Below are positions 1 to 64,000 of a stretch of 64,000 nucleotides of DNA, piece after piece (within the stretch, counting starts at the first letter, position 1; every line of letters starts with the position of its first letter). The DNA comes from Affinundibacterium nitidum (lineage in GTDB: Bacteria; Pseudomonadota; Gammaproteobacteria; Burkholderiales; Burkholderiaceae_D): positions 1 through 64,000 of the forward strand of contig NZ_JACOFZ010000012.1 in NCBI RefSeq assembly GCF_014284155.1, written 5' to 3'. The notes under the pieces are model-generated. The model was not told where the DNA came from, made no database searches, and worked only from the letters and a program-made list of their open reading frames with translations. The position numbers and the translations under genes are program-made.

Positions 1-91
1 ATACATTCACTACTATAATCACGAGCGAATCAAACTAAAACTGAAAGGGCTGAGTCCTGTTCAATACAGAAATCAGCCCTCCTATGTATAA
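1..91 (+). CDS. IS3-family transposase OrfB, C-terminal fragment (5' end outside window)
   Basis: The frame starting at base 2 reads YIHYYNHERIKLKLKGLSPV and ends about ten residues later at TAA (89-91). The pattern YYNxxRIKxKLKGLSPVxYR is the characteristic C-terminal tail of the DDE (rve) integrase of IS3/IS150-group elements, just after the catalytic domain. Nothing can be said about whether the full gene is intact. The stop is followed directly by the IS end, as expected for the last gene of such an element. Confidence 0.85.
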   Translation, partial: YIHYYNHERIKLKLKGLSPVQYRNQPSYV

Positions 92-125
92 CTAACAAAC
101 TGTCCAACTTTTTGGGGTCAGTTCA
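1..125 (+). mobile_element. Right end of an IS3-family (IS150-like) insertion sequence, truncated by window edge
   Basis: The first 91 bases encode the C-terminus of an OrfB transposase. About 10 bases after its stop comes a terminal inverted-repeat-like end (positions 101-125, containing CCAACTTTTTGGGGTCAGTT), which on the other strand starts TGAACTGACCCC and is typical of IS3-family ends. The rest of the element lies left of the window. The end falls 21 bases from the stop codon of the response regulator gene on the opposite strand, so the insertion abuts that gene's 3' end. The flanking target duplication cannot be checked because the other end is not visible. Confidence 0.85.
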
Positions 126-146
126 CACGCCATCCTTTTTTATTTT

Positions 147-953
147 CTACATTTGTTTGAATAAATGCGCGTAGACGCGACTCACCTGAATTTTTTGCTT
201 ACTACCTTTGAGTTGCAGCGTCAGTTTGCCGCTTTCGTCGCGATTGGCGAGTTCTAGAGAGCGCGTATTGATGATGTAGCCACGATGTACCTGCCAGAAG
301 ACTTCAGGATCAAGTTGTGCAAGTAGCTCACGCAAACTCATACGTATCAACACCGACTGCTCTGCCGTGACCACATTGATATACTTGTCTGTGGCTTCGA
401 AGTACAGCACATCACCGACCGGAATCATGCGAATTTGGTTGCCGACCGCAGCGCGTACCATGCTGAGGCGTTCTGTCTTGGGCGCGAGACCAGAAAGCGC
501 TGGGTTGAGCTTACTTAGTTGCGCCATTAATTGACCAAGTTCATCAGGGCGCTCGTCTTGCGAGCTGAACTTCGCTTGGAGTCGCTGTACCGTTTTTGAG
601 ATGCGTACATCACTAATCGGTTTCAACACATAGTCGATCGCCTCGTGCTCAAAGGCTTGAATTGCGTACTCGTCGTAGGCAGTGACGAAAACGATGAGTG
701 GAAACGGTTTATCCCCCGGCCATTCATCTGCCAATTCTTCAGCGACTTCTAAGCCTGTTTTCCCCGGCATTTTGATGTCGAGAAAAATAATATCGGGGAA
801 CTCTTTGAGCGCGTGGTTGACTGCTTCGATACCATTCTCAGCGATGCCGCAGAATCTGAGTTCGGGCCACAGGCGTTCTAAGGTTTTTTTGAGCGTTAAG
901 GCTAAGATTTCTTCGTCTTCCGCGATCAAGGCGCGTGGAGTTGAATGGTTCAT
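147..953 (-). CDS. LytR/AlgR-family response regulator (receiver + LytTR)
   Basis: The 268-residue protein has an N-terminal receiver domain with the acidic pair E12-D13, phospho-acceptor D59 in FLDIKMPG and the conserved lysine in YVLKP. A C-terminal LytTR DNA-binding domain follows (roughly residues 165-265, with YFEATDKYINV and QVHRGYIIN). It lies seven bases downstream of the sensor kinase gene and is surely its partner. LytTR regulators bind short direct repeats and often control autolysis, adhesion or metabolite uptake; the target here is unknown. Only 21 bases separate its stop from an IS3-family end, and no terminator is visible between them, so the original downstream context has probably been replaced. 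Confidence 0.93.
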   Translation of the reverse strand: MNHSTPRALIAEDEEILALTLKKTLERLWPELRFCGIAENGIEAVNHALKEFPDIIFLDIKMPGKTGLEVAEELADEWPGDKPFPLIVFVTAYDEYAIQAFEHEAIDYVLKPISDVRISKTVQRLQAKFSSQDERPDELGQLMAQLSKLNPALSGLAPKTERLSMVRAAVGNQIRMIPVGDVLYFEATDKYINVVTAEQSVLIRMSLRELLAQLDPEVFWQVHRGYIINTRSLELANRDESGKLTLQLKGSKQKIQVSRVYAHLFKQM

Positions 954-960
954 CGTTGAC

Positions 961-2061
961 CTAGATAGAGTTTGAATTTAATGGCAAGCGCAGTTCCGCA
1001 AGGACGCCACAGGGTTGATTATTGACTAGCGTGAAGCTCGCTTTTTCGCCATACAAGGCCAATACACGTTCACGAATATTGGCATTGCCGACATGGCTTT
1101 GGTGGTCCGGTGCTCGATAGTTTTCATCGTAATCCGCTGGCAATCCTAAACCGGTATCACCCACCGTCAATATCAGACATTGATGTTCCATTTTGACGCT
1201 GACCGTGACTTTGCCGCCTTCCACCTTAGGTTCAAGACCGTGTTTAATTGCGTTCTCTACGAGCGGTTGTAGCAACATGGGCGCGATTTCTTTACCCTCG
1301 AGTTCAACTGGTAAATCGATGGCATAAGTTAAGCGTTTCCCCATACGAATCGCGAGTAATTCGAGATAGGCATGCATCAATTCGAATTCATGCTTGAGCG
1401 TGGTTTTCTCGGTACGTGCGGAATTGAGCGTTGCCCGCAGGTAGCGAATCAGCTGCTCCAACATGTATTGAGCACGTTCTGTATCGATCGCGATTAGACC
1501 CTGTAAGTTCGCCAGCGTATTAAACAACATGTGTGGCTCAATTTGCGCTTGTAATAGCTGGAGTTGCGCTTGCAAGGCTTGGCGCTCAATGGCGGCAGTA
1601 CGCGCTTTTTCTTTTTCTTGGGCGAGCTTGATGTCGTTTAGTTTGTTTTGGTTCCAGAAGAAGATGCCGGCGAAGAGGCTGATAAATGCACTCACGACGA
1701 TCGGTGCTCGGTTGCCGCTTTGCATCAGTGTGACAAAACTGGGCGCATCAATTCCATACAAGAAAAGGCCAATAGAGCTTCCAATGAAATAGCCGACAGG
1801 TGCGGCAGCGATGCAAATCAACATAAACGCAATGCGATTGGGTTCTTGCTTTCGCCAAATGAGGTAGCTCGACAACGAGATCACGACATTAATGGAAAAA
1901 CCAATGAGCATGGAAAACACCCACACCATGAAGAAGCCTTGCTTGGAGTGTAAAACTAACTTAACGAAAACAGCGATTAAAGTGTTTAACGCCACCATCA
2001 TGCCGACCTCGCGCATGATTTTTTCTCTAGTGAGTGTATTAAAACGATCGGTGATCTTCAT
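961..2061 (-). CDS. LytS-type sensor histidine kinase
   Basis: The 366-residue membrane kinase has four hydrophobic segments in the first 140 residues (about 22-40, 44-68, 78-104 and 118-137). A short coiled coil rich in E, K and Q follows (140-170). The His_kinase (PF06580) box QIEPHMLFNTL has its phospho-acceptor at H177. The HATPase_c domain carries LQPLVENAIKHGL (N box) and GDTGLGLP (G box). No periplasmic sensing domain is visible, so the stimulus is probably sensed in or near the membrane. It is transcribed with the LytTR regulator downstream. It lies in the same direction as the uronate genes but is separated from them by a hairpin terminator, so it is probably a separate unit. Confidence 0.92.
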   Translation of the reverse strand: MKITDRFNTLTREKIMREVGMMVALNTLIAVFVKLVLHSKQGFFMVWVFSMLIGFSINVVISLSSYLIWRKQEPNRIAFMLICIAAAPVGYFIGSSIGLFLYGIDAPSFVTLMQSGNRAPIVVSAFISLFAGIFFWNQNKLNDIKLAQEKEKARTAAIERQALQAQLQLLQAQIEPHMLFNTLANLQGLIAIDTERAQYMLEQLIRYLRATLNSARTEKTTLKHEFELMHAYLELLAIRMGKRLTYAIDLPVELEGKEIAPMLLQPLVENAIKHGLEPKVEGGKVTVSVKMEHQCLILTVGDTGLGLPADYDENYRAPDHQSHVGNANIRERVLALYGEKASFTLVNNQPCGVLAELRLPLNSNSI

Positions 2062-2212
2062 CTGAGTCCTGTTCTACTAAGCCTATGGCGATGTGGCCAC
2101 GTCGAAGTATAAAGCTTAGGCTAAGGACTAGGCTAGGAGAAAAGTTTGCGACAAAATCGCGAAAAACGTCGCCAATGGAGATTGATTGGCGTGAAGCGGG
2201 AAGCGTCGTAGA

Positions 2213-2260
2213 CAAGAAAAGAGCGAGGTGGCACTTTGTGGGAAGTGCTTACGCTCGCTC
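2213..2260 (-). terminator. Rho-independent terminator of the garD-udh unit
   Basis: On the minus strand an outer stem GAGCGAG/CTCGCTC encloses an inner stem GCACTT/AAGTGC, followed by TTTTCTTG. It lies about 60 bases past the udh stop and before the kinase gene. Apart from this hairpin, the 258-base gap shows nothing convincing; an open frame on the plus strand there has no coding character. Confidence 0.6.
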
Positions 2261-2319
2261 AAATGGGGGTGATAAACGGTAATTCGTGGTGAATAATGTT
2301 TTTGTTTAGGTGATGCGAA

Positions 2320-3138
2320 TTACTTGTATTGTGGCCCTGTTAGTAAGAAACCACCGCCTTGATAGATGGTAGTGATATCGTCCGCCGCAGGGTAGTCGCT
2401 ACTGTCAGGGAATTTATGCGCAAATACTGTTGAGCTGTCTTTGGCTTGGAAGCCGAGATGAGCCGCATAGCGATTGTCCCACCAACTTGCTGGGTTATTC
2501 GACACGCCAAAACTAATGGTGTGGCCGACACGTGGTGCAAACACTGCACAGCGTAAGAGTTCAACTAAATCGTTGTAGCTGAGGTAAGTCACCATCATGC
2601 GCTTGTTGATCGGCTCTGGGAATGAGGAGCCGATGCGGATACAGACGGTTTCAAGGCCAAAGCGGTCGTAGTAGTATCGCGACAGGCTTTCACCAAAACA
2701 TTTACTGATGCCATACATGCCATCGGGGCGCGTAGGCATACTAGCGTCGATATAGTCTGTGGTCTTGTAATAGCCAACGACATGGTTAGAGCTGGCAAAG
2801 ATCACGCGCTTTACTTTTGCTAGGTGCACTGCTTCATAAATATTGTAAGTGCCTTGAATATTCGCTGCCATGATGGCTTCAAAGTTGTTTTCTGTGGAGA
2901 TGCCACCGAAATGCAACACAACGTCGACATCTTTCATTAATTCGTGCACGGCGGCTTTGTTGGAGAGATCGCACTGTACGATTTCTTCACCTTCTTGCGC
3001 ATCGCCCATCGGGCTGATGTCAGAGAGGCGAATGATATCGGCCCAAGGCTTGATACGTTCGCGCAAAATTTTACCTAAGCCGCCAGCCGCGCCAGTGAGA
3101 AGAATGCGTTTAAAAGGTTTGATTGGTGCAGTACTCAT
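2320..3138 (-). CDS. udh: Uronate dehydrogenase (NAD-dependent SDR)
   Basis: This 272-residue extended-type short-chain dehydrogenase has the Rossmann glycine motif TGAAGGLG (15-22), a serine-containing ASSNHVVGYY stretch (about 115-124) and the YxxxK pair Y142/K146 in MYGISK. Length and sequence fit bacterial uronate dehydrogenase, which oxidises D-galacturonate (and glucuronate) with NAD+ to the aldaro-1,5-lactone in the cytoplasm. The assignment is strengthened by the next gene upstream, galactarate dehydratase, and by the lactonase, KdgD and dioxovalerate dehydrogenase further along. The start has a good GAGGAAG site. A related sugar epimerase is the alternative, but the pathway context argues against it. 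Confidence 0.88.
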   Translation of the reverse strand: MSTAPIKPFKRILLTGAAGGLGKILRERIKPWADIIRLSDISPMGDAQEGEEIVQCDLSNKAAVHELMKDVDVVLHFGGISTENNFEAIMAANIQGTYNIYEAVHLAKVKRVIFASSNHVVGYYKTTDYIDASMPTRPDGMYGISKCFGESLSRYYYDRFGLETVCIRIGSSFPEPINKRMMVTYLSYNDLVELLRCAVFAPRVGHTISFGVSNNPASWWDNRYAAHLGFQAKDSSTVFAHKFPDSSDYPAADDITTIYQGGGFLLTGPQYK

Positions 3139-3196
3139 GACTTCCTCAAATTTAAGTTTAGCTTTACAGAGATGAATTCGGTGAATGTAGGGGAGA

Positions 3197-4759
3197 TTAG
3201 GTAATCGGTGCAGGGTTAAACAGCACTAAAGAGTTGTGCAGTTTCCAGTGCTCAGCCCATGTTTTCTTACCGCTGGCGACATCGAGCATAAAGTGGAATA
3301 ACTCCCAACCTACGTCGCTAATGCTACTTTCGCCACTGGCGATTTTGCCAGCGTTTATGTCCATTAAATCATGCCAACGTTTAGCGAGATCGTTACGTGT
3401 GGCGACTTTGACGACAGGTACAGCAGCTAAACCATAAGGTGTACCGCGACCTGTGGTGAACACATGCATATTCATGCCTGCCGCGAGCTGTAAAGTACCG
3501 CAAATAAAATCGCTGGCAGGGGTAGCAGCATAGATCAAACCTTTGCTTGTCAATTTTTCGCCAGGTGATAACACACCGGTAATCGCGCTGCTACCGGATT
3601 TGACGATAGAGCCCATAGCTTTTTCGACGATATTGGATAAGCCACCTTTTTTGTTGCCTGGTGTAGTGTTAGCGCTACGATCGACGCCGCCGCGCTTCAA
3701 GTAATTATCGTACCACTCCATTTCACGAATCATGGCAGCGGCAATTTCTGGGGTGGCGGCACGGGAGGTCAGTTGGTCGATGCCATCACGCACCTCGGTC
3801 ACTTCTGAAAACATCACAGTAGCGCCAGCGCGTACTAGTAGATCTGTGGCAAAGCCGACGGCAGGGTTGGCGGTCACACCGGAAAACGCATCGCTACCAC
3901 CGCATTGCACGCCAATCACCAGATCAGAGGCAGGGCAGGTTTCGCGACGACGTCGATTCAAAACTTCGAGTTGTTGCTCCGCAGTTGCCATGATCGATTG
4001 AATCATCGAATCAAAACCCACATGTTCAGCATCTTGCAAACAAACGACGACCGGTTCAAAAGAATTGGTGTTGGCGCTTTGAATAGGAATGGCAGCCTTC
4101 GGAAATAAGCGATTCGGTTGCAGTTTTTCGCAGCCCAAGCTCACCACCATGGCTTGTCCGCCAAAGTTAGGGTTGAGACTAATATTACGTACCGTTCGAA
4201 TGGGGATTTGCGCATCAGGTGAGTCAATCGCTACACCACAACCATAGGTATGATCGAGACCAATCACATCATCCACGTGCGGATATTTTGGGAGTAATTC
4301 TTGTTTGATGCGTTTGACAGCAAATTCGACTACACCGGCCACACATTGCACGGTAGTGGTGATCGCTAAAATATTGCGCGTACCCACGCTGCCATCGGCG
4401 TTACGGAAACCCTGGAAGGTATAGCCCTCGAGTGCGGTGGTTTCTGCCGCTGGACGGTTGGCAATAGGCAGATCTTCTAAAGTACGTGCAGGTGGAAGTT
4501 GGACTAAGGCTTCTTGTATCCAGCGACCACGTTCTATGTTTTCTGTGGCGAAACCGATGGTCACGTTATAGCGAATGATTTTCTCTTGCGCGCCGATATC
4601 AGACAAAGCGACTTTATGGCCCTGTGGAACGTATTCTTTCAAAACCAAACCGCAGGGAAATACGGTGCCCGCTGCGAGTCCACCATCATTGACGACGATG
4701 GCGACATTGTCGTTGTCATGCATGCGAATATACAGCGGTGTGAGCGTTTCGTTTGCCAT
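3197..4759 (-). CDS. garD: Galactarate dehydratase (UxaA/GarD family)
   Basis: The 520-residue protein has the GarD domain order. An N-terminal SAF-like domain (residues 1-85; [13 protein letters not shown]) is followed by the large UxaA-type dehydratase domain starting at [17 protein letters not shown]. It contains the conserved [15 protein letters not shown] and [10 protein letters not shown] segments and late TGRGTPYG. The length matches E. coli GarD (523 residues) rather than the altronate dehydratase pair. It dehydrates galactarate (meso-galactaric acid) to 5-dehydro-4-deoxy-D-glucarate. It forms a two-gene unit with udh (58-base gap). The divergent region upstream carries candidate GntR operators. 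Altronate dehydratase is a less likely alternative because no UxaB/UxaC genes are present. Confidence 0.85.
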
Positions 4760-4820
4760 GTTGATCTCTTGTCCTTTTCTCTTTTCCCGACCGCACTACA
4801 ACGAACGCGAGGTTCAATCT

Positions 4821-4888
4821 TGAGTTAGCGATCGGTTGATCTGCTCAAGCACAGACGAACTTCTCAACTCAAATTTAGATCGCTCGCA
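4821..4888. repeat. Imperfect palindromic intergenic repeat, related to the element at 21731-21847
   Basis: TTGAGTT near 4820 pairs with AACTCAA at 4865-4871. The core at 4846-4888 (CAAGCACAG, TTCTCAAC, CGCTCGC) matches 21789-21831 at roughly 80 percent of positions by eye. Both copies sit in gaps beside uronate catabolism genes. They look like members of one dispersed non-coding repeat family, not like a regulator site. Confidence 0.5.
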
Positions 4889-4971
4889 ATAACTGCATTT
4901 CGGTCTTATGTTTTCGATGCGGCATCGGCTTGCATGAGTAGACCTGTCATTAGTAGACCAATTTCATAATC

Positions 4972-5181
4972 GGTCTGACCACTCATTTAAGGCGGTGCTG
5001 CACCCATTCTTCTTGGCAAGTACTCGCATTGGTATGAGCGGAGAGGCGAAAAAACGATGTCTATTCGCTCGAACCTAAGCTTATTTTTATTGGTTGTTGT
5101 GGCGAGTATGCCATTTAAAAAAATATTTGGCTAGTCCAGATTGCAAAATTGGTCGAACCAATTTAGAATGGCCTGACCAAA
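4972..5181. promoter_or_regulatory. Candidate FadR/PdhR-type GntR operators between garD and gntR
   Basis: The 442-base divergent gap holds three palindromes of the kind bound by FadR-family GntR proteins: GGTCTGACC at 4972-4980, ATTGGTCGAACCAAT at 5148-5162 (6-base arms, 3-base spacer), and TGGCCTGACCA at 5170-5180. They resemble the E. coli PdhR (ATTGGTnnnACCAAT) and FadR (TGGTCnGACCA) consensus. The latter two lie 20-50 bases before the regulator's own start, which suggests autorepression; the first lies on the garD side. No clear -35/-10 pair was assigned. Operator identity is inferred. Confidence 0.6.
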
Positions 5182-5201
5182 TACAACATCGTGTTTTTAT
5201 T

Positions 5202-5900
5202 ATGATAAGAAAAGCCTCTGCAGCTACTGAGCAATCCGGCCACGAGCCGCGCTTGTATCGCGTAGTGGCCGACAAGATCCAAGTCTTAATTCAGGATGAA
5301 AGTATCGGTGCTGGAGAGCGTTTGCCGTCGGAGCGAGATTTGGCGGCGAAGTTATCTGTCAGCCGTGCTTCATTGCGCGAGGCGATCTTGGCTTTGGAAT
5401 TAGGTGGCGTGGTGGAAGTGCGTGGCGGGTCTGGCGTGTATATCAGTGAGCAAGTTCAAGAGCCCGACGTGCCAGAAGTGGGTCCGGGGCCGTTTGAAGT
5501 GTTGTCGGCGCGCCGTTTGATTGAGCCTGAAGTGGCTGCAATCGCTGCGCGGGTGGCGACAGATGGTGCGATTGATACGATTTTGAAAGCGGCGTTGGAA
5601 ATGGAGAAGCATCATGCTGACCAGTCCAGCAACGAGCGTGCAGATAGAGAATTCCATTTGTCGATTGCGAGGGCAACTGGCAATAGTGCTTTGGTTGGAA
5701 CGGTTGAATATTTGTGGGATCAACGTGGTCGTTTATGGCATCGCTTGAAGGAGCATTTTCAAACGGAAGAATTACGCCATGTCACTTTGACTGACCATCG
5801 CGATATTTTAGAAGCGATTGCGGCGCATGATCCCGCAGCAGCACGTAAAGCGATGCGAGCACATTTAGAGCGAGTGACACGGACCTTCTCGCGCGGTTGA
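5202..5900 (+). CDS. FadR-family GntR transcriptional regulator
   Basis: The 232-residue regulator has an N-terminal winged helix (YRVVADKIQVLI, ERLPSERDLAAKLSVSRASLREAILALE) and a C-terminal FCD ligand domain. The FCD domain carries the metal-binding pattern: an aspartate in DREFHLSIARATGNSALV and histidines in DHRDILEAIAAHDPAAARKAMRAHLE. A longer frame opens at 5094, but its extra 36 residues run through the palindromic operators, so ATG 5202 (MIRKAS) is preferred. It is divergent from garD-udh and upstream of the TonB receptor, so it probably represses both until galacturonate, galactarate or a derivative binds. The ligand is inferred from context only. Confidence 0.88.
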   Translation: MIRKASAATEQSGHEPRLYRVVADKIQVLIQDESIGAGERLPSERDLAAKLSVSRASLREAILALELGGVVEVRGGSGVYISEQVQEPDVPEVGPGPFEVLSARRLIEPEVAAIAARVATDGAIDTILKAALEMEKHHADQSSNERADREFHLSIARATGNSALVGTVEYLWDQRGRLWHRLKEHFQTEELRHVTLTDHRDILEAIAAHDPAAARKAMRAHLERVTRTFSRG

Positions 5901-5931
5901 AGCAAGCCTGAGTAGCTGTAGAGAGGTGAAA

Positions 5932-5958
5932 GTTTTAGTGGTTTTAGTAGTTTTAGTG
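5932..5958 (+). repeat. Three tandem copies of a 9-base repeat
   Basis: GTTTTAGTG, GTTTTAGTA and GTTTTAGTG follow one another directly after the gntR stop. A weak GGTC-N9-GACC inverted repeat follows at 6010-6026 and could be a GntR half-site pair upstream of the TonB receptor. Otherwise the 252-base gap shows only the receptor's ribosome-binding site (AGGAG, 6142-6146). Confidence 0.6.
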
Positions 5959-6152
5959 TTGAGAAGTGATGCAAGAAAATGGTAGGGCTGATCACACCTG
6001 CATTTGTCTGGTCAGCAAATTGGACCGGCGAGACCTCGATGCGGCAAATAGCCACATCTTCGTCGACGCGGCAGAGAGTACGCGAGGTGCTCCAACTAGG
6101 GTTTTTTGCTCATCCCCATATGAGTGTCTATTAAAATTAGTAGGAGACAATA

Positions 6153-8858
6153 ATGAAAACGAACAAGAAGACCAGCTTGCAACAGCTGACCTTATCCGCT
6201 ATCACAGTCGCAGTCTTGGGTGTTATTAGTCAAAGCCAAGCACTGGCGCAAGAACCTTTGCGGGTGGAAGTGACAGGTTCCTCCATCAAACGTTTGGCAA
6301 GTGAAGCTTCACTACCGATTACTTCGGTAACTGGCGAAGAGTTAGAAAAACGCGGCATGACAACTTTGGCCGATTTGATGATGGCTTTGCCTCAGTCAAA
6401 TTCTTTAGCGCCTTCTAATGCAGGTTCCGGCACCAACGTTAACTTGCGCGGCTTGGGCGTTAACCGCACTTTGGTATTGCTGAATGGTCGCCGCCTAGCC
6501 AATGAAGCGATTGCCGATGGTTATGCCAATCTCGACGTGATCCCGATGAGCGCGATCGCACGCGTTGAAGTGTTGAACGACGGCGCTTCATCTATCTACG
6601 GTTCAGACGCCATCGGTGGTGTCGTCAATTTCATCACAAAGCGTGAATACAATGGTGCTTCCGTTACAGCGCAAGCGGTACAACCGCAGCGTGACGGTGG
6701 TGCAGACGAACAACGCGTGAGCTTCATCATTGGTACGGGCGATTTGCAAAAAGATGGATGGAATATTTATGCAACGGCCGATGCCCATCGTCGTAGCCGC
6801 CTGTTGGGCTCTGATCGCGCTGAGTTGAGTTCTGCAGAGTTATTGACCAGTATTGGTCGTGCGCCATCTTTGGCCAGTGGCGGTTTCGCGATGCCGGCGA
6901 ACTTTACTATCCCAAGTAACAAAGCCTTCGCTGCGGCTAACCCATACTATTCAACGGGTTGCGTGGCACCTTACTCGATTCAAGGCGGTAAGAATACCTG
7001 TGTTATTAACAATCAAACCTATAACACCGCCTTATATGCGAATGATCAACTGACCTTCTTCACAAAAGCGACGAAACGTATTAGCGATGATCATACTATC
7101 TCCTTGGAATACAACCGTGGTGAAGAGCATATCTTTGGCACAAAAATTCCAACGACTAGCTTAGCCGCCAACGGCGTTACGGCATTGTTGCCTTCGACCA
7201 GTAAGTGGTATCCAGGCGGCAGTGGCGGTGTGCCAAAAGTGACAGGCGTAACAGGCGCACCTTTGTTGGTGACTTGGAGTGTTGCGGACTTAGGCGCTTA
7301 CACGACCAAAGATGAACAGATCAATCAACGTTGGAATTTGAGTGACGAAGGCGTGATCGCTGGTTGGGACTACAAAGCTGGTTTGGTGGTCGGTATTAGC
7401 GATCGTATTGGTTACTTAGATTCTGGTGCTGTCGATGGTGCCAAGCTCATCGCAGGTATTACGAATGGCACATTGAACCCATTTGGGTTGCAAGATGCTA
7501 CAGGTAAAGCCTACCTCGATAGCATTGGTCTGAACGGCCAGAAATTGCGCGTTTCTAAGAGTACATACACCGGTTTGGAACTGACACTCAACAAAGCAGT
7601 GATGAAATTACCTGCTGGTGATGTTGGCTTGGCGGTTGGCTTAGATTTTCATCGTGATACAACCGAAGATACCAAAACAGAATTAGGTAACTTGGCGACT
7701 TATGCGGGCTCAGTTCCTTCTCACGGTCAAGGTGCACGCAATGTAGCGGCTTTGTATGCTGAGGTTGAAGTGCCGGTGACTAAAGAATTGAACTTGAACT
7801 TGGCGGTGCGTGACGATCATTTCAGCGACTTCGGCAACACAGTGAATCCAAAAGCGAGCTTCCGTTATCAACCGAACTCTGTGGTGATGTTCCGTGGTTC
7901 AGCTAATACTGGTTTCCGCGCACCGACTTTGTTCGACCGTTACGGCTATCGTTTGCCAGGCGCCACCACAACAACGGGTGCGGCATGGGATGATCCAGTG
8001 CAATGTCCAGGCCCAACGCCAGCTATTGCTGGTACAGGTAAAGCCTTGCCAGGTTTGGTGTCGGCAACAGTGTGTAATGTGAAATTGCCAAAACAAACTG
8101 GTAGTAATGCCGAGTTGATTCCAGAAACCTCTGTGGGCGGCACGCTTGGTATGGTGGTTGAGCCAATGAAGAATTTGACGGTGTCTGTAGACTACTGGCG
8201 TATCACGATGGATAAGATGTTGGCCAATTTGCCGGAGCAAGCTTACTTCTTAGATCCAGTGAAGTATGCCGATTTGTTTGTGCGCGATGCGACGGGCAAA
8301 TTGTTGTACATTAAAAACGTGACGATGAACCTCGGTGGTCAAAAAGCAGCAGGCTTGGATTTGGCTGCAAACTATAGCTATCCAACAGAGGGTTGGGGTA
8401 CGTTTAAAGTTAGTTTGAATGGCACTTATCTGACACAGTTTGATAATCAGTTGGAAAAAGGTGGTGCTTGGGCCTCCAACATCGGTCGTTTCGGTTTGGC
8501 AAGTAACGGCACGACAAGCAGCTTGCCTATCATTACTTTCCGTTGGAAACATACCTTGGCTCTGAACTGGATGAAAGGTGATTGGGCTGCGCAGTTGACA
8601 CAGAACTACAATACTGGGTACCACGATCAAAACTTGGTCGCAGCGCAGTACTTCCGTGATATCAAACCCTATCAAGTGTTCAACCTGACTGGCACTTATC
8701 GTGGTTTTAAAAACTTCACGATTGTGGCTGGTCTGACGAATCTGTTTGATGTCAATCCGCCTGTGACTAATCACAGTGGTTATAACGGTTATTTGAGTAG
8801 CGCCGCTAGTCCGATTGGTCGTGCATTCAATACCCGTATCACTTATACCTTCTATTGA
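6153..8858 (+). CDS. TonB-dependent outer-membrane receptor, probably for pectic oligosaccharides
   Basis: The 901-residue protein has a signal peptide (MKTNKKTSLQQLTL...SQALA) and a plug domain of about 60-180 (VEVTGSSIKRLASEASLPIT, NVNLRGLGVNRTLVLLNGRR, SSIYGSDAIGGVVNFITKR). A 22-strand-type beta barrel follows, with TGFRAPTLFDRYG midway and the terminal strand ending FNTRITYTFY with a C-terminal aromatic residue. It imports substrate across the outer membrane using TonB-ExbBD energy. Its position directly before secreted pectin-degrading enzymes, and next to a uronate GntR regulator, points to oligogalacturonides or rhamnogalacturonan fragments. No SusD partner is present. AGGAG lies 6 bases before the start, and a strong terminator follows. 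Confidence 0.9.
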   Translation: MKTNKKTSLQQLTLSAITVAVLGVISQSQALAQEPLRVEVTGSSIKRLASEASLPITSVTGEELEKRGMTTLADLMMALPQSNSLAPSNAGSGTNVNLRGLGVNRTLVLLNGRRLANEAIADGYANLDVIPMSAIARVEVLNDGASSIYGSDAIGGVVNFITKREYNGASVTAQAVQPQRDGGADEQRVSFIIGTGDLQKDGWNIYATADAHRRSRLLGSDRAELSSAELLTSIGRAPSLASGGFAMPANFTIPSNKAFAAANPYYSTGCVAPYSIQGGKNTCVINNQTYNTALYANDQLTFFTKATKRISDDHTISLEYNRGEEHIFGTKIPTTSLAANGVTALLPSTSKWYPGGSGGVPKVTGVTGAPLLVTWSVADLGAYTTKDEQINQRWNLSDEGVIAGWDYKAGLVVGISDRIGYLDSGAVDGAKLIAGITNGTLNPFGLQDATGKAYLDSIGLNGQKLRVSKSTYTGLELTLNKAVMKLPAGDVGLAVGLDFHRDTTEDTKTELGNLATYAGSVPSHGQGARNVAALYAEVEVPVTKELNLNLAVRDDHFSDFGNTVNPKASFRYQPNSVVMFRGSANTGFRAPTLFDRYGYRLPGATTTTGAAWDDPVQCPGPTPAIAGTGKALPGLVSATVCNVKLPKQTGSNAELIPETSVGGTLGMVVEPMKNLTVSVDYWRITMDKMLANLPEQAYFLDPVKYADLFVRDATGKLLYIKNVTMNLGGQKAAGLDLAANYSYPTEGWGTFKVSLNGTYLTQFDNQLEKGGAWASNIGRFGLASNGTTSSLPIITFRWKHTLALNWMKGDWAAQLTQNYNTGYHDQNLVAAQYFRDIKPYQVFNLTGTYRGFKNFTIVAGLTNLFDVNPPVTNHSGYNGYLSSAASPIGRAFNTRITYTFY

Positions 8859-8868
8859 TCGGTCATAC

Positions 8869-8904
8869 CCGCGATCTGCTTGAAACAGATCGCGGTTTTT
8901 TTTT
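8869..8904 (+). terminator. Strong rho-independent terminator after the TonB receptor
   Basis: A perfect 10-base stem, CCGCGATCTG/CAGATCGCGG, with a 7-base loop is followed by nine T residues. It separates the receptor from the esterase gene, which starts 37 bases later. Confidence 0.92.
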
Positions 8905-8941
8905 GATCTCGTTCATCATTGATTGATCACCGGTATTCATC

Positions 8942-9817
8942 ATGGCATTTCAGGTTCAATTGAAACAAAGATGGCAAAGCTTGGGCCTTGCGCTCTCACT
9001 TCTCATGCTCGGTGCCTGCGCGCCTATCAGCGAGCTTCAAGCAAACAAACAAGAGAGCGAGCAAGCGATACGCATCGTCTTGGTTGGTGACTCTACCATG
9101 GCAACCAAGAGCGGCTATGGCGATGCGTTATGCGAGCGTTTTACGCCAGCAGTGCAGTGCATTAATCTTGCTCGCGGCGGTCGTAGTTCTGGCAGTTTTC
9201 GTGCTGAAGGCTTATGGAAACAAGTCGAAGATTTACTCAAAGATCAATCAGGGCGTAAGACGTTCGTCTTGATCCAGTTTGGGCACAATGATCAACCTGG
9301 AAAGCCAGGACGCTCGACTGACTTAGCGACGGAATTTCCCGTCAATATGGCGCGCTATGTAGATGAAGTACGCGCTTGGAATGGTGTACCTGTACTAGTC
9401 ACACCCTTAACTCGTCGCAGCTTTCGTGCTGGCGTTTTAGAAAACAACCTCTTGCCTTGGGCACAGGCGATCGAGAAGATAGGGCAGGAACGTCATGCTA
9501 CTGTGTTGCCACTCAATGCAAAAAGTTATGCGGCAGTACAAACGATGGGGGAGGCAGAGGCGGACACCTTAGCAGTAGCGCCTCCACCGGTAGTGAATAA
9601 GCAAGTGGATGAAGCAGGTTCAAGCAGACCTGATATCGCAAAGTTAGAGCCTCAGGGCGCGCCAAAGTCTGCTTTTGATCGCACCCACGTGGGTCGCAAA
9701 GGTGCTGTCTTTTTCGCCGACATGGTGTTGCGTGAATTGATGCAGGCGTATCCAGAAACCAAGGCCTTGGTTGGGCCAGCCTTGACGACTGAAGTAGCAA
9801 AAGAAGGAAGTAAATAA
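8942..9817 (+). CDS. SGNH-hydrolase lipoprotein, rhamnogalacturonan acetylesterase-like (CE12)
   Basis: The 291-residue protein starts with a lipoprotein signal ending in MLGAC (Cys26). A GDSL/SGNH fold follows: block I VLVGDSTMA with the nucleophilic serine, a glycine block ARGGRSSGSF, block III FGHND, and the catalytic Asp-His pair in FDRTHVGRKGA near the C-terminus. This is the arrangement of CE12 rhamnogalacturonan/pectin acetylesterases, which remove acetyl groups so that glycosidases and lyases can act. An insertion between the FGHND block and the DxxH block (about residues 205-235) is low in complexity. Its stop overlaps the next start by one base, so it is translationally coupled to the pectinase fusion. 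It is probably periplasmic or surface-anchored. Confidence 0.85.
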   Translation: MAFQVQLKQRWQSLGLALSLLMLGACAPISELQANKQESEQAIRIVLVGDSTMATKSGYGDALCERFTPAVQCINLARGGRSSGSFRAEGLWKQVEDLLKDQSGRKTFVLIQFGHNDQPGKPGRSTDLATEFPVNMARYVDEVRAWNGVPVLVTPLTRRSFRAGVLENNLLPWAQAIEKIGQERHATVLPLNAKSYAAVQTMGEAEADTLAVAPPPVVNKQVDEAGSSRPDIAKLEPQGAPKSAFDRTHVGRKGAVFFADMVLRELMQAYPETKALVGPALTTEVAKEGSK

Positions 9818-12621
9818 TGAAGTCCTTAAGCTTGAAATTGCTGATGTGCGCTTTGCCTTTCAGTTCGTTTTTATCTGCAGCCAGTTTTGCGCAAGATAGT
9901 CGGCAAGTGATCGAACCCCGTATGCCTGCGGTATGCACGGTGTTAACCGCGACGCAAGCAGCGAAAGACGTGGCAGAAAGTACCATCGTCGACACTCAAA
10001 AAATCCAAGCTGCGCTCGATCAATGCCCACAAGGACAGGCCGTGCAGTTAGCGGCAAATAATGAGCGAGATAGTTTTATTGCTGGACCACTACGTATTCC
10101 TTCCGGTGTTTCTTTGCGCATTGATCGCGAGGTGATCTTGTATGCCAGCACAGATCCAAGTTTGTTTGAGCGTGGTGATAAGTTTGGCGCATGTGGCGTC
10201 AACGCAGAAAAAGGCCGTCAATGTTTGCCCTTTATTCGCATAGAAGATGCGAAGTCCTCAGGCTTGTACGGCCCCGGCACGATTGATGGACAAGGTGCTG
10301 CTTTGGTTAAAGGTAAAACCGAATCGTGGTGGCAAATGGCGCGCCGTGCTCAGCGTGAAAACAATGAACACAATGTGCCGCGTTTGATCGAAGTCAATCG
10401 CTCGCAAGACATTACTTTCTATCAGCTACGCCTACAAAACTCTCCCAATTTTCATGTGACTTTGAATCGGGTTGATGGTTTTACTGCATGGGCAGTGGTG
10501 ATCGATACGCCCGCCACTTCGCGTAATACTGATGGTATTGATCCGATTTCGTCGCGCAATATTACGGTGGCACATAGTTATATCCGCACCGGTGACGACA
10601 ACATCGCGATTAAAGGAGGAAGTAGTGGAGTGGTCGAGAATGTCTCCATCTTGAATAATCATTTCTATAGCGGCCATGGCATGTCGATTGGTAGTGAAAC
10701 GAATGGTGGCGTGCGCAATGTCTTAGTACGCGATCTAAGTATGCAAGGCACCACTTCTGGCTTACGCATCAAGAGCGATGTTTCACGAGGTGGCGTGGTC
10801 GAACATATTCGATACGAAAACGTCTGTCTAAAAGATATTAAACGCCCCATTGATATCGACACGCATTACAACCCCAAGGCGATTGGCCGGTCTGTACCAT
10901 ATTATCGCGATATCGTGATGGAGAACGTGCACAGCCTAAGCCCAGGACAAATCATTTTGCGCGGCTACGATGCGCAAAATCCGCTGCGTTTGCAGATGAA
11001 ACAAGTCAGTGTAGCGGCGACTTCATTAGCAACACAAACCGTCGCCTTCGCTGAGATCAACGTCGATGGTAGGCCGCAATCCTTCCTTGAAGAAAGCAAA
11101 CGTATTGAATTGCCTACCGTGAGTGAGAGTACTTGCGCAGGTAAGTTCGCCGATTTCCCGGCGGTGCAAAAGAAGGATGTTCGCCCCCAGCTCACTGCCC
11201 AACAATCAGCATTGTTCAGCATTGAAGAAGTGCTTAAGCGTGTTGGTGAAGCAGGCAAAGAAAAGTTAGACCCATGGAACCCATTAAACGATGACTTAGT
11301 GCGCGCCTCAGATCTGAAGGCCGACTATGTGGTCGACCGCCGCTTGAAAGCCGATGGCATCCGTGTATTTCATAGTGTGCAAGCTGCAGTCAATCAAGCT
11401 TTGCTCGATGGCAGAAAACTGCAAGCTAAGACGGCAGGCAATAAACGTTTATGGATAGAACTTGCGCCTGATACTTATCGAGAACTCTTGTATGTGCCTG
11501 TGACCGCGGTTCCGATCACCTTGTTTTCAAAAAATGAAGATGCGCGTCAAACAAAGATCGTCGCCAATCTACATGCGGCATTACTGGGCCGTGCTTATAT
11601 CAGCCGTTTCGCCAAGCAGTTTGAAAGTGTAGACCCTAGCATTGTCGAGATGTTCAATAGCATCAAAGACAGGCCAGTGATCGGCACTAACGGCAGCGCA
11701 GTGGCGTGGATACGCGGTGACGGTTTTCAAGTCAAAAACATCACGATTGAAAACGCCTACAACAAAGAAGCGATCGATACCTCAGCCGAATGTCCGAATA
11801 GCAGTTGCGGCGCAACAGCGGGTACAGCCCCGGTGGTCGTTGTGCATCACCAAGCGGTAGCGATGATGGTGGAAGGCGCAGACAAAGTTCAATTTGAAAA
11901 TTTACGCCTCTTGGGTCTGCAAGATACTTTGTACTTACGTTCGACGAAACCTGGCCTCAGTGTGCGGAGTTTCTTCCATCGTTCTTATGTGGAGGGTAAT
12001 GTCGATTTTATCTTCGGCGACACCACGGCTTACTTCTATCGATCTGAAATTAAGTCTATCGGTGATCGTTCCACTTCGTACGTGGCGGCACCGAACACCA
12101 ATTTGCGTAGCGCCTATGGCTTCGTGTTTAACGAATGCAATTTCACACACGATGGCAGCGCCAATGCTTTAGCAGGTAAATTCTATTTGGCACGGCAATG
12201 GTTCCATACACAAAAGTGCACCCCGTATGCAGGTATCAATGTGCCGGGCTATCGTTGTGAGTTAGCCGATGTCGATGGCTATCAGGCGCCTGTTGGCACC
12301 ATTAGCAAACAAGTCTTAGAAACCGTCGGTAAAGTCGTGATTTTGAATTCACGCATTGGTGCGCATATTCAAACGCAACATCCTTGGGCTGATTGGAACA
12401 AAAAAGGTAGCCTCGCTTTCCGCCCAGCGCAATATGCAGTGGCCGATTATTTTGCCAATTTAGCGGAAGTCAGCAAAGAACGCGATGCCGACTGGGTACA
12501 GCAGCTAGGCTATAGCTTACCGTTGATTATGCCAACGCCGGCTGCAGCAATATTCTTAGCTGAGTTTAACAATAGCGTAGAAGCAGCGCCCGCCACTTCG
12601 CCTGCTCATCCTTCAAAGTGA
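9817..12621 (+). CDS. Two-domain pectinase: GH28 polygalacturonase fused to CE8 pectin methylesterase
   Basis: The 934-residue exported protein (signal peptide ending near ASFAQ) carries two catalytic domains. The N-terminal GH28 right-handed helix has all four family motifs: NTDG (237-240), GDDN (259-262, two catalytic aspartates), GHG (286-288) and RIK (317-319). From about residue 490 a CE8 pectinesterase domain shows LGLQDTL (acid D703), NVDFIFG (nucleophile D730) and LARQW (R793/W795, the LGRPW equivalent). One polypeptide can therefore remove methyl esters and cut the resulting polygalacturonate. It overlaps the upstream esterase gene by one base, and a Tat-exported GH28 gene follows after 13 bases. 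Confidence 0.92.
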   Translation: MKSLSLKLLMCALPFSSFLSAASFAQDSRQVIEPRMPAVCTVLTATQAAKDVAESTIVDTQKIQAALDQCPQGQAVQLAANNERDSFIAGPLRIPSGVSLRIDREVILYASTDPSLFERGDKFGACGVNAEKGRQCLPFIRIEDAKSSGLYGPGTIDGQGAALVKGKTESWWQMARRAQRENNEHNVPRLIEVNRSQDITFYQLRLQNSPNFHVTLNRVDGFTAWAVVIDTPATSRNTDGIDPISSRNITVAHSYIRTGDDNIAIKGGSSGVVENVSILNNHFYSGHGMSIGSETNGGVRNVLVRDLSMQGTTSGLRIKSDVSRGGVVEHIRYENVCLKDIKRPIDIDTHYNPKAIGRSVPYYRDIVMENVHSLSPGQIILRGYDAQNPLRLQMKQVSVAATSLATQTVAFAEINVDGRPQSFLEESKRIELPTVSESTCAGKFADFPAVQKKDVRPQLTAQQSALFSIEEVLKRVGEAGKEKLDPWNPLNDDLVRASDLKADYVVDRRLKADGIRVFHSVQAAVNQALLDGRKLQAKTAGNKRLWIELAPDTYRELLYVPVTAVPITLFSKNEDARQTKIVANLHAALLGRAYISRFAKQFESVDPSIVEMFNSIKDRPVIGTNGSAVAWIRGDGFQVKNITIENAYNKEAIDTSAECPNSSCGATAGTAPVVVVHHQAVAMMVEGADKVQFENLRLLGLQDTLYLRSTKPGLSVRSFFHRSYVEGNVDFIFGDTTAYFYRSEIKSIGDRSTSYVAAPNTNLRSAYGFVFNECNFTHDGSANALAGKFYLARQWFHTQKCTPYAGINVPGYRCELADVDGYQAPVGTISKQVLETVGKVVILNSRIGAHIQTQHPWADWNKKGSLAFRPAQYAVADYFANLAEVSKERDADWVQQLGYSLPLIMPTPAAAIFLAEFNNSVEAAPATSPAHPSK

Positions 12622-12634
12622 ATGAAAGCTTCCT

Positions 12635-14491
12635 ATGAATAAGCCTCAAAATAAGAATCAAACACGCCGACGCTTCCTCCAAAGCACCAGCCTAATAGGC
12701 GGCGCACTTTGCCTGCCTACGGCATGGAGCCAAAGCAAAATGGAAAGCGACCCATGGCAACGTGCGCAAAGTATCGTTGATCGTTTCGCCAAAGCTTTGC
12801 CATTTCGCGACCAAGATTTTTCAGTGCTGGAGTTCGGTGCCAAGCGATGCGAATTAGATTCGGTCAAGGCTTGGGTATCCCATGAAGAACAAGCGACATT
12901 GCCAACGCCGAAGACCGGTAGTCATGATTGTTATCCTGCATTTGCGGCTGCGATCGCCGCTTGCCATCAAGCTGGGGGCGGACGCGTCGTCATTCCTAAA
13001 GGTGATTGGTATTGTGCTGGCCCCTTGGTTTTGCTATCAAATGTGCATGTGCATTTACAAGCGGGTGCGCATATCTTCTTTAGTCATCAACCTGAACACT
13101 ACGCTCAATATGGCAGTGTTGATTGTGGTGCCAATGGCCGCTTGGTGATTTCGCGTTGGCAGAGTAATGATTGCTTAAATTACTCACCGATGGTGTATGC
13201 CTTCGGACAAACCAATATTGCGCTTACAGGCGAAGATTGGAGCAGTATTCTAGACGGGCAGGGCGGAGTGCCATTTAATGAAGCTGGCGATTGTTGGTGG
13301 ACTTGGAAGGGCAAACAAAAAACTATCAACTCAGTTGGACAAGACACTACGCCTAACTACAAGGCTGGCAAGATGTCGGAGAACACGGTGAATCCACTGA
13401 ACGCCAAAGCTTTGTCTGACGTGGTCAATATCAGTCAAGAAGAGGCCTCCTTAATTCAAGCCGAAGGCGACCGGTGGCGCGCAGATGGTGCCTACTTGCC
13501 AGCTTTATCTGAAGCCAAAGTGCCGCTACCAAAACGTGTCTTCGGTAAAGGGCATTATCTACGCCCACCGATGATACAGTTGATCGGCTGCGATCGCGTT
13601 TGGCTGCAAGGCTATCAAGTCTGCAATACACCATTCTGGCAGCATCACCCCGTCAATTGCCGCGACATCTTGATCAAGAATGTGCTCGCGAAAAGCCACG
13701 GCCCCAATAGCGATGGTTTTGACCCCGAGGCTTGCGACAATGTCTTAGTCGAGTCCTGCACCTTCGACACCGGCGACGACTGTATTGCGATTAAAGCGGG
13801 CAAAAATCGCGATACGCAATATGGCCCTTCGCAAAATATCGTGATACAAAACTGTACCATGCAAAGCGGCCACGGCGCCGTCACCTTGGGCAGCGAAATG
13901 GCGGGCGGCATACAACATGTGTACGCACAAAACCTCTTGTTCGAGAACATGCATTGGGCGACCAACACATTGAACACCGCGATACGTCTCAAAACCAATA
14001 TGAACCGCGGCGGTTTCTTACGCCACTTCTATGTACGCAACGTACGCATCCCCAACGGCGTACAAACCAGCCCATCGTTCTACGCGTCATTACCAGGTTC
14101 GCCCATCGCGTCCCGCACGGTGGCGTCCGCTGCAGGCGCTGTCGTCACCTTCGACTGTGACTACGCACCCGTGGCTGATAATGTACGTACCCGTCCACCC
14201 GAAGTGAGCCACGTACATATTTCAAATGTGACGGTCGGTAATGTGAAATCAAAAACAGGGCAACATTCCTGCTACCAAGCAATAGTGATCTTGGGCCCCG
14301 TCGCCTCGGATTACAACGGGCCTGTGCCTATGCCAACAATATTGCCCGTGCGTGATGTGGTCATTGAAAATTGCGATTTTGGTGACCCTGTCAATCAAGA
14401 GCAATACATGTACCTGTATAACGTGCAGGGATTGAAGCTAAAAAATGTAAAGATAGCTGGGAAGACGATTACGCAGGAATTTAAAGCGTAG
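12635..14491 (+). CDS. GH28 polygalacturonase with Tat signal
   Basis: The 618-residue protein begins with a twin-arginine signal (TRRRFLQSTSLIGGALCLP), so it is probably folded in the cytoplasm and exported by Tat. The GH28 motifs are complete: NSDG (358-361), GDDC (380-383), GHG (412-414) and RLK (451-453). A roughly 100-residue insertion before the helix core (residues about 215-310) has few familiar features. It hydrolyses alpha-1,4 galacturonan, perhaps as an exo-enzyme on short oligomers. It is the last gene of the esterase-fusion-GH28 operon and is followed by a terminator. Codon use and style match its neighbours. Confidence 0.9.
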   Translation: MNKPQNKNQTRRRFLQSTSLIGGALCLPTAWSQSKMESDPWQRAQSIVDRFAKALPFRDQDFSVLEFGAKRCELDSVKAWVSHEEQATLPTPKTGSHDCYPAFAAAIAACHQAGGGRVVIPKGDWYCAGPLVLLSNVHVHLQAGAHIFFSHQPEHYAQYGSVDCGANGRLVISRWQSNDCLNYSPMVYAFGQTNIALTGEDWSSILDGQGGVPFNEAGDCWWTWKGKQKTINSVGQDTTPNYKAGKMSENTVNPLNAKALSDVVNISQEEASLIQAEGDRWRADGAYLPALSEAKVPLPKRVFGKGHYLRPPMIQLIGCDRVWLQGYQVCNTPFWQHHPVNCRDILIKNVLAKSHGPNSDGFDPEACDNVLVESCTFDTGDDCIAIKAGKNRDTQYGPSQNIVIQNCTMQSGHGAVTLGSEMAGGIQHVYAQNLLFENMHWATNTLNTAIRLKTNMNRGGFLRHFYVRNVRIPNGVQTSPSFYASLPGSPIASRTVASAAGAVVTFDCDYAPVADNVRTRPPEVSHVHISNVTVGNVKSKTGQHSCYQAIVILGPVASDYNGPVPMPTILPVRDVVIENCDFGDPVNQEQYMYLYNVQGLKLKNVKIAGKTITQEFKA

Positions 14492-14540
14492 ATGGCCTTT
14501 GTGTAGTGCCCGGCTAGTAGCGTGACCAGATATTTTCGAA

Positions 14541-14566
14541 ATGCCCGACTTGTTCGGGCATTTTTG
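14541..14566 (+). terminator. Rho-independent terminator of the pectinase operon
   Basis: The stem ATGCCCGA/TCGGGCAT with a 5-base loop is followed by TTTTGTTTTTT. Between it and the DUF4375 gene (a gap of about 260 bases) only alternative in-frame starts of that gene are visible. Confidence 0.88.
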
Positions 14567-14823
14567 TTTTTTATGGTTGTGTATTTGGTATGATTGCAAG
14601 GTTCGGTTAAATTTGAAATCACCTTGGCGCTTTTTGCAAAATTTTAGTACTCGGCGATTTGGCACTGGGCAGCGAAGAGTGTGTATTCATGGGGTATTGG
14701 AGAGTTTCAATGAAAAGTATTGTGCGACCATCTGGTCTTACGCCCGTCATATCACCGTCTATATCTAGTTCGGCAAAAATGCGTCGACTATTAACTCTAC
14801 TTCTTGTCGGAGGCGTCGCCGCC

Positions 14824-15330
14824 ATGAGCGAAGCAAAAGGAAAAAAATTTCTCGATTCTTATGGTGGTCAGACTGTCGATCAGCTGATTGCGATGGAATC
14901 AGACTATCGTATCGATTCCCTTGTGCTCGCTTTTGAAGGGGCGCTGCTACAGAAGCAAGAAAAGAAGAAGCTCTCGCGCATCGAGCTTGATATCTTGGCT
15001 GTCGAGGCGATGGAGCGCGAAGTTAATAATGGTGGGTATCATCAGTTTTTCCTTAATTCGTCCAAGAAGTTCGCTGCTATCCTTCCTTCTTCGCTGGAGC
15101 GAATCGGTTGCCCGGCCGCCGCCAAGATCACTTCGGATGCGCTCGCATACCTGAAGATCAGCGGCGACGTTACGGTTGCGAAGATCGATGCTGCACTGGA
15201 TCGTCTAGGCGACAAAGCGATTACTGATCTCGGAAAGATGGATAATCGGTACTTCCAGAATAAAGAGGCGATAGCGGACAAACTGTTCACATACATCAAA
15301 GCGAACAAGGGTGAGATTGTACTGAAGTGA
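14824..15330 (+). CDS. DUF4375 (DMP19-like) protein
   Basis: The 168-residue cytoplasmic-looking protein contains the DUF4375 core: EAMEREVNNGGYHQFFLNSS followed by a helical stretch (LERIGCPAAAKITSDAL) and a C-terminal acidic/helical part. The family is widespread in bacteria near toxin, immunity or unknown genes; its biochemical role is not known. The reading frame is open further upstream (ATG at 14710 with GGAG, ATG at 14779 giving a signal-like MRRLLTLLLVGG). The start at 14824 is chosen because it has GGAGG 10 bases upstream and the family usually starts just before the KKFLDSYGGQT segment. If the 14779 start is used, the protein could be exported. Confidence 0.7.
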   Translation: MSEAKGKKFLDSYGGQTVDQLIAMESDYRIDSLVLAFEGALLQKQEKKKLSRIELDILAVEAMEREVNNGGYHQFFLNSSKKFAAILPSSLERIGCPAAAKITSDALAYLKISGDVTVAKIDAALDRLGDKAITDLGKMDNRYFQNKEAIADKLFTYIKANKGEIVLK

Positions 15331-15341
15331 GGAAAGTCCAC

Positions 15342-15373
15342 GTAGGTACGATTAAAGCAAAGCGTAATCGTAC
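15342..15373 (+). repeat. REP element, left boundary of the RAYT locus
   Basis: A GTAG tetranucleotide is followed by a 9-base stem GTACGATTA/TAATCGTAC with a 10-base loop. The GTAG-plus-hairpin layout is the hallmark of REPs recognised by RAYT transposases. It starts 12 bases after the DUF4375 stop. Confidence 0.85.
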
Positions 15374-15418
15374 GCATGCATCCGCAACCCATCACAACTA
15401 ATCAAAACCCATCAATCC

Positions 15419-15949
15419 ATGCCAAATTATCGACGCGCATTTGTTGCTGGTGGGACGTGGTTTTTCACGGTGAACCTCTTGCAACGACATGGAAATAATT
15501 TGCTTGTACGAGAAATCGAATTGCTTAGGCGTGTTGTGCAACAGGTACGCCAAAAGCATCCTTTTTACATCGACGCATGGGTTGTGTTGCCAGAGCATCT
15601 CCATTGTGTCTTGACGCTGCCGCCCGGCGACAGCGATTTTAGTTTGCGCTGGCGTCTCATCAAAACCGCATTTTCTCGCGCATTGCCGAGGGAAGAAAGA
15701 ATATCAGCGACCCGCCAAAAGTATGGCGAACGCGGCATTTGGCAGCGACATTATTGGGAACATTTGATCCGCGACGAGCTTGATTTCCAAAGGCATGTCG
15801 ATTATGTTCACGTCAATCCTTTGAAACATGGATTGGTGAAACGTGTACGCGATTGGCCCTATTCCACCTTTCATCAACATGTTGTGAAGGAGATTTATTC
15901 CTTGGATTGGTGCGGTGATGTGGAAATACATGTTGGTGGTGGCGATTGA
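15419..15949 (+). CDS. REP-associated tyrosine transposase (RAYT, Y1/HUH family)
   Basis: The 176-residue protein starts MPNYRRAFVAGGTWFFTVNL, the usual RAYT N-terminus. It has the HUH metal-binding motif PEHLHCV (H60, H62) and the single catalytic tyrosine in DYVHVNPLKHGLV (Y129). RAYTs are domesticated relatives of IS200/IS605 TnpA that cleave REP hairpins and are thought to have spread REPs. The gene is flanked by one REP on each side in inverted orientation, and a second REP pair enclosing a deleted copy lies 0.75 kb downstream. Catalytic residues look intact, so the protein may be active. Confidence 0.93.
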   Translation: MPNYRRAFVAGGTWFFTVNLLQRHGNNLLVREIELLRRVVQQVRQKHPFYIDAWVVLPEHLHCVLTLPPGDSDFSLRWRLIKTAFSRALPREERISATRQKYGERGIWQRHYWEHLIRDELDFQRHVDYVHVNPLKHGLVKRVRDWPYSTFHQHVVKEIYSLDWCGDVEIHVGGGD

Positions 15950-15954
15950 CATAT

Positions 15955-15986
15955 GTACGATTACGCTGCGCTTAAATCGTACCTAC
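15955..15986 (-). repeat. REP element, right boundary of the RAYT locus (inverted)
   Basis: It is the reverse complement of the left REP: GTACGATTA, loop, AAATCGTAC, then CTAC. The stem has one mismatch. It starts 5 bases after the RAYT stop. Confidence 0.82.
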
Positions 15987-15991
15987 GGGGG

Positions 15992-16552
15992 TTACGTTTG
16001 CTCAATAACGATTATTAAAGCTCGCGCCTCGCAGAAATCCGTGTTTAGTGCAGCAACTCTTTTAGCGAATTCTCGATTTGTAAAGCCCAAAGCTACACCT
16101 TTTACCTCCCCTCTCGTGGAATAGCGAACGTGCTTTAGAAAAACTGGTTGGTAAAAACTTGTCGCTGGCGCCTTAGCTCTTCGTGTGAGGTAATACAGAG
16201 ATGTAATCAAGGCAGCAGGCAATGCCGCAAACAGGATCATGTTGTTTGCTAGGAAGCGAGGAAGTTCATTTGCATAAATTAATGACAAACCCAAGAAGGG
16301 CCAGAAAAGACCAAAAGCAATAAGACACTTTATCAAAATGTTTTTTCGGAAACGAAGTGCCGAACGCTCACAATTGTTGCAGAAAGGGAGTTCAATTTTT
16401 AGTGTACGCTCAACGCCGCCGATAACGAAGTAGCTAATATCTTTTAATTCAGTTTCAGTTCGAAATACATTTTCTGTTGACCCACAGTTGCAGCAGGAAT
16501 CCTGCGGGATTCGGAAGGGGAGGTTTTTTAATAACTCGCGTGGTGTGAACAT
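15992..16552 (-). CDS. Hypothetical membrane protein with N-terminal zinc ribbon
   Basis: The 186-residue protein is not recognised as a named family. Near the N-terminus it has two cysteine pairs (CCNCGS at about 20-23 and CNNC at about 57-60) that would form a zinc ribbon. Two hydrophobic helices follow (about 74-92 and 104-122), then a basic loop and a cytoplasmic tail of about 60 residues. It lies on the minus strand between the complete RAYT locus and the deleted RAYT copy, with its stop 6 bases from a REP. The A+T-rich upstream region (16553-16690) differs from the flanking operons, which suggests recent acquisition. Function unknown. Confidence 0.7.
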   Translation of the reverse strand: MFTPRELLKNLPFRIPQDSCCNCGSTENVFRTETELKDISYFVIGGVERTLKIELPFCNNCERSALRFRKNILIKCLIAFGLFWPFLGLSLIYANELPRFLANNMILFAALPAALITSLYYLTRRAKAPATSFYQPVFLKHVRYSTRGEVKGVALGFTNREFAKRVAALNTDFCEARALIIVIEQT

Positions 16553-16695
16553 AATCGACGTCGAACAAAATTTAAAAATAAGGAAAAGGAATTATACGAA
16601 GAATTTCAATTGAATATACATCGATTTTAGATAATTTGAACAACTCTATTTTTAAAATCAAATGAACGCACATTTCAAGAAAAACACATAGGTAC

Positions 16696-16727
16696 GTAGG
16701 TACGATTAAAGCGCAGCGTAATCGTAC
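16696..16727 (+). repeat. REP element, left boundary of the deleted RAYT copy
   Basis: GTAG is followed by the perfect 9-base stem GTACGATTA/TAATCGTAC. Just upstream, AGGTAC is duplicated (ATAGGTACGTAGGTAC), suggesting a REP-on-REP insertion or slippage. Orientation is the same as the REP at 15342. Confidence 0.85.
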
Positions 16728-16762
16728 GCATGCGATTGGAACCAAATACAACTAATTAAATA

Positions 16763-16912
16763 TCGATTATGTTCACGTCAATCTTTTGAAACATGGATTG
16801 GTGAAACGCGTACGTGATTGGCCCTATTCGACCTTTCATCATCATGTTGCGAAAGGGAATTTACCCCTTGGATTGGTGCGGTGATATGGAAATGCATGTT
16901 GGTGGCGATTGG
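16763..16912 (+). pseudogene. RAYT remnant, internally deleted, 3' third only
   Basis: The 150 bases match 15798-15949 of the intact RAYT gene nearly throughout (DYVHVN, LKHGLVKRVRDWPYSTFHHH). About 380 bases coding for the N-terminal two thirds, including the HUH motif, are missing, and there is a one-base insertion after the FHHH codons. The leader after the left REP (ACAACTAAT) is kept, so this is an internal deletion of a complete REP-RAYT-REP unit. It may still be mobilised in trans by the intact enzyme. Confidence 0.85.
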
Positions 16913-16917
16913 CATAC

Positions 16918-16949
16918 GTACGATTACGCTGCGCTTTAATCGTACCTAC
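16918..16949 (-). repeat. REP element, right boundary of the deleted RAYT copy (inverted)
   Basis: A perfect inverted partner of the REP at 16696: GTACGATTA, loop, TAATCGTAC, CTAC. It lies 47 bases before the start of the next gene. Confidence 0.85.
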
Positions 16950-16995
16950 GTGTGTTACATTATTCTCAGGATCAAACAACTCTTTCGGCCGCAAC

Positions 16996-17562
16996 ATGCA
17001 AAACAAATTCAAATCATCTTTTTCCTTAGTGATTGCCTTAGTCTGCTTCTACATTTCAAGCGCTTGCCTCGCATCTGACAATACTTCTAAGCCCTCTGAT
17101 CTGATCAGGAAGATAGAAGGCGTCTATAAACATCGTTTTGGAAACGGGCTCGTCTCCGGCGAAAAATATCAATCTGAAGACATCGTTGAAATTGTGAGCT
17201 ATTCCGAAGACGCGATTTATTTTAGAGCGTCATTGCAGTTCTACAATGGCCACACATGCGGCATCTCCGGAATTGCCAAGTTCTCAAATGATGCGTTCGT
17301 TTATCAGAGTGATAAATATCAAACGGAACAGAAGGTCTGCACTTTGAAAATATCTTCCAATAACGGTTCTTTGAATCTCACCGATAGAATCAACGCTGAG
17401 TCATCTTCAAGCTGCAGCGCCTATTGTGGCGCTCGGGGAAGTTTGGCGAACTACGACATTAGCCTCGCGAAAAAGCGAAATATTCGCTATATGCCGCTGA
17501 TCTTGAAATCACGGCAGTATGTTGAGGCTGTTGAGGAATATCAGAAAGAGAACGGCAAATAG
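16996..17562 (+). CDS. Secreted hypothetical protein
   Basis: The 188-residue protein (start at 16996, MQNKFKSSFSLVIALVCFYI, with a clear signal peptide ending near ACLAS) is not recognised. The mature part begins with a helical segment (DLIRKIEGVYKHRFGNGLVSG) and continues as a predicted small beta protein with four or more cysteines (NGHTCGISG, KVCTLK, SCSAYCGARG) that may form disulfides in the periplasm. It resembles small periplasmic lysozyme-inhibitor-like proteins only in size and cysteine content, so no function is claimed. A frame open to 16909 would run through the REP and is rejected as the start. A minus-strand lactonase gene is convergent. Confidence 0.72.
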   Translation: MQNKFKSSFSLVIALVCFYISSACLASDNTSKPSDLIRKIEGVYKHRFGNGLVSGEKYQSEDIVEIVSYSEDAIYFRASLQFYNGHTCGISGIAKFSNDAFVYQSDKYQTEQKVCTLKISSNNGSLNLTDRINAESSSSCSAYCGARGSLANYDISLAKKRNIRYMPLILKSRQYVEAVEEYQKENGK

Positions 17563-17586
17563 CTTGCGCTCGATATGCACGGCAGA

Positions 17587-18495
17587 TTAATCGACCACAA
17601 ACGCCGTCTCAGCGATCCCCTGCGTCCCAGGTCGCAACAAGATCGTCGCTCCAGCCCATTCATCGTCTTCGGGCTGTCCCACGCCAATTGATGTCACCAT
17701 TAAGGTATCTAAATTTGGCCCGCCGAAGCTACACATGGCGGGTTTTTTCATTGGTAGGGCGATTTCTTTGTCGAGTTTGCCTTCAGGCGTGAAACGTAAG
17801 AGGCGTGAGCCGTCGTTGCCGCATATCCAGTAACAGCCATCGATATCAACCGCTGCGCCGTCGGGGCGGCTTTCTAGTGCTTTCATATTCACGAACACAC
17901 GTTGGTTGTGTGGTACACCAACTTCGCAATCGTAATCGAAGGCCCAAATCATCTTGCTGTTGGGGTGCGAATCTGAAAGGTACATGGTGCGTCCATCGGG
18001 CGACCATGCGAGGCCGTTTTGTACAAATAGGCCAGAGACAAACGGTGTTGAGATACCTTGTTGTGCGCTGTAACGATACAGATGGCCGATGGCCTTGGCT
18101 TGGGCCATGTCCATGAACATCGTGCCACTCCAGAAGCGACCTTGACGGTCACAACGGCCATCATTAAAGCGCATGCCTTGACCCAATTCGGCGGGCGCGG
18201 CAAGGCGTTTCGCTTGTACCTGATGTGCTTCGCTGAGATGGAGTTGAAAGACGCCGCTTTCCATGCCAGCGATAAAACTTCCATCGGCGGCTTGGGTTAA
18301 GCAGCCTAGCATCTCATTGGTATTCCAATATTGCAAACTAGCTTGGCTAGATGGCGCTGTGGGGCAATAGCGCCAGATCTTTTTTTCTGTGATGGCGACC
18401 CAATACCACGCTTGCTCCGCAACATGCCAAAAAGGGCTTTCACCGACGCCACTGCGGACATCGGCTACGCGTTCAATAGGAAGAGTCGTCAACAT
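17587..18495 (-). CDS. SMP-30/gluconolactonase-family lactonase, probable aldarolactonase
   Basis: The 302-residue six-bladed propeller protein has the SMP-30 metal-site signatures: early glutamate in GVGESPFWH, RFNDGRCDRQGRFWSGTM, and the late QNGLAWSPDGRTMYLSDS segment with asparagine and aspartate ligands. In this context it probably hydrolyses the galactaro-1,4- or 1,5-lactone made by uronate dehydrogenase to galactarate in the cytoplasm. The substrate is inferred from neighbours; L-arabinono- or glucono-lactone are alternatives within the family. It lies 12 bases downstream of the hexuronate MFS gene and is surely cotranscribed with it. Confidence 0.85.
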   Translation of the reverse strand: MLTTLPIERVADVRSGVGESPFWHVAEQAWYWVAITEKKIWRYCPTAPSSQASLQYWNTNEMLGCLTQAADGSFIAGMESGVFQLHLSEAHQVQAKRLAAPAELGQGMRFNDGRCDRQGRFWSGTMFMDMAQAKAIGHLYRYSAQQGISTPFVSGLFVQNGLAWSPDGRTMYLSDSHPNSKMIWAFDYDCEVGVPHNQRVFVNMKALESRPDGAAVDIDGCYWICGNDGSRLLRFTPEGKLDKEIALPMKKPAMCSFGGPNLDTLMVTSIGVGQPEDDEWAGATILLRPGTQGIAETAFVVD

Positions 18496-18507
18496 AGATC
18501 AATGCGC

Positions 18508-19893
18508 TTACACAGAATGAATAACTTTGTATTTCGGTACCAGTGTTTTCATCACGCTCCAGGCGACCACGTAGGCCAGAGCACAGATGGCAAACATGAT
18601 AGTGTAACCAGTTTGTAGCTGACCTTGGCTACCATAGTAATCAAACAGCCAACCACCGAGCTTGGTAATCAATACACCACCGAGACCACCGGCCATGCCA
18701 CCAATGCCGACTACTGAGGCGACCGCATGTTTAGGGAACATGTCGGATACGGTGGTAAAGATATTCGCTGACCATGCCTGATGAGCAGAAGCGCCGATAC
18801 CGATCAAGATCACTGGCACCCAAAATCCTAAATAACCGAATGGCTGCGCCAACAAAACGACTAAGGGAATCAGCGCGATAATTAACATCGCTTTCATGCG
18901 GCCGTCATACGGCGTATCGCCGCGATTGATGAAGTAAGTGGGGAACCAACCACCACCAATACTGCCGATCATGGTCATGCTATACAGCACAGCCAAAGGG
19001 AAAACGAAATCGGTAGTCTTCATGCCGTATTGAGCGGCCAAATATTTAGGTAACCAAAATAAGAAGAACCACCACACACCGTCCGTCATGAATTTACCAA
19101 AGGCGAAAGCCCAAGTTTGGCGATAAGCCAATAAACGGAACCAGGAAAAAGTGGTGGTTTCTGCTGTTGTTGCCGCTGAGGCTGCGCTTGCTTGCGTATT
19201 CTCTTGTTCTACATCTTGGTGGATGTAGGCAAATTCTTCGGCGGAGAGGCGACGTTGTTGTTCAGGTTTATCGTACAAGACTAGCCAAAATCCCATCCAG
19301 ATAAAGCCAATCGCACCGACAATCATGAAGGTGGCTTGCCAGCCCCAAGCAGCAGCAATTAAAGGCACAGTGATCGGCGCGAGTACCGCACCAATATTCG
19401 CGCCAGAGTTAAAAATGCCTGTGGCAAAAGAACGTTCTTTTTTCGGGAAGTATTCAGCGGTGGCTTTAATCGCAGCAGGGAAGTTGCCCGCTTCACCGAG
19501 CGCTAACACAGCGCGTGACAACATAAAACCAAGGATCGATACTGGAAGTGCAGTAAAGCCCAAGGTGGTCGCGATGGTATTGACTGCATTGCCGAAGAAG
19601 ATGGCAAAGGCATGCATTATTGCGCCGATAGACCAGATCACAATTGCCAAGGCAAAGGCGCGTTTGGTGCCGATACGATCAATGAAGCGCCCCGCAAATA
19701 GCATAGAGATCGCATATACAAACTGAAAGACAGCAGTGATATTAGCGTAATCGCTATTGGTCCAGCCAAACTCTTTGCTCAAGTCTGGTGCCAATAAACT
19801 GAGCACTTGTCGATCGAGATAATTGATCGTGGTCGCGAAGAAGAGCAGGGCGCAGATTGTCCAGCGATAGCGACCGATGTTGAGGGCATTCAT
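18508..19893 (-). CDS. MFS hexuronate transporter (ACS family, ExuT-like)
   Basis: The 461-residue inner-membrane protein has twelve predicted helices. It starts with the anion:cation symporter signature RYRWTICALLFFATTINYLDRQ, has the A motif GRFIDRIGTKR, and the ALGEAGNFPAAIKATAEYFPKKERSFATGIFNSG stretch typical of ExuT/GudP-type carriers. It would bring galacturonate (or galactarate/glucarate) into the cytoplasm with protons. It is the first gene of a two-gene unit with the SMP-30 lactonase and has GGAG before the start. An AGCGCT-centred palindrome about 25 bases upstream resembles a LacI-family site, but no matching regulator lies in the window. Confidence 0.88.
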   Translation of the reverse strand: MNALNIGRYRWTICALLFFATTINYLDRQVLSLLAPDLSKEFGWTNSDYANITAVFQFVYAISMLFAGRFIDRIGTKRAFALAIVIWSIGAIMHAFAIFFGNAVNTIATTLGFTALPVSILGFMLSRAVLALGEAGNFPAAIKATAEYFPKKERSFATGIFNSGANIGAVLAPITVPLIAAAWGWQATFMIVGAIGFIWMGFWLVLYDKPEQQRRLSAEEFAYIHQDVEQENTQASAASAATTAETTTFSWFRLLAYRQTWAFAFGKFMTDGVWWFFLFWLPKYLAAQYGMKTTDFVFPLAVLYSMTMIGSIGGGWFPTYFINRGDTPYDGRMKAMLIIALIPLVVLLAQPFGYLGFWVPVILIGIGASAHQAWSANIFTTVSDMFPKHAVASVVGIGGMAGGLGGVLITKLGGWLFDYYGSQGQLQTGYTIMFAICALAYVVAWSVMKTLVPKYKVIHSV

Positions 19894-20077
19894 GGAAGTG
19901 TCTCCGTTTTTGTTTTAGCGCTTTCACCACACAAACCTTGAAATGAATAAGTCGGTGTGAAGTGAGTCTTATTGTTTGAAACCGCTACTTTGTGCAGAGG
20001 TCTCTTCCTATCTGTTTTAAGGCTTGTGAAAAGTTCTATATTGTCGAAGTAGTCTGATCTGAAACTGAGTTGCCGTC

Positions 20078-20097
20078 ATTCCCGCCGTGGCGGGAAT
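20078..20097. repeat. ATTCCC-type short palindromic repeat
   Basis: ATTCCCGCC-GT-GGCGGGAAT is a perfect 9-base-arm palindrome inside the wider context GTCATTCCCGC...GCGGGAATCCAG. Such units are dispersed repeats in many proteobacteria (similar to neisserial dRS3). It lies 30 bases past the dehydrogenase stop, in the MFS promoter-side gap, and could act as an mRNA end or integration hot spot. Confidence 0.75.
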
Positions 20098-20127
20098 CCA
20101 GTGCTCAGCAAAGCTTCTCTGTCTATA

Positions 20128-21708
20128 TTACTTCCCTAACTGCAATTCACCATTCACAATACGTGGCACCGACCAAGGATTATCTTGTTGCAAGCTTGCT
20201 GGCGTTAAGGCTGCTGGTAACTCTTGATAGCACACTGGGCGAATAAAACGGTCGATGGCCGTTGCACCGACTGAAGTCGTGCGACTATCAGACGTGGAAG
20301 GGAAAGGACCACCATGCACCATTGCATGCGCGACTTCCACACCCGTCGGGAAACCGTTAAACAAGATACGCCCCGCTTTACGTTCTAAGATTGGCATTAA
20401 AGCTTTGACGAGCTCGTAATCTGCTTCATTGGCATGCACTGTTGCGGTCAATTGGCCTTCAATGAATTCCGCAATCGCGTGCACTTCGTCGAGATCTGCG
20501 CAACGAATGATCAAGGAGGATGGTCCAAAGATTTCTTCGCTGAGGGCTGGCGTGTTGAGGAACTGCGGCGCTGTACAGCTCGATAAACGCACTTGTGCAG
20601 CGCATGCACTGCCGCCCGCTTGTCCTTCGGCCACCTTACTGACACCGGCGATGCTGGATAATTGTTCTGTACCTTTGACGTAGGCATGATGAATGCCGGG
20701 CGTAAGCATGGTTGCTGCGGCTTTCGCTTGCAATGCATTGGCGGCGGTCTCGATAAAATTCTCTAAATCGGTACTGTCGATGGCAATCACTAAGCCAGGG
20801 TTAGTACAGAATTGACCAGCGCCCAGTGTTAAGGATTCGACAAAGCCTTGTGCGATTTGTGTGGATCGTGCCGCCAGTGCGCTTGGCATTAAGAACACAG
20901 GGTTAATGCTACTCATTTCCGCATACACCGGAATAGGTTCATGGCGTTGCGCAGCAGTGCGCATTAGTGCGATGCCACCTTGACGCGAACCTGTAAACCC
21001 AACGGCCTTGATCGCTGCATGGCTGACCAAGCTTTGGCCGATCTGGCGACCATCGCCAATTAAACACGAGAATACACCTTCAGGCATGTGGCATTTGGCA
21101 GCAGCCGTTTGAATTGCTTGCGCCACTAATTCAGACGTGCCGAGATGCGCGCTATGGGCTTTGACCACTACAGGGCAACCCGCCGCGAGCGCAGAGGCTG
21201 TATCACCACCAGCAACAGAAAAGGCTAAAGGAAAATTCGATGCGCCAAACACCGCGACCGGGCCGATCGCAATTTTGCGCATGCGCAGATCAGGGCGTGG
21301 TGGCGTGCGTTCAAGTAAGGCGCTGTCGAGTGTCGCATTGAGGTAGTAGCCATCGCGAACCACTTTTGCGAACAGGCGCAATTGATTCATGGTGCGACCA
21401 CGTTCGCCTTCCAAGCGTGCAATGGGCAAACCTGTTTCTTGATGTGCACGGTCAATCAGACTAGTGCCAAGCGCGAGAATTTCGTCAGCAATCGTCTCTA
21501 AGAAAACGGCGCGTTGTTCTGGCGTCGTTTCGCGATACTGGTCAAAGGCTTCACGTGCCAGTTGGCATGCCTGTTCCACATCGGCTGCATTGGCTAAACC
21601 AAATGCGGGTTCGATTTCGGTATTCGTTGCAGGATTGATCGCTTTTAATTGGCCTGCTTGTCCGAAACGACGTTGTTGGCCGATGATCATGTTGCCCTGA
21701 ATTGACAT
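20128..21708 (-). CDS. 2,5-dioxovalerate (alpha-ketoglutarate semialdehyde) dehydrogenase
   Basis: The 526-residue aldehyde dehydrogenase has the cofactor/active-site segment [18 protein letters not shown], the general-base glutamate in [11 protein letters not shown] and the nucleophile in [11 protein letters not shown]. Its length and the KRF-like opening (QRRFGQAG) match the NADP-type KGSADH group rather than betaine-aldehyde enzymes. It oxidises 2,5-dioxopentanoate, the KdgD product, to 2-oxoglutarate, the last step of oxidative galacturonate use. ATG 21708 is preferred over a start 33 bases upstream because AAAGGAAACACC precedes it. It is transcribed after kdgD across a 217-base gap that contains a palindromic repeat, so it may have its own promoter. 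Confidence 0.88.
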
Positions 21709-21730
21709 GGTGTTTCCTTTATCCTGAATG

Positions 21731-21847
21731 GACCTTTGCACAAACTACTGCGCGACCGAATTGTGAATTTGCGATGCTCGCTGTGCACAAGCACAGGTGC
21801 GCTTCTCAATTCAAACTTCGACCGCTCGCTACGTTTGTACAAAGGTC
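21731..21847. repeat. 117-bp imperfect inverted repeat (MITE-like), between kdgD and the dehydrogenase
   Basis: The ends GACCTTTGCACAAAC and GTTTGTACAAAGGTC pair in 14 of 15 positions. The pairing continues inward imperfectly (ACCGAATTGTGAATT against AATTCAAACTTCGACC). There is no coding frame. The core is shared with the repeat at 4821-4888. The element fills the gap between two genes of the same pathway and could form a long RNA hairpin in a read-through transcript. Confidence 0.65.
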
Positions 21848-21925
21848 GCTTGAATGTTGTTTTGTTCTAGTCCTAGTGGAGCATTCCAATCATGGTCAAT
21901 GGAATGCTATCACCTCTGCACATTA

Positions 21926-22837
21926 TTATTGCGCGCCTTGTTTCAAAATCAGCTGACGCAACATTTCATCTTCCTCTGCAGTCAAATCTGTGAGTGGGGC
22001 GCGTACTGGGCCGCCGCTATGGCCAACCAAACGTGCGCCAGCTTTGACGATACTCACTGCATAACCCGCCTTGCGATTACGAATCTCTAAGTATGGCAGG
22101 AAGAATTCGTCGATCAAACGATTCGTGGTGACATGGTCATCGGCGGCGGTAGCGTGATAGAAGTCCATCGCTAATTTGGGTACGAAGTTAAATACCGCAG
22201 AAGAATACACAGGGGTACCGATGGCTTTGTAGGCTGCAGCATACACTTCCGCTGTTGGCAAACCGCCCAAGTAGCTAAAGCGATCACCCATACGACGCCA
22301 GATCGATACCATCAATTCAATGTCACCGATACCGTCTTTAAAACCGATTAAGTTCGGGCACATATTGGCCAAGCGCTCTAAAGAATTTGGCGTCAAACGG
22401 CAGTTAGCACGGTTGTATACCACCACACCAATGTTGACCGATTTGCAGACTTCGGCGACGTGCGCCACCAAGCCATCTTGGCTCGCTTCTGTTAAGTAAT
22501 GGGGTAACAACAACAGGCCTTGTGCGCCCAAACGTTGCGCTTCTTGTGCCAAGGCGATTGCTTGACGTGTAGGGCCTCCCACACCAGCCAAGATAGGAAC
22601 TTTGCCTGCGCAAGTTTGTACCGCAGTGCGAATGATGTCGCTGTATTCACCTGAAGTCAGTGAAAAGAATTCACCAGTACCGCCCGCTGCAAACAAAGCA
22701 CTCGCGCCATACGGTGCCAACCATTCCAAGCGCTCGATATAAGTATCAGCACGGAAGTCACCTTGCTCATCAAAGTCGGTAATGGGGAAAGACAATAAGC
22801 CAGAAGAGAGGATTTGTTTAAGTTCGAGCGGATGCAT
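21926..22837 (-). CDS. kdgD: 5-dehydro-4-deoxyglucarate dehydratase
   Basis: The 303-residue DapA-family TIM barrel has GTGEFFSLT (substrate carboxylate binding, 53-61), the Schiff-base lysine K167 in [10 protein letters not shown] and Y141 in VVYNRAN. Size and motifs match KdgD, which dehydrates and decarboxylates 5-keto-4-deoxy-D-glucarate to 2,5-dioxopentanoate. Together with GarD and the dioxovalerate dehydrogenase it completes the non-phosphorylated route to 2-oxoglutarate. Upstream on its strand lies a motif shared with the second GntR gene's promoter region, suggesting control by that regulator. Other DapA-family lyases are possible, but the context is decisive. Confidence 0.9.
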
Positions 22838-22927
22838 GGCGTCTCCAGAAATAAAAGAATGGAAGGTGTTCGATGATGAAAATTGTTGTTTTGTTACAAA
22901 AAAAGCTTAAAATCGTTTAAGAGATAC

Positions 22928-22941
22928 GTCATCGTACAACT
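22928..22941 (-). promoter_or_regulatory. Candidate operator of the second GntR regulator upstream of kdgD
   Basis: Read on the minus strand it is AGTTGTACGATGAC, 91 bases before the kdgD start. It matches AGTTGTATGATAAC near the second gntR gene at 12 of 14 positions. The TTGTnnnAnnA-like layout fits a FadR-subfamily site. Function is inferred. The rest of the 400-base gap holds a degenerate ATTCC-type repeat near 23125 and the stem-loop at 23161. Confidence 0.5.
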
Positions 22942-23160
22942 TAAAATTAGGAAATACAAGCACTCGCTTAAAAATCTTGTTTTTATGGCTTATTCGACAA
23001 CATCTTGCGATTGAAAGTCGGTTTTATCAACTGTTGTGAATTGAGGGAATGGTGTTGTTTGAAACCCTATGACTTGCCGTGAATGGAAGGGTAGGCTTTA
23101 GGTTTGAGTGAAGAAGGTGAGAGCGTCATCGCTGCGAAGGCAGTGATCTAGGGTCATTCC

Positions 23161-23191
23161 GCGTTTGCATCAAGCATTTCTTGATCCAAAC
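23161..23191. other. Stem-loop downstream of the second gntR gene
   Basis: CGTTTGCATCAAG and CTTGATCCAAACG form a 13-base stem with one mismatch and a 5-base loop. No T tract follows on either strand, so it may protect the mRNA 3' end rather than act as an intrinsic terminator. Confidence 0.45.
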
Positions 23192-23240
23192 GTTAAAGGC
23201 TAAGAGGCAAAGAGATGCATTTTCGGGACAGACCGATGAA

Positions 23241-24023
23241 TTAACTTTGAGCAGCATTCGCCTTTTCAGACCCAACCTCAGGCTCTAGCAACTCTTGTGC
23301 TCGACGCAAGCGTTCACGGCTATGACTTAAATGGGTACGCATCGCCGCACGCGCTGCTTCTGGATCTTTGCGCAGTATCGCTTGGTAGATGTCTTCGTGT
23401 TCGTGTCTTACCCTTTGCAAGTATGACTGCGGCTCACCTTCGGCGAGTAGGGCGGTGTTGATGCGGGCGCGCGGAATAATCGTCCGACCGAGTTGGCTCA
23501 GCAAATCGACGAAGTAGGCATTGCCGGTGGCTTGTGCAATTAGGAGGTGAAACTGGACGTCGGCATCGACCGAGTTCTGTTGATTTTCTTGGGCTGTTTG
23601 CATGACCCGCAATACTTCAGCTAGCGCTTGAATCTGCTCTTCACTACGGCGAGTCGCTGCATGCCAAGCGGCTTCGGTTTCTAGGCTAATACGGATTTCC
23701 AAAATATCGAGTACATCACGTATCGTTACCATCGATTCATGCGGCAGGCCCATACCAGTTTTCGGTGGTGGCAACACGAAAGTGCCGATGCCATGACGCG
23801 TCTCTACAAAACCTGCTGCTTTTAAATGCGAAATTGCCTCGCGCACCACGGTGCGACTGACACCGTAAATCTGCATGATTTCGGATTCAGTCGGCAGTTT
23901 CTCGCCGGTTTTGAGACTGTCGTTGCGTATCGATTCCGTAATATGTTCAACCACAGCCTGTGCCAAGTTGCGCGGTTTGCTGCGACCAGGGATGGGAAGT
24001 GAAGTGCTGTTTAAGTTACTCAT
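23241..24023 (-). CDS. FadR-family GntR transcriptional regulator (second)
   Basis: The 260-residue regulator has a winged helix (LAQAVVEHITESIRNDSLKTG, LPTESEIMQIYGVSRTVVREAISHLKAAGFVETRHGIGTFV) and an FCD domain with metal-site residues in DVQFHLLIAQATGNAYFV and HEDIYQAILRKDPEAARAAMRTHLSHSRERL. A frame open to 24101 adds a hydrophobic stretch unlike this family, so ATG 24023 is used. It closes the uronate island. A motif in its own upstream region recurs upstream of kdgD, so it probably controls galactarate/glucarate breakdown and itself. The ligand is unknown. It is divergent from the M2 peptidase gene. Confidence 0.88.
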   Translation of the reverse strand: MSNLNSTSLPIPGRSKPRNLAQAVVEHITESIRNDSLKTGEKLPTESEIMQIYGVSRTVVREAISHLKAAGFVETRHGIGTFVLPPPKTGMGLPHESMVTIRDVLDILEIRISLETEAAWHAATRRSEEQIQALAEVLRVMQTAQENQQNSVDADVQFHLLIAQATGNAYFVDLLSQLGRTIIPRARINTALLAEGEPQSYLQRVRHEHEDIYQAILRKDPEAARAAMRTHLSHSRERLRRAQELLEPEVGSEKANAAQS

Positions 24024-24057
24024 AAGCTTTGAACCGGATAGCCTGCATGAAAAAGAT

Positions 24058-24140
24058 AGTTGTATGATAACCGATAATGATAGGAATAGTGGGCTTGCCA
24101 AACTTTGGGCTGTCCACTGGGCTAGAAATCATCATTCTAG
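24058..24140. promoter_or_regulatory. Candidate operators between gntR and the M2 peptidase gene
   Basis: AGTTGTATGATAAC at 24058-24071 is the partner of the kdgD upstream motif and lies 35 bases before the regulator start, consistent with autoregulation. A separate inverted repeat, CTAGAA-N7-TTCTAG, lies at 24122-24140 and has no known match here. Confidence 0.45.
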
Positions 24141-24235
24141 TTACAAAAAAAGTGACAAGAACAATGACAAATTAGCCAGCTATTTGTGCCAGCAGGGTGT
24201 AAGCTTGCAGTTTTTGCGCAAGAGAAGGAAGAGCG

Positions 24236-26047
24236 ATGTTTTATCAAACCAAAATCGCTGCAGCTGTCGCTGCGATCGCGATGTTCAATATGCCGATGTT
24301 GGCCGAAGCCGCCAATAAAAAAGGCCCACCGACCGTAGCCGAGGCAGAAAAATTCTTAAAAGACGCTGAAGCTCGCTTAGAAAAGCTCGGTAATACAGCT
24401 CAACGTGCGGCCTGGGTCTATGAGACACATATTACCGACGATACCGAAACGATTGCCGCGCAAGCCAACGAACAAGCGATTGGTGCAATGGGCGAGATCG
24501 CTTTGCAAGCACGTCGCTATAACAAGCTACCGCTGTCTGCTGAAAACAAGCGTAAGCTGAAATTACTGCAATTGAGCTTGAGTCTCAGCAATGATAAAGA
24601 CCGCGAAGACTATGCGAAATTGTCCGCGCAAATGAACGGTGCTTACGGCAAAGGTAAATATTGCAAAACGCCAGGCGACGAATCGACTTGTTTAAACCTC
24701 GGTCAGCTCGAAGCGATTTTGGCGAAGAGCCGCAATCCTGCTGAGATGAAAGAAGCGTGGTTAGGCTGGCATCAGACCGCTAGCAGCTACAAAGACAGCT
24801 ATGCGCAATACGTAGATGTGTCGAACAAAGGTGCGCGTGAAATGGGCTTTGCCGACACCGGTGCGTTGTGGCGGTCTCAATACGATATGCCACCAGAAGC
24901 GTTTGCCGCCGAGACAGAACGCCTGTGGCAGCAAGTGAAGCCTTTGTACGACTCCTTGCATCAATATGTGCGCTTGAAGCTGCAACAAACCTATGGCAAA
25001 GATGAGGTGCCAGACAATGGTCCTATTCCTGCTCACTTGTTCGGTAACATGTGGTCACAAGGTTGGGAAAATTTATACCCTATCGTCAAGCCACAAGGCC
25101 CTGCAGCCAATCTCGATATCGCTGAAACGCTCAAGCAAAAGAATATCGACGCCAAAGCAATGACCAAGATGTCTGAAGGTTTTTATACTTCACTTGGCAT
25201 GGAGGCTTTGCCCGCATCGTTTTATGAGCGCTCACAATTGACGAAACCTCGTGATCGCGAAGTGGTGTGTCACGCTTCGGCATGGGATGTCGATGGTGAC
25301 AAAGACGTGCGTATCAAGATGTGCATCAACCAAACGACCGAAGACTTTTTGGTGATTCATCACGAGCTTGGTCACATTTATTACGACCTCGCTTATCGCA
25401 AACAATCGCCACTGTTTAAAGGTGGTGCGAATGATGGTTTCCATGAAGCGATTGGTGATACTGTGGCTTTGTCAGTCACGCCAGAGTACTTGCATAAATT
25501 AGGTTTGATCAAAGAAGTGCCAGATGCATCGCAAGATGTGGGCGTATTGATGGATCGTGCCTTACAAAAGGTGGCGTTTTTACCGTTTGCTTACTTGGTC
25601 GATCAATGGCGTTGGAAAGTCTATGCTGGCCAAGTCAAACCAGCCGACTACGACAAAGCTTGGTGGGAATTGCGCGAGAAGTATCAAGGCGTAAAGCGTC
25701 CAGCGCCAAGCGCGGCCAATGGCTTCGATGCCGGTGCTAAATACCACGTCGCTTCCGACACACCATACGCACGCTATTTCCTAGCAACGATTTTGCAATT
25801 CCAATTGCATCGTGCTCTGTGCCGCGAAGCTGGCTATAGCGGCCCATTAAATCGTTGCTCGATTTATGAAAACAAAGCGGCGGGTAAGAAATTCCAAGCG
25901 ATGCTCGAGATGGGCACAAGCCGCCCATGGAATGAAGCCTTGAAAGCAGTGTCAGGGGAAGAAAAGTTAGATGCGACAGCAATGTTAGACTATTTCGCGC
26001 CACTCAAAACTTGGTTGGATGCGCAGAATAAGGCGATGGCGAAGTAA
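24236..26047 (+). CDS. M2-family (angiotensin-converting-enzyme-like) dipeptidyl carboxypeptidase
   Basis: The 603-residue protein has a signal peptide ending near MLAEA and is helical throughout. The zinc site is HHELGH (H376, E377, H380) with the third ligand E404 in HEAIGDTV, and the C-terminal DTPYARYFLATILQFQLHRALC segment is typical of the family. Bacterial M2 enzymes, as known from Xanthomonas, remove C-terminal dipeptides and are active as single-domain ACE homologues. The protein is probably periplasmic and used in peptide nutrition. It is monocistronic, divergent from the second GntR gene and followed by a terminator. It is not obviously part of uronate metabolism. Confidence 0.93.
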   Translation: MFYQTKIAAAVAAIAMFNMPMLAEAANKKGPPTVAEAEKFLKDAEARLEKLGNTAQRAAWVYETHITDDTETIAAQANEQAIGAMGEIALQARRYNKLPLSAENKRKLKLLQLSLSLSNDKDREDYAKLSAQMNGAYGKGKYCKTPGDESTCLNLGQLEAILAKSRNPAEMKEAWLGWHQTASSYKDSYAQYVDVSNKGAREMGFADTGALWRSQYDMPPEAFAAETERLWQQVKPLYDSLHQYVRLKLQQTYGKDEVPDNGPIPAHLFGNMWSQGWENLYPIVKPQGPAANLDIAETLKQKNIDAKAMTKMSEGFYTSLGMEALPASFYERSQLTKPRDREVVCHASAWDVDGDKDVRIKMCINQTTEDFLVIHHELGHIYYDLAYRKQSPLFKGGANDGFHEAIGDTVALSVTPEYLHKLGLIKEVPDASQDVGVLMDRALQKVAFLPFAYLVDQWRWKVYAGQVKPADYDKAWWELREKYQGVKRPAPSAANGFDAGAKYHVASDTPYARYFLATILQFQLHRALCREAGYSGPLNRCSIYENKAAGKKFQAMLEMGTSRPWNEALKAVSGEEKLDATAMLDYFAPLKTWLDAQNKAMAK

Positions 26048-26066
26048 TTTCATAAATTTGGTCGAG

Positions 26067-26105
26067 GAAACGGCGCACCTTTATTTGGGGGGCGCCGTTT
26101 CTTTT
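26067..26105 (+). terminator. Rho-independent terminator after the M2 peptidase gene
   Basis: GAAACGGCGC/GCGCCGTTTC with a loop of about 15 bases is followed by TTTTT. It overlaps the region just beyond the convergent membrane-protein stop. Confidence 0.85.
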
Positions 26106-26941
26106 TCTATCCAGTGTTCTTCGATGAACAGAATTTTTTCTTGATTCCAGGCCGTGACTGCAACAGAGTGTGTTGGTCCAACAAGCTTTTGCTTTGTTTT
26201 GACAGCGGTTGCCGTGTAGTTAAATTGAGCCCCATACTCGATTCGAGCTTTGGCAACACCTTGTTGTGCTACCTCACTATTTACCTTGGAATACGTCATC
26301 CATCCGAAAAGTAGGGCCGCGAACAAACCAATTGAAATCGGGTGGCGGAAAGCTATTCCAAACCAGTTTGTTGATTGCTCGAATTTGAGAACTTCAGAAG
26401 TAGCCAATATGCGCCCCGCCCAAACGAAGAGAGCTATTTTTAGCAAGAAAAAAGCTAAATACCCTGAACTATCTCTTGGGAATAATTTGAATTGTGTGGC
26501 GCTCAGATCAAATGGCTGAATAAAACTAAAGTGGATTGCCATGAAAAGTAAGGAGGCAGCGACGAAGGCACGCGCAAGAAATCGAAATGACGCGATTGTT
26601 TGGATCGTATCCTTCTTTATTTTGACGAGCGTTGCTCCAGCGATGAAAGGGATCAAGTCGATAACATAGTCGTCGGTTCCAAATTGAAAAAATAAGTTGA
26701 GAACGAAATAGCTGATGATAAAGAGAATTGATACTGCGCCGACTCGCTCGGCTGCCAGCAAATCTTTGGATAGTTCTTTTGGGCTCTGAACCGGATCCTC
26801 TGGGTCTTGCCAATGATCTCCATCCATGAGACGCCGTTCGATTTCGGCGACACGTTCCGGAAAGCGTTCTTTATCTATCCGCAGCAGCACACCTTCTAAT
26901 TGTTCTTTTGAATAAGTGGCGTAGTCTGGCGAGGTATTCAT
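26081..26941 (-). CDS. Hypothetical multi-pass membrane protein
   Basis: The 286-residue protein has a soluble N-terminus with the motif YSKEQLEGVLLRIDKERFPER (about 8-28), seen at the start of many small bacterial membrane proteins. Five or so hydrophobic helices follow (about 68-88, 93-108, 124-142, 158-180 and 200-218), then a C-terminal extracytoplasmic part of about 65 residues. No catalytic motif is recognised. It is convergent with the M2 peptidase gene and its stop lies inside that gene's terminator region. Function unknown. Confidence 0.75.
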   Translation of the reverse strand: MNTSPDYATYSKEQLEGVLLRIDKERFPERVAEIERRLMDGDHWQDPEDPVQSPKELSKDLLAAERVGAVSILFIISYFVLNLFFQFGTDDYVIDLIPFIAGATLVKIKKDTIQTIASFRFLARAFVAASLLFMAIHFSFIQPFDLSATQFKLFPRDSSGYLAFFLLKIALFVWAGRILATSEVLKFEQSTNWFGIAFRHPISIGLFAALLFGWMTYSKVNSEVAQQGVAKARIEYGAQFNYTATAVKTKQKLVGPTHSVAVTAWNQEKILFIEEHWIEKETAPPK

Positions 26942-26974
26942 CTAGGTCTGATTGCTTAGTGCTATGGGCTCAAA

Positions 26975-27008
26975 TAAAACGCGACTACTGACGCGGATCA
27001 GTAGTCGC
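26975..27008 (-). terminator. Rho-independent terminator after the S9 peptidase gene
   Basis: The 11-base perfect stem GCGACTACTGA/TCAGTAGTCGC is followed on the minus strand by GTTTTATTT. It lies 28 bases beyond the peptidase stop. Confidence 0.85.
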
Positions 27009-27035
27009 GGGATCGAACAAGGATTTTAAAAATAA

Positions 27036-29123
27036 TTACTTCTTCAGGTAAGTATTCATCCAATTCAACACCGTGTGATGCCACAACAATGAATTTGCTG
27101 GTTTCAAGATGTGGTGATTTTCATCTGGAAAAGTCAGCAATTGACTGTCGATGCCACGGCGTTGCAAAGCAGTGAAGGCGCCGAAGGATTGTGCGCTTGG
27201 TACGCGGAAGTCCATTTCACCTTGTGTCACTAACATTGGTGTTTTCCATTTCAGCACATGGGCCGATGGGTTGAACTTCTCATGCTTGGCAGGAACGTCA
27301 AAGTAAGGGCCGCCATTTTCCCATTCCGTGAACCACAATTCTTCCGTGGTGTAGTACATCGAGCGGGTGTCGAAGATACCTGCATGGTTAACGATGCACT
27401 TGAAGCCATCATTCCAGTTGCCAGCGATCCAGTTCATCATGAAGCCGCCATAGGAAGCACCCATAGCGCAGGCTTTGCTGCTATCTAACCATGGGAATTG
27501 TTTCGCTGCTGCCGCCATACCGAGTTTGAGATCAACCAAAGGTTTGCCGCCCCAATCTTGGCTAATCGAATCAGTAAAGTTTTGACCGTAACCTAAAGAA
27601 CCGTGGAAGTCGATGAACACCACTGCATAACCAGCGCCTGCATAGACTTGGGGATTCCAGCGGAAGCTCCAGTTATTCGCCATGCTGCCTTGTGGGCCGC
27701 CGTGGACGATGAAGGCGATAGGATATTTTTCACCCGCTTTCGCATTCCATGGCTTCATCACATAGCCGTAAACTTTTTCGCCTTTAGCACCAGCGTAGGA
27801 GAATTGCTCATATTCGCCAAAACGCACATCGGCCAAAGCTTGCTTATTGATATCGGTGATTTGTTTCCATTGCACTTTGCTGAGGTCTGTGGTGTACAAC
27901 TGGGCAGCGGAAGCGAGATCTGCTTTAGCGATGACCGCTGTTTTGCCACGCACATCGTAGCCTGCCACAGAGCCCTTGTCGCTCAAAGCAGACACCGCAC
28001 CACTAGCGACATCAATCGCGAATAAACGCATTTGTCCAATATCGAAAGCATGAGTGTAGAGTGTTTTGCCATCTTCAGACCACATTAGGTTAGAAGCAGA
28101 TCGATCCCATTTTTCTGCGAGCGCACGTTTCTTGCCGGTCTTTACATCCATCAACATGATTTGGAAACGATCGGCTTCAAAGCCAGGGCGTTTCATCGCG
28201 AGGTAGGCCAAGGTGTTGCCATCTGGCGAGAATGCTGGTTTCGCATCCCAAGCTTTGTTTTCTGCGGTCAGATTTTTTGGAGCAGCTCCACCGGCAGCAG
28301 GAACTTCATACAAATCAAAATTGGTCGACCAAGCTTCTGTTTTGCCTGCAATGCGTGCAGAGAACACCATGCGTTGACCATCTGGCGTGAAGCTATAGTC
28401 TTCTTGGTCGCCATCTGGTTTGGAATGTACATCGGCTTCCAATGTACCTGACAAACTCACGACATTATTGCTGGCCACATGGTTCGCATCGAGTGCGCTG
28501 GAGTACAGCACATTGCGACGCCCATCAGCCCAAGTATCCCAATGACGAATGAAGAGTTTGTCGTGGATGCGGCCAGTTGCTTTGGTTTTTGCTTTACCTT
28601 CGAGACGATCTTTGGTGCAAGTGAGATCAGGGCAATCGCGGAAAACTTCGATCGCCATGGCGATACGGTTTTCGGTTGGTGATACTTTAAAGCTTTCGAT
28701 ATCTAAAGGCAGATCGGTGACTTTCTGCGCTTCTCCAGTGGCGATCGATAAACGCCACACTTGGCCACTACCTGAACGGCTAGAGATGAAATAAATTGCA
28801 TCACCTTTGACTGACCATTGTGCACCCGAGTTATTGCCTTCATTCGTGCTGCCAAGATTGGTCAGTTTTTTCGGTGTGGCATTGACGGTGCTGAGATCGA
28901 GCATCCATAAGTCCCAACGACCACGGTTTTTTTCTAGATCAGTGGTGCGTTGGGCATACACCACGCGCTTACCGTCAGGAGAAACGACAGGGCTGGCGAT
29001 ACGGTCCATTTTGACCATGTCTTCAACAGTGAAGCCACGCACATCGGCATTTGCATTGGCACTGATGCTGGCACCGCACATCAAACTGATGGCGCTTGCG
29101 AGCAGGATATTTCTTATTTTCAT
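27036..29123 (-). CDS. S9-family prolyl oligopeptidase / acylaminoacyl-peptidase, exported
   Basis: The 695-residue protein has a signal peptide (MKIRNILLASAISLMCGASISANANA), an N-terminal beta-propeller with WD40-like repeats (SPDGKRVVYAQ, SPDGNTLAYLAM) and a C-terminal alpha/beta hydrolase domain. The nucleophile is S557 in GASYGGF and the catalytic histidine lies near residue 670 in DENHHIL. It would cleave oligopeptides in the periplasm. The ATG at 29123 has GGAG upstream and gives a normal signal peptide; the frame opens 63 bases earlier but that extension is not supported. It is transcribed alone. The gap to the next gene contains that gene's promoter. Confidence 0.92.
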   Translation of the reverse strand: MKIRNILLASAISLMCGASISANANADVRGFTVEDMVKMDRIASPVVSPDGKRVVYAQRTTDLEKNRGRWDLWMLDLSTVNATPKKLTNLGSTNEGNNSGAQWSVKGDAIYFISSRSGSGQVWRLSIATGEAQKVTDLPLDIESFKVSPTENRIAMAIEVFRDCPDLTCTKDRLEGKAKTKATGRIHDKLFIRHWDTWADGRRNVLYSSALDANHVASNNVVSLSGTLEADVHSKPDGDQEDYSFTPDGQRMVFSARIAGKTEAWSTNFDLYEVPAAGGAAPKNLTAENKAWDAKPAFSPDGNTLAYLAMKRPGFEADRFQIMLMDVKTGKKRALAEKWDRSASNLMWSEDGKTLYTHAFDIGQMRLFAIDVASGAVSALSDKGSVAGYDVRGKTAVIAKADLASAAQLYTTDLSKVQWKQITDINKQALADVRFGEYEQFSYAGAKGEKVYGYVMKPWNAKAGEKYPIAFIVHGGPQGSMANNWSFRWNPQVYAGAGYAVVFIDFHGSLGYGQNFTDSISQDWGGKPLVDLKLGMAAAAKQFPWLDSSKACAMGASYGGFMMNWIAGNWNDGFKCIVNHAGIFDTRSMYYTTEELWFTEWENGGPYFDVPAKHEKFNPSAHVLKWKTPMLVTQGEMDFRVPSAQSFGAFTALQRRGIDSQLLTFPDENHHILKPANSLLWHHTVLNWMNTYLKK

Positions 29124-29349
29124 GTGATCTCCAAGTGGGGAATAAGTGACGGATGCGTTCTGGAGGTGTGCTGCTATCAGATCCATCCGAGCCCCCGCAT
29201 TTTAGCGCTTGCGTGAACTTGTTGGTTTATTCCACTACTTCTTTTTTGTGCAAGATCAGATTCTCTAAAAGTGAAAAGTCTTAAAGGAGCGGTATCGCGC
29301 TGTATCAAATTGTGTTTTCAAATTCCACAACTAATTTAGAAAAAAGGCT

Positions 29350-29402
29350 TTGCCTTGTTTTGAGTGTTAGTGTTATAGTTAACTACAACACTAGTTGTGT
29401 AG
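29350..29402 (+). promoter_or_regulatory. Promoter and overlapping operator of the YtrA-type regulator operon
   Basis: A -35 TTGCCT (29350-29355) and -10 TATAGT (29374-29379) are separated by 18 bases. Directly downstream (29383-29402) lies the 20-base palindrome CTACAACACTAGTTGTGTAG, in which 8 of 10 base pairs match, placed to block transcription. Autorepression by the GntR protein is inferred. Confidence 0.65.
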
Positions 29403-29485
29403 CCTTTTTGGTTCGTAGGTATGCCGAAAATAAAGGGCGAGGCTACAAGCCAGATGTTATTTCCGCATCTAAAGCGAGGTGAAGT

Positions 29486-29854
29486 ATGAGTCATAGTTGG
29501 CATGACAACGCGCCGATTTATCGGCAGTTGAAAGAGAAAGTGGTGAGCATGATTCTGGGTGATGAGCTGAAGCCTGGAGAGGCTTTGCCCTCAGTGCGCC
29601 AGATCGCCGCTGATTTTCAATTGAATCCGATTACGGTGTCGCGTGCTTATCAAGAATTAGTCGATGAAAACATCGTCGAAATGAAAAGGGGCCTGGGAAT
29701 GTTTGTATTGGACGGCGCGAAAGAGCGTTTATTAAGCAGTGAACGTGAGCGGTTCCTGCAAGAAGAGTGGCCTGCTGTGGTGAAGCGTATGCAAAGCCTT
29801 GGCATTGATATTACTCAGTTGGTGAAACAAAGCCATGCGGGAGAGCCATCATGA
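29486..29854 (+). CDS. YtrA-subfamily GntR regulator
   Basis: The 122-residue regulator consists of a GntR winged helix (PIYRQLKEKVVSMILGDELKPGEALPSVRQIAADFQLNPITVSRAYQEL) with only a short C-terminal dimerisation tail of about 40 residues, as in the YtrA subfamily. Such proteins usually repress an ABC transporter operon they belong to and respond to cell-wall stress or antibiotics. Its stop overlaps the ATP-binding protein start by four bases (ATGA). A palindrome at the promoter fits autoregulation. Confidence 0.92.
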   Translation: MSHSWHDNAPIYRQLKEKVVSMILGDELKPGEALPSVRQIAADFQLNPITVSRAYQELVDENIVEMKRGLGMFVLDGAKERLLSSERERFLQEEWPAVVKRMQSLGIDITQLVKQSHAGEPS

Positions 29855-30705
29855 GTGCGATTATTTCCGCTCGTCAGTTGAGCAAATCTTATGGCAAAAA
29901 GCCTATCTTAAATAATCTCAATTTTGAGATCGAAAGCGGTCGAATTGTTGGTGTGGTTGGTCCGAATGGCTCGGGTAAGACAACGATCCTGAAAACGATT
30001 CTCGGCCTAGCGCCGTTCTCTGGACAGTTATCTGTGCTTGGGTTTGACCCCGCCACCCAGCGTGATGCTTTGATGAATGAGGTATGTTTCGTCGCCGATG
30101 TCGCTGTATTGCCGCGTTGGCTCAAAGTGCGTGAAGCATTGGATTTTGTAGAAGGTGTGCATCCGCGTTTCAATCGAGCAAAAGCTGAACGCTATATCGC
30201 TGAAACGAAGTTGACGATGTCGATGAAAGTCAAAGAAATGTCGAAAGGCATGCTAGCGCAATTTCATTTGGCCTTGGTGATGGCGATCGACGCCAAGCTC
30301 TTGGTCCTAGATGAACCTACGCTCGGACTCGATATCCTGTACCGGAAGATGTTTTATCGAAATCTCTTAGAAGATTATTTCGATGAGAACAAAACCATCA
30401 TCATCACTACACATCAAATCGAAGAAGTAGAAAATATTTTGTCCGACGTAATCTTCGTGCGCGAAGGGCAGATAGTCTTGCACGAGACGATGGAGAAGAT
30501 ACAAGATCGCTTTACTGCAGTTTTGGTGAATGCAGAGCAAGTGGCTACTGCACAAAAGTTAAAACCACTTGACCAACGCAAAATTTTTGAGAAGCAAGCA
30601 ATGTTATTTGATGGCGTGCCACGTCAACAATTGGCGGAATTAGGTGAGTTACAGACCCCTGATTTAGCCGACATTTTTGTGGCCTTAATGAAGGGGAGCT
30701 ACTAA
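29851..30705 (+). CDS. ABC transporter ATP-binding protein (YtrB-like)
   Basis: The 284-residue ATPase has Walker A GPNGSGKTT (about 37-45), Walker B LLVLDEPTLGLD and the H-loop ITTHQIEE. The signature motif is degenerate, MSKGMLAQFHLAL in place of LSGGQ; this is common in the YtrB group. A C-terminal extension of about 70 residues follows the nucleotide-binding domain. It pairs with the membrane protein encoded next, whose start overlaps its stop by one base. The transported substrate is unknown; antibiotic or lipid export, or stress sensing, are the family's usual roles. Confidence 0.92.
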   Translation: MSAIISARQLSKSYGKKPILNNLNFEIESGRIVGVVGPNGSGKTTILKTILGLAPFSGQLSVLGFDPATQRDALMNEVCFVADVAVLPRWLKVREALDFVEGVHPRFNRAKAERYIAETKLTMSMKVKEMSKGMLAQFHLALVMAIDAKLLVLDEPTLGLDILYRKMFYRNLLEDYFDENKTIIITTHQIEEVENILSDVIFVREGQIVLHETMEKIQDRFTAVLVNAEQVATAQKLKPLDQRKIFEKQAMLFDGVPRQQLAELGELQTPDLADIFVALMKGSY

Positions 30706-31667
30706 TGAACACCGCAACAGAACAAATAACTGTGCCAGCATCCCCAAATTATTGGAAAACAATGCATCACTTAATTCGTCGCGAATATTGGGAATATAAA
30801 GCTTTGTATTTGTGGGTGCCTTTGGCTTTGAGTTTGTGTTTATTGTGCTTTCTCTCCTATGTTTGTATCGATGCTTTTTTCATAGTCGAACGCAATCGCG
30901 TGGGGTTTTCGTTTGTGAAACCAATGATGCTTGAACTCTACTTCAAGTTTTTTGGCCCAGTGTTCGTAACGATGTCTTTTGTCGGAATTTATCACCTAAT
31001 GTCTTCGTTACATGACGATAGGCAAGATCGTAGTGTTCTGTTTTGGAAGTCATTGCCTGTGTCAGACTGGCAAACCGTGCTTGCAAAAATAAGCTTACCT
31101 TTGATCTTTGGGCCCGTGATGGCATTCGCTATGAGCTTGATTTCTTACCTGATCTTTTGTGTGCTGATCTCAACGATCGCCACATTTCACGGTTTTAGTT
31201 TGTTTTCAGTGCTCATACTTGATGAGGCGATGTGGAAGACACCTCTGAAATTGGTGACATTGTTCCCTATCTACGTCGCGTGGGCATTGCCAACAGTAGG
31301 CTGGCTGTTGATGATTTCTGCATGGTCTAAATCCCGCGTCTTTCCGTGGGCGTTTGGAATGCCATTTTTAGCGATGTTAATCTTAACTTTCGGCAATTTT
31401 TATGCGAAATTTGGTTGGAACTTAGTGTGGGTTTTCAATAATATCTTTGGTCGTTTGCTTGGCGGCTTGTTGCCAGGAACATGGGCAGTCTCAGATTCCC
31501 TCCAAGGAATGTGGAATGATGAAGGACACGATATGTTCAATTTTGGTGATGTCTATACCCAAGCCTGGGTACAATTTGGCGGACTCAAGTTTTGGATGGG
31601 AATTGCCGTTGGCCTCGCATTAATTTTCACGGCTGTACGTCAACGACGTTACGCTGAAGCAATCTAA
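30705..31667 (+). CDS. ABC transporter permease
   Basis: The 320-residue protein has six or seven hydrophobic helices (first about 32-55, then 84-104, 130-158, 185-210, 218-236, 285-310). The motif SLHDDRQDRSVLFWKSLPVSDWQTVLAK lies in a cytoplasmic loop and is characteristic of ABC-2-type permeases that work with YtrB-like ATPases. It starts on the last base of the ATPase gene stop and ends the operon before a terminator. Function follows the operon: probably an exporter regulated by the adjacent GntR protein. Confidence 0.88.
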   Translation: MNTATEQITVPASPNYWKTMHHLIRREYWEYKALYLWVPLALSLCLLCFLSYVCIDAFFIVERNRVGFSFVKPMMLELYFKFFGPVFVTMSFVGIYHLMSSLHDDRQDRSVLFWKSLPVSDWQTVLAKISLPLIFGPVMAFAMSLISYLIFCVLISTIATFHGFSLFSVLILDEAMWKTPLKLVTLFPIYVAWALPTVGWLLMISAWSKSRVFPWAFGMPFLAMLILTFGNFYAKFGWNLVWVFNNIFGRLLGGLLPGTWAVSDSLQGMWNDEGHDMFNFGDVYTQAWVQFGGLKFWMGIAVGLALIFTAVRQRRYAEAI

Positions 31668-31691
31668 TTGTTTGATTTTTCGACATTGTCT

Positions 31692-31726
31692 AAAGGTCTT
31701 ATACCTCTGTGTGTAAGACCTTTTTT
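31692..31726 (+). terminator. Rho-independent terminator after the ABC operon
   Basis: AAAGGTCTTA/TAAGACCTTT with a loop of about 12 bases is followed by TTTTGTTT. A run of nine G residues (31731-31739) comes right after it. Confidence 0.88.
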
Positions 31727-31865
31727 GTTTGGGGGGGGGCAGTTTTCTTGCCGGAGATGGTGCCTACGCCATTCGTCGCTTAGTGCTTAGAGAGATGTGA
31801 CGAATGGTTTACACTTATGCTTGGTTTTTTCTAGTCATTATTCGAATTTCATTAGGAAACTAGTT

Positions 31866-33530
31866 TTGTCCGGCATTTGCATCCCCACGTTGACACGCCC
31901 TCATTCTTTATTTGATTTCTCGCGACATCGTCGTGCGAGCTGCCTTGCGTTGGCAGTGGCGGGGCTTTGTGTCATTCATTTGCCATCGTTTGCGCAGACG
32001 CAGAACAATGTAACTGGTTATGTAGTGCGTTATGTCATCGGCTTACCCCTAAAAGAAGTACAAATCAGCGGTAATACAAAGCTGTCAAACGTCCAGTTGC
32101 AAGAAGCTATTCAAGAATTTATAGGTAAGCAGATCACTGCAAGCGATGTGGAAGAAATTCGAACGCGTTTAACGCGTGTTTATGTCGATGCTGGTTATAT
32201 CAATTCTGGTGCTGTATTCGTCATGCCTAGTTCGCCAGATAAGACTGACTCTCTCCGATTCAACATCATTGAGGGGCGCTTGCTCGAGGTGAAAGCCCAG
32301 GGACTTCAAGGCTTGCATGCTTCCTACGTGCAACGTCGCTTGCCAGCATCAACCGACGTCCTGAATGTGAATTCTTTACGAGAGCAGTTTCAGCTTTTGT
32401 TACAGGATCCCCTCTTTGAACGCATTCAAAGCCGCTTGCTACCAAGTGGGCAGCTTGGTGAGGCGGTTTTCGAACTCGATGTGCTGCGTAAAACGCCGTA
32501 TAGCTTTTCTATTTTTGCGAATAATTATCGTTCGCCTGCGATCGGCGAAGCTGTTCTAGGAGCGTCGGTCGTCGTCCGCAATTTAAGCGGAAATGGTGAT
32601 GCGCTTGATGCGCAAATTGGCAAGAGTGATGGAGCGGCGCCTTACCATGTAGCTTGGACCACACCATTGCCTAACCCTGCACAGAGCTTGCAGTGGAGTT
32701 GGGATCAAGGCCGCAGCAACGTGGTGGAAGCACCCTTGGATGTAGTCGATATTCATAGTAAGACTAGTTCGATTGAGATGAAGTGGGGACAGACTTGGGC
32801 CAATACCTTGGCGCGCCGATTTGAAATTGGGCTGGCGCTTTCATCCAAGCAAACGCGTAGCAGTTTGCTCGGTGAAGACTTTTCATTTAGTCCAGGTGAA
32901 ATCAACGGCCGTTCAAAAACGCAGGTCTTCAAGTTGTCGCAAGATTGGAGTGAACGGGGTGATAATTTTGGTTTCTTAGGTCGTTCCACTTTTTCTTTCG
33001 GTCGCAACAATAATCTTGAGCTTGACCAAAAGAGTAGCGATAGCTTGATTCCACCGCGCCAATATTTTGTATGGAATGGACAGCTGCAGTGGTTACGTCA
33101 ACTGCCGCAGGTCCATTCGCAATTATTAATGCGAGCCCAATGGCAATGGAGTCCTTCCCGCCTCATTCCAATGGAAAAAATGGCAGTCGGCGGTAATGCG
33201 AGTGTTCGTGGATATCGTGAAAGCCAATTGCTGCGTGATCAAGCGCAAGTGTTGAGCGTTGAGTTTCAGCGTGTGATATTGAATGACCCACAAAATTCCC
33301 AGCAGATCACGGCGCTTGTATTTGTGGACGGTGGCCGTGCTAAAAATCACGCAGAACAGGCACAATCATTGAGCTCATGGGGAATCGGTCTTAAAGCGCA
33401 ATATGCTGCTTGGTTTGCTGATGTGACGTTCGCCAAACGATTGCATGGTCCAGCGGGTGTAGGAGTCCCCGCAAAGCAAAGTTGGCAGGATCAAGGCGTG
33501 CAACTGCAGTTAGCCTATAAATTTAATTGA
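31866..33530 (+). CDS. TpsB outer-membrane pore of a two-partner secretion system (ShlB/FhaC/HecB family)
   Basis: The 554-residue protein has a signal peptide (hydrophobic CLALAVAGLCVIHLPSFAQ), POTRA domains (LKEVQISGNTKLSNVQLQEAI and ITASDVEEIRTRLTRVYVDAGYINSGAVF), and a 16-strand barrel with the diagnostic VRGYRE of loop L6 (near residue 447). It translocates the TpsA exoprotein encoded two genes downstream through the outer membrane. TTG 31866 is chosen because AGGA lies 8 bases upstream. A GTG at 31797 in the same frame gives 23 more residues without a ribosome site and cannot be excluded. It heads a cluster with CHAT, TpsA, cyclase and FecR-like genes. Confidence 0.9.
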   Translation: MSGICIPTLTRPHSLFDFSRHRRASCLALAVAGLCVIHLPSFAQTQNNVTGYVVRYVIGLPLKEVQISGNTKLSNVQLQEAIQEFIGKQITASDVEEIRTRLTRVYVDAGYINSGAVFVMPSSPDKTDSLRFNIIEGRLLEVKAQGLQGLHASYVQRRLPASTDVLNVNSLREQFQLLLQDPLFERIQSRLLPSGQLGEAVFELDVLRKTPYSFSIFANNYRSPAIGEAVLGASVVVRNLSGNGDALDAQIGKSDGAAPYHVAWTTPLPNPAQSLQWSWDQGRSNVVEAPLDVVDIHSKTSSIEMKWGQTWANTLARRFEIGLALSSKQTRSSLLGEDFSFSPGEINGRSKTQVFKLSQDWSERGDNFGFLGRSTFSFGRNNNLELDQKSSDSLIPPRQYFVWNGQLQWLRQLPQVHSQLLMRAQWQWSPSRLIPMEKMAVGGNASVRGYRESQLLRDQAQVLSVEFQRVILNDPQNSQQITALVFVDGGRAKNHAEQAQSLSSWGIGLKAQYAAWFADVTFAKRLHGPAGVGVPAKQSWQDQGVQLQLAYKFN

Positions 33531-33544
33531 GTAATTTCAAACCT

Positions 33545-35917
33545 ATGGCTACTTTTTCCGTTCAATGTCATCGATCCTTTGCAAGTTGGATATGCGCCAT
33601 CTGTCTACTGCTACCATTGTCTAGTTTCTCCCTCACTTTTGCTGAAATAAATCCGCAAGATCCGGAAATGTTCTCATCGCAGTGTCAATCAAGTTATTGG
33701 CTGCGTTTGCAAGACTTGAAAACTACGTATCAAAACGCGACCAGCGCTGGTGTGAAAAGAGAACTCAGTGGTCGCGCGCTCGAATTGGGCTTGCATTTGC
33801 AGCAGATGGGGCGCTACCAAGAAGCCCATATTTACCTTCAAGCTGCGGTGGATACCGCTGATAACTCGTTGCAGCGATCACGTGCATTAGTGGCTAGAGC
33901 AAATGTCGAAGTTGAACTTGGTCGACGAGACTTAGCCCAACAAGCCTATGACGAAGCCTTGGGCGCTTCGCCAGATTCGGCGGAAACCGCAATTAGTGTA
34001 GGACTGAATCGCAGCGCATTATTGACGATGGATGCTGGTAAGCAGGGCATGTTTGGGCAATTACAGCTGCTTTTGCAGCGTATTGAGCAATTGCCAGATG
34101 CCGAGAACAAAGCGCGATATTTAGTGCAATACACAGTGCAAGTGAAACGACTTGGTGGCAGCTTACCGCAGTTGGCGCCGGTTTTAGCACAGTCCCTCAT
34201 CATCGCGCAGAAGGTGGACGCTAAATATCTACAGGTCGAAATTCTTGATCAACAAGCTCAGTGGATGGAAGATCTGCAACGCCACCAAGATATGCTCCAA
34301 ATTTCTGATCAAGCGATTTTGTTATTGCAACAAATCGATGCGCCTGAACTGATGATTTCCATTGAGGCCCGTCGTGCCCGTGTGTACACGCGCTTGCAGC
34401 GCCACGATTTGGCGATAAAAAGCTACCAAATCGCGGTGCGCTACATTGAGGCCATCCGACAAGACATACCAGTATCCTATTCGCAAGGACGTTCCAGTGT
34501 GCGGGAGATGATTGATCCTGTGTATCTAGGGCTTGCTGACGCGCTGCTCACGGGCGCAGATGCTCTTGATCCTGCTGCCAAGACGAAACTACTGTTTCAG
34601 GTACGTGATGTGGTCGAGCAAATTAAACAGAATCAGTTGGAGGATTACCTAGGAAATCGCTGTAGTACCTTGAGTAATTTGAGTGCGACCACAGCATATG
34701 CGCCAGCTACTGCGCTCAAACTGAACAAAGGTACGGCAATTCTTTATCCGATTATCTTCCCCGATCGACTCGAATTATTGTTGGAGACGTCAGAAGGCAT
34801 CGCACGTCATCGGGTTGATATCACATCGAATAAATTGATCCAAGATGTCAATGCAATGTCTAGCGCCTTACGCGCTCAGCAAAGTTTTCAGACCTTGTCG
34901 CGTCGTTTGTATAAGGTCTTGCTTGCACCGCTCGATTCGACTTTGCAAGGGCAAAGCATTGAAACACTGGTGATTGTGCCAGATGGAGCCTTACGATTAC
35001 TTGCTTTTGCAGCTTTGAATGATGGCAAACAGTTTGCGGTGGAAAAATACGCCATCGCTATTTCGCCGGGCTTACGCATTATTGCCCAGCAAGTCGATGC
35101 GCAAATTAAGGGTGCACCAATAGCCCGCAAGGTTTTGTTGGCTGGGGTCAGTGAGCCAGGTAAAGTAGTTGATCGTTTGCCAGAAGATTTGGTCGACCAA
35201 TTGTTGCAAACAGATGATTTAAATGTGGAAGAAAAAAGAGGTAAGGCTGCCCGTTCTCGAGCCTTGCAAAGTCGTCAGTTGTTTGGCCCGTCGCAATCGA
35301 ACGTGTTAACCGAGCCAAATTCGACTGAGGATATGCGTGCGATTTCCAATAAGTTAAAACAGATCTTACGCTTGGATGGGGTTAGCACTGAAATTCAGTC
35401 GCTTGAAAAGATTATCAGTGCGAAGTCAATTTTGAATGTCGACTTTTCCTCGCGCAATTTTTCACAACAAGTGCGTAGTGGCGAGTTCGATATTGTGCAC
35501 GTCGCCTCGCATGGCATTTTCGGTAGCACCGCGGATAAGACTTTTATCTTGGCGCACGATGACGTGATTACGATCGATCAGTTCCAGAGTCTGCTGTCAG
35601 CCGATCAATTGAATAAGCGCCCATTAGATTTATTGGTGTTGTCAGCTTGCGAGACTGCTGAAGGTGACGATCGCGCGCCACTTGGCATATCCGGTGCCGC
35701 ATTGAAAGCGAAAGCACGTAGTGCGATGGGATCTCTCTGGCCAGTCTCTGACATTGCCGCCAGCCAGTTAATGCAATCGGTGTATCAAAATTATGTCAAT
35801 CGGCATATGAGTAAAGCCCAGTCTTTGCGTCTTGCTCAACTCGAATTGATGCAGCAAAAATCTTTTGTTCATCCGAATTTTTGGGCAGCCTTTATCGTTG
35901 TGGGGAATTGGCAATGA
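33545..35917 (+). CDS. Exported TPR-CHAT domain protein (caspase-like protease fold)
   Basis: The 790-residue protein has a signal peptide (WICAICLLLPLSSFSLTFAE), about eight TPR-like helical repeats (residues 45-300; GRYQEAHIYLQAAVDTAD, LGRRDLAQQAYDEAL) and a C-terminal CHAT domain from about 480. The predicted catalytic dyad is intact: histidine near 656 in VHVASHGIF and cysteine near 702 in LVLSACETAEGD. CHAT proteins are clan CD peptidases related to separase and caspases. Placed between TpsB and TpsA, it may process or chaperone the exoprotein in the periplasm (inference). A TTG at 33527 overlapping the tpsB stop is an alternative start. The ATG of tpsA overlaps its stop. Confidence 0.88.
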   Translation: MATFSVQCHRSFASWICAICLLLPLSSFSLTFAEINPQDPEMFSSQCQSSYWLRLQDLKTTYQNATSAGVKRELSGRALELGLHLQQMGRYQEAHIYLQAAVDTADNSLQRSRALVARANVEVELGRRDLAQQAYDEALGASPDSAETAISVGLNRSALLTMDAGKQGMFGQLQLLLQRIEQLPDAENKARYLVQYTVQVKRLGGSLPQLAPVLAQSLIIAQKVDAKYLQVEILDQQAQWMEDLQRHQDMLQISDQAILLLQQIDAPELMISIEARRARVYTRLQRHDLAIKSYQIAVRYIEAIRQDIPVSYSQGRSSVREMIDPVYLGLADALLTGADALDPAAKTKLLFQVRDVVEQIKQNQLEDYLGNRCSTLSNLSATTAYAPATALKLNKGTAILYPIIFPDRLELLLETSEGIARHRVDITSNKLIQDVNAMSSALRAQQSFQTLSRRLYKVLLAPLDSTLQGQSIETLVIVPDGALRLLAFAALNDGKQFAVEKYAIAISPGLRIIAQQVDAQIKGAPIARKVLLAGVSEPGKVVDRLPEDLVDQLLQTDDLNVEEKRGKAARSRALQSRQLFGPSQSNVLTEPNSTEDMRAISNKLKQILRLDGVSTEIQSLEKIISAKSILNVDFSSRNFSQQVRSGEFDIVHVASHGIFGSTADKTFILAHDDVITIDQFQSLLSADQLNKRPLDLLVLSACETAEGDDRAPLGISGAALKAKARSAMGSLWPVSDIAASQLMQSVYQNYVNRHMSKAQSLRLAQLELMQQKSFVHPNFWAAFIVVGNWQ

Positions 35918-38712
35918 AGAGACTAGGAACTCGTCGTCACATCTTATCGACTGCAGCATGTTTCTGCTTGTTGCAAGCACATGGCTATAGCGCGGCGGAC
36001 GTACGTACGGATGGTAGTTTAGGTGCGGTACAAATCCTGAATGGGAAAATGGTCGTGCCGCAAACTTTAGGTCAGGCCAAAGGACAGAATCTGTTCCATA
36101 GTTTTTCTGTGCTGAATGTGAATCCAGGGGAGTCTTTGAGTTTTACAACGACAGATGCGTTTCAAAATATTGTCGCTCGAGTGACAGGCGGTACCTCCTC
36201 AAACATCCAAGGTCTGCTGCAAGTGCAAGCAGCTGCAGGCTCGAAACCGAATTTTTACCTGATTAATCCTAAAGGCGTTGTTGTTGGCCAAGGCGCTGTG
36301 ATTGATGTTCCAGCGGGTTTGCATATCACCACTGCGCATTACTTGCAGTTTGCTGATGGACAGTTTCACGCTGATCTAAGTAAAGCTAGTAGCTTGTCTG
36401 CCGCTACGCCAGAGGCATTTGGGTTCTTGGGGGGCGATCGCGCCACGATTAAATTTACTGGACGAGCGCAGCTAACACCAGTTACTGGTAGAGAAATTAG
36501 TTTAGTTGCTGGCGATGTTATCGTTGAAGATACCTGGCTCAAAAGTTATGGGGGCGATATTCGTGTGATGGCTGTGGCGGATGCGCGCCTTGCGGTGAAC
36601 ACCAATGCAGTGCCAGAACTGAAAGGCACTGTTACCGTCACCGACGGTGGACTTCTTGATTCCTCTGGCGCTGCGGGTGTCAATGGTGGCAATATTGCTG
36701 TCAGTGCTGGTGATATATATATCGGATCACCTGATCTGATCTCATTTAATGGCATCAGCAGTAATGCTACCGCGCTTAGTGGCAACGCCGGCAACATCAC
36801 TGTGCGGGCCACCGGTGAGTTACGTATTGTTTCCGGTAACAGTATTACCTCATCGACGCATGGTGCGGCTAACGGTGGCGAAGTCAATATTCATGCACGA
36901 CAAATTGTGATCGATGGATATAATTTGACATCGACTGGTATTCATAGCAATGCGGAAGAAGGCACGGGCAATGCGGGACGTGTCAATGTCACGGTTGATG
37001 AGACCTTGCATATCGAAAATGGGGGAGCCATTGCCACCTCTACGTTTGCTGAAGGTAAGGCTGGCATCGTGACGGTCAATGCGAAAAATATTGTGTTGGA
37101 CGGTAAAGGAATTCCAACGGGCATCGTCAGTGAAACCAGTAGCTATCAATCGGATTCAGGCATGGGTGGCGAGGTCTACGTCCAAGCTAGCGAGAAGATA
37201 AGTATCATAGAAGGAGCGACTATTTCTGCTTCTTCCTATACTGCAGGAAATCGATATAAAGCAGCTTCAGCAGGTCAGATTTTTGTTCAAACTAATAATT
37301 TGGACATGGATGGACTAGGAGACAGCAGCACAGGAATACGAAGTTTTACGGCGAGTGTTGGCAACGCAGGCAATATCACCGTAAAGGCAAGTGGCGATAT
37401 CAACATCAAGAACGGTGCGAGTATTACGACCGAAACTAATTTCTTGGGCGCAGGTGGCAACATTACGTTAAGTGCCAACAATTTAAGTCTCGATGGTATG
37501 GGTGACTACAATACTGGTATCTTTAGTAATGTTGGAACCCAAGGCAGCGGTGACGCGGGTGCAATCAAGATTCAAGTTAATCATGGATTGCGATTACAAA
37601 ATAGCGCAAAGATATCGAGCTCAACCGACAGCTTCTGGAAGGGTTCGGCGGGTTCTGTGACGATTGATGCCGGTACGATAGTCGTGAAAGGATCAAGTGA
37701 TCCTGAATTGCCACGTACCGAAATTGTTAGTGCTGCGCATGCAAATGATTATGATCGCTACTCCACTGGAAATGCGGGCGCGGTCAATGTCCTCGCACGA
37801 GAAAGTTTGAATTTACAAGATGGCGCCAGTATTTCATCTAGTACGTATTACAAAGGCGTGGCGGGCACCGTCAATATTACATCTCCGCAAATCACCTTGA
37901 GCAATGGTGCTGCAGTTCGTTCCGAAGCAGGGGAATTTTCTTCTGGCCAAACCGGAAACTTGAGCTTAACAGCGAGTGAACGTTTGGTCGTCGATCATTC
38001 TGAAGTGTCGATCAAAAATGCGGCCAGTGCAGCCAAGCCTGAAAATATCTCGGGAACGACTCTTCAAATTCAAGCCAACACAGTCTTGCTTGATCATGCT
38101 GATATTACGGCCGCATCAAGTGGGAATATTGCGGCGAGTCAAATACAAATCGATTTTGGCCGACTCATGCGAATGACACCGGGATTAATTACGACCAGCG
38201 CTGTGAGTGGCAATGGTGGAAATATTCGAGTGAGTGGACAAGGCGCGCTCATTTTGCAGCAGTCACAAATTAGCACCTCTGTAAGCGGGCTTGCCAATGG
38301 TAATGGCGGCGATATTGCAGTCAGTGCGCCCGTGATGGTGTTAAACACCGGGGCAATCCAAGCAAATACAGCAGCCGCTCAGGCTTTTGGCGGCGACGTG
38401 AAAATTCAAGTTAGCAATATTTTGAGTAGTGGTAATCGATTACGCGTTGGTGGTGCGGCCTTGATGTTTGATCCCGCCATATCTCAATTAAATGTCATAC
38501 AGGCTGCGGCGGCTGATGGTGTAAGCGGCGCCATTACACTGGCATCACCCCCCCTGGATTTAACCGCGAGCCTGAGCAATTTGATGCCACAAGTGATTGA
38601 TAACCGAGAGCTTAATGCAGACTTTTGTCGTGTTAGTAATCAGAGTTCCATGACGATCTTGGGCCGTGGTGGTCTACCGTTTAGTGTTAAACATTTAGCT
38701 CGTGTCCAATAG
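35914..38712 (+). CDS. TpsA exoprotein: filamentous-haemagglutinin N-terminal (TPS) domain protein
   Basis: The 932-residue protein has a signal peptide (MKRLGTRRHILSTAACFCLL), then the TPS secretion domain (about 28-250) with NPKG (118-121, the NPNG equivalent). A long beta-helix passage of imperfect repeats rich in G, N, S and T follows (GNAGNITV, NAGAVNV, GSGDAGAIKI). It ends CRVSNQSSMTILGRGGLPFS, a cysteine plus GRGGLP tail known from cyanobacterial TPS exoproteins. At under 1000 residues it is short for a haemagglutinin, with no toxin or two-cysteine domain, so adhesin or surface scaffold is likely. ATG 35914 overlaps the CHAT gene stop (ATGA), indicating translational coupling. Confidence 0.9.
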   Translation: MKRLGTRRHILSTAACFCLLQAHGYSAADVRTDGSLGAVQILNGKMVVPQTLGQAKGQNLFHSFSVLNVNPGESLSFTTTDAFQNIVARVTGGTSSNIQGLLQVQAAAGSKPNFYLINPKGVVVGQGAVIDVPAGLHITTAHYLQFADGQFHADLSKASSLSAATPEAFGFLGGDRATIKFTGRAQLTPVTGREISLVAGDVIVEDTWLKSYGGDIRVMAVADARLAVNTNAVPELKGTVTVTDGGLLDSSGAAGVNGGNIAVSAGDIYIGSPDLISFNGISSNATALSGNAGNITVRATGELRIVSGNSITSSTHGAANGGEVNIHARQIVIDGYNLTSTGIHSNAEEGTGNAGRVNVTVDETLHIENGGAIATSTFAEGKAGIVTVNAKNIVLDGKGIPTGIVSETSSYQSDSGMGGEVYVQASEKISIIEGATISASSYTAGNRYKAASAGQIFVQTNNLDMDGLGDSSTGIRSFTASVGNAGNITVKASGDINIKNGASITTETNFLGAGGNITLSANNLSLDGMGDYNTGIFSNVGTQGSGDAGAIKIQVNHGLRLQNSAKISSSTDSFWKGSAGSVTIDAGTIVVKGSSDPELPRTEIVSAAHANDYDRYSTGNAGAVNVLARESLNLQDGASISSSTYYKGVAGTVNITSPQITLSNGAAVRSEAGEFSSGQTGNLSLTASERLVVDHSEVSIKNAASAAKPENISGTTLQIQANTVLLDHADITAASSGNIAASQIQIDFGRLMRMTPGLITTSAVSGNGGNIRVSGQGALILQQSQISTSVSGLANGNGGDIAVSAPVMVLNTGAIQANTAAAQAFGGDVKIQVSNILSSGNRLRVGGAALMFDPAISQLNVIQAAAADGVSGAITLASPPLDLTASLSNLMPQVIDNRELNADFCRVSNQSSMTILGRGGLPFSVKHLARVQ

Positions 38713-38752
38713 TCTTCGTGAATTGGCGATGCTGGAACACATGAATTGATTG

Positions 38753-40621
38753 ATGAGGGTGTCGAACTTGATTTCTCTTTTGAGTAAAATTTTTCAAATG
38801 ACAATTGCTACCGCTGCTCGAAATCGATGGGCGCGAGCTGCATTAATCGCCTTCCAGATAAGTTTGGTCATCGGCTCGGCTTTGTTATTGAGTGAAACAC
38901 GTTTAGGGCAGCAGATCGATTATTCTCTGTATGATCGACAATTAGCCCTTAGTCGCCAGTATTTTCCACAAGCTGTGAGTATCGATCCGGTGATCGTCGG
39001 CCTGGATGAGGCCTTTGTCGACAGTATCGATGAGCCCTTGAGCTTGAGTCACACGCATTTAGCGCAAGCCTTAGAAATTATCTCTTCATCTGGCGCGCGA
39101 GTGATTGGTGTTGATATCGCCTTACCGGAAAAACGCTTCGAAACGTTGGTCAATAAGTCCGCGCCAGAACTCGATCTTCATCGTCGCCTACTGCAGGGTT
39201 TGCTGACGACGGTCACACAATCTAAACTGGTTGTCGCCAAAGTTTGGGATAAGGATGCGCATCATTTTCGTGAACTGCAATTAGATTACGCGGCAGTTCT
39301 ACAGACGCAAGAGGGTAACTTTGACCCGATGGCATCGGCTCACTTATGTGCCGACCTCGATGGCAAGATTCGACGCTTTCCCGATCATGAGTGTCAGCCT
39401 GATCGTATCAATACCAGTCTCGCGGCTGAAGTTGCCGCAGCGTATGGCGTACGGCAGAATTGGCAAGGCCTCATCAATTTTCGTTTGGGCTCTACGATGA
39501 GTTACCGGTCTCTGAAGACCATTTTGCAAATGCACGCGCAAGGCGACCAGATTGACCTGCGACATTTATTCGACGGTAAAGTGGTACTGGTCGGTTCGAC
39601 TCAAGATTACGTGGATATCTTGCATTTACCAGCTCCTTTGGCGCGCTGGTTGCCGGACTCTGAGCGGGTGCCAGGCGTCCTCGTTCATGCGCAGGCTGTT
39701 CGCAGCATGCTGAATCAAGGAATGATGCAGAGCATTGCGAATACTTCGTGGCAGGTAATATTACTGTGCCTCATTGCATCGACGTTTCTTTTCGGTCGAC
39801 GTATCGCACTCAAGTTGAGCTTGGCGTTCATTGCGATATTGGGCTTAGCTTGTTTGAGTTTTCTGATGTTCTTGCAGAATCGCTGGCTGTCCGTTTCAGC
39901 AGTGCTGTTGACATTAATGTTTGCCAGCCTATGGAGCATCAGCTGGCAAGCGTGGCAGCATTTTGTAGATAAACAGAAGTTGGCTAAAGCGTTTACTGGA
40001 AGGGTTAGTCCACAAGTCATGTCGGCGATTATGGAAAATGATGTGGGCGCAATGCAGCACAGCCATCGCGAGAAAGTATGCGTGCTGTTTTCAGACGTAC
40101 GTAATTTCACCACGATGTGTGAACACATGCCTGCGGAGCAAGTAGTCAATTTACTTAATCGCTATTTCAGCTTAATGGTGGCAGAGATACACAAGCAGGG
40201 TGGCACAGTTGATAAGTTTATTGGAGATGGCCTGATGGCATTTTTTGGCGCACCGAATACCTTGCTTCATCCAGAACAACAGGCTTTGAAAGCAGCGCGT
40301 GGGATGCTAGTAGCATTGGAAGACTTTAATCGTGAAATTTCAGCGCAAGGTTTTGGTGCTTGGAAAATTGGTATCGGCTTACACGCAGGTGAGGCCGTAA
40401 TTGGTATTTTGGGTTCTGAGGAACGTCACGAATACACCGCCATCGGCGATGTGGTGAACACGGCAGCTAGGTTGGAGAGCATTTCCAAAAACCTTCAATA
40501 CCCTATTATTGTTTCAGACATCGTGGCAAGTGCAGTGGGCCCAGACCCGAAGTTGGTGCCATTGAATGAACAGGAGCTGAAAGGGCGCTCAGCGATCGCC
40601 GTTTTCGGTTCGGCGGATTAA
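38753..40621 (+). CDS. CHASE2-domain adenylate cyclase (class III)
   Basis: The 622-residue membrane protein has an N-terminal helix, an extracytoplasmic CHASE2 sensor domain (about 45-330; DPVIVGLDEAFVDSIDEPL, SGARVIGVDIALPEK, GKVVLVGSTQDYVDI), three transmembrane helices (about 335-420) and a C-terminal cyclase domain. Both metal aspartates are present (D448 in LFSDVRNFT, D492 in GDGLMAFFG), as are the adenine-selecting K488, IGDVVN and the transition-state pair in NTAARLE. It therefore probably makes cyclic AMP in response to a periplasmic or membrane signal. It follows tpsA by 40 bases and precedes the FecR-like gene. The start is ATG 38753; a TTG just before it is unlikely. Confidence 0.9.
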   Translation: MRVSNLISLLSKIFQMTIATAARNRWARAALIAFQISLVIGSALLLSETRLGQQIDYSLYDRQLALSRQYFPQAVSIDPVIVGLDEAFVDSIDEPLSLSHTHLAQALEIISSSGARVIGVDIALPEKRFETLVNKSAPELDLHRRLLQGLLTTVTQSKLVVAKVWDKDAHHFRELQLDYAAVLQTQEGNFDPMASAHLCADLDGKIRRFPDHECQPDRINTSLAAEVAAAYGVRQNWQGLINFRLGSTMSYRSLKTILQMHAQGDQIDLRHLFDGKVVLVGSTQDYVDILHLPAPLARWLPDSERVPGVLVHAQAVRSMLNQGMMQSIANTSWQVILLCLIASTFLFGRRIALKLSLAFIAILGLACLSFLMFLQNRWLSVSAVLLTLMFASLWSISWQAWQHFVDKQKLAKAFTGRVSPQVMSAIMENDVGAMQHSHREKVCVLFSDVRNFTTMCEHMPAEQVVNLLNRYFSLMVAEIHKQGGTVDKFIGDGLMAFFGAPNTLLHPEQQALKAARGMLVALEDFNREISAQGFGAWKIGIGLHAGEAVIGILGSEERHEYTAIGDVVNTAARLESISKNLQYPIIVSDIVASAVGPDPKLVPLNEQELKGRSAIAVFGSAD

Positions 40622-40695
40622 AATGCCCATGAAATCGCGTAATATATGCCTCTAAGAGACTTAGCTTTACTACCTTCTTCTGATTGATGCCTCGT

Positions 40696-41559
40696 ATGAA
40701 AAAACTAGCACCTGCCTTTATAGCGGCTTTATTGTTGATGCAAACCGTGTATGCCATGGCCCAACAGACTGCCAATGTGAAAGATCCTAGCATCGGCATC
40801 GTGCTTGATCTGCAAGGACAAGCTAAGGTTCTCGATCAGGCGCAGGGGCGTAAGCTTCAATTGCTTAGTTATTTGAAGCAGAACGAACAGGTACAGCTAG
40901 AACAAGGGGCAAAGCTCTCGGTCTCACTTTATGCGAACCGTTCTGTTTATCGATTTGTTGGTCCAGCAGTGCTGGTCGCTGAAAAAGACCAAATTCGATT
41001 GATTAAGGGCGCTGCACCGGAAGTTAAACAGGTCAAAGAAAAGCTGGTCGCGGGAGCGGAATCAGGCCAACTCTTGACTGGCGCGATTCGTATGCGGCAG
41101 CTGCCACCGAAGATTGCTGTGTTAACACCAGAAAATGGCGCAGTCCTATTGGGCGCGCCGAAAGAGTTGAACTGGGCCTCGGTCGAAAAAGCAAACTATG
41201 AGATTCGCATTGTCGACGAGGATGAGAATTTGATCATCGAAGCACAGAGCGCGAGCCAAACTTGGATGCTACCCGCCGCATTGCAGTTTGCATCTGGCAA
41301 AGCGTATAAGTGGAATGTGAGTTTTATCTCAGAACGTGATGGGGCGAGATACAGTACAAGCGGAGAATTTCGTTTGGCCGATGAGACAACGCGAATCGAA
41401 TTATCGAAGTTGCGTCCGACGGATGATGCCGTCATTGAAGAATGGGTGCTGTATGCTGCACATCTGCAATCTTTAGGTTTATTCCAAGAAGCGCGCGCCA
41501 CCTGGAAGCGTATTGGTCAAACACGACCAGATCTAGAACGCAGCATGGAATCCAAATAA
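40696..41559 (+). CDS. FecR-like periplasmic protein
   Basis: The 287-residue protein has a signal peptide (MKKLAPAFIAALLLMQTVYAMA), then a FecR-type beta domain (IGIVLDLQGQAKVLDQAQGRKLQ, LEQGAKLSVSLYANRSVYRFVGPAVL). A fibronectin-III-like domain follows (about 145-235; PKIAVLTPENGAVLLGAPKELNWA), and last comes a helical TPR-like segment (LYAAHLQSLGLFQEARATWKRI). It lacks the cytoplasmic N-terminus of true FecR anti-sigma regulators, so it is probably a soluble periplasmic partner. The same FecR-TPR layout occurs beside CHASE2 cyclases and CHAT proteins elsewhere, which suggests a shared pathway. ATG at 40687 (three residues earlier) is equally possible. It ends the cluster. Confidence 0.72.
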   Translation: MKKLAPAFIAALLLMQTVYAMAQQTANVKDPSIGIVLDLQGQAKVLDQAQGRKLQLLSYLKQNEQVQLEQGAKLSVSLYANRSVYRFVGPAVLVAEKDQIRLIKGAAPEVKQVKEKLVAGAESGQLLTGAIRMRQLPPKIAVLTPENGAVLLGAPKELNWASVEKANYEIRIVDEDENLIIEAQSASQTWMLPAALQFASGKAYKWNVSFISERDGARYSTSGEFRLADETTRIELSKLRPTDDAVIEEWVLYAAHLQSLGLFQEARATWKRIGQTRPDLERSMESK

Positions 41560-41637
41560 GCAACTCAACTAAGCAAATTAGCATTGGTTGCGGCATAACC
41601 GAGACTTTGGTCTTGCCGCAAACCACTTTCCTAATAG

Positions 41638-42900
41638 TTAGATTTCGGTTTGATCTGGGTGATTTACGTGAAAATCGATAATCACTTGGCCACTGATTTT
41701 CTTTACCGTGCCATTACGACGCATAATGCTCGCGGTTTTTTCTGGAACGTAGTATTGCTTCAGGTGAATATCAATCGCCTTTTCGTGAAAGGCCTCGCTC
41801 ACTGTTTTATGCACACGCTTGAGTAATTGGCGCTCGGCTACAGTGGCGACACCAAGGCTGAAATTCTCTCCATAATCAGCGTCGTTACTTAAACCATTAT
41901 CGTATTCATGATAAAAATCAGCGGCGGTTTGGTGAAAGTCGCGACGGGTAGTGACACTGTAACGAACGGCTGTATTTGGGAAGAAATTGGCGACAATATT
42001 GTGTTCGATTAATTCTTCAGGATCAGTACATAAGACATGCAAGCGCTCGTCACTCGATTCAATAATGAGCCATTCATGACGATCGACAAAAGCGCGCGGG
42101 AAAGTTTTTGTGCGTAATGGAATAGGGCGGTCGGCTCGATAGGCTTCATATTCGAAACCATAAAATTTAGTCAAAGCGTCACCAATACTCTTCAGGCTTA
42201 CTTGAAATTCATCGACTAAAACACTTTCTAGGTCTATTCCTTTACGGCGAGATGAGCTAGTCGCTAAAGCTAATTCTGGTGCAGAGAGCACGCCACCAAT
42301 GACGAGATGATCGTATTTACTACGAACGACAGGCGCAGGCTTCAGACGTTTTTCAAATGCCACTGCGAGAGTCTCACAAATTAAACGCATGCCATCTTCC
42401 ATGATGGCCGAGAAATGATCGCCTTCGCGTGTGTTGATCAATTGCAGCACGCCTAAGATTTCGCCGGTGTTGGCATTGACGATAGGCCCCGTCAGCATTT
42501 GCTTTGTACGATATCCAGTACGTGAATCTACTTTACTTCTAAACTCGAGCTTCGGCGTATATTGGGCTAGTTCTTGGGTGTCGTACACATTACGTATATT
42601 CACCAATTTCTTGGTGAGCGCGACATAACCAGCGATGCTGCTGCCGGCAATCGGTAATGAAAAGTCTTTAAATGATTTAAGACCAGTCTTTACGGTGGTT
42701 TGAATTTCCAGCTTCGATTCTGTCACAGCATACAGTGTTAAGTGTTCTGCTTTAAATTGATCACGGATAGCATCAGACAAATCAAGCATGATTTGTTGTA
42801 CGTTATCTGTCGCATGAATTTTGTTAGTGATGTCTTGCAGAGACTTCAAAAAAGTTAATCGGTGAAATAATTCGTATTCTTCTGTGTGCGCTCGTTGCAT
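41638..42900 (-). CDS. GAF-domain protein with GspE/PilB N-terminal-like region but no ATPase domain
   Basis: The 420-residue protein starts with a GAF domain (about 14-185; IRDQFKAEHLTLYAV, GSSIAGYVALTKKLVNI, ILGVLQLINTREGD). A region resembling the MshEN/GspE N-terminal domain follows (about 225-345; GVLSAPELALATSSSRRKG, VLVDEFQVS, VLCTDPEEL). The last part, KAIDIHLKQYY...MRRNGTVKKISG, resembles the beginning of the type II secretion ATPase N2 domain (ASDIHxEP...RxDG). It stops there: no Walker A, Asp-box or Walker B follows. It may be a regulator of a pilus or secretion ATPase, or a decayed one. It is convergent with the FecR-like gene, and nothing secretory is adjacent. Confidence 0.75.
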   Translation of the reverse strand: MQRAHTEEYELFHRLTFLKSLQDITNKIHATDNVQQIMLDLSDAIRDQFKAEHLTLYAVTESKLEIQTTVKTGLKSFKDFSLPIAGSSIAGYVALTKKLVNIRNVYDTQELAQYTPKLEFRSKVDSRTGYRTKQMLTGPIVNANTGEILGVLQLINTREGDHFSAIMEDGMRLICETLAVAFEKRLKPAPVVRSKYDHLVIGGVLSAPELALATSSSRRKGIDLESVLVDEFQVSLKSIGDALTKFYGFEYEAYRADRPIPLRTKTFPRAFVDRHEWLIIESSDERLHVLCTDPEELIEHNIVANFFPNTAVRYSVTTRRDFHQTAADFYHEYDNGLSNDADYGENFSLGVATVAERQLLKRVHKTVSEAFHEKAIDIHLKQYYVPEKTASIMRRNGTVKKISGQVIIDFHVNHPDQTEI

Positions 42901-43231
42901 TATTCGCTCGACCTTAAAACTGAGATATGTGTGGCGGCGAGTATAGCGCTAAACTTGTGGTGCGAACAAATGTTAAGGTATGAACGGTCAAGCTTTTGGT
43001 TTGGTCGGTCGCATCAGTGCGAACAAGAAATAAATCTATTTGGAAATTCATTAGATTTCATCCATTTCCCCGAGGCTTTCGTCATCGTTTTTCTTTATTT
43101 CGTCGAATTCATACGCACAGCGCAAAATATTTGCTATTCTTGAATTTAATATCTTTTTTACAAAGATATGGATTTTTTCTACTTCGCATTTAGACGAGGT
43201 GGGTTTTTCTAACCAAGAAATGGGGTAGTTC

Positions 43232-46018
43232 ATGAAATTGAAACCGATTTGCCTAGCCGTTGCTTTAACTTTGAGCGCTGCCAGCGCATCTGTGTATGCA
43301 ACAGAAGCCAAACCAGCAGCAAAGGCGGATGCAAAAGCAAGTAAAGTTGCTGCATCCCAATACACGTCTGTTGAAGGCATTACAGAATACCGTTTGGCGA
43401 ATGGCCTGCGCGTATTGTTGGCACCCGATGCTTCCAAGCCTACGACAACTGTGAACGTAACTTATTTGGTAGGTTCTCGCCATGAGAGTTATGGTGAAAC
43501 CGGCATGGCCCACTTGTTGGAACACTTATTGTTCAAGGGCACAAAGACTAGCGGTAACTTGATGGATCAATTAAGTAAGCGCGGCATGCAATTTAACGGC
43601 ACGACTTTCTACGATCGTACAAATTACTACGAAACTTTCCCAGCAAGTGAAGATAATTTGCAATGGGCTTTGAATATGGAAGCTGATCGCATGATCAATT
43701 CCAAAATCGCTCGTAGTGATCTCGATACAGAATTCTCAGTGGTTCGTAACGAGATGGAAATTGGTGAAAATAATCCATTCCGTGTACTGTGGAAACAGCT
43801 CGCTGCCGTCACTTTTGATTGGCATAACTATGGCAATAACACCATCGGTGCACGTGCCGACGTAGAAGGTGTGAAGATCGAGAACTTGCAGGGTTTTTAC
43901 CGTAAGTTCTACCAACCTGATAACGCTGTGTTGATGGTTGCAGGCAAGTTCGATACAGCCAAAACTTTGGCCTTGATTGAAAAAACTTTCGGCGCTGTGG
44001 CCAAGCCAACTCGTCAACTTGAAAAGACATGGACACGCGAACAAGCCCGTGACGGCGTGCGCGAAGTGACAGTACGCCGCGTTACAGACCAGCAAATGGC
44101 TGCAGTATTGTATCCAACTGCACCAGGTAGTCACGCAGATGCCGCCGCTTTAGCTGCGTTAGGTGACATTATTGGCTCCGCACCAAATGGTCGTTTGCAT
44201 AAGCAATTGGTTGAAACGAAGCAAGCGGTCAATGTTGCTAATATCACTTTCCAATTAGCTGAACCTGGCTATGCGATGTATCTGGCAATGTTAAGTAAAG
44301 ACCAAAGCGTTGATGCTGCTAAGAAAACTTTGATTGAAACAGTTGAAGGCTTGGAAAAGTCTCCTGTGACAGAAGCAGAACTCAAGCGCGCGAAAACGAA
44401 CTTGCTCAATGATTTGGAAAAAACGATCAATGATCCACAACGTTTATGCGTGAGCATGTCTGAATCTATCGCGATGGGCGACTGGCGTTTATTCTTTATC
44501 CAACGCGATCGTATTGAAGCCTTGACTTTGGCCGATGTAAATCGTGTTGCGAAGAATTACTTCAAGCAAGACAATCGTAGTTTTGGTCAATTCATTCCTG
44601 TAGCAGCGCCTGATCGCGCAGTAGTACCAGATGTGCCAGACGTAGCAAAATTGGTTGATGGCTATAAAGGCCGTGCGAAAGTGGAAGCCGGCGAATCATT
44701 CGATGCGACGCCAGCAAACATCGATAAGCGCACTGAGAAATTCAACTTGGCAAACGGCGCCAAAGTTGCGTTGTTGAGCAAAAAGACGCGCGGTGAAACC
44801 GTGTTTGGTAGCTTGAGTTTGCACATGGGCGATGAAGCATCATTGTTCGGCAAGATGGTTCCTTCCGATTTGGCTGCAGATATGTTGATGCGCGGCTCTA
44901 GCAAGTTCACACGTGCGGAACTCGATACTAAATTGGGCGAATTGAAAGCGAAGTTGAATGTGGCCGGTTCTGGTCAAAGTGTGAATGTCAACTTCGAAAC
45001 AGTCCGTGCAAATTTACCTGCTTTATTGGACGTGATTCGCGAAGTATTGCGTGCACCAAGCTTCTCACCAAGTGAATTCGATTTGCTGGTAAAAGAGAAC
45101 TTGTCTGCATTGGAAAGCTCACGTAGCGAGCCCCAATCAGTTGCCGCTGAAGCCGCTAAAGCGAAGAAAAATGCGCCATACAAAAAAGGCGATATTCGTT
45201 ACGCTTCAAGTATTGATGAAGGTCTGGCCGAGTACAAAGTAGCAACTCTGGATTCCGTTAAAGACTTCTACAAAAACTTCTACGGTGCAAGTAATGCGGA
45301 ATTCACTTTGGTTGGTGATTTCGACACTGCACAAGTGAAGTCGAAATTGAACAGCTTGATTGGTGATTGGAATAGCCCTGCTAAGTTTACGCGCGCGGGT
45401 AACATTGGCATCGCAGCGAAAGCGGATTCTTTGAAACTGGAAACACCAGATAAAGCAAATGCTTTCTACATGGCTGAATTGCCTTTCGAAATGAACGATC
45501 AAGCACCTGAATATCCAGCTTTGTTGGTTGCAGATAATGTGTTGGGCGGCGGAATTAAGTCTCGCTTGTTTGGCCGTATTCGTCAAAAAGAAGGTATTAG
45601 CTATGGTGTAGGCAGTGGTTTGTCCATGCCGGCGCTCGATAAAACCGCCAATGTCACATTGTTTGCGATGTTCGCTCCGCAAAATTTAGAGCGTTTGCAA
45701 AATGCGGTAAAAGAGGAGCTCGCTTTGTTTGTCAAAGACGGCATTACGGCGACCGAGTTGGCGGATGCGAAACAAGCATTGGCTCAGACTTATGCATTAC
45801 GTCGTGCACAAGATCCAGCTTTGGCAGGTGCCTTGCGTGGCCAGTTGTACTTAGGTCGCAGTATGGCGTTTCCTGCTGCATTGGAAGCAAAGATTGCAAG
45901 CTTAACTTTAGATGAAGTGAACGCTGCGATTCGTAAATACATCAAGCCAGATGCATTTGCGCACTACTATGCAGGTGATTTCGCCGGTGCTGCCAAGAAA
46001 GCAGCTGCTGCGAAATAA
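43232..46018 (+). CDS. M16-family zinc metallopeptidase (two-domain, exported)
   Basis: The 928-residue protein has a signal peptide (MKLKPICLAVALTLSAASASVYA), an alanine/lysine-rich linker, and two M16 halves. The N-terminal half has the inverted zinc motif HLLEH (H94, E97, H98) in MAHLLEHLLFKGT and a downstream glutamate ligand in VVRNEMEIGENNP. The C-terminal half is the inactive partner with LGGGIKSRLFGRIRQKEGISYGVGSG. It is a pitrilysin-like periplasmic enzyme degrading small proteins or peptides. It is monocistronic. The 331-base gap upstream (42901-43231) shows no feature beyond a weak GGGG ribosome site. A strong hairpin terminator follows. Confidence 0.93.
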   Translation: MKLKPICLAVALTLSAASASVYATEAKPAAKADAKASKVAASQYTSVEGITEYRLANGLRVLLAPDASKPTTTVNVTYLVGSRHESYGETGMAHLLEHLLFKGTKTSGNLMDQLSKRGMQFNGTTFYDRTNYYETFPASEDNLQWALNMEADRMINSKIARSDLDTEFSVVRNEMEIGENNPFRVLWKQLAAVTFDWHNYGNNTIGARADVEGVKIENLQGFYRKFYQPDNAVLMVAGKFDTAKTLALIEKTFGAVAKPTRQLEKTWTREQARDGVREVTVRRVTDQQMAAVLYPTAPGSHADAAALAALGDIIGSAPNGRLHKQLVETKQAVNVANITFQLAEPGYAMYLAMLSKDQSVDAAKKTLIETVEGLEKSPVTEAELKRAKTNLLNDLEKTINDPQRLCVSMSESIAMGDWRLFFIQRDRIEALTLADVNRVAKNYFKQDNRSFGQFIPVAAPDRAVVPDVPDVAKLVDGYKGRAKVEAGESFDATPANIDKRTEKFNLANGAKVALLSKKTRGETVFGSLSLHMGDEASLFGKMVPSDLAADMLMRGSSKFTRAELDTKLGELKAKLNVAGSGQSVNVNFETVRANLPALLDVIREVLRAPSFSPSEFDLLVKENLSALESSRSEPQSVAAEAAKAKKNAPYKKGDIRYASSIDEGLAEYKVATLDSVKDFYKNFYGASNAEFTLVGDFDTAQVKSKLNSLIGDWNSPAKFTRAGNIGIAAKADSLKLETPDKANAFYMAELPFEMNDQAPEYPALLVADNVLGGGIKSRLFGRIRQKEGISYGVGSGLSMPALDKTANVTLFAMFAPQNLERLQNAVKEELALFVKDGITATELADAKQALAQTYALRRAQDPALAGALRGQLYLGRSMAFPAALEAKIASLTLDEVNAAIRKYIKPDAFAHYYAGDFAGAAKKAAAAK

Positions 46019-46053
46019 TGAATCAGTGGGGCTGTTGTTTAGGCCCCGCAAGT

Positions 46054-46088
46054 AAAAAACGCGGAGCTTTAAGGCTCCGCGTTTTTTT
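46054..46088. terminator. Bidirectional rho-independent terminator
   Basis: GCGGAGC/GCTCCGC with a 6-base loop has an A run before it and eight T residues after it. It serves the M16 gene and the convergent lipoprotein gene. Confidence 0.92.
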
Positions 46089-46112
46089 TGATGCAATTGA
46101 TTGTGATTAAAA

Positions 46113-46772
46113 TTAGATGAGCACCCAACGACCGCCTTGGAAGCTGACTCGAACGCGATCACCGACACGTAAATGACCAGGGTTAGCAAGGCGAGTCGCT
46201 TGCACTTGACCATTTGGCAAACGGAAGGTGACTTCGGTCTGTACGCTTTGTGGTTCTGATGAAGAACGATCGATCTCGTTACCAATCACGCCACCTAAAA
46301 TGGCACCGCCGACTGTTGCTACCGCACGTCCAGCACCGTCATCATTGTTGTCACGGTGGCGACCCCGATCATAGCCACGTCCACGATGATGGCTGTTATT
46401 GCCATCACCTTTTCCAAGCTGATTACCGATAATGCCACCGATCAAAGCGCCTAAGACAGCACCTCCGCCATTCGATTCGCGTGCTTGTGCAATATTACGA
46501 ATGCCGACTATCTGTGCGACTTCGCTCATTGGTTGAGCTTGATACTGCTCGGGCTCTTGATATTGAGAAGCATAAGCAGGTTGCTGTGCTTGATTAGCGT
46601 ATGCTTCGCTATATTGCGTTTGGTAATTCCCTGGATACTGGCTTGGGTATTGTGTTTGGTAGCTAGTCGCATAGCCGCGGTTATATCGGCCTTGCGCGTA
46701 ATCGCGATGCACGACGCAGCCGCTCAATTGGCTTAAAGCAAGTACGGAGATAATGAGGGTAGCGATACGCAT
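46113..46772 (-). CDS. Glycine-zipper outer-membrane lipoprotein (SlyB/2TM-glycine-zipper type)
   Basis: The 219-residue protein has a lipoprotein signal with lipobox LSGC (Cys19). A Tyr/Gln-rich stretch follows (SQYPGNYQTQYSEAYA, about 35-85). Two glycine-zipper hydrophobic segments come next, GGAVLGALIGGIIGNQLG and VGGAILGGVIGNEI, separated by a His/Arg/Asp-rich linker (SHHRGRGYDRGRHRDNNDD). It ends in a small beta domain (VTFRLPNGQVQATRLA, LRVGDRVRVSFQGGRWVLI). The layout matches outer-membrane lipoproteins that keep envelope integrity. The low-complexity stretches probably vary between strains. It is monocistronic. Confidence 0.88.
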   Translation of the reverse strand: MRIATLIISVLALSQLSGCVVHRDYAQGRYNRGYATSYQTQYPSQYPGNYQTQYSEAYANQAQQPAYASQYQEPEQYQAQPMSEVAQIVGIRNIAQARESNGGGAVLGALIGGIIGNQLGKGDGNNSHHRGRGYDRGRHRDNNDDGAGRAVATVGGAILGGVIGNEIDRSSSEPQSVQTEVTFRLPNGQVQATRLANPGHLRVGDRVRVSFQGGRWVLI

Positions 46773-46913
46773 GATATTTCCTTAATGGTTGAGGCGCATT
46801 GGTGAAAAGATGTACCTGATCCATTAACGTCTTGCGAGGAGCATAGTTGACCAAGCCTCAGATATTTGCCAATGCGAAGCCAATGGTACTGCCAGCCGCC
46901 ACCTTTGGTTGTT

Positions 46914-48164
46914 TTAGATGATGCCGTTCTTACTTAGGTTTTCAATTTGATCATCATCGTATTGCAGAATTTCACGTAGTACCGCAGAGGTGTCTTGTCC
47001 CAACAGCGGTGGCGCCGTGTCATACACGATGGGTGTCGCTGACAATTTCATGGGGCTACCAACCAAGGTGACCTTGCCTGCAGTGGGGTGAGGTAAGTCG
47101 ACGCACATTTCGCGTGCGATAACTTGTGGGTCGTTGAATACCTCATCGAGAGTATTGATTGGGCCGCAAGGGACTCCCGCATTTTCTAGTTCACTAATCC
47201 ATTCTTTCTTGCTTTTGCGTTTGACCATGTCAGCCAAGATAGGAACAAGCGTGTCGCGATGTTTGACCCTCTGAGGATTGCTTGCAAAACGTTCGTCGTC
47301 AGCAAGTTCAGGACAACCACCGGCTTGTACAAACTTACGATACTGACCATCGTTACCAGCAGCCACGATGATATGGCCATCAGAAGTGGCGAATGTTTGG
47401 TAAGGCACGATATTTTGATGCGCATTACCCCAGCGCTTGGGTGTTTTGCCGCTGGTGAGGTAATTGGTATTCATGTTTGCCAGCATTGCGACCTGTGTGT
47501 CGAGTAAAGCCATATCGATGTATTGGCCTTCACCAGTTCGATCACGGTAATTTAGAGCGGCTAAGACAGCGATGGACGCATACATACCCGTCATCAAATC
47601 GGCAATCGCGACCCCCGCTTTTTGCGGACCACCACCGGGAAGATCATCGCGCTCGCCAGTCAACGACATAAAGCCGCCCATGCCTTGGACGATGAAATCG
47701 TAACCTGCGCGATGCGCGTAAGGACCATCTTGCCCAAAGCCTGTGATTGAGCAATAAATCAAGTCCGGCTTAATTTGCTTGAGCGACTCGTAATCTAAAC
47801 CATATTTCTTGAGTTGACCGACTTTATAGTTTTCGAGAACCACATCCGATTGTTTCGCTAACTCACGAATGATCTCTTGTCCCTGTGGCGTTGAAATATC
47901 AACTGTGATGGCGCGTTTGCCGCGATTGGCTGCAAGGTAATAGGCTGCTTCAGTGGTGTTGTTGCCGTCTTGATCTTGCAAATACGGTGGGCCCCAACTG
48001 CGTGTGTCGTCGCCAGCGCCAGGACGTTCGACCTTAATCACTTCTGCGCCGAGATCGGCTAAATTTTGGGCGCACCACGGGCCAGCTAAAACGCGCGTTA
48101 AGTCGAGCACACGAATATGGCCTAAGGAAGTTTTTTCTTGCTTGTGGTTTCTTGTCGTCTGCAT
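46914..48164 (-). CDS. Class III CoA-transferase (CaiB/BaiF family)
   Basis: The 416-residue protein has the family opening IRVLDLTRVLAGPWCAQNLADLGAEVIKVERPGAGDDTR, the RGKRAITVDI segment, and the catalytic aspartate expected in the AGVAIADLMTGMYAS region (about 190-205). Class III enzymes move CoA between carboxylic acids through an aspartyl-CoA thioester. Substrates vary (formate/oxalate, carnitine, succinate/benzylsuccinate, mesaconate), and the sequence alone does not decide. It is transcribed alone and separated from the divergent phosphodiesterase gene by a palindromic repeat. Role in acid or acyl-CoA metabolism is inferred only from the family. Confidence 0.9.
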   Translation of the reverse strand: MQTTRNHKQEKTSLGHIRVLDLTRVLAGPWCAQNLADLGAEVIKVERPGAGDDTRSWGPPYLQDQDGNNTTEAAYYLAANRGKRAITVDISTPQGQEIIRELAKQSDVVLENYKVGQLKKYGLDYESLKQIKPDLIYCSITGFGQDGPYAHRAGYDFIVQGMGGFMSLTGERDDLPGGGPQKAGVAIADLMTGMYASIAVLAALNYRDRTGEGQYIDMALLDTQVAMLANMNTNYLTSGKTPKRWGNAHQNIVPYQTFATSDGHIIVAAGNDGQYRKFVQAGGCPELADDERFASNPQRVKHRDTLVPILADMVKRKSKKEWISELENAGVPCGPINTLDEVFNDPQVIAREMCVDLPHPTAGKVTLVGSPMKLSATPIVYDTAPPLLGQDTSAVLREILQYDDDQIENLSKNGII

Positions 48165-48195
48165 ATATGCTGTTATGGTTATTGATACTGTACAA

Positions 48196-48296
48196 GGACT
48201 GACGCAAAACAGACGCTGGCGGTGTTGTTCGCGGCTCGCCGTACCTATGTACTGTCTTCGCCGCTACGCCTAGCCAGTGCAATTTTGTGTCAGTCC
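48196..48296. repeat. 101-bp imperfect palindromic intergenic repeat
   Basis: The ends GGACTGACGCAAAA and TTTTGTGTCAGTCC pair at 13 of 14 positions. An inner pair CGCTGGC/GCCAGTG continues the stem, and the middle is GC-rich (GCGGCTCGCCGTACC, GCCGCTACGCC). It has no coding frame. It fills the divergent gap between the CoA-transferase and the phosphodiesterase, and looks like a dispersed MITE or REP-type unit. Confidence 0.7.
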
Positions 48297-48323
48297 AAAT
48301 TAATTTAGAGAGGTTAGTTCTTT

Positions 48324-49076
48324 ATGTGGCCCTATCCCAAAATCGTCGCCCACCGTGGCGCTGGCAAACTTGCCCCTGAAAATACTTTGTTGGCGATGCA
48401 ATGCGGCCTCGAATACGGGTTCCATGCGGTCGAATTCGATGTCATGTTATCAAAGGACGGAGTCCCTGTGCTAATGCATGACCCTGATTTCGGTAGAACC
48501 GTGGCCGGAAAGGGTTCAGTTTCCAACACTTTGGCCAAAGATTTGCTGCAAATGGATGCCGGTTCTTGGTTCGATCCTCGTTTTTCACATGTTACGGTTC
48601 CTGATTACGAAAGCATCTTTCGTTTTTGCCAGGCGCATGGCATTTGGATGAATGTAGAAATTAAACCAGCCCCCGGTTTTGAAAAACAGACTGGAGAGGT
48701 GGTCGCTCGCACTAGTCAGCGCCTTCTCGCTGAATTAAAGGCAGAGGGGCAAACAGTGCGGGAGCCATTATTCTCTTCTTTCGCTTTTGATGCTTTGATG
48801 TGGGCTAAACAAGCTGCGCCGGAATTGTCGCTTGCTTACTTATTGGATGAGTACGAATGTAATTGGCAGGCGAGCTTGGAGAAACTTTCTGCAGTCTCTC
48901 TCAATACTAATCATAAGTATCTGACCGCTGATTGGGCGCGTGAGATCAAGTCAGCGGGGTATGGTTTGTTCTGCTACACCGTCAACGATCCCGTTCGCGC
49001 CAAAGAGTTGTTCTCATGGGGTGTAGACGGCTTTTGCACTGACCGCATCGATTTGATCGCTGCGGATTTTGCATAA
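48324..49076 (+). CDS. ugpQ: Glycerophosphodiester phosphodiesterase (UgpQ-like, cytoplasmic)
   Basis: The 250-residue TIM-barrel protein without a signal peptide carries the GDPD signatures: HRGAGKLAPENT (H10, R11, E19), the metal pair E37/D39 in VEFDVML, and the general acid H52 in LMHDPDFGRT. EIKP follows mid-protein and TVNDPVRAKELFSWGVDGFCTDRID near the end. It hydrolyses glycerophosphodiesters to glycerol-3-phosphate and alcohol in the cytoplasm. AGAGAGG lies upstream of the start. It is not next to an ugp transporter, so its operon role is not shown here. Confidence 0.92.
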   Translation: MWPYPKIVAHRGAGKLAPENTLLAMQCGLEYGFHAVEFDVMLSKDGVPVLMHDPDFGRTVAGKGSVSNTLAKDLLQMDAGSWFDPRFSHVTVPDYESIFRFCQAHGIWMNVEIKPAPGFEKQTGEVVARTSQRLLAELKAEGQTVREPLFSSFAFDALMWAKQAAPELSLAYLLDEYECNWQASLEKLSAVSLNTNHKYLTADWAREIKSAGYGLFCYTVNDPVRAKELFSWGVDGFCTDRIDLIAADFA

Positions 49077-49234
49077 TGAGCTTTTGACAGTTACAAATGC
49101 TTACCTTGCTTACAGATTTTTGGTCGTCTGATTCGTTAGAATGGCCGTTATGGACTCATGGATGCAGCAATGTGTTCAAACTGAAGAATAAACCCCCGAA
49201 TTGAATCTTGACGAAACGTCTTAAGGAGAAAAAC

Positions 49235-49555
49235 ATGAAAGCAACTAAAATCTTGGCAGTATTGTTGGTAGGTGCATTTTCCGTATCCGCTTTTGCACAA
49301 ACAGCGACACCGAATATTGACAAGCGCGAAGCAAGACAGCAAAAACGTATTGCAAACGGCGTAGCCTCTGGCGAATTGACTGCGAAAGAAACAGCAAATC
49401 TTGAACGCCGTGAAGCTAAAATCGAAGCCAATGAACAAGCCGCGAAGGCTGACGGGGTGGTAACGAAAGCAGAACGTGCCAAGCTTCAAATGCAAGAAAA
49501 TCGCGCGAGCGCCAAGATCTACAACAAAAAACACAACGCTCGCACTTCAAATTGA
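49235..49555 (+). CDS. Small exported helical protein, conserved hypothetical
   Basis: The 106-residue protein has a clear signal peptide (MKATKILAVLLVGAFSVSAFA) and AAGGAG 6 bases before the start. The mature 85 residues are charged and helical, with two similar parts (QQKRIANGVASGELTAKE and RREAKIEANEQAAKADGVV, then ERAKLQMQENRASAKIYNKK). The asparagine/aspartate-glycine turns (NGVASGELT, DGVVTKAE) recall EF-hand-like loops spaced by helices. Proteins with this pattern occur in many proteobacteria without known role. A frame opening 27 bases earlier is rejected because it lacks a ribosome site. It is monocistronic and followed by a terminator. Confidence 0.82.
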   Translation: MKATKILAVLLVGAFSVSAFAQTATPNIDKREARQQKRIANGVASGELTAKETANLERREAKIEANEQAAKADGVVTKAERAKLQMQENRASAKIYNKKHNARTSN

Positions 49556-49591
49556 GCGGCACTAGTTTCGATTCCCCTTAACCGGGGCGTG

Positions 49592-49625
49592 AACCCACCG
49601 TAGTAGCAATACTCGGTGGGTTTTT
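49592..49625 (+). terminator. Rho-independent terminator before alaS
   Basis: AACCCACCG/CGGTGGGTT with a 13-base loop is followed by TTTT. A TATAAT box at 49659-49664, with no clear -35, is the likely alaS promoter. Confidence 0.88.
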
Positions 49626-49721
49626 CATTTTCGACAGAAAAACGGGCTCTGTTTCACGTATAATCAAAGGTTAATTTCACCTTTAGCACGGCTTTTTGCC
49701 TCATTTAGATTATAAAAACCT

Positions 49722-52334
49722 ATGAACTCGTCAGAAATTCGCGAAAAATTCCTTAAATTCTTTGAATCCAAAGGCCATAGCATCGTCCGTTCATCTAGCT
49801 TGGTACCAGGTAACGATCCGACTTTGTTGTTTACCAACTCCGGTATGGTGCAGTTTAAAGACGTGTTCTTGGGTCAAGACAAACGCAGCTACAGCCGTGC
49901 TACAACGGCACAACGCAGCGTGCGTGCAGGGGGTAAGCACAACGATTTGGAAAACGTCGGTTATACCGCACGTCACCACACTTTCTTCGAAATGCTGGGT
50001 AACTTCTCGTTTGGCGATTACTTTAAACGCGATGCGATTAACTACGCTTGGGAATTGTTGACCGTCGTCTACGGTTTGCCAAAAGATAAATTGACAGTTA
50101 CCGTTTACCAAGAAGACGACGAAGCCTACAACATCTGGAAAGATGAGATCGGTGTGCCAGTTGAGCGCATTATCCGTATCGGCGATAACAAAGGTGCACG
50201 CTACGCATCCGATAATTTCTGGCAAATGGCTGACACAGGTCCATGTGGTCCTTGCAGCGAAATTTTCTATGATCACGGCCCAGAAATTTGGGGTGGTCCT
50301 CCAGGCTCTCCAGACGAAAACGGTGACCGTTTCATCGAAGTATGGAACTTGGTTTTCATGCAGTTCAATAAAGATGAGCAAGGCGTTTTGCATCCATTGC
50401 CAAAACCATGCGTTGACACGGGTATGGGCTTGGAACGCATCGCAGCGGTATTGCAGCATGTGCATTCCAACTACGAAATCGATACTTTCCAAAACTTGAT
50501 CAAAGCCGCTGCACGCGAAACCGGTTGCACAGATTTGAACAATAACTCTTTGAAAGTCATCGCGGATCATATTCGTTGCGCAGGCTTCTTGATTGTCGAC
50601 GGCATCATTCCTGGTAATGAGGGTCGTGGTTATGTATTGCGTCGTATTACCCGCCGCGCTTTGCGCCATGGCCACAAATTGGGTCAAACCAAGCCATTCT
50701 TCTACAAATTGGTCGCTGATTTGGTGAAAGAAATGGGCGTTGCCTATCCTGAGTTGGCTGAAGCTGGGGAACGCGTTGCACAGGTACTGAAACAAGAGGA
50801 AGAACGTTTCGGCGAAACTCTCGAGCACGGTATGAAGATCCTCGAAGCGGCGCTCGCAAAAGACAGTAAAAACCTCGATGGTAATACCGCATTCACGCTG
50901 TATGACACTTACGGTTTCCCATTAGATTTGACGGCCGATATCTGCCGCGAACGTGGCGTGGTGCTCGATGAAGCAGGCTTCGATGCAGCGATGGCGAACC
51001 AAAAACAAATGGCTCGCGCTGCTGGTAAGTTCAAGATGAACACGGCGATCGAATACAACGGTGAGAAGTCGAAGTTTGTCGGTTACGAACAATTGAGCTA
51101 TGACAGTAAAGTGATCGCGCTTTATGTTGATGGCGCTGCCGTACAAAAAATTGAAGCGGGTCAAGCTGCGATCGTGGTCTTGGACGTTACACCGTTCTAT
51201 GCGGAATCAGGCGGTCAATGTGGCGACGCAGGTGTTTTGCAAGCTGCAAACGGTGTCAGTTTTGATGTCGTGGATACGCAAAAAATTCAAGCGGATGTGT
51301 TTGGTCATCATGGCATTTTGAGCGCAGGTAGCTTGGGTGTAGGCGATGCCGTGAGTGCGCAAGTCGATAAAGTATTGCGTGCGCATACGATTCGCAATCA
51401 TTCCGCCACGCATTTGATGCACAAGGCCTTGCGTGAAGTGTTGGGCGCGCATGTGGCGCAAAAAGGTTCATTGGTTGATGCAGAAAAAACGCGTTTCGAC
51501 TTCAGTCACAATGCGCCAATGACGGCAGACGAAATTCGTCAGGTCGAAACCATCGTCAATCGCGAAATTTTGGCGAACGTGGCGACGCAAGCACAGTTGA
51601 TGTCATTTGATGATGCGGTAAAACATGGTGCGATGGCCTTGTTCGGTGAAAAATATGGCGATGAAGTTCGCGTATTGGACATCGGTACATCGCGTGAGTT
51701 GTGCGGTGGTGTTCACGTGCATCGTACAGGTGATATTGGCTTGTTCAAGATCGTCGGTGAAGGCGGTATCGCCGCTGGTATTCGTCGCGTAGAAGCAGTG
51801 ACGGGCGAGGTAGCTTTCAATTTAGTACAAGACATGAATAGCCGTATCGCACAAGCGGCTGCGGTATTGAAAACGCAGCCTGAAGAAATTGGCGGTCGTT
51901 TATTGCAGTGGCAAGAGCAAATGAAATCGCTCGAAAAAGAAGTCGCTGCATTGAAATCTAAACTGGCGGCAAACCAAGCTTTGGCCTTGGTCTCCCAAGC
52001 AACCGACATTAATGGCGTGAAAGTATTGGCTGCGACTTTAGATGGCGCAGATGGCACAGCTTTGCGTGATTCTGTTATCAGCTTGCGTGACCAATTGAAA
52101 ACGGCGGTCGTCGTTTTAGCGTCGGTGGCTGATGGTAAGGTGAGTTTGGCGGCCGGTGTTTCCGCAGATGTGATTAGCAAAGTGAAAGCGGGTGATTTAG
52201 TCAATTTCGTTGCGCAACAAGTCGGCGGTAAAGGCGGCGGACGTCCAGATATGGCGCAGGCTGGCGGTACCGACCCTAGCGGCTTGCCAACAGCATTGGC
52301 GAGTGTCGCTGGCTGGTTAGGCGCGAAACTGTAA
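49722..52334 (+). CDS. alaS: Alanyl-tRNA synthetase
   Basis: The 870-residue protein, the usual length, joins alanine to tRNA-Ala in the cytoplasm. It starts [19 protein letters not shown] and has class II motif 1-type [15 protein letters not shown], motif 2 [20 protein letters not shown] and the [12 protein letters not shown] motif 3. The editing domain carries [11 protein letters not shown] and [17 protein letters not shown] (zinc-binding His and Cys), and a C-terminal DHHA1 domain ends [13 protein letters not shown]. The editing site removes serine and glycine mischarged onto tRNA-Ala. It is an essential housekeeping gene with no visible oddity. A stem-loop without a T tract follows. Confidence 0.98.
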
Positions 52335-52356
52335 TCGCTTTCGCACGAGATTCTAA

Positions 52357-52397
52357 GCACCGCAATAGCTATTGAAATATTAAGTTTATTGCGGTGC
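52357..52397 (+). other. Stem-loop downstream of alaS
   Basis: A perfect 11-base stem GCACCGCAATA/TATTGCGGTGC encloses 19 bases. It is followed by GGAATCTGTTTCCCC rather than a T run, so it is a weak terminator or an mRNA 3' stabiliser. Confidence 0.6.
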
Positions 52398-52583
52398 GGA
52401 ATCTGTTTCCCCGTATTTGTTGCACAAAGATACTCGAACTAAGAGAATCCGCGTGTCGTCCAAGTATTTTTGCGTGTTGCATTGCACAAGTCTTTGTAAA
52501 TTGCGGTAGAATTCCTGCATAAAGATTCAGCAAGAAGCTGAGCACAAGAGCTATACTGTACTTTTCTTTCCCCAAGGAAAATC

Positions 52584-52811
52584 ATGCAATTCAATAGAGA
52601 AGTGGATGCACGTGGCCTAAGTTGCCCGTTGCCTATCCTGAAAGCCAAGAAAGCCTTGGCAGAAATGATCACCGGCGAAGTGCTGCGTGTGATCGCCACT
52701 GATCCGGGCTCTGTCCGTGATTTCAAAGCCTTTTCCAAACAGACTGGCAATGAATTGCTGTCGCATTTGGAAGCAAGCAACGAATTCGAATATTTTTTGA
52801 AGCGTAAATGA
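52584..52811 (+). CDS. TusA/SirA-family sulfur carrier protein
   Basis: The 75-residue protein has the family signature VDARGLSCPLPILKAKKAL with the sulfur-carrying cysteine at position 14 and the helix-strand pattern of the TusA fold (LRVIATDPGSVRDFKAFSKQTGNELL). TusA relays persulfide sulfur for tRNA 2-thiouridine and other cofactors in the cytoplasm. No other tus gene is near, so it may be a paralogue used in another sulfur transfer. AAGGAAA precedes the start. It lies between alaS and the etf genes and has its own terminator. Confidence 0.9.
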   Translation: MQFNREVDARGLSCPLPILKAKKALAEMITGEVLRVIATDPGSVRDFKAFSKQTGNELLSHLEASNEFEYFLKRK

Positions 52812-52875
52812 GGAGCGTGCGCGCAAACGTCAGCTGACATTGCGTAACAACTCATGTTAATTGCTAGATAATCTT

Positions 52876-52908
52876 AAAAAACCACAAAGATTTTTGTGGT
52901 TTTTTTTT
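52876..52908 (+). terminator. Rho-independent terminator after the tusA-like gene
   Basis: AACCACAAA/TTTGTGGTT with a 4-base loop lies in an A run and is followed by a run of T residues. Confidence 0.9.
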
Positions 52909-52956
52909 ATCAAACCGGGTCATTTTCATAGAGGAGTTCGTCAGTTTCGCAAAAAA

Positions 52957-53029
52957 AGAACGAACGTTCTAAAACAGCAGACGGGTTTCCTGTTAACATC
53001 TATAATCAATTACTTTACGTTTACGTCAA
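52957..53029 (+). promoter_or_regulatory. etfBA control region: two palindromic operators and a -10 box
   Basis: The gap of about 350 bases before etfB holds AGAACG-AA-CGTTCT (52957-52970), a TetR-type palindrome. A TATAAT box (53001-53006) follows, and then TTTACGTTTACGTCAA (53014-53029), which matches the ACGTnnACGT-type site of LiuR, the MerR-family regulator of branched-chain amino-acid breakdown. No good -35 is visible. Control by fatty-acid and leucine-catabolism regulators is inferred. An open frame across the gap (52861-53145) has no coding character. Confidence 0.55.
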
Positions 53030-53158
53030 TTTATCCAGAGCAAAAGTGTTCGACAGGAGTATTAGTTGAGTTCATATTGTGGCGAAGGCGTGAACCGAGG
53101 CACGATTTTTTAGTTTTATTTTCTTCTCTTATCAGTACACCATAGTAAAGGCAAACCT

Positions 53159-53911
53159 ATGAAAGTCTTAGTACCAGTTAAGCGCGTGGTTGACTATAAC
53201 GTTAAAGTCCGCGTCAAGTCCGACGGTTCTGGCGTTGATATCGCTAATGTCAAAATGTCGATGAACCCATTTGATGAAATCGCAGTAGAAGAAGCAACAC
53301 GCTTGAAAGAAGCGGGCGTTGCGACGGAAATCGTAGCGGTGTCTTGCGGTGTGGCGCAATGCCAAGAAACCTTGCGTACAGCAATGGCGATTGGTGCGGA
53401 TCGCGGCATCTTGGTGGAAACGGACGAAGAACTGCAACCATTGGCCGTCGCTAAGTTGTTGAAAGCTTTGGCTGATAAAGAGCAACCACAATTGATCGTA
53501 TTGGGTAAACAGGCGATCGATGATGACTGCAATCAAACTGGCCAAATGTTGGCGGCTTTGTTGGGTTGGCCACAAGCGACTTTCGCTTCCAAAGTCACAG
53601 TTGCTGACGGTAAAGCGACAGTGACACGTGAAGTTGATGGCGGCTTGGAAACCTTGAGTTTGACATTGCCTGCAATCGTAACAACAGACTTGCGTTTGAA
53701 CGAGCCACGCTATGTGACTTTGCCAAACATCATGAAAGCAAAGAAAAAACCACTCGATAACGTCAAGCCTGCTGACTTGGGTGTGGATGTCACTTCCCGC
53801 ATCAAAACATTAAAAGTCGCTGAACCCGCTAAACGCTCCGCCGGCATCATGGTGCCAGACGTCGCAACACTGGTAAGCAAATTGAAAAATGAAGCGAAAG
53901 TGATTGGTTAA
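53159..53911 (+). CDS. etfB: Electron transfer flavoprotein beta subunit
   Basis: The 250-residue protein starts [20 protein letters not shown] and has the AMP-binding/nucleotide segments [26 protein letters not shown] and [25 protein letters not shown] typical of bacterial EtfB. The late [46 protein letters not shown] contains the recognition loop region that docks to acyl-CoA dehydrogenases. It forms the cytoplasmic heterodimer with EtfA and passes electrons from acyl-CoA dehydrogenases to ETF:ubiquinone oxidoreductase. etfA follows after 88 bases, and a long-form acyl-CoA dehydrogenase lies just downstream. Confidence 0.97.
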
Positions 53912-53999
53912 TTCCAACACGATTGTCTTTGTAAATCGTATCGACCTTAATTAATTTGAGTAACGCGGAAGTCCCGTTACAGAATAAGTGGAAAACATC

Positions 54000-54929
54000 A
54001 TGACTACACTCGTCATCGCTGAACACGATAATGCTTCCTTGAAGGGAAGTACATTGAACACTGTTACTGCTGCTGCTAAATGCGGTGGTGACGTACACGT
54101 ATTGGTTGCTGGCCACAATGCTGGCGCTGTTGCGCAAGCAGCTGCACAAATTGCAGGCGTGAGCAAAGTCTTGCACGCCGATGCAGCTTATTTCGCTGAA
54201 GGTTTGGCAGAAAACGTTGCTGAGCAAGTCTTGACGATTGCTTCTGGCTACACACACATCTTGGCGCCAGCAACTGCCTATGGCAAAAACATTTTGCCAC
54301 GCGTTGCCGCCAAACTTGACGTCGCGCAAATCTCAGAAATCACGAAAGTGGAATCTGCAGATACATTTGAACGTCCAATCTACGCTGGTAACGCCATCGC
54401 GACTGTGCAATCGACCGACAGCATTAAAGTGATCACAGTGCGTACAACTGGTTTTGATGCAGCCGCAACAGGTGGTTCTGCAGCTGTGGAATCTGTGCCC
54501 GCGGTAGCAGATAGCGGCAAGTCTGCTTTCGTTTCTCGCGAAGTAGCAAAATCTGATCGCCCAGAATTGACAGCGGCGAAAGTCATCGTTTCCGGTGGTC
54601 GTGGTATGGGTTCTGCGGAAGCGTTTAAAGTATTGGAACCATTGGCTGACAAACTCGGCGCAGCGATGGGTGCATCTCGTGCTGCGGTGGATGCTGGCTA
54701 CGTACCGAACGATTGGCAAGTGGGTCAAACAGGTAAGATCGTTGCGCCAACTTTGTACATCGCAGTAGGTATTTCCGGCGCGATCCAACATTTGGCTGGG
54801 ATGAAAGATTCCAAAACGATCGTAGCGATTAACAAAGATCCGGAAGCACCGATTTTCTCTGTGGCAGACTACGGCATCGTTGGCGATTTGTTTGAAATCG
54901 TGCCACAGCTGGTAACAGAGTTAGGCTAA
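54000..54929 (+). CDS. etfA: Electron transfer flavoprotein alpha subunit
   Basis: The 309-residue protein starts [20 protein letters not shown]. Its C-terminal FAD domain has [37 protein letters not shown] and [47 protein letters not shown], the standard EtfA signature. It binds FAD and forms the electron carrier with EtfB. ATG 54000 is used; a GTG four codons upstream is unlikely. It is cotranscribed with etfB and ends at a strong terminator. Confidence 0.97.
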
Positions 54930-54985
54930 GCGCTAGCTACACATTGATGTTGTGATTTTCGACTAACGAGAGTCCATCATCGTAG

Positions 54986-55023
54986 AGGGCGCAGAGAAAT
55001 CATCAGAATTCTCTGCGCCCTTT
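54986..55023 (+). terminator. Rho-independent terminator after etfA
   Basis: An 11-base stem GGGCGCAGAGA/TCTCTGCGCCC encloses a 12-base loop; TTT then follows. Confidence 0.85.
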
Positions 55024-55076
55024 GGTTATCAGAGCTTATCTGAACAAAACAATGAATTGAGATATTGGGAGACTGT

Positions 55077-56867
55077 ATGAGTTATGTAGCGCCAATTAAA
55101 GACATGCTGTTCGTGATGAACGAATTGGCTGGCCTGAATGAAGTGAATGCCTTACCTGGCTGCGAAGATGCAACGCCAGAAACCGTAGAAGCGGTGTTAG
55201 AAGAAAACGCGCGCTTTACCAGCGAAGTTATTGCGCCTTTGAATTGGGCGGGTGATCAAGAACCAAGCTATTGGAAAGATGGTCAAGTATTCACCACTAA
55301 AGGCTTTAAAGAAGCTTTCAAGATGTTTGCTGAAGCAGGCTGGCAAGGTGTGCAGCACCCTACGGATTTCGGTGGTCAAGGCTTGCCGAAATTGGTGGCA
55401 ACACCTTGTATCGAAATGCTGCACGCGGCGAACTTGTCTTTTGCTTTGTGCCCATTGTTAAGTGACGGTGCGATCGAAGCTTTGCTAACTGCAGGTAGTG
55501 ATGCAGACAAAGCGACTTACCTCGAGAATTTGGTCTCAGGTAAGTGGACAGGCACGATGAACTTGACTGAGCCACAAGCTGGTTCGGATTTGGCGATGGT
55601 GCGTACACGCGCTGTGCCACAAGGCGACGGCACTTACAAAGTTTTTGGTACCAAAATCTTCATCACTTATGGTGAACACGATATGGCAGAAAATATCGTT
55701 CACTTGGTATTGGCTCGTACACCGGATGCGCCAGAAGGCGTCAAAGGTATCTCACTGTTTATCGTTCCGAAATTTTTGGTTAATGCTGACGGTAGCTTGG
55801 GTGCGCGTAATGATGCACATTGTGTGTCTATCGAACATAAACTCGGTATCAAAGCGAGCCCAACTTGCGTGCTGCAATTTGGTGACAATGGTGGCGCGAT
55901 CGGTACCTTGGTTGGCGAAGAAAACCGCGGCCTCGAATACATGTTCATTATGATGAACGCAGCACGTTTCGGCGTTGGTATGCAAGGCATCGCGGTGGCA
56001 GAACGTGCTTACCAAAAAGCAGTCTCATATGCTAAAGATCGCGTGCAGTCACGTGACTTAGCTGGATCCCCAGGTCCAGTAGCGATTATTAATCACCCAG
56101 ATGTCCGTCGCATGTTGATGTCTATGCGCGGACAAATTGAAGGTGCGCGTGCGTTGGCTTACGTCGCCGCAGCAATGAGCGATAAAGCACACCACGCTGC
56201 CGATGAAGCGGTACGCAAACAAAATCAAGCAGCTTATGAGTTCTTAGTGCCTATCGTTAAAGGTTGGTCGACTGAAATGTCTTTGAACGTTACATCCACT
56301 GGCGTTCAAGTTCATGGCGGCATGGGCTTCATTGAAGAAACAGGCGCAGCACAATACTATCGTGACGCACAAATCCTGACGATCTACGAAGGTACAACGG
56401 CGATTCAAGCCAATGACTTAGTTGGCCGTAAAACAGCACGTGACGCGGGTGCAGTGGCGAAACATTTCATCGCGCAAGTTCGTGCAACCCAGGCAGAATT
56501 GGCAACAAGCAGCAATGTGGATTTGCAAGCTATCGCTAAGCAATTGGCGCTCGGTGCAACGGCTTTGGAAGATGTGGTCAACTTCGTGGTCGCTAACTTC
56601 AAATCAGACATCAAAGCAGTCTTCTCGGGCAGCGTACCCTACTTGAAATTGGCGGGCGTAGTCTTGGGTGGTTGGCAGCTAGCACGTGCCGCTTTGATCG
56701 CCGATAAATTGAACGCAGCAGGTGAGGGCGATACTTCTTTCAATCAAACGAAAGTAGCAACAGCGCGTTTCTTCGCTGATCATATTTTGACGACGTCATT
56801 TGGCCTACGTTCTTCCATCGTTGAAGGTGCGGCTGGTGTGATGGCATTGTCGGTTGAGCAGTTCTGA
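55077..56867 (+). CDS. Long-form acyl-CoA dehydrogenase (DmdC-like, about 600 residues)
   Basis: The 596-residue flavoenzyme has an extra N-terminal segment (SYVAPIKDMLFVMNELAGLNEV), the acyl-CoA dehydrogenase core (MNLTEPQAGSDLAMVRTRA, GTKIFITYGEHDMA, GLEYMFIMMNAARFGVGMQGI) and the catalytic base glutamate in TIYEGTTAIQANDLVGRK. A C-terminal acetyltransferase-like helical domain follows. The group includes 3-methylmercaptopropionyl-CoA dehydrogenase DmdC and phenylacyl/medium-chain enzymes; substrate cannot be told from sequence. Electrons go to the EtfBA encoded upstream. ATG 55077 has GGGAG 5 bases upstream; a TTG 12 bases earlier is rejected. Terminators separate it from etfA and from the next gene. 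Confidence 0.92.
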   Translation: MSYVAPIKDMLFVMNELAGLNEVNALPGCEDATPETVEAVLEENARFTSEVIAPLNWAGDQEPSYWKDGQVFTTKGFKEAFKMFAEAGWQGVQHPTDFGGQGLPKLVATPCIEMLHAANLSFALCPLLSDGAIEALLTAGSDADKATYLENLVSGKWTGTMNLTEPQAGSDLAMVRTRAVPQGDGTYKVFGTKIFITYGEHDMAENIVHLVLARTPDAPEGVKGISLFIVPKFLVNADGSLGARNDAHCVSIEHKLGIKASPTCVLQFGDNGGAIGTLVGEENRGLEYMFIMMNAARFGVGMQGIAVAERAYQKAVSYAKDRVQSRDLAGSPGPVAIINHPDVRRMLMSMRGQIEGARALAYVAAAMSDKAHHAADEAVRKQNQAAYEFLVPIVKGWSTEMSLNVTSTGVQVHGGMGFIEETGAAQYYRDAQILTIYEGTTAIQANDLVGRKTARDAGAVAKHFIAQVRATQAELATSSNVDLQAIAKQLALGATALEDVVNFVVANFKSDIKAVFSGSVPYLKLAGVVLGGWQLARAALIADKLNAAGEGDTSFNQTKVATARFFADHILTTSFGLRSSIVEGAAGVMALSVEQF

Positions 56868-56894
56868 TGTTGTGATTTAAGTTTTGAGCAAAAG

Positions 56895-56924
56895 AAAAAG
56901 CCCGAAGTGATTCGGGCTTTTTTT
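56895..56924 (+). terminator. Rho-independent terminator after the acyl-CoA dehydrogenase gene
   Basis: AAAAAGCCCGAA/TTCGGGCTTTTT with a GTGA tetraloop is followed by a T run. Confidence 0.93.
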
Positions 56925-57051
56925 GTGCTGGCAAAGTTTGAAATTAATTTAAAGACTATTGCTTCCTCTTTTGATCTATTTTAGTAAATGTCTGAAAATA
57001 GATGCTGGGCAGAGGTAATTGACGAGATGATAATCTTCATTTCGACACATA

Positions 57052-57468
57052 TTACCCATAAGCTCCACCGGTATAAAGCAAATCAAACGCCCGTGCCATC
57101 ATGCCGATTAAGGTAATCGCGCCACACCCTACAGCAAACACCAAAATCAAGGCCAAGAGCCAACTGGAATCGCTTTTCTGACCTGAACTAGCATTGTATT
57201 TAGCATCCCATTTCTCATCTGATTTCAGTCCTAAGATCAAGGTCATGAAAAGGGCAACCAAGAGCGAAATCAGCCATGGGCCATAAGTCACGAAATCGTT
57301 GAGGTTGAAATAGAGTTTCGATAATAAAATGGAAAGCGGCAAACTGAGTGCATGGAGCCAAGCGATAGGGTCGGTTTTGCCATGCAGATAAAAGCGATGG
57401 GCACCAAAGCTGCCAAGGCTAAAGCTTAAGAAAGTGGCAAGGGTTTTATTTTTATGTGGGGTGCTCAT
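57052..57468 (-). CDS. TM2-domain membrane protein
   Basis: The 138-residue protein opens with NKTLATFLSFSLGSFGAHRFYLHGK, the TM2-domain signature (helix, G-x-x-G-x-HRFYL). A second helix (PIAWLHALSLPLSILL), a third (YGPWLISLLVALFMTLILGL), a charged cytoplasmic segment (KSDEKWDAKYNASSGQKSD) and a last helix (WLLALILVFAVGCGAITLIGMMA) follow. TM2 proteins are common small membrane proteins of unknown role. It is transcribed alone, divergent from the rpsP operon. Confidence 0.85.
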   Translation of the reverse strand: MSTPHKNKTLATFLSFSLGSFGAHRFYLHGKTDPIAWLHALSLPLSILLSKLYFNLNDFVTYGPWLISLLVALFMTLILGLKSDEKWDAKYNASSGQKSDSSWLLALILVFAVGCGAITLIGMMARAFDLLYTGGAYG

Positions 57469-57632
57469 GGTGACTCAATCAAGACGCGGAAAGCGCTGAT
57501 TCTAGCTGATTTTGCAAGGGGTGAGAGTGACATTGCTCATGGCGAGTGAGCTTGTACAGGAAAAATGCGTCAATTTCGCGTAAAATATGCAGTCTTTCTT
57601 CGTACGCATCGGTTTGATGCCAACAATAAGCC

Positions 57633-57662
57633 TTGCAAGAAACGGGTTTTGCACGTTATAAT
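57633..57662 (+). promoter_or_regulatory. Promoter of the rpsP-rimM-trmD operon
   Basis: A -35 TTGCAA (57633-57638) and a perfect -10 TATAAT (57657-57662) are separated by 18 bases. The start of rpsP lies 41 bases past the -10 box. The spacing and strength fit a ribosomal protein operon. Confidence 0.75.
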
Positions 57663-57703
57663 TTGCGGCTTTTTCCGTCCTTTGACAATTTTTTGGAAAT
57701 ATT

Positions 57704-57952
57704 ATGGTCGTTATTCGTTTAGCTCGTGGTGGTGCAAAAAAGCGCCCTTTCTACAATATCGTTGCAACTGATTCACGCAATCGTCGTGATGGTCGTTTCA
57801 TCGAACGTATCGGTTTCTACAACCCAATCGCTACTGGCAATGCAGAAGAAGTGCGTATTGCAGCAGACCGTTTGGCTTACTGGCAAGGCGTAGGCGCACA
57901 ATTGTCGCCAGCAGTTGCACGTTTGGTTGCGACAGCTAATAAAGCAGCTTAA
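57704..57952 (+). CDS. rpsP: 30S ribosomal protein S16
   Basis: The 82-residue protein [20 protein letters not shown]...RIGFYNPIA is a full-length S16, which stabilises the 5' domain of 16S rRNA during 30S assembly. It is the first gene of the conserved rpsP-rimM-trmD-rplS group, directly behind a strong promoter. Its stop is immediately followed by the TTG start of rimM, so the two are coupled. Confidence 0.98.
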
Positions 57953-58576
57953 TTGTCTGAATTTTACGATTCAGTACTGCCTGGCCAGACTGCTGGGCAA
58001 GAAAGTAAGCAAGTGGCTGTAGCACAAAGCGCAATACAATCTGCTCCTGAAGATTTGGTCCTTGTTGGCCACATCTCAGGAGCATTTGGTCTTCAAGGGT
58101 GGGTGAAAATTCGTCCTTATTCATCGAACGCTGATGCTTTGTTGGATGCGCCGGTCTTTTGGCTGGAAGCTCCGAGCAATGCAGGGCAGCGCGAAGTTAA
58201 ACGTCTGAGTTCTAAGATTCATGGCGAAGACATTGTCGCGCGACTAGGTGAAGTTGATGACCGAAATGCTGCGGAAGCTTTAAAGGGTACCGTGGTCAAA
58301 GTTTCGCGAGCATTGTTCCCGGCTTTACCTGATGGTGAATTCTATTGGGTAGATTTGTTGGGATTGAGCGTGGAAAACCTCCAGGGTGAACAACTCGGGG
58401 TGGTTCGTGCCATGATGGACAATGGTGCGCAATCAATTTTACGTGTCGCTGGCGCTGAAGTGCCAGAAGCTGAATTGATGAAGCATGAACGTTTGATTCC
58501 TTTCGTCGATCATTTCGTCAAAGAAGTCGACCAGCAAACCAAGAAGATTGTGGTGGACTGGGGTTCAGATTTTTAA
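57953..58576 (+). CDS. rimM: Ribosome maturation factor RimM (TTG start)
   Basis: The 207-residue protein has the N-terminal RimM domain (LVLVGHISGAFGLQGWVKIRPYS) and the C-terminal PRC barrel (GEFYWVDLLGLSVENLQGEQLGVV). It binds S19 and helps 30S head maturation. No ATG lies upstream of the conserved domain. The best start is TTG directly after the rpsP stop codon, which gives about 35 non-conserved residues. A GTG at 58013 is an alternative. Translation probably depends on coupling to rpsP, since no Shine-Dalgarno sequence is visible. Confidence 0.93.
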   Translation: MSEFYDSVLPGQTAGQESKQVAVAQSAIQSAPEDLVLVGHISGAFGLQGWVKIRPYSSNADALLDAPVFWLEAPSNAGQREVKRLSSKIHGEDIVARLGEVDDRNAAEALKGTVVKVSRALFPALPDGEFYWVDLLGLSVENLQGEQLGVVRAMMDNGAQSILRVAGAEVPEAELMKHERLIPFVDHFVKEVDQQTKKIVVDWGSDF

Positions 58577-58627
58577 GGCTCGGCTTGTGTGGGGAGTCCT
58601 TGGTAGTAATGTGAAAGGAAAATCGTA

Positions 58628-59383
58628 GTGCAATTTGATGTCATTACTTTGTTTCCTGAAATGTTTGCAGCCATCTCTGAGTCTGGTATTACGCGCCGAG
58701 CATTTGAACAAAAAAAGTGTGAGTTGAAGTTTTGGAATCCACGTGATTTCACTACTGATCGTCATCGTACTGTGGATGATCGCCCCTATGGCGGTGGACC
58801 AGGAATGGTGATGATGCCAGGGCCTTTGCAACAGGCGATTCACGCTGCAAAGCAACGGCAAGCAGACTTGGGTTTGCATTCACCGAAGGTGATTTATCTG
58901 TCGCCGCAAGGTAAACCGCTAAAGCATCAGCGAGTAATGGAGTTGTCGCAAGAATCAGGCATGGTGCTTCTGTGCGGACGTTACGAGGCAGTTGATCAGC
59001 GATTACTCGACGAAGAAGTTGATGAGGAAATTAGCCTTGGTGATTTCGTTTTGTCGGGTGGCGAATTGCCTGCGATGGCTTTGTTGGACGCAGTGATGCG
59101 GCAATTGCCTGGCGTCTTGCACGATCAAGCGTCCGCAGTAGAAGATAGTTTCGTAAATGGTTTGTTGGATTGCCCGCATTACACCAGGCCAGAGAACTTC
59201 AACGGCAACGGTGTACCAACCGTGCTAATGGGGGGTAACCATGCTGAAATTGAAAAATGGCGACGTCAGCAATCTTTATTGGTGAGTTGGCAGAAACGCC
59301 CAGATTTAATCGAGCAAGCGCGAAAAACGGGTTTGCTGAGTAAGAAGGATGAGCAGTTTTTAAATTCGCTCGATCCTTTGTAA
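58628..59383 (+). CDS. trmD: tRNA (guanine37-N1)-methyltransferase
   Basis: The 251-residue protein has the SPOUT trefoil knot: [25 protein letters not shown] at the start, [15 protein letters not shown], the S-adenosylmethionine loop [34 protein letters not shown], and [16 protein letters not shown]. TrmD methylates G37 of tRNAs to prevent +1 frameshifting and is essential. AAAGGAAAATC precedes the start. It follows rimM after 51 bases and is followed by a hairpin with a T run, so rplS may be expressed partly on its own. Confidence 0.98.
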
Positions 59384-59434
59384 GAAATTTGTAGTTTGAA
59401 ATTCTCTGAAAAGTGCGTTTCAAATTGCAAATCA

Positions 59435-59459
59435 ACATGTGGAAAACCATATGTTTTTT
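59435..59459 (+). terminator. Hairpin with T run between trmD and rplS (terminator or attenuator)
   Basis: ACATGTGG/CCATATGT (8 pairs, one G-U) with an AAAA loop is followed by TTTTT. A second hairpin, GTGAAC-TTT-GTTCAC, lies at 59463-59477. Together they occupy the middle of the 163-base gap before rplS. Confidence 0.6.
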
Positions 59460-59546
59460 AGAGTGAACTTTGTTCACATGTTTAACCCCATCCTCTACTG
59501 AGCAAGAAATGTTGGCGTCAGCAAGATGGTTTTCGGAGTGATAAAA

Positions 59547-59921
59547 ATGGATTTGATCCAAAAATTAGAGCAAGAAGAAATTGCTCGCTTAGCTAAGAAT
59601 ATCCCTGACTTCGCACCTGGCGATACAGTGGTTGTTAACGTTAACGTAGTTGAAGGCACACGTAAGCGTGCTCAGGCGTACGAAGGCGTTGTAATCTCCC
59701 GTCGTAACCGTGGTTTGAATTCGAACTTCATCGTTCGTAAGATCTCCTCTGGTGAAGGCGTTGAGCGTACATTCCAATTGTACTCACCATTGATCGCTTC
59801 TATCGAAGTGAAACGTCGCGGTGATGTACGTCGCGCTAAGTTGTACTACTTGCGTGAACGTTCTGGTAAATCTGCTCGTATTAAAGAGAAGTTGCCAGCC
59901 CGTAAAGTCGCTGCAGAATAA
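59547..59921 (+). CDS. rplS: 50S ribosomal protein L19
   Basis: The 124-residue protein [20 protein letters not shown]...[17 protein letters not shown] is a full-length L19, located at the 30S-50S interface. ATG 59547 is preceded by GGAGTG; a longer frame from 59526 is not conserved. It is the last gene of the rpsP group and has a strong terminator. The hairpin between trmD and rplS suggests separate tuning of L19 level. Confidence 0.98.
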
Positions 59922-59944
59922 TTTCTGTACTGCTTTAAGACGCG

Positions 59945-59974
59945 AAAAAGGGATGCCTAGGCATCCCTTTTTTT
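59945..59974 (+). terminator. Rho-independent terminator after rplS
   Basis: AAAGGGATGCC-TA-GGCATCCCTTT is a perfect 11-base stem followed by TTTT. Confidence 0.93.
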
Positions 59975-60014
59975 ATTGATTTTTTTTGTTAGATTTGAAT
60001 TAGAAGGTGAACTG

Positions 60015-60689
60015 GTGACTAGCTTCAACCCCATGCAAATGCCCATCCATTCTGTGGCCGAGGAGATGGCTTTGGAGGAGTTTCGTCTTCATATTGATTT
60101 CCTGCGCCAACGTTTTCAGATGGATTTGCCTTGGCAGCCAGAGGAAACAGAAGAGTCGAAGTTAAATACCTCGGGCGTCTTCAAGCCGGCGTCGGTTTTG
60201 ATCCCACTTGTGGTTCGCGAGCATGGCGTGCAAATCTTGCTGACACAGCGTGCTGCTCACCTCCATCATCATGCTGGGCAAATTAGTTTTCCTGGCGGCC
60301 GTGTCGATGACACTGATCTTTCGCCTTTACATACCGCGTTGCGAGAAGCTGAGGAGGAGATTGGTCTGCAAGAGCAACAAGTGGAATTCCTTGGACAACT
60401 TCCGGCCTACTATACAGGCACTGGTTTCGTCGTGACGCCGATGGTGGCGCTGGTGCATCCGCCCTTAGATTTGCGTTCAGATCCGTTCGAGGTGGCCTCA
60501 ATCTTTGAGGTGCCGTTGGACTTTTTGATGAATCCTCGTCATCATCAGCGACGCGAAGTGACCTTGCCGAATGGTCTTGGTCGCCGCCAGTTTTATGCCA
60601 TGCCTTATCAAGAATATTTTATTTGGGGGGCTACTGCAGGGATGCTACGTAATTTATTTCATTTTTTGCGCGCAGACGTCTCTCTTTGA
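60015..60689 (+). CDS. Nudix hydrolase, CoA pyrophosphatase type (NudL)
   Basis: The 224-residue protein has the NudL/CoAse N-terminal motif LLTQRAAHLHHHAGQISFPGGR and the Nudix box within GRVDDTDLSPLHTALREAEEEIGL (REAEEEIGL supplies the metal glutamates). It splits CoA derivatives into 4'-phosphopantetheine and 3',5'-ADP in the cytoplasm. GTG 60015 is chosen because GAAGGTGA lies just upstream. A TTG at 59976 falls inside the rplS terminator and is unlikely; ATG 60033 is another option. The gene lies directly after rplS in many Burkholderiales, as here. Confidence 0.88.
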   Translation: MTSFNPMQMPIHSVAEEMALEEFRLHIDFLRQRFQMDLPWQPEETEESKLNTSGVFKPASVLIPLVVREHGVQILLTQRAAHLHHHAGQISFPGGRVDDTDLSPLHTALREAEEEIGLQEQQVEFLGQLPAYYTGTGFVVTPMVALVHPPLDLRSDPFEVASIFEVPLDFLMNPRHHQRREVTLPNGLGRRQFYAMPYQEYFIWGATAGMLRNLFHFLRADVSL

Positions 60690-60802
60690 TCCGAGTATTG
60701 CTTCATAAACACGCCAATTCAGTTTACACTTAAGGTCTTTGCACAATCCCGCTATAGAGCTACAGTCCTATAGACCTCTACTTAGGGAAGTTTGATTTAG
60801 CT

Positions 60803-61753
60803 ATGACATTTCTCTCCATTCTCTTCGCTTTATTGATCGAGCAGTTGAAGCCTTTGCGCGTCGATAATCCCGTATATACGCAGGTTCAACATTTTGCAGC
60901 GAAAGTGGAGGCGTGGTGTAATGCTGGTAAAGCGCATCATGGCCAAACTGGCTGGTGGATTGTGGTCGGCTCGCTGACCCTGCCAACGGCTTTGGTATAT
61001 TGGCTGTGTTTGCGTCTGAGCCCGTTCGCTGCTTTCGCGTGGAATGTCGTCATCGTATATTTGACGCTAGGCTTTCGTCGATATAGTCACTATTTCACCT
61101 CGATACAGGTAGCTTTGAGTGCCGGCGATGAAGAAGCTGCTCGCCGCCATTTGGGTGATTGGATCAATAAAGATTGCTCACAGATGGATATGGCCGATGT
61201 GGCACGAGGTGCAGTTGAGCGCTCATTGATCGCTTCGCATCGCAACGTATTCGGTGTGTTCTTTTGGTTCTTGATGCCTGTTGGGCCAGCGTGTGCGGTT
61301 ATGTATCGTATGTCGGAGTTTTTGTCGCGCGAATGGTCTGAGCCAGAGCACATGCAAGACGAAGAATTTGGTCAATTTGCGCGCAGGATTTTTTACTGGA
61401 TTGATTGGATTCCTGCACGTTTGACAGCGGTAGCTTTTGCTGTGGTTGGTAATTTCGAAGATGCGATTTATTCTTGGCGTAATTACGCGAGTCGTTGGAA
61501 CGATGAGCTGCTGGGGATTATTTTGTCAGCTGGTGGTGGTGCGATTGGTGTGCGCCTAGGTGAGCCTGAGAACAAGGCGGTTATTCTTGCCGCTGACGCA
61601 AGCGCTGTTGATATCGATAGTTTAGAGTTGGAGAGTCAGCCTGGGGTCGAAGCGACTCCTCGCTCCCTACAAAGTGCTGTCGGTTTAGTGTGGCGGTCAC
61701 TGCTGTTATGGATGTTATTGCTGGCACTCTTGTCGTTTGCAGTCTGGCTTTAA
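60803..61753 (+). CDS. CobD/CbiB-family membrane protein
   Basis: The 316-residue protein has hydrophobic segments at the start (MTFLSILFALLIEQL), at about 53-95 and 150-172, and at the C-terminus (SLLLWMLLLALLSFAVWL). The CbiB/AmpE-like pattern is present (NVVIVYLTLGFRRYSHYF, GDEEAARRHLGDWINKD, VERSLIASHRNVFGVFFWFLMPVGPACAVMYRM, ARLTAVAFAVVGNFEDAIYSWRNYASRW). True CobD/CbiB makes adenosylcobinamide phosphate, but this copy is not beside cobalamin genes and resembles the AmpE-like branch found after the Nudix gene in Burkholderiales. Its role is therefore uncertain. It is followed by a bidirectional terminator. Confidence 0.82.
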   Translation: MTFLSILFALLIEQLKPLRVDNPVYTQVQHFAAKVEAWCNAGKAHHGQTGWWIVVGSLTLPTALVYWLCLRLSPFAAFAWNVVIVYLTLGFRRYSHYFTSIQVALSAGDEEAARRHLGDWINKDCSQMDMADVARGAVERSLIASHRNVFGVFFWFLMPVGPACAVMYRMSEFLSREWSEPEHMQDEEFGQFARRIFYWIDWIPARLTAVAFAVVGNFEDAIYSWRNYASRWNDELLGIILSAGGGAIGVRLGEPENKAVILAADASAVDIDSLELESQPGVEATPRSLQSAVGLVWRSLLLWMLLLALLSFAVWL

Positions 61754-61779
61754 TTTGAGAATATTTGTCAGAGTTTAGT

Positions 61780-61820
61780 AAAACAAAAGCCACCAGAAAC
61801 ACTGGTGGCTTTTTTGTTTT
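61780..61820. terminator. Bidirectional rho-independent terminator
   Basis: A long stem AAAACAAAAGCCACCAG/CTGGTGGCTTTTTTGTTTT with a 5-base loop lies between the CobD-like gene and the convergent small gene. Confidence 0.92.
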
Positions 61821-61831
61821 GGGGTGCAAAA

Positions 61832-62065
61832 CTAAGCGCTAGTATTAATGCGTGTTCCAGTCACTTGTCCGTGTAAATTAAGAATCTCCAACGGGCGACT
61901 TGGAGGCACTTGCGTTTCAGGTGTAGGTGACGGCGCCAAAGGTTTGGATGGTGTGTACGGTGTAGGATTATTGACCGGTTGCAACGCTAAATAACGCGTT
62001 TCGCGAATAGGTGCAGGTAAAACTTGTGGTCGAGCTGGGCTGGGGCCAAAGGCGGATATCGACAT
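61832..62065 (-). CDS. Small proline-rich protein with C-terminal GQVTGTxINTSA tail
   Basis: The 77-residue protein starts at ATG 62065 with GAGGAAG 5 bases upstream (MSISAFGPSPARPQVLP). A frame open to 62128 lacks such a site. The middle is rich in proline and threonine (NNPTPYTPSKPLAPSPTPETQVPPSRP) and is probably disordered. It ends LHGQVTGTRINTSA, a tail almost identical to that of the neighbouring 77-residue gene. No signal peptide or membrane segment is seen. Same length, same strand and same tail point to a duplication with diverged bodies. Function unknown. Confidence 0.7.
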   Translation of the reverse strand: MSISAFGPSPARPQVLPAPIRETRYLALQPVNNPTPYTPSKPLAPSPTPETQVPPSRPLEILNLHGQVTGTRINTSA

Positions 62066-62209
62066 GACGCTTCCTCGCTGAAATTCTGAACTTGAAGCTA
62101 GCATAGATATTTCATGGTGTTTCCGCAAGGCAATTTTTGTTGAGGATTGTTAAATCGATTCATTCGCAGCTTGAGATTGTTGACCCTTTCTTGAGGATCG
62201 AATGAATAT

Positions 62210-62234
62210 AAAAAAGCCGGCTTAAAAAGCCGGC
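62210..62234 (-). terminator. Rho-independent terminator between the two small paralogues
   Basis: On the minus strand GCCGGCTT-TTT-AAGCCGGC is followed by six T residues. It ends the transcript of the upstream 77-residue gene, so the two paralogues are separate units. Confidence 0.88.
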
Positions 62235-62266
62235 AACACAAGAGTTTGGATTAACTTGGATCAGAA

Positions 62267-62500
62267 TCAGGCACTGGTATTGATAATGGTGCCAGTGACT
62301 TGTCCGTTTGAATTCACAACTGGCTTAGGGGCCGCAGGTTTTTGCGTTTGTGTTGGCGCGCTACTGGGTGTTGCTTGTTTGATCTGATCTTCTTCGGCTC
62401 TTATTTTTGGCGCAAATGACTTCACCTCATTTTGCTTAGTCGCTTTGCTAGCGAAGAGGTTTTCGCGAGCCTCTGTAGAGGGGATGGGAGCGGTTGCCAT
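62267..62500 (-). CDS. Small hydrophilic protein with C-terminal GQVTGTxINTSA tail (paralogue)
   Basis: The 77-residue protein starts at ATG 62500 (MATAPIPSTEARENLFASKA) with AGGG 6 bases upstream; an ATG seven codons earlier is also in frame. The body is charged (KQNEVKSFAPKIRAEEDQIKQ), then Pro/Ala/Thr-rich (SSAPTQTQKPAAPKPVV), and it ends NSNGQVTGTIINTSA. The tail agrees with the neighbour's at 11 of 13 positions, and the DNA of this segment is also alike. No export signal is seen. It has its own terminator. A role in the cell cannot be told; the constant tail may be a binding or localisation tag. Confidence 0.72.
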   Translation of the reverse strand: MATAPIPSTEARENLFASKATKQNEVKSFAPKIRAEEDQIKQATPSSAPTQTQKPAAPKPVVNSNGQVTGTIINTSA

Positions 62501-62705
62501 AAAAAGCCCTTTCGAAGACATGATATCGTGAGCTTAGATTAGGCGAGTTGTTGCCTCATTTCAAGTTAATTTTCTAAATAAAATGCTTTTTTAGTTAGGT
62601 TTTATATTATTTTTTAATGATTGAATGAAAAAAGCTGTATCTCCTTTCGAAGACACAGCTTTCTCATATTTTTCCAGTGGGTATGAAACCCAATTGAAGC
62701 ACGAA

Positions 62706-63281
62706 TTAATTACGAACTACGCGCTTGTATTCATTAGTGCGTGTATCGATTTCGATGATGTCGTCTTGACTTACGAACAATGGAACTTGAACGATATGGC
62801 AGTTCGCTTCAATCGCGTTTTCGATTTTCGCTTCTTTCAAAACGTTACCTGATGTATTACCTTTAACCGCTGGTTCAGAGTAAATTACTTGACGAGCGAT
62901 TGTTGTAGGCAATTCTACAGAGATTGCTTTGCCATCATAGAAAACAGCTTCGCATTCCATGCCATCTTTCAGGTAGTGCAATGCATCACCCAAGTTTTCT
63001 TCTTCGATTTCGTACTGGTTGTACTCAGCGTCCATGAACACGAACAATGGATCTGCGAAGTAAGAATAAGTTACTGGTTTTTTGTCCAAAACAACTACGT
63101 CAAACTTGTCGTCGCCGCGGAATACGTTTTCCAACGGGCTGTTCGTCAACAGGTTTTTCATTTTCCATTTGTAAGTGAAGCCAGTACGGCTGGAGCCGTT
63201 GACATCAGAACGCAGAACGATGAAAGGTTTGCCGTCAACCATAATGATATTGCCAACGCGGACTTCTTTTGCAGGTTTCAT
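62706..63281 (-). CDS. efp: Elongation factor P (arginine-32 type)
   Basis: The 191-residue protein has three OB-like domains ([45 protein letters not shown]; ending [13 protein letters not shown]). It binds between the P and E sites and rescues ribosomes stalled at polyproline. The loop [11 protein letters not shown] puts arginine at position 32, where E. coli has lysine 34 and Pseudomonas has rhamnosylated R32. This predicts modification by EarP, whose gene is the next one upstream on the same strand. About 135 bases separate the two genes. No efp-lysine modification genes (epmA/B) are visible. Confidence 0.97.
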
Positions 63282-63417
63282 AATGAATATAAATAAAAAG
63301 GTGGTTACTTAAAAATCATCTGCTGCCTGCTGTCTATACCGCAATACAGTCTTGCAAGCTCAGTTTTGATCAAATTGGAAAAACACATCAAAAATTAACC
63401 GCACATTTTACCGCATT

Positions 63418-64000
63418 TTAAGAGTGGTTTTGCCTTAAAGCGCGGGCAAATTTCAATAAATTTGCACTCAAATCGCCATTTTTGTGCATTTCTTGAGCCC
63501 AAAGCCCACTTTCTTGCTCTATTTCTGCGCATTCACAGCGGATTTGTTTCCACGCTTCTGCCCACTGAAGGTTGGGCAGTACTTCATTCCAAGCGAGATT
63601 CAAAGACCGCAGTGTGTTTGTAGCCGGTTTGAAGGTGTTAAGGAAGGCACGTAATTTCTTATGATGAAGCTGCTCATCCTGCGGATAGATGTGCCACACA
63701 AATGGTCGTTGTGCCCACTGTGCTCGTACAAATGAGTCTTCGCCACGCACAAAATTAAAGTCGCAGGCCCAAAGTAGTTTGTCGTAATCGTTTTGCGGTA
63801 CAAAAGAAATAATAAGTAAGCGCAATTGTCCTTTTGTGAGGGTTTTGCCCACATCGGCGCTTGTACCAAAAAACGTTTCAATGCTCGCTTGTGCAACGCC
63901 TTGAGGGACAAGGCAAAAGTGTGGCGTTTCGCTAGCAGACCAGGCCTCGAGTAGGGGCAAAATCGGTGCATGTGGATAGCAAAACAGGGAAACCTTAAAG
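63418..64000 (-). CDS. earP: EF-P arginine rhamnosyltransferase EarP, 3' part (start outside window)
   Basis: The frame stays open to the window edge; the visible 193 residues are the C-terminal half. They begin FKVSLFCYPHAPILPLLEAW and continue with CDFNFVRGEDSFVRAQWAQRPFVWHIYPQ, the conserved GEDSxxRAxWAxxPFxWxIYPQ nucleotide-sugar binding motif of EarP. The enzyme transfers rhamnose from dTDP-L-rhamnose to R32 of EF-P. A TTG at 63960 is not the true start, since the conserved region extends past it. Its position upstream of an R32-type efp gene supports the call fully. Confidence 0.95.
   Translation of the reverse strand, partial: FKVSLFCYPHAPILPLLEAWSASETPHFCLVPQGVAQASIETFFGTSADVGKTLTKGQLRLLIISFVPQNDYDKLLWACDFNFVRGEDSFVRAQWAQRPFVWHIYPQDEQLHHKKLRAFLNTFKPATNTLRSLNLAWNEVLPNLQWAEAWKQIRCECAEIEQESGLWAQEMHKNGDLSANLLKFARALRQNHS

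Follow-up and report, generated by a model that had tools for sequence, protein, structure and literature searches.

What does an apparently exported CHAT protease do between the genes for a two-partner secretion pore and its exoprotein? In the Undibacterium window analysed here (the window being the whole stretch of 64,000 nucleotides from Affinundibacterium nitidum), these three genes belong to a six-gene set of tpsB, TPR-CHAT, tpsA, CHASE2-cyclase, a DUF928-related gene and a GAF-MshEN gene, laid out as follows:

31692..31723, plus strand: hairpin with T-run resembling a terminator, separating the upstream ABC-transporter genes from the tps genes (consensus scan)
31797..33530, plus strand: tpsB, two-partner secretion pore (open reading frame; Pfam POTRA_2 1.3e-12, ShlB 1e-22)
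33527..35917, plus strand: TPR-CHAT gene, 796-residue product (open reading frame; Pfam TPR, and CHAT at 6.4e-51)
35914..38712, plus strand: tpsA, 932-residue exoprotein (open reading frame 35881-38712, start ATG 35914; Pfam TPS domain 7.4e-27)
38750..40621, plus strand: CHASE2 sensor with class III cyclase domain (Pfam CHASE2 2e-27, cyclase 7.7e-24; membrane spans)
40684..41559, plus strand: small exported protein, C-terminal half DUF928-related (open reading frame; no Pfam match at 1e-3)
41638..42900, minus strand: sixth gene, convergent, GAF and MshEN without a T2SSE ATPase domain (Pfam)

A preliminary description of this DNA had listed a TpsB pore, an exported TPR-CHAT protein with intact His/Cys residues, a TpsA ending in GRGGLP, a CHASE2-cyclase and a small exported protein, all of which were borne out by open reading frames, Pfam matches and alignment. 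It overlooked the GAF-MshEN gene, with which the co-travelling unit extends to 42900. TpsB combines a POTRA domain with an Omp85 barrel of the ShlB/FhaC type, as in type Vb secretion; an alternative start at TTG 31866, used in that description, is possible. A hydropathy scan flagged export-type N-termini on TpsB, the CHAT protein and the small protein, while a putative signal peptide on TpsA was recognised by eye, a 19-residue scan having given no flag; TpsA also matches TIGR01901 (3e-15). The genes had been said to touch or overlap. This stands for the CHAT stop and tpsA start, which share four bases (ATGA, 35914-35917). The tpsB stop overlaps the CHAT start by four bases if TTG 33527 is used, but this hinges on the choice of start, because an in-frame ATG (33545) also lies just past the tpsB stop. 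Gaps of 40 bases, from tpsA to the first CHASE2 ATG, and of 62-65 bases, from the CHASE2 gene to the small-protein gene, follow. Across the region, terminator-like sites (consensus scan) were not more numerous than in shuffled sequences, and promoter-like sites were rarer. The window genome has a single CHAT match and a single TPS-domain match. On plasmids, all CHAT relatives fell below 60% identity and 80% of the query, and GAF-MshEN gave one match, a weak one.

The CHAT protein and the TpsA tail carry the residues on which the argument turns:

33683..33685, plus strand: Cys53, extra N-terminal CHAT cysteine (in 11 of 12 one-cysteine-tail loci on the tree, against 3 of 29 two-cysteine loci)
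34661..34663, plus strand: Cys379, non-catalytic (kept in 78 of 84 CHATs)
35498..35512, plus strand: HVASH, His658 to His662, including the presumed catalytic His (CHAT alignment)
35648..35650, plus strand: Cys708 (SACET), presumed catalytic Cys (CHAT alignment)
38626..38628, plus strand: TpsA tail cysteine 1 (Cys1), the sole tail cysteine in the window (sequence)
38662..38679, plus strand: tail motif GRGGLP, 11 residues past Cys1 (sequence)

The window CHAT matches PF12770 over its full length with 173.9 bits, against a curated cut-off of 24. His658, His662 and Cys708 are invariant in all 72 aligned CHATs; the alignment holds 72 of 84 rows, as six without Cys379 and six others that were broken, cut, overlong or near-duplicate had been dropped beforehand. 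Across the 84, the His/Cys dyad is present in 83, the single exception being a broken reading frame. LapG belongs to a different protease family from CHAT, and a LapG-type domain is absent from the partner protease, which matched only TPR and CHAT families in Pfam at E 1e-3. When solved structures were compared with the CHAT profile, the 60 listed of 244 matches were TPR or designed proteins; no relative was found among solved structures for the CHAT half alone, nor for TpsA.

The preliminary description had called for a gene-neighbourhood survey beyond this strain, and such a survey found co-occurrence in several phyla. CHAT-TpsA linkage recurs, with varied gene order, in Betaproteobacteria, Methylococcales, Desulfobacter and Cyanobacteria. 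CHAT matches are patchy (18 of 393 family genomes). Among 196 family genomes, with the window genome set apart, all five strong relatives of CHAT adjoin a TpsA, whereas neither of two weak ones does. Where both occur as separate genes, they lie within 400 bp of each other in 52 of 65 loci, 50 on the same strand, and both orders are found. Among 71 well-covered CHAT loci, TpsA lies within 8 kb in 54 and not in 17, CHASE2 within 8 kb in 41 and not in 30, and DUF928 within 8 kb in 31. The genus Undibacterium carries the set at two or more chromosomal sites, and at three loci (L066, L086 and L092) several TpsA genes stand beside a single CHAT. These observations argue against the reading that the genes are chance neighbours with no common function. 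Patchy presence would suit it, but linkage across phyla, two gene orders, at least two chromosomal sites within the genus and the fusions described below make it exceedingly improbable, and we reject it.

In genomes of the Myxococcia class, TpsA and CHAT share a single polypeptide in 17 of the 18 long open frames examined (nine genomes), and locus L082 adds a further fusion; both domains were found by Pfam in all five fusions tested. The fusions retain one tail cysteine, while the RGG of the tail is mostly lost, several having GLP alone. An equivalent of Cys379 is present in 17 of 17, about 253-259 residues ahead of the catalytic cysteine, and from the tail onward 16 of 17 contain just two non-catalytic cysteines, namely tail Cys1 and the Cys379 equivalent. 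This pattern suggests a Cys1-Cys379 bond. The earlier proposal that the CHAT protein belongs with TpsA is thus upheld by adjacency in other phyla, the kept dyad and natural fusions, and for the same reasons periplasmic action of CHAT on TpsA is the best hypothesis.

Where might CHAT act? The TpsA partners of CHAT share a tail of the form Cys-x(about 11)-GRGGLP-...-Cys. Exactly two tail cysteines were counted in 101 of 116 partner TpsA, compared with none of 29 control TpsA of similar size from the same family. The motif is missing in five of the 116, under a lenient rule that was likewise satisfied at 622 of 2320 random places in the protein body. A strict requirement for the tail arginine was weakened by its replacement in 17 of 111 motif-bearing tails. 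The window TpsA is a one-cysteine variant in which Cys2 is missing, a form passed over in the preliminary description; with one tail cysteine instead of the two of a HMW1/HxuA/CdrA-type hook, it forms no hook in cis. The idea that TpsA and CHAT had traded cysteines was considered and set aside, as the tree contains only 2-3 independent changes, which is not significant.

The other partners are less uniform. In ten hand-picked CHASE2 proteins, the output was a cyclase in four, a histidine kinase in two, GGDEF in two, GGDEF-EAL in one and a CHAT fusion in one. CHASE2 is constant and its output variable, and therefore cyclic AMP is not the general signal; cyclic AMP as a constant output is ruled out by these ten proteins, and the earlier proposal that a sensor cyclase couples envelope state to cyclic AMP is not supported as a general rule. 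In the CHAT-CHASE2 fusion, at locus L038, CHAT precedes the first membrane span and is probably cytoplasmic. The small protein had been called FecR-like, a label that Pfam did not support even at E values as high as 1 and that we dropped after profile comparisons pointed to DUF928 (PF06051). The window protein itself has no DUF928 match, at the curated cut-off or below it, but six of ten members of its family match with E values of 0.1 or less (2e-5 for the best), and a profile-profile comparison of the family with DUF928 gave 93.5% over 77 columns. By sequence, then, it is a distant DUF928 relative, which we do not class as a member. The sixth gene matches MshEN (PF05157) with 32.7 bits against a cut-off of 23.1 and co-travels with the set in Undibacterium. 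It was rejected as a general partner, since the short form was seen in that genus only; in Desulfobacter, a GAF-HD protein rather than GAF-MshEN is the neighbour.

We propose that the set represents a subtype of type Vb secretion equipped with a dedicated protease and sensor, in which periplasmic CHAT would process or release TpsA, much as LapG does with CdrA; we regard the chances of this as about even. TpsB would export a beta-helical TpsA whose tail remains on the periplasmic side, where two cysteines flanking GRGGLP probably form a hook in most of the family. The TPR-CHAT protein, also periplasmic, would dock on this tail, or, in fusions, form the C-terminal domain of TpsA, and would cut within the tail, thereby releasing or maturing TpsA. 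Together with its DUF928-type periplasmic partner, the CHASE2 sensor could couple the state of the system to a phosphorelay or a second messenger, and in Undibacterium the GAF-MshEN protein may read that second messenger. Several points speak against this reading: the variable GRGG, the leniency of the motif rule, the lack of Cys2 in the window, cyanobacterial stretches with a tail and no CHAT, and the 17 CHAT loci without TpsA within 8 kb. Moreover, if CHAT cut within a disulfide loop, the two halves would stay joined.

A possible, if doubtful, version has the protease itself as the plug. In fusions, the TPR-CHAT module would be a folded periplasmic block behind TpsB, and in split systems the same Cys1-Cys379 bond would form in trans, between TpsA and CHAT. 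In Undibacterium, whose TpsA is without Cys2, CHAT has the additional N-terminal cysteine noted above, an association that is not significant on the tree. CHAT would then cut the tail beside this bond as a self-severing tether, freeing TpsA while CHASE2 watches. The TpsA-CHAT fusions make this version likelier.

Alternatively, surface TpsA could be the receptor of an outside-in contact sensor that, when bound or pulled, frees or activates CHAT; CHAT would act on the DUF928-type protein or on CHASE2, and CHASE2 would relay the signal to whichever output domain it bears. We hold this to be unlikely. The retention of CHASE2 with changing output in the ten picked proteins, the frequency of CHASE2 and DUF928 near CHAT, the L038 fusion and the co-travelling GAF-MshEN gene are consistent with it, but CHASE2 is missing near 30 of the 71 CHAT loci, the fused CHAT probably lies in the cytoplasm, and a sensor alone leaves the tail cysteines unexplained. 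CHAT could also be an assembly factor that acts chiefly as a TPR chaperone, maintaining TpsA in an export-competent state, or as a quality-control protease, clearing stalled TpsA, with the tail as a docking signal only. The large TPR region and the loci with several TpsA per CHAT would fit, yet the catalytic residues are invariant and fusions place a CHAT on every TpsA molecule, an arrangement one would hardly expect of a general factor, making this quite unlikely. That the genes form a conflict or defence module, with CHAT as an effector protease triggered by TpsA or invaders, appears improbable. Part of one account lists CHAT among the effector domains of defence systems in bacteria (PMC10907252), and some exported toxins carry a C-terminal caspase-like domain according to sections of another (PMC3482391), a layout that the fusions share. 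Here, however, CHAT is exported and in most cases has a gene of its own, and Pfam revealed no toxin domain in the window TpsA.

The favoured reading, processing or release of TpsA by CHAT, has partial precedents. In the relevant sections of a review of two-partner secretion (TPS), HMW1 and HxuA are locked in TpsB through a disulfide-bonded C-terminal loop, and the tail of CdrA is cut by LapG (PMC5422565). In Pseudomonas CdrA/CdrB, a C-terminal cysteine hook holds a TPS adhesin at the outer membrane until periplasmic LapG frees CdrA under c-di-GMP control, as outlined in parts of three sources (PMC5422565, PMC7616799, PMC11898600). The likeness lies in a type Vb adhesin with a periplasmic protease and cyclic-nucleotide control; here, by contrast, the protease is CHAT, whose gene belongs to the operon or is fused to that of TpsA, a CHASE2 sensor serves as membrane partner, and a conserved GRGGLP lies between the cysteines. 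The Haemophilus pairs HMW1/HMW1B and HxuA/HxuB resemble the set in their C-terminal disulfide anchor, but those sections of PMC5422565 describe neither a dedicated protease gene nor GRGGLP for them, and the window TpsA has no second cysteine. Bordetella FHA with SphB1 also involves proteolytic release of TpsA at the surface, although SphB1 is a subtilisin autotransporter whose gene is located elsewhere. Polymorphic toxins likewise include exported proteins bearing a caspase-fold protease; the searched text of PMC3482391 does not name CHAT, and here the exporter is TpsB and the CHAT bears TPRs. Maturation protease genes apparently lie outside TPS operons in the same part of the review (PMC5422565), whereas the gene for a candidate TpsA-processing protease is here inside the operon, in several phyla, and even fused. 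The tail signature points at a likely cut site, and retention and release of such surface proteins become testable by point mutants. Among the open-licence papers searched, none has 'CHAT domain' alongside 'two-partner secretion' or 'hemagglutin' (a search that did not cover the fusions by name), none mentions GRGGLP, and one names DUF928.

The set offers a specific role to explore for CHAT proteins that are exported, for DUF928 and for the many cyanobacterial TPS-domain proteins. In cyanobacterial neighbourhoods, TPS-domain, CHAT, DUF928 and CHASE2 genes are adjacent and the tail is the same, but there are many copies per genome, TpsA is mostly ahead of CHAT, TpsB occurs in few such stretches, and the tails are longer, with both cysteines. 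The tail there is independent of CHAT adjacency: 21 of 23 TpsA in stretches without CHAT still have it, in genomes that are CHAT-rich. Across 10 cyanobacterial genomes, with 6-57 TPS-domain matches each, the counts of TPS-domain and CHAT matches correlate (rho 0.77, p 0.009).

Re-examination of the window bore out the layout given in the preliminary description, in which five genes encode a TpsB pore, a TPR-CHAT protein, a TpsA exoprotein, a CHASE2-cyclase and a small exported protein. Hydropathy scans place signal-peptide-type hydrophobic N-termini on CHAT and the small last protein; in the CHASE2 protein they show one membrane span at the N-terminus and a cluster of them between the CHASE2 and cyclase domains. 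The window's genome has one CHAT match and one TPS-domain match, and a same-genus genome (G177) also has a window-type cluster. Each component family is already known singly. In the literature searched (open-licence papers, by family and motif names) we found no report of these families together, and a review expects the opposite, with protease genes apparently absent from TPS operons (PMC5422565). We file the gene set as a variant of type Vb secretion, new as a combination.

A survey of 196 family genomes turned up CHAT relatives in eight; TpsA adjoins CHAT in six of these (window included), and the remaining two have other CHATs. At 1e-40, the CHAT profile matched 11/399 genomes of the order and 18/393 of the family. 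A contig scan, from which the best 80 of 530 confirmed CHAT loci were taken, plus further loci, gave 98 loci with a CHAT of the window's or near type, a survey thus weighted to close relatives. Among the 71 CHAT loci whose ±8 kb surroundings are at least 70% covered, drawn from this survey built on the best 80 of 530, TpsA is found in 54, CHASE2 in 41, DUF928 in 31 and TpsB in 28; nine have a member of the family of the window's small protein. In the 65 loci that carry CHAT and TpsA as separate genes, 52 of the pairs are no more than 400 bp apart, 50 of these 52 on the same strand. CHAT mostly precedes TpsA in Betaproteobacteria and mostly follows it in Cyanobacteria; the linkage persists despite the altered gene order.

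The TpsA proteins share a distinctive C-terminal tail, in which a first cysteine (Cys1) is followed by a GRGGLP motif and usually a second cysteine (Cys2). Of the 64 TpsA ORFs in the first survey (the window's and 63 others), 60 carry two cysteines, no more and no fewer, within their final 200 residues; the body is cysteine-free in 55. Among 116 non-identical TpsA, two tail cysteines are present in 101, one in 14 and four in one. A GRGGLP-like motif (at least 3 of 6 letters in common) is present in 111/116 tails, a lenient rule that 622 of 2320 random body places also pass; the evidence rests on letters and spacing: G-R-G-G occur at 109/94/107/102 of the 111, and Cys1 lies 11 residues from the motif in 78. 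The 116 include 36 complete TpsA chosen by TPS domain from ten cyanobacterial genomes, which were reached via CHAT loci and all have CHAT matches (split hits and longer CHATs being counted too). The two-Cys tail is present in 32 of these 36, and in 21 of 23 cyanobacterial TpsA from stretches without CHAT; in the ten genomes sampled, the tail does not require an adjoining CHAT. As a control, we took 40 listed TPS-domain matches of the window's family (frames about 790-1970 aa; 11 cut, 29 complete), around which CHAT matched weakly in L164, itself cut, and the CHASE2 profile matched in L140, L153 and L158. None of the 29 complete control TpsA has a two-Cys tail, and GRGG occurs in one, 253 residues before its end; the stricter tail rule of this control, read from the tail table, is passed by 55/64 first-survey TpsA.

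In CHAT, His658, His662 and Cys708, which include the presumed catalytic pair, are invariant across 72 aligned proteins, and the non-catalytic Cys379 is retained in 78/84. Six CHATs are without it (L015, L016, L051, L071, L078, L093); the ±8 kb fetched around them contain no TpsA, with poor coverage for L015 and L093, and the CHAT of L078 has a cysteine two columns away. Cyanobacterial CHATs with extra cysteines have an even number of them in 10/14 cases, which would fit an oxidising location; several of these CHATs are close relatives.

TpsA and CHAT can also be a single protein. One ORF of L082 (a Myxococcales metagenome contig, 5' end cut) joins a TPS domain to TPR-CHAT, and in L084 a TpsA-like start runs into CHAT, followed by TpsB. 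The L082 protein was matched at 1e-40 in 29 of 90 genomes of its genome's class, and from the listed matches we fetched every one in an open frame of at least 1252 aa (18 in total), plus two shorter ones. Among these listed matches, 17 of the 18 long frames carry both profiles on one ORF, TpsA first; the sole exception, L343, has no joint TpsA-CHAT ORF. The shorter matches have TpsA, TpsB and CHAT as separate genes (L348) or are cut at the contig start (L349).

L330-L342, L344-L347, plus L082: loci with TpsA-CHAT fusions, usually beside TpsB

The 17 fusions come from nine genomes, with TpsB within the fetched stretch in 13. Pfam confirmed TPS plus CHAT in 5/5 tested, and 16/17 have the His and Cys pattern; their N-termini are unsure, as ORF starts are overextended in GC-rich stretches. 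Each has a single tail cysteine, and several tails retain GLP, not GRGG. Beyond the tail cysteine, the only cysteines up to the C-terminus in 16 of the 17 are the catalytic one and that equivalent to Cys379; L342 carries two extra. These fusions indicate that TpsA and CHAT work on or with one another, and that CHAT is extracytoplasmic.

How might CHAT act on TpsA? A C-terminal disulfide loop keeps HMW1 and HxuA locked in TpsB (PMC5422565), and CdrA is freed once its tail is cut by LapG, a periplasmic protease (PMC5422565, PMC7616799, PMC11898600). From the observed anatomy and linkage we infer a bond, a cut and a signal. In the simplest reading, CHAT would be a dedicated protease that works at the TpsA tail, processing or releasing TpsA; the fusions raised our confidence in it from slightly under even to an even chance. 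Cleavage after Arg is common among caspase-fold relatives. A cut after Arg would fit the R in 94/111 motif-bearing tails, but not other tails or most fusions. Outside-in sensing is a possible rival to CHAT as a tail-processing protease, and the exchangeable outputs of CHASE2 proteins agree with it: ten hand-chosen examples carry a cyclase (four), a histidine kinase (two), GGDEF (two), GGDEF-EAL (one) or an N-terminal CHAT fusion (one).

One-cysteine tails also occur outside the fusions. In 11 loci (window, L010, L011, L028, L217-L223), TpsA has Cys1 and GRGG or GRGA, ends 9-11 residues past the motif and is without Cys2, and CHAT has one additional cysteine shortly after the signal peptide. 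On a CHAT tree (quick method), the extra cysteine is found in 11/12 one-Cys versus 3/29 two-Cys loci. Since this reflects only 2-3 independent changes, we regard the association as a lead, not a result.

Next to CHASE2, the small gene encodes a DUF928 protein in 5/5 cyanobacterial cases tested; in the same test, no family was assigned to that of Desulfobacter. DUF928 follows CHASE2 in Burkholderiales loci L192 and L195 by a custom profile, with Pfam confirming L192. The window's small protein has no Pfam DUF928 match; DUF928 is weakly matched by 6/10 members of its family (best 2e-5), and the family profile aligns with DUF928 at 93.5% probability (E 2.3e-7, 77 columns). We call the window's small protein DUF928-related. 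Matches per genome in cyanobacterial G779-G788 number 6-57 for TPS domains, 7-45 for CHAT, counting split matches and CHATs of other kinds, and 8-33 for DUF928. A cyanobacterial CHAT-CHASE2 sensor fusion (L038:14143-16482, minus strand) lies near a TpsA-CHAT pair; its CHAT precedes the first membrane span and, by eye, retains His and Cys. In Desulfobacter latus, a GAF-HD (HD_5) protein (L063:2399-4105, minus strand) sits beside a TpsB-TpsA-CHAT-CHASE2-cyclase cluster, possibly another cyclic-nucleotide link.

A sixth gene accompanies the set.

41638-42900, minus strand: convergent GAF-MshEN gene, travels with the tps set

Of the 10 Undibacterium genomes with a set of the window's type, nine have this short form beside the cluster; in the remaining one (G743, L224), the contig ends inside tpsA. 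At 1e-60, no short form was found in the 34 remaining genomes of the genus (44 in all), where GAF-MshEN matches are longer paralogues (frames 784-822 aa; 544 aa in G605). The T2SSE ATPase domain is on a paralogue elsewhere in the window's genome, not on the short form, which is a truncated relative of this GAF-MshEN-T2SSE ATPase. In L011 and L217-L221, the six genes are flanked by nitrate-reductase-type and M13-peptidase-type genes (named by eye), and L222 shares one flank. In the window and L223, their neighbours are the genes of an M16 peptidase and an ABC permease, and the side of the M16 gene on which the block lies differs between the two loci. The six-gene block thus moves as a unit. L224 is a third chromosomal site of the set within the genus. 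Another Undibacterium genome (G723, L226) has a TPS-type CHAT of another clade, adjoining that of Rhodoferax L021 on the tree, which suggests separate acquisition.
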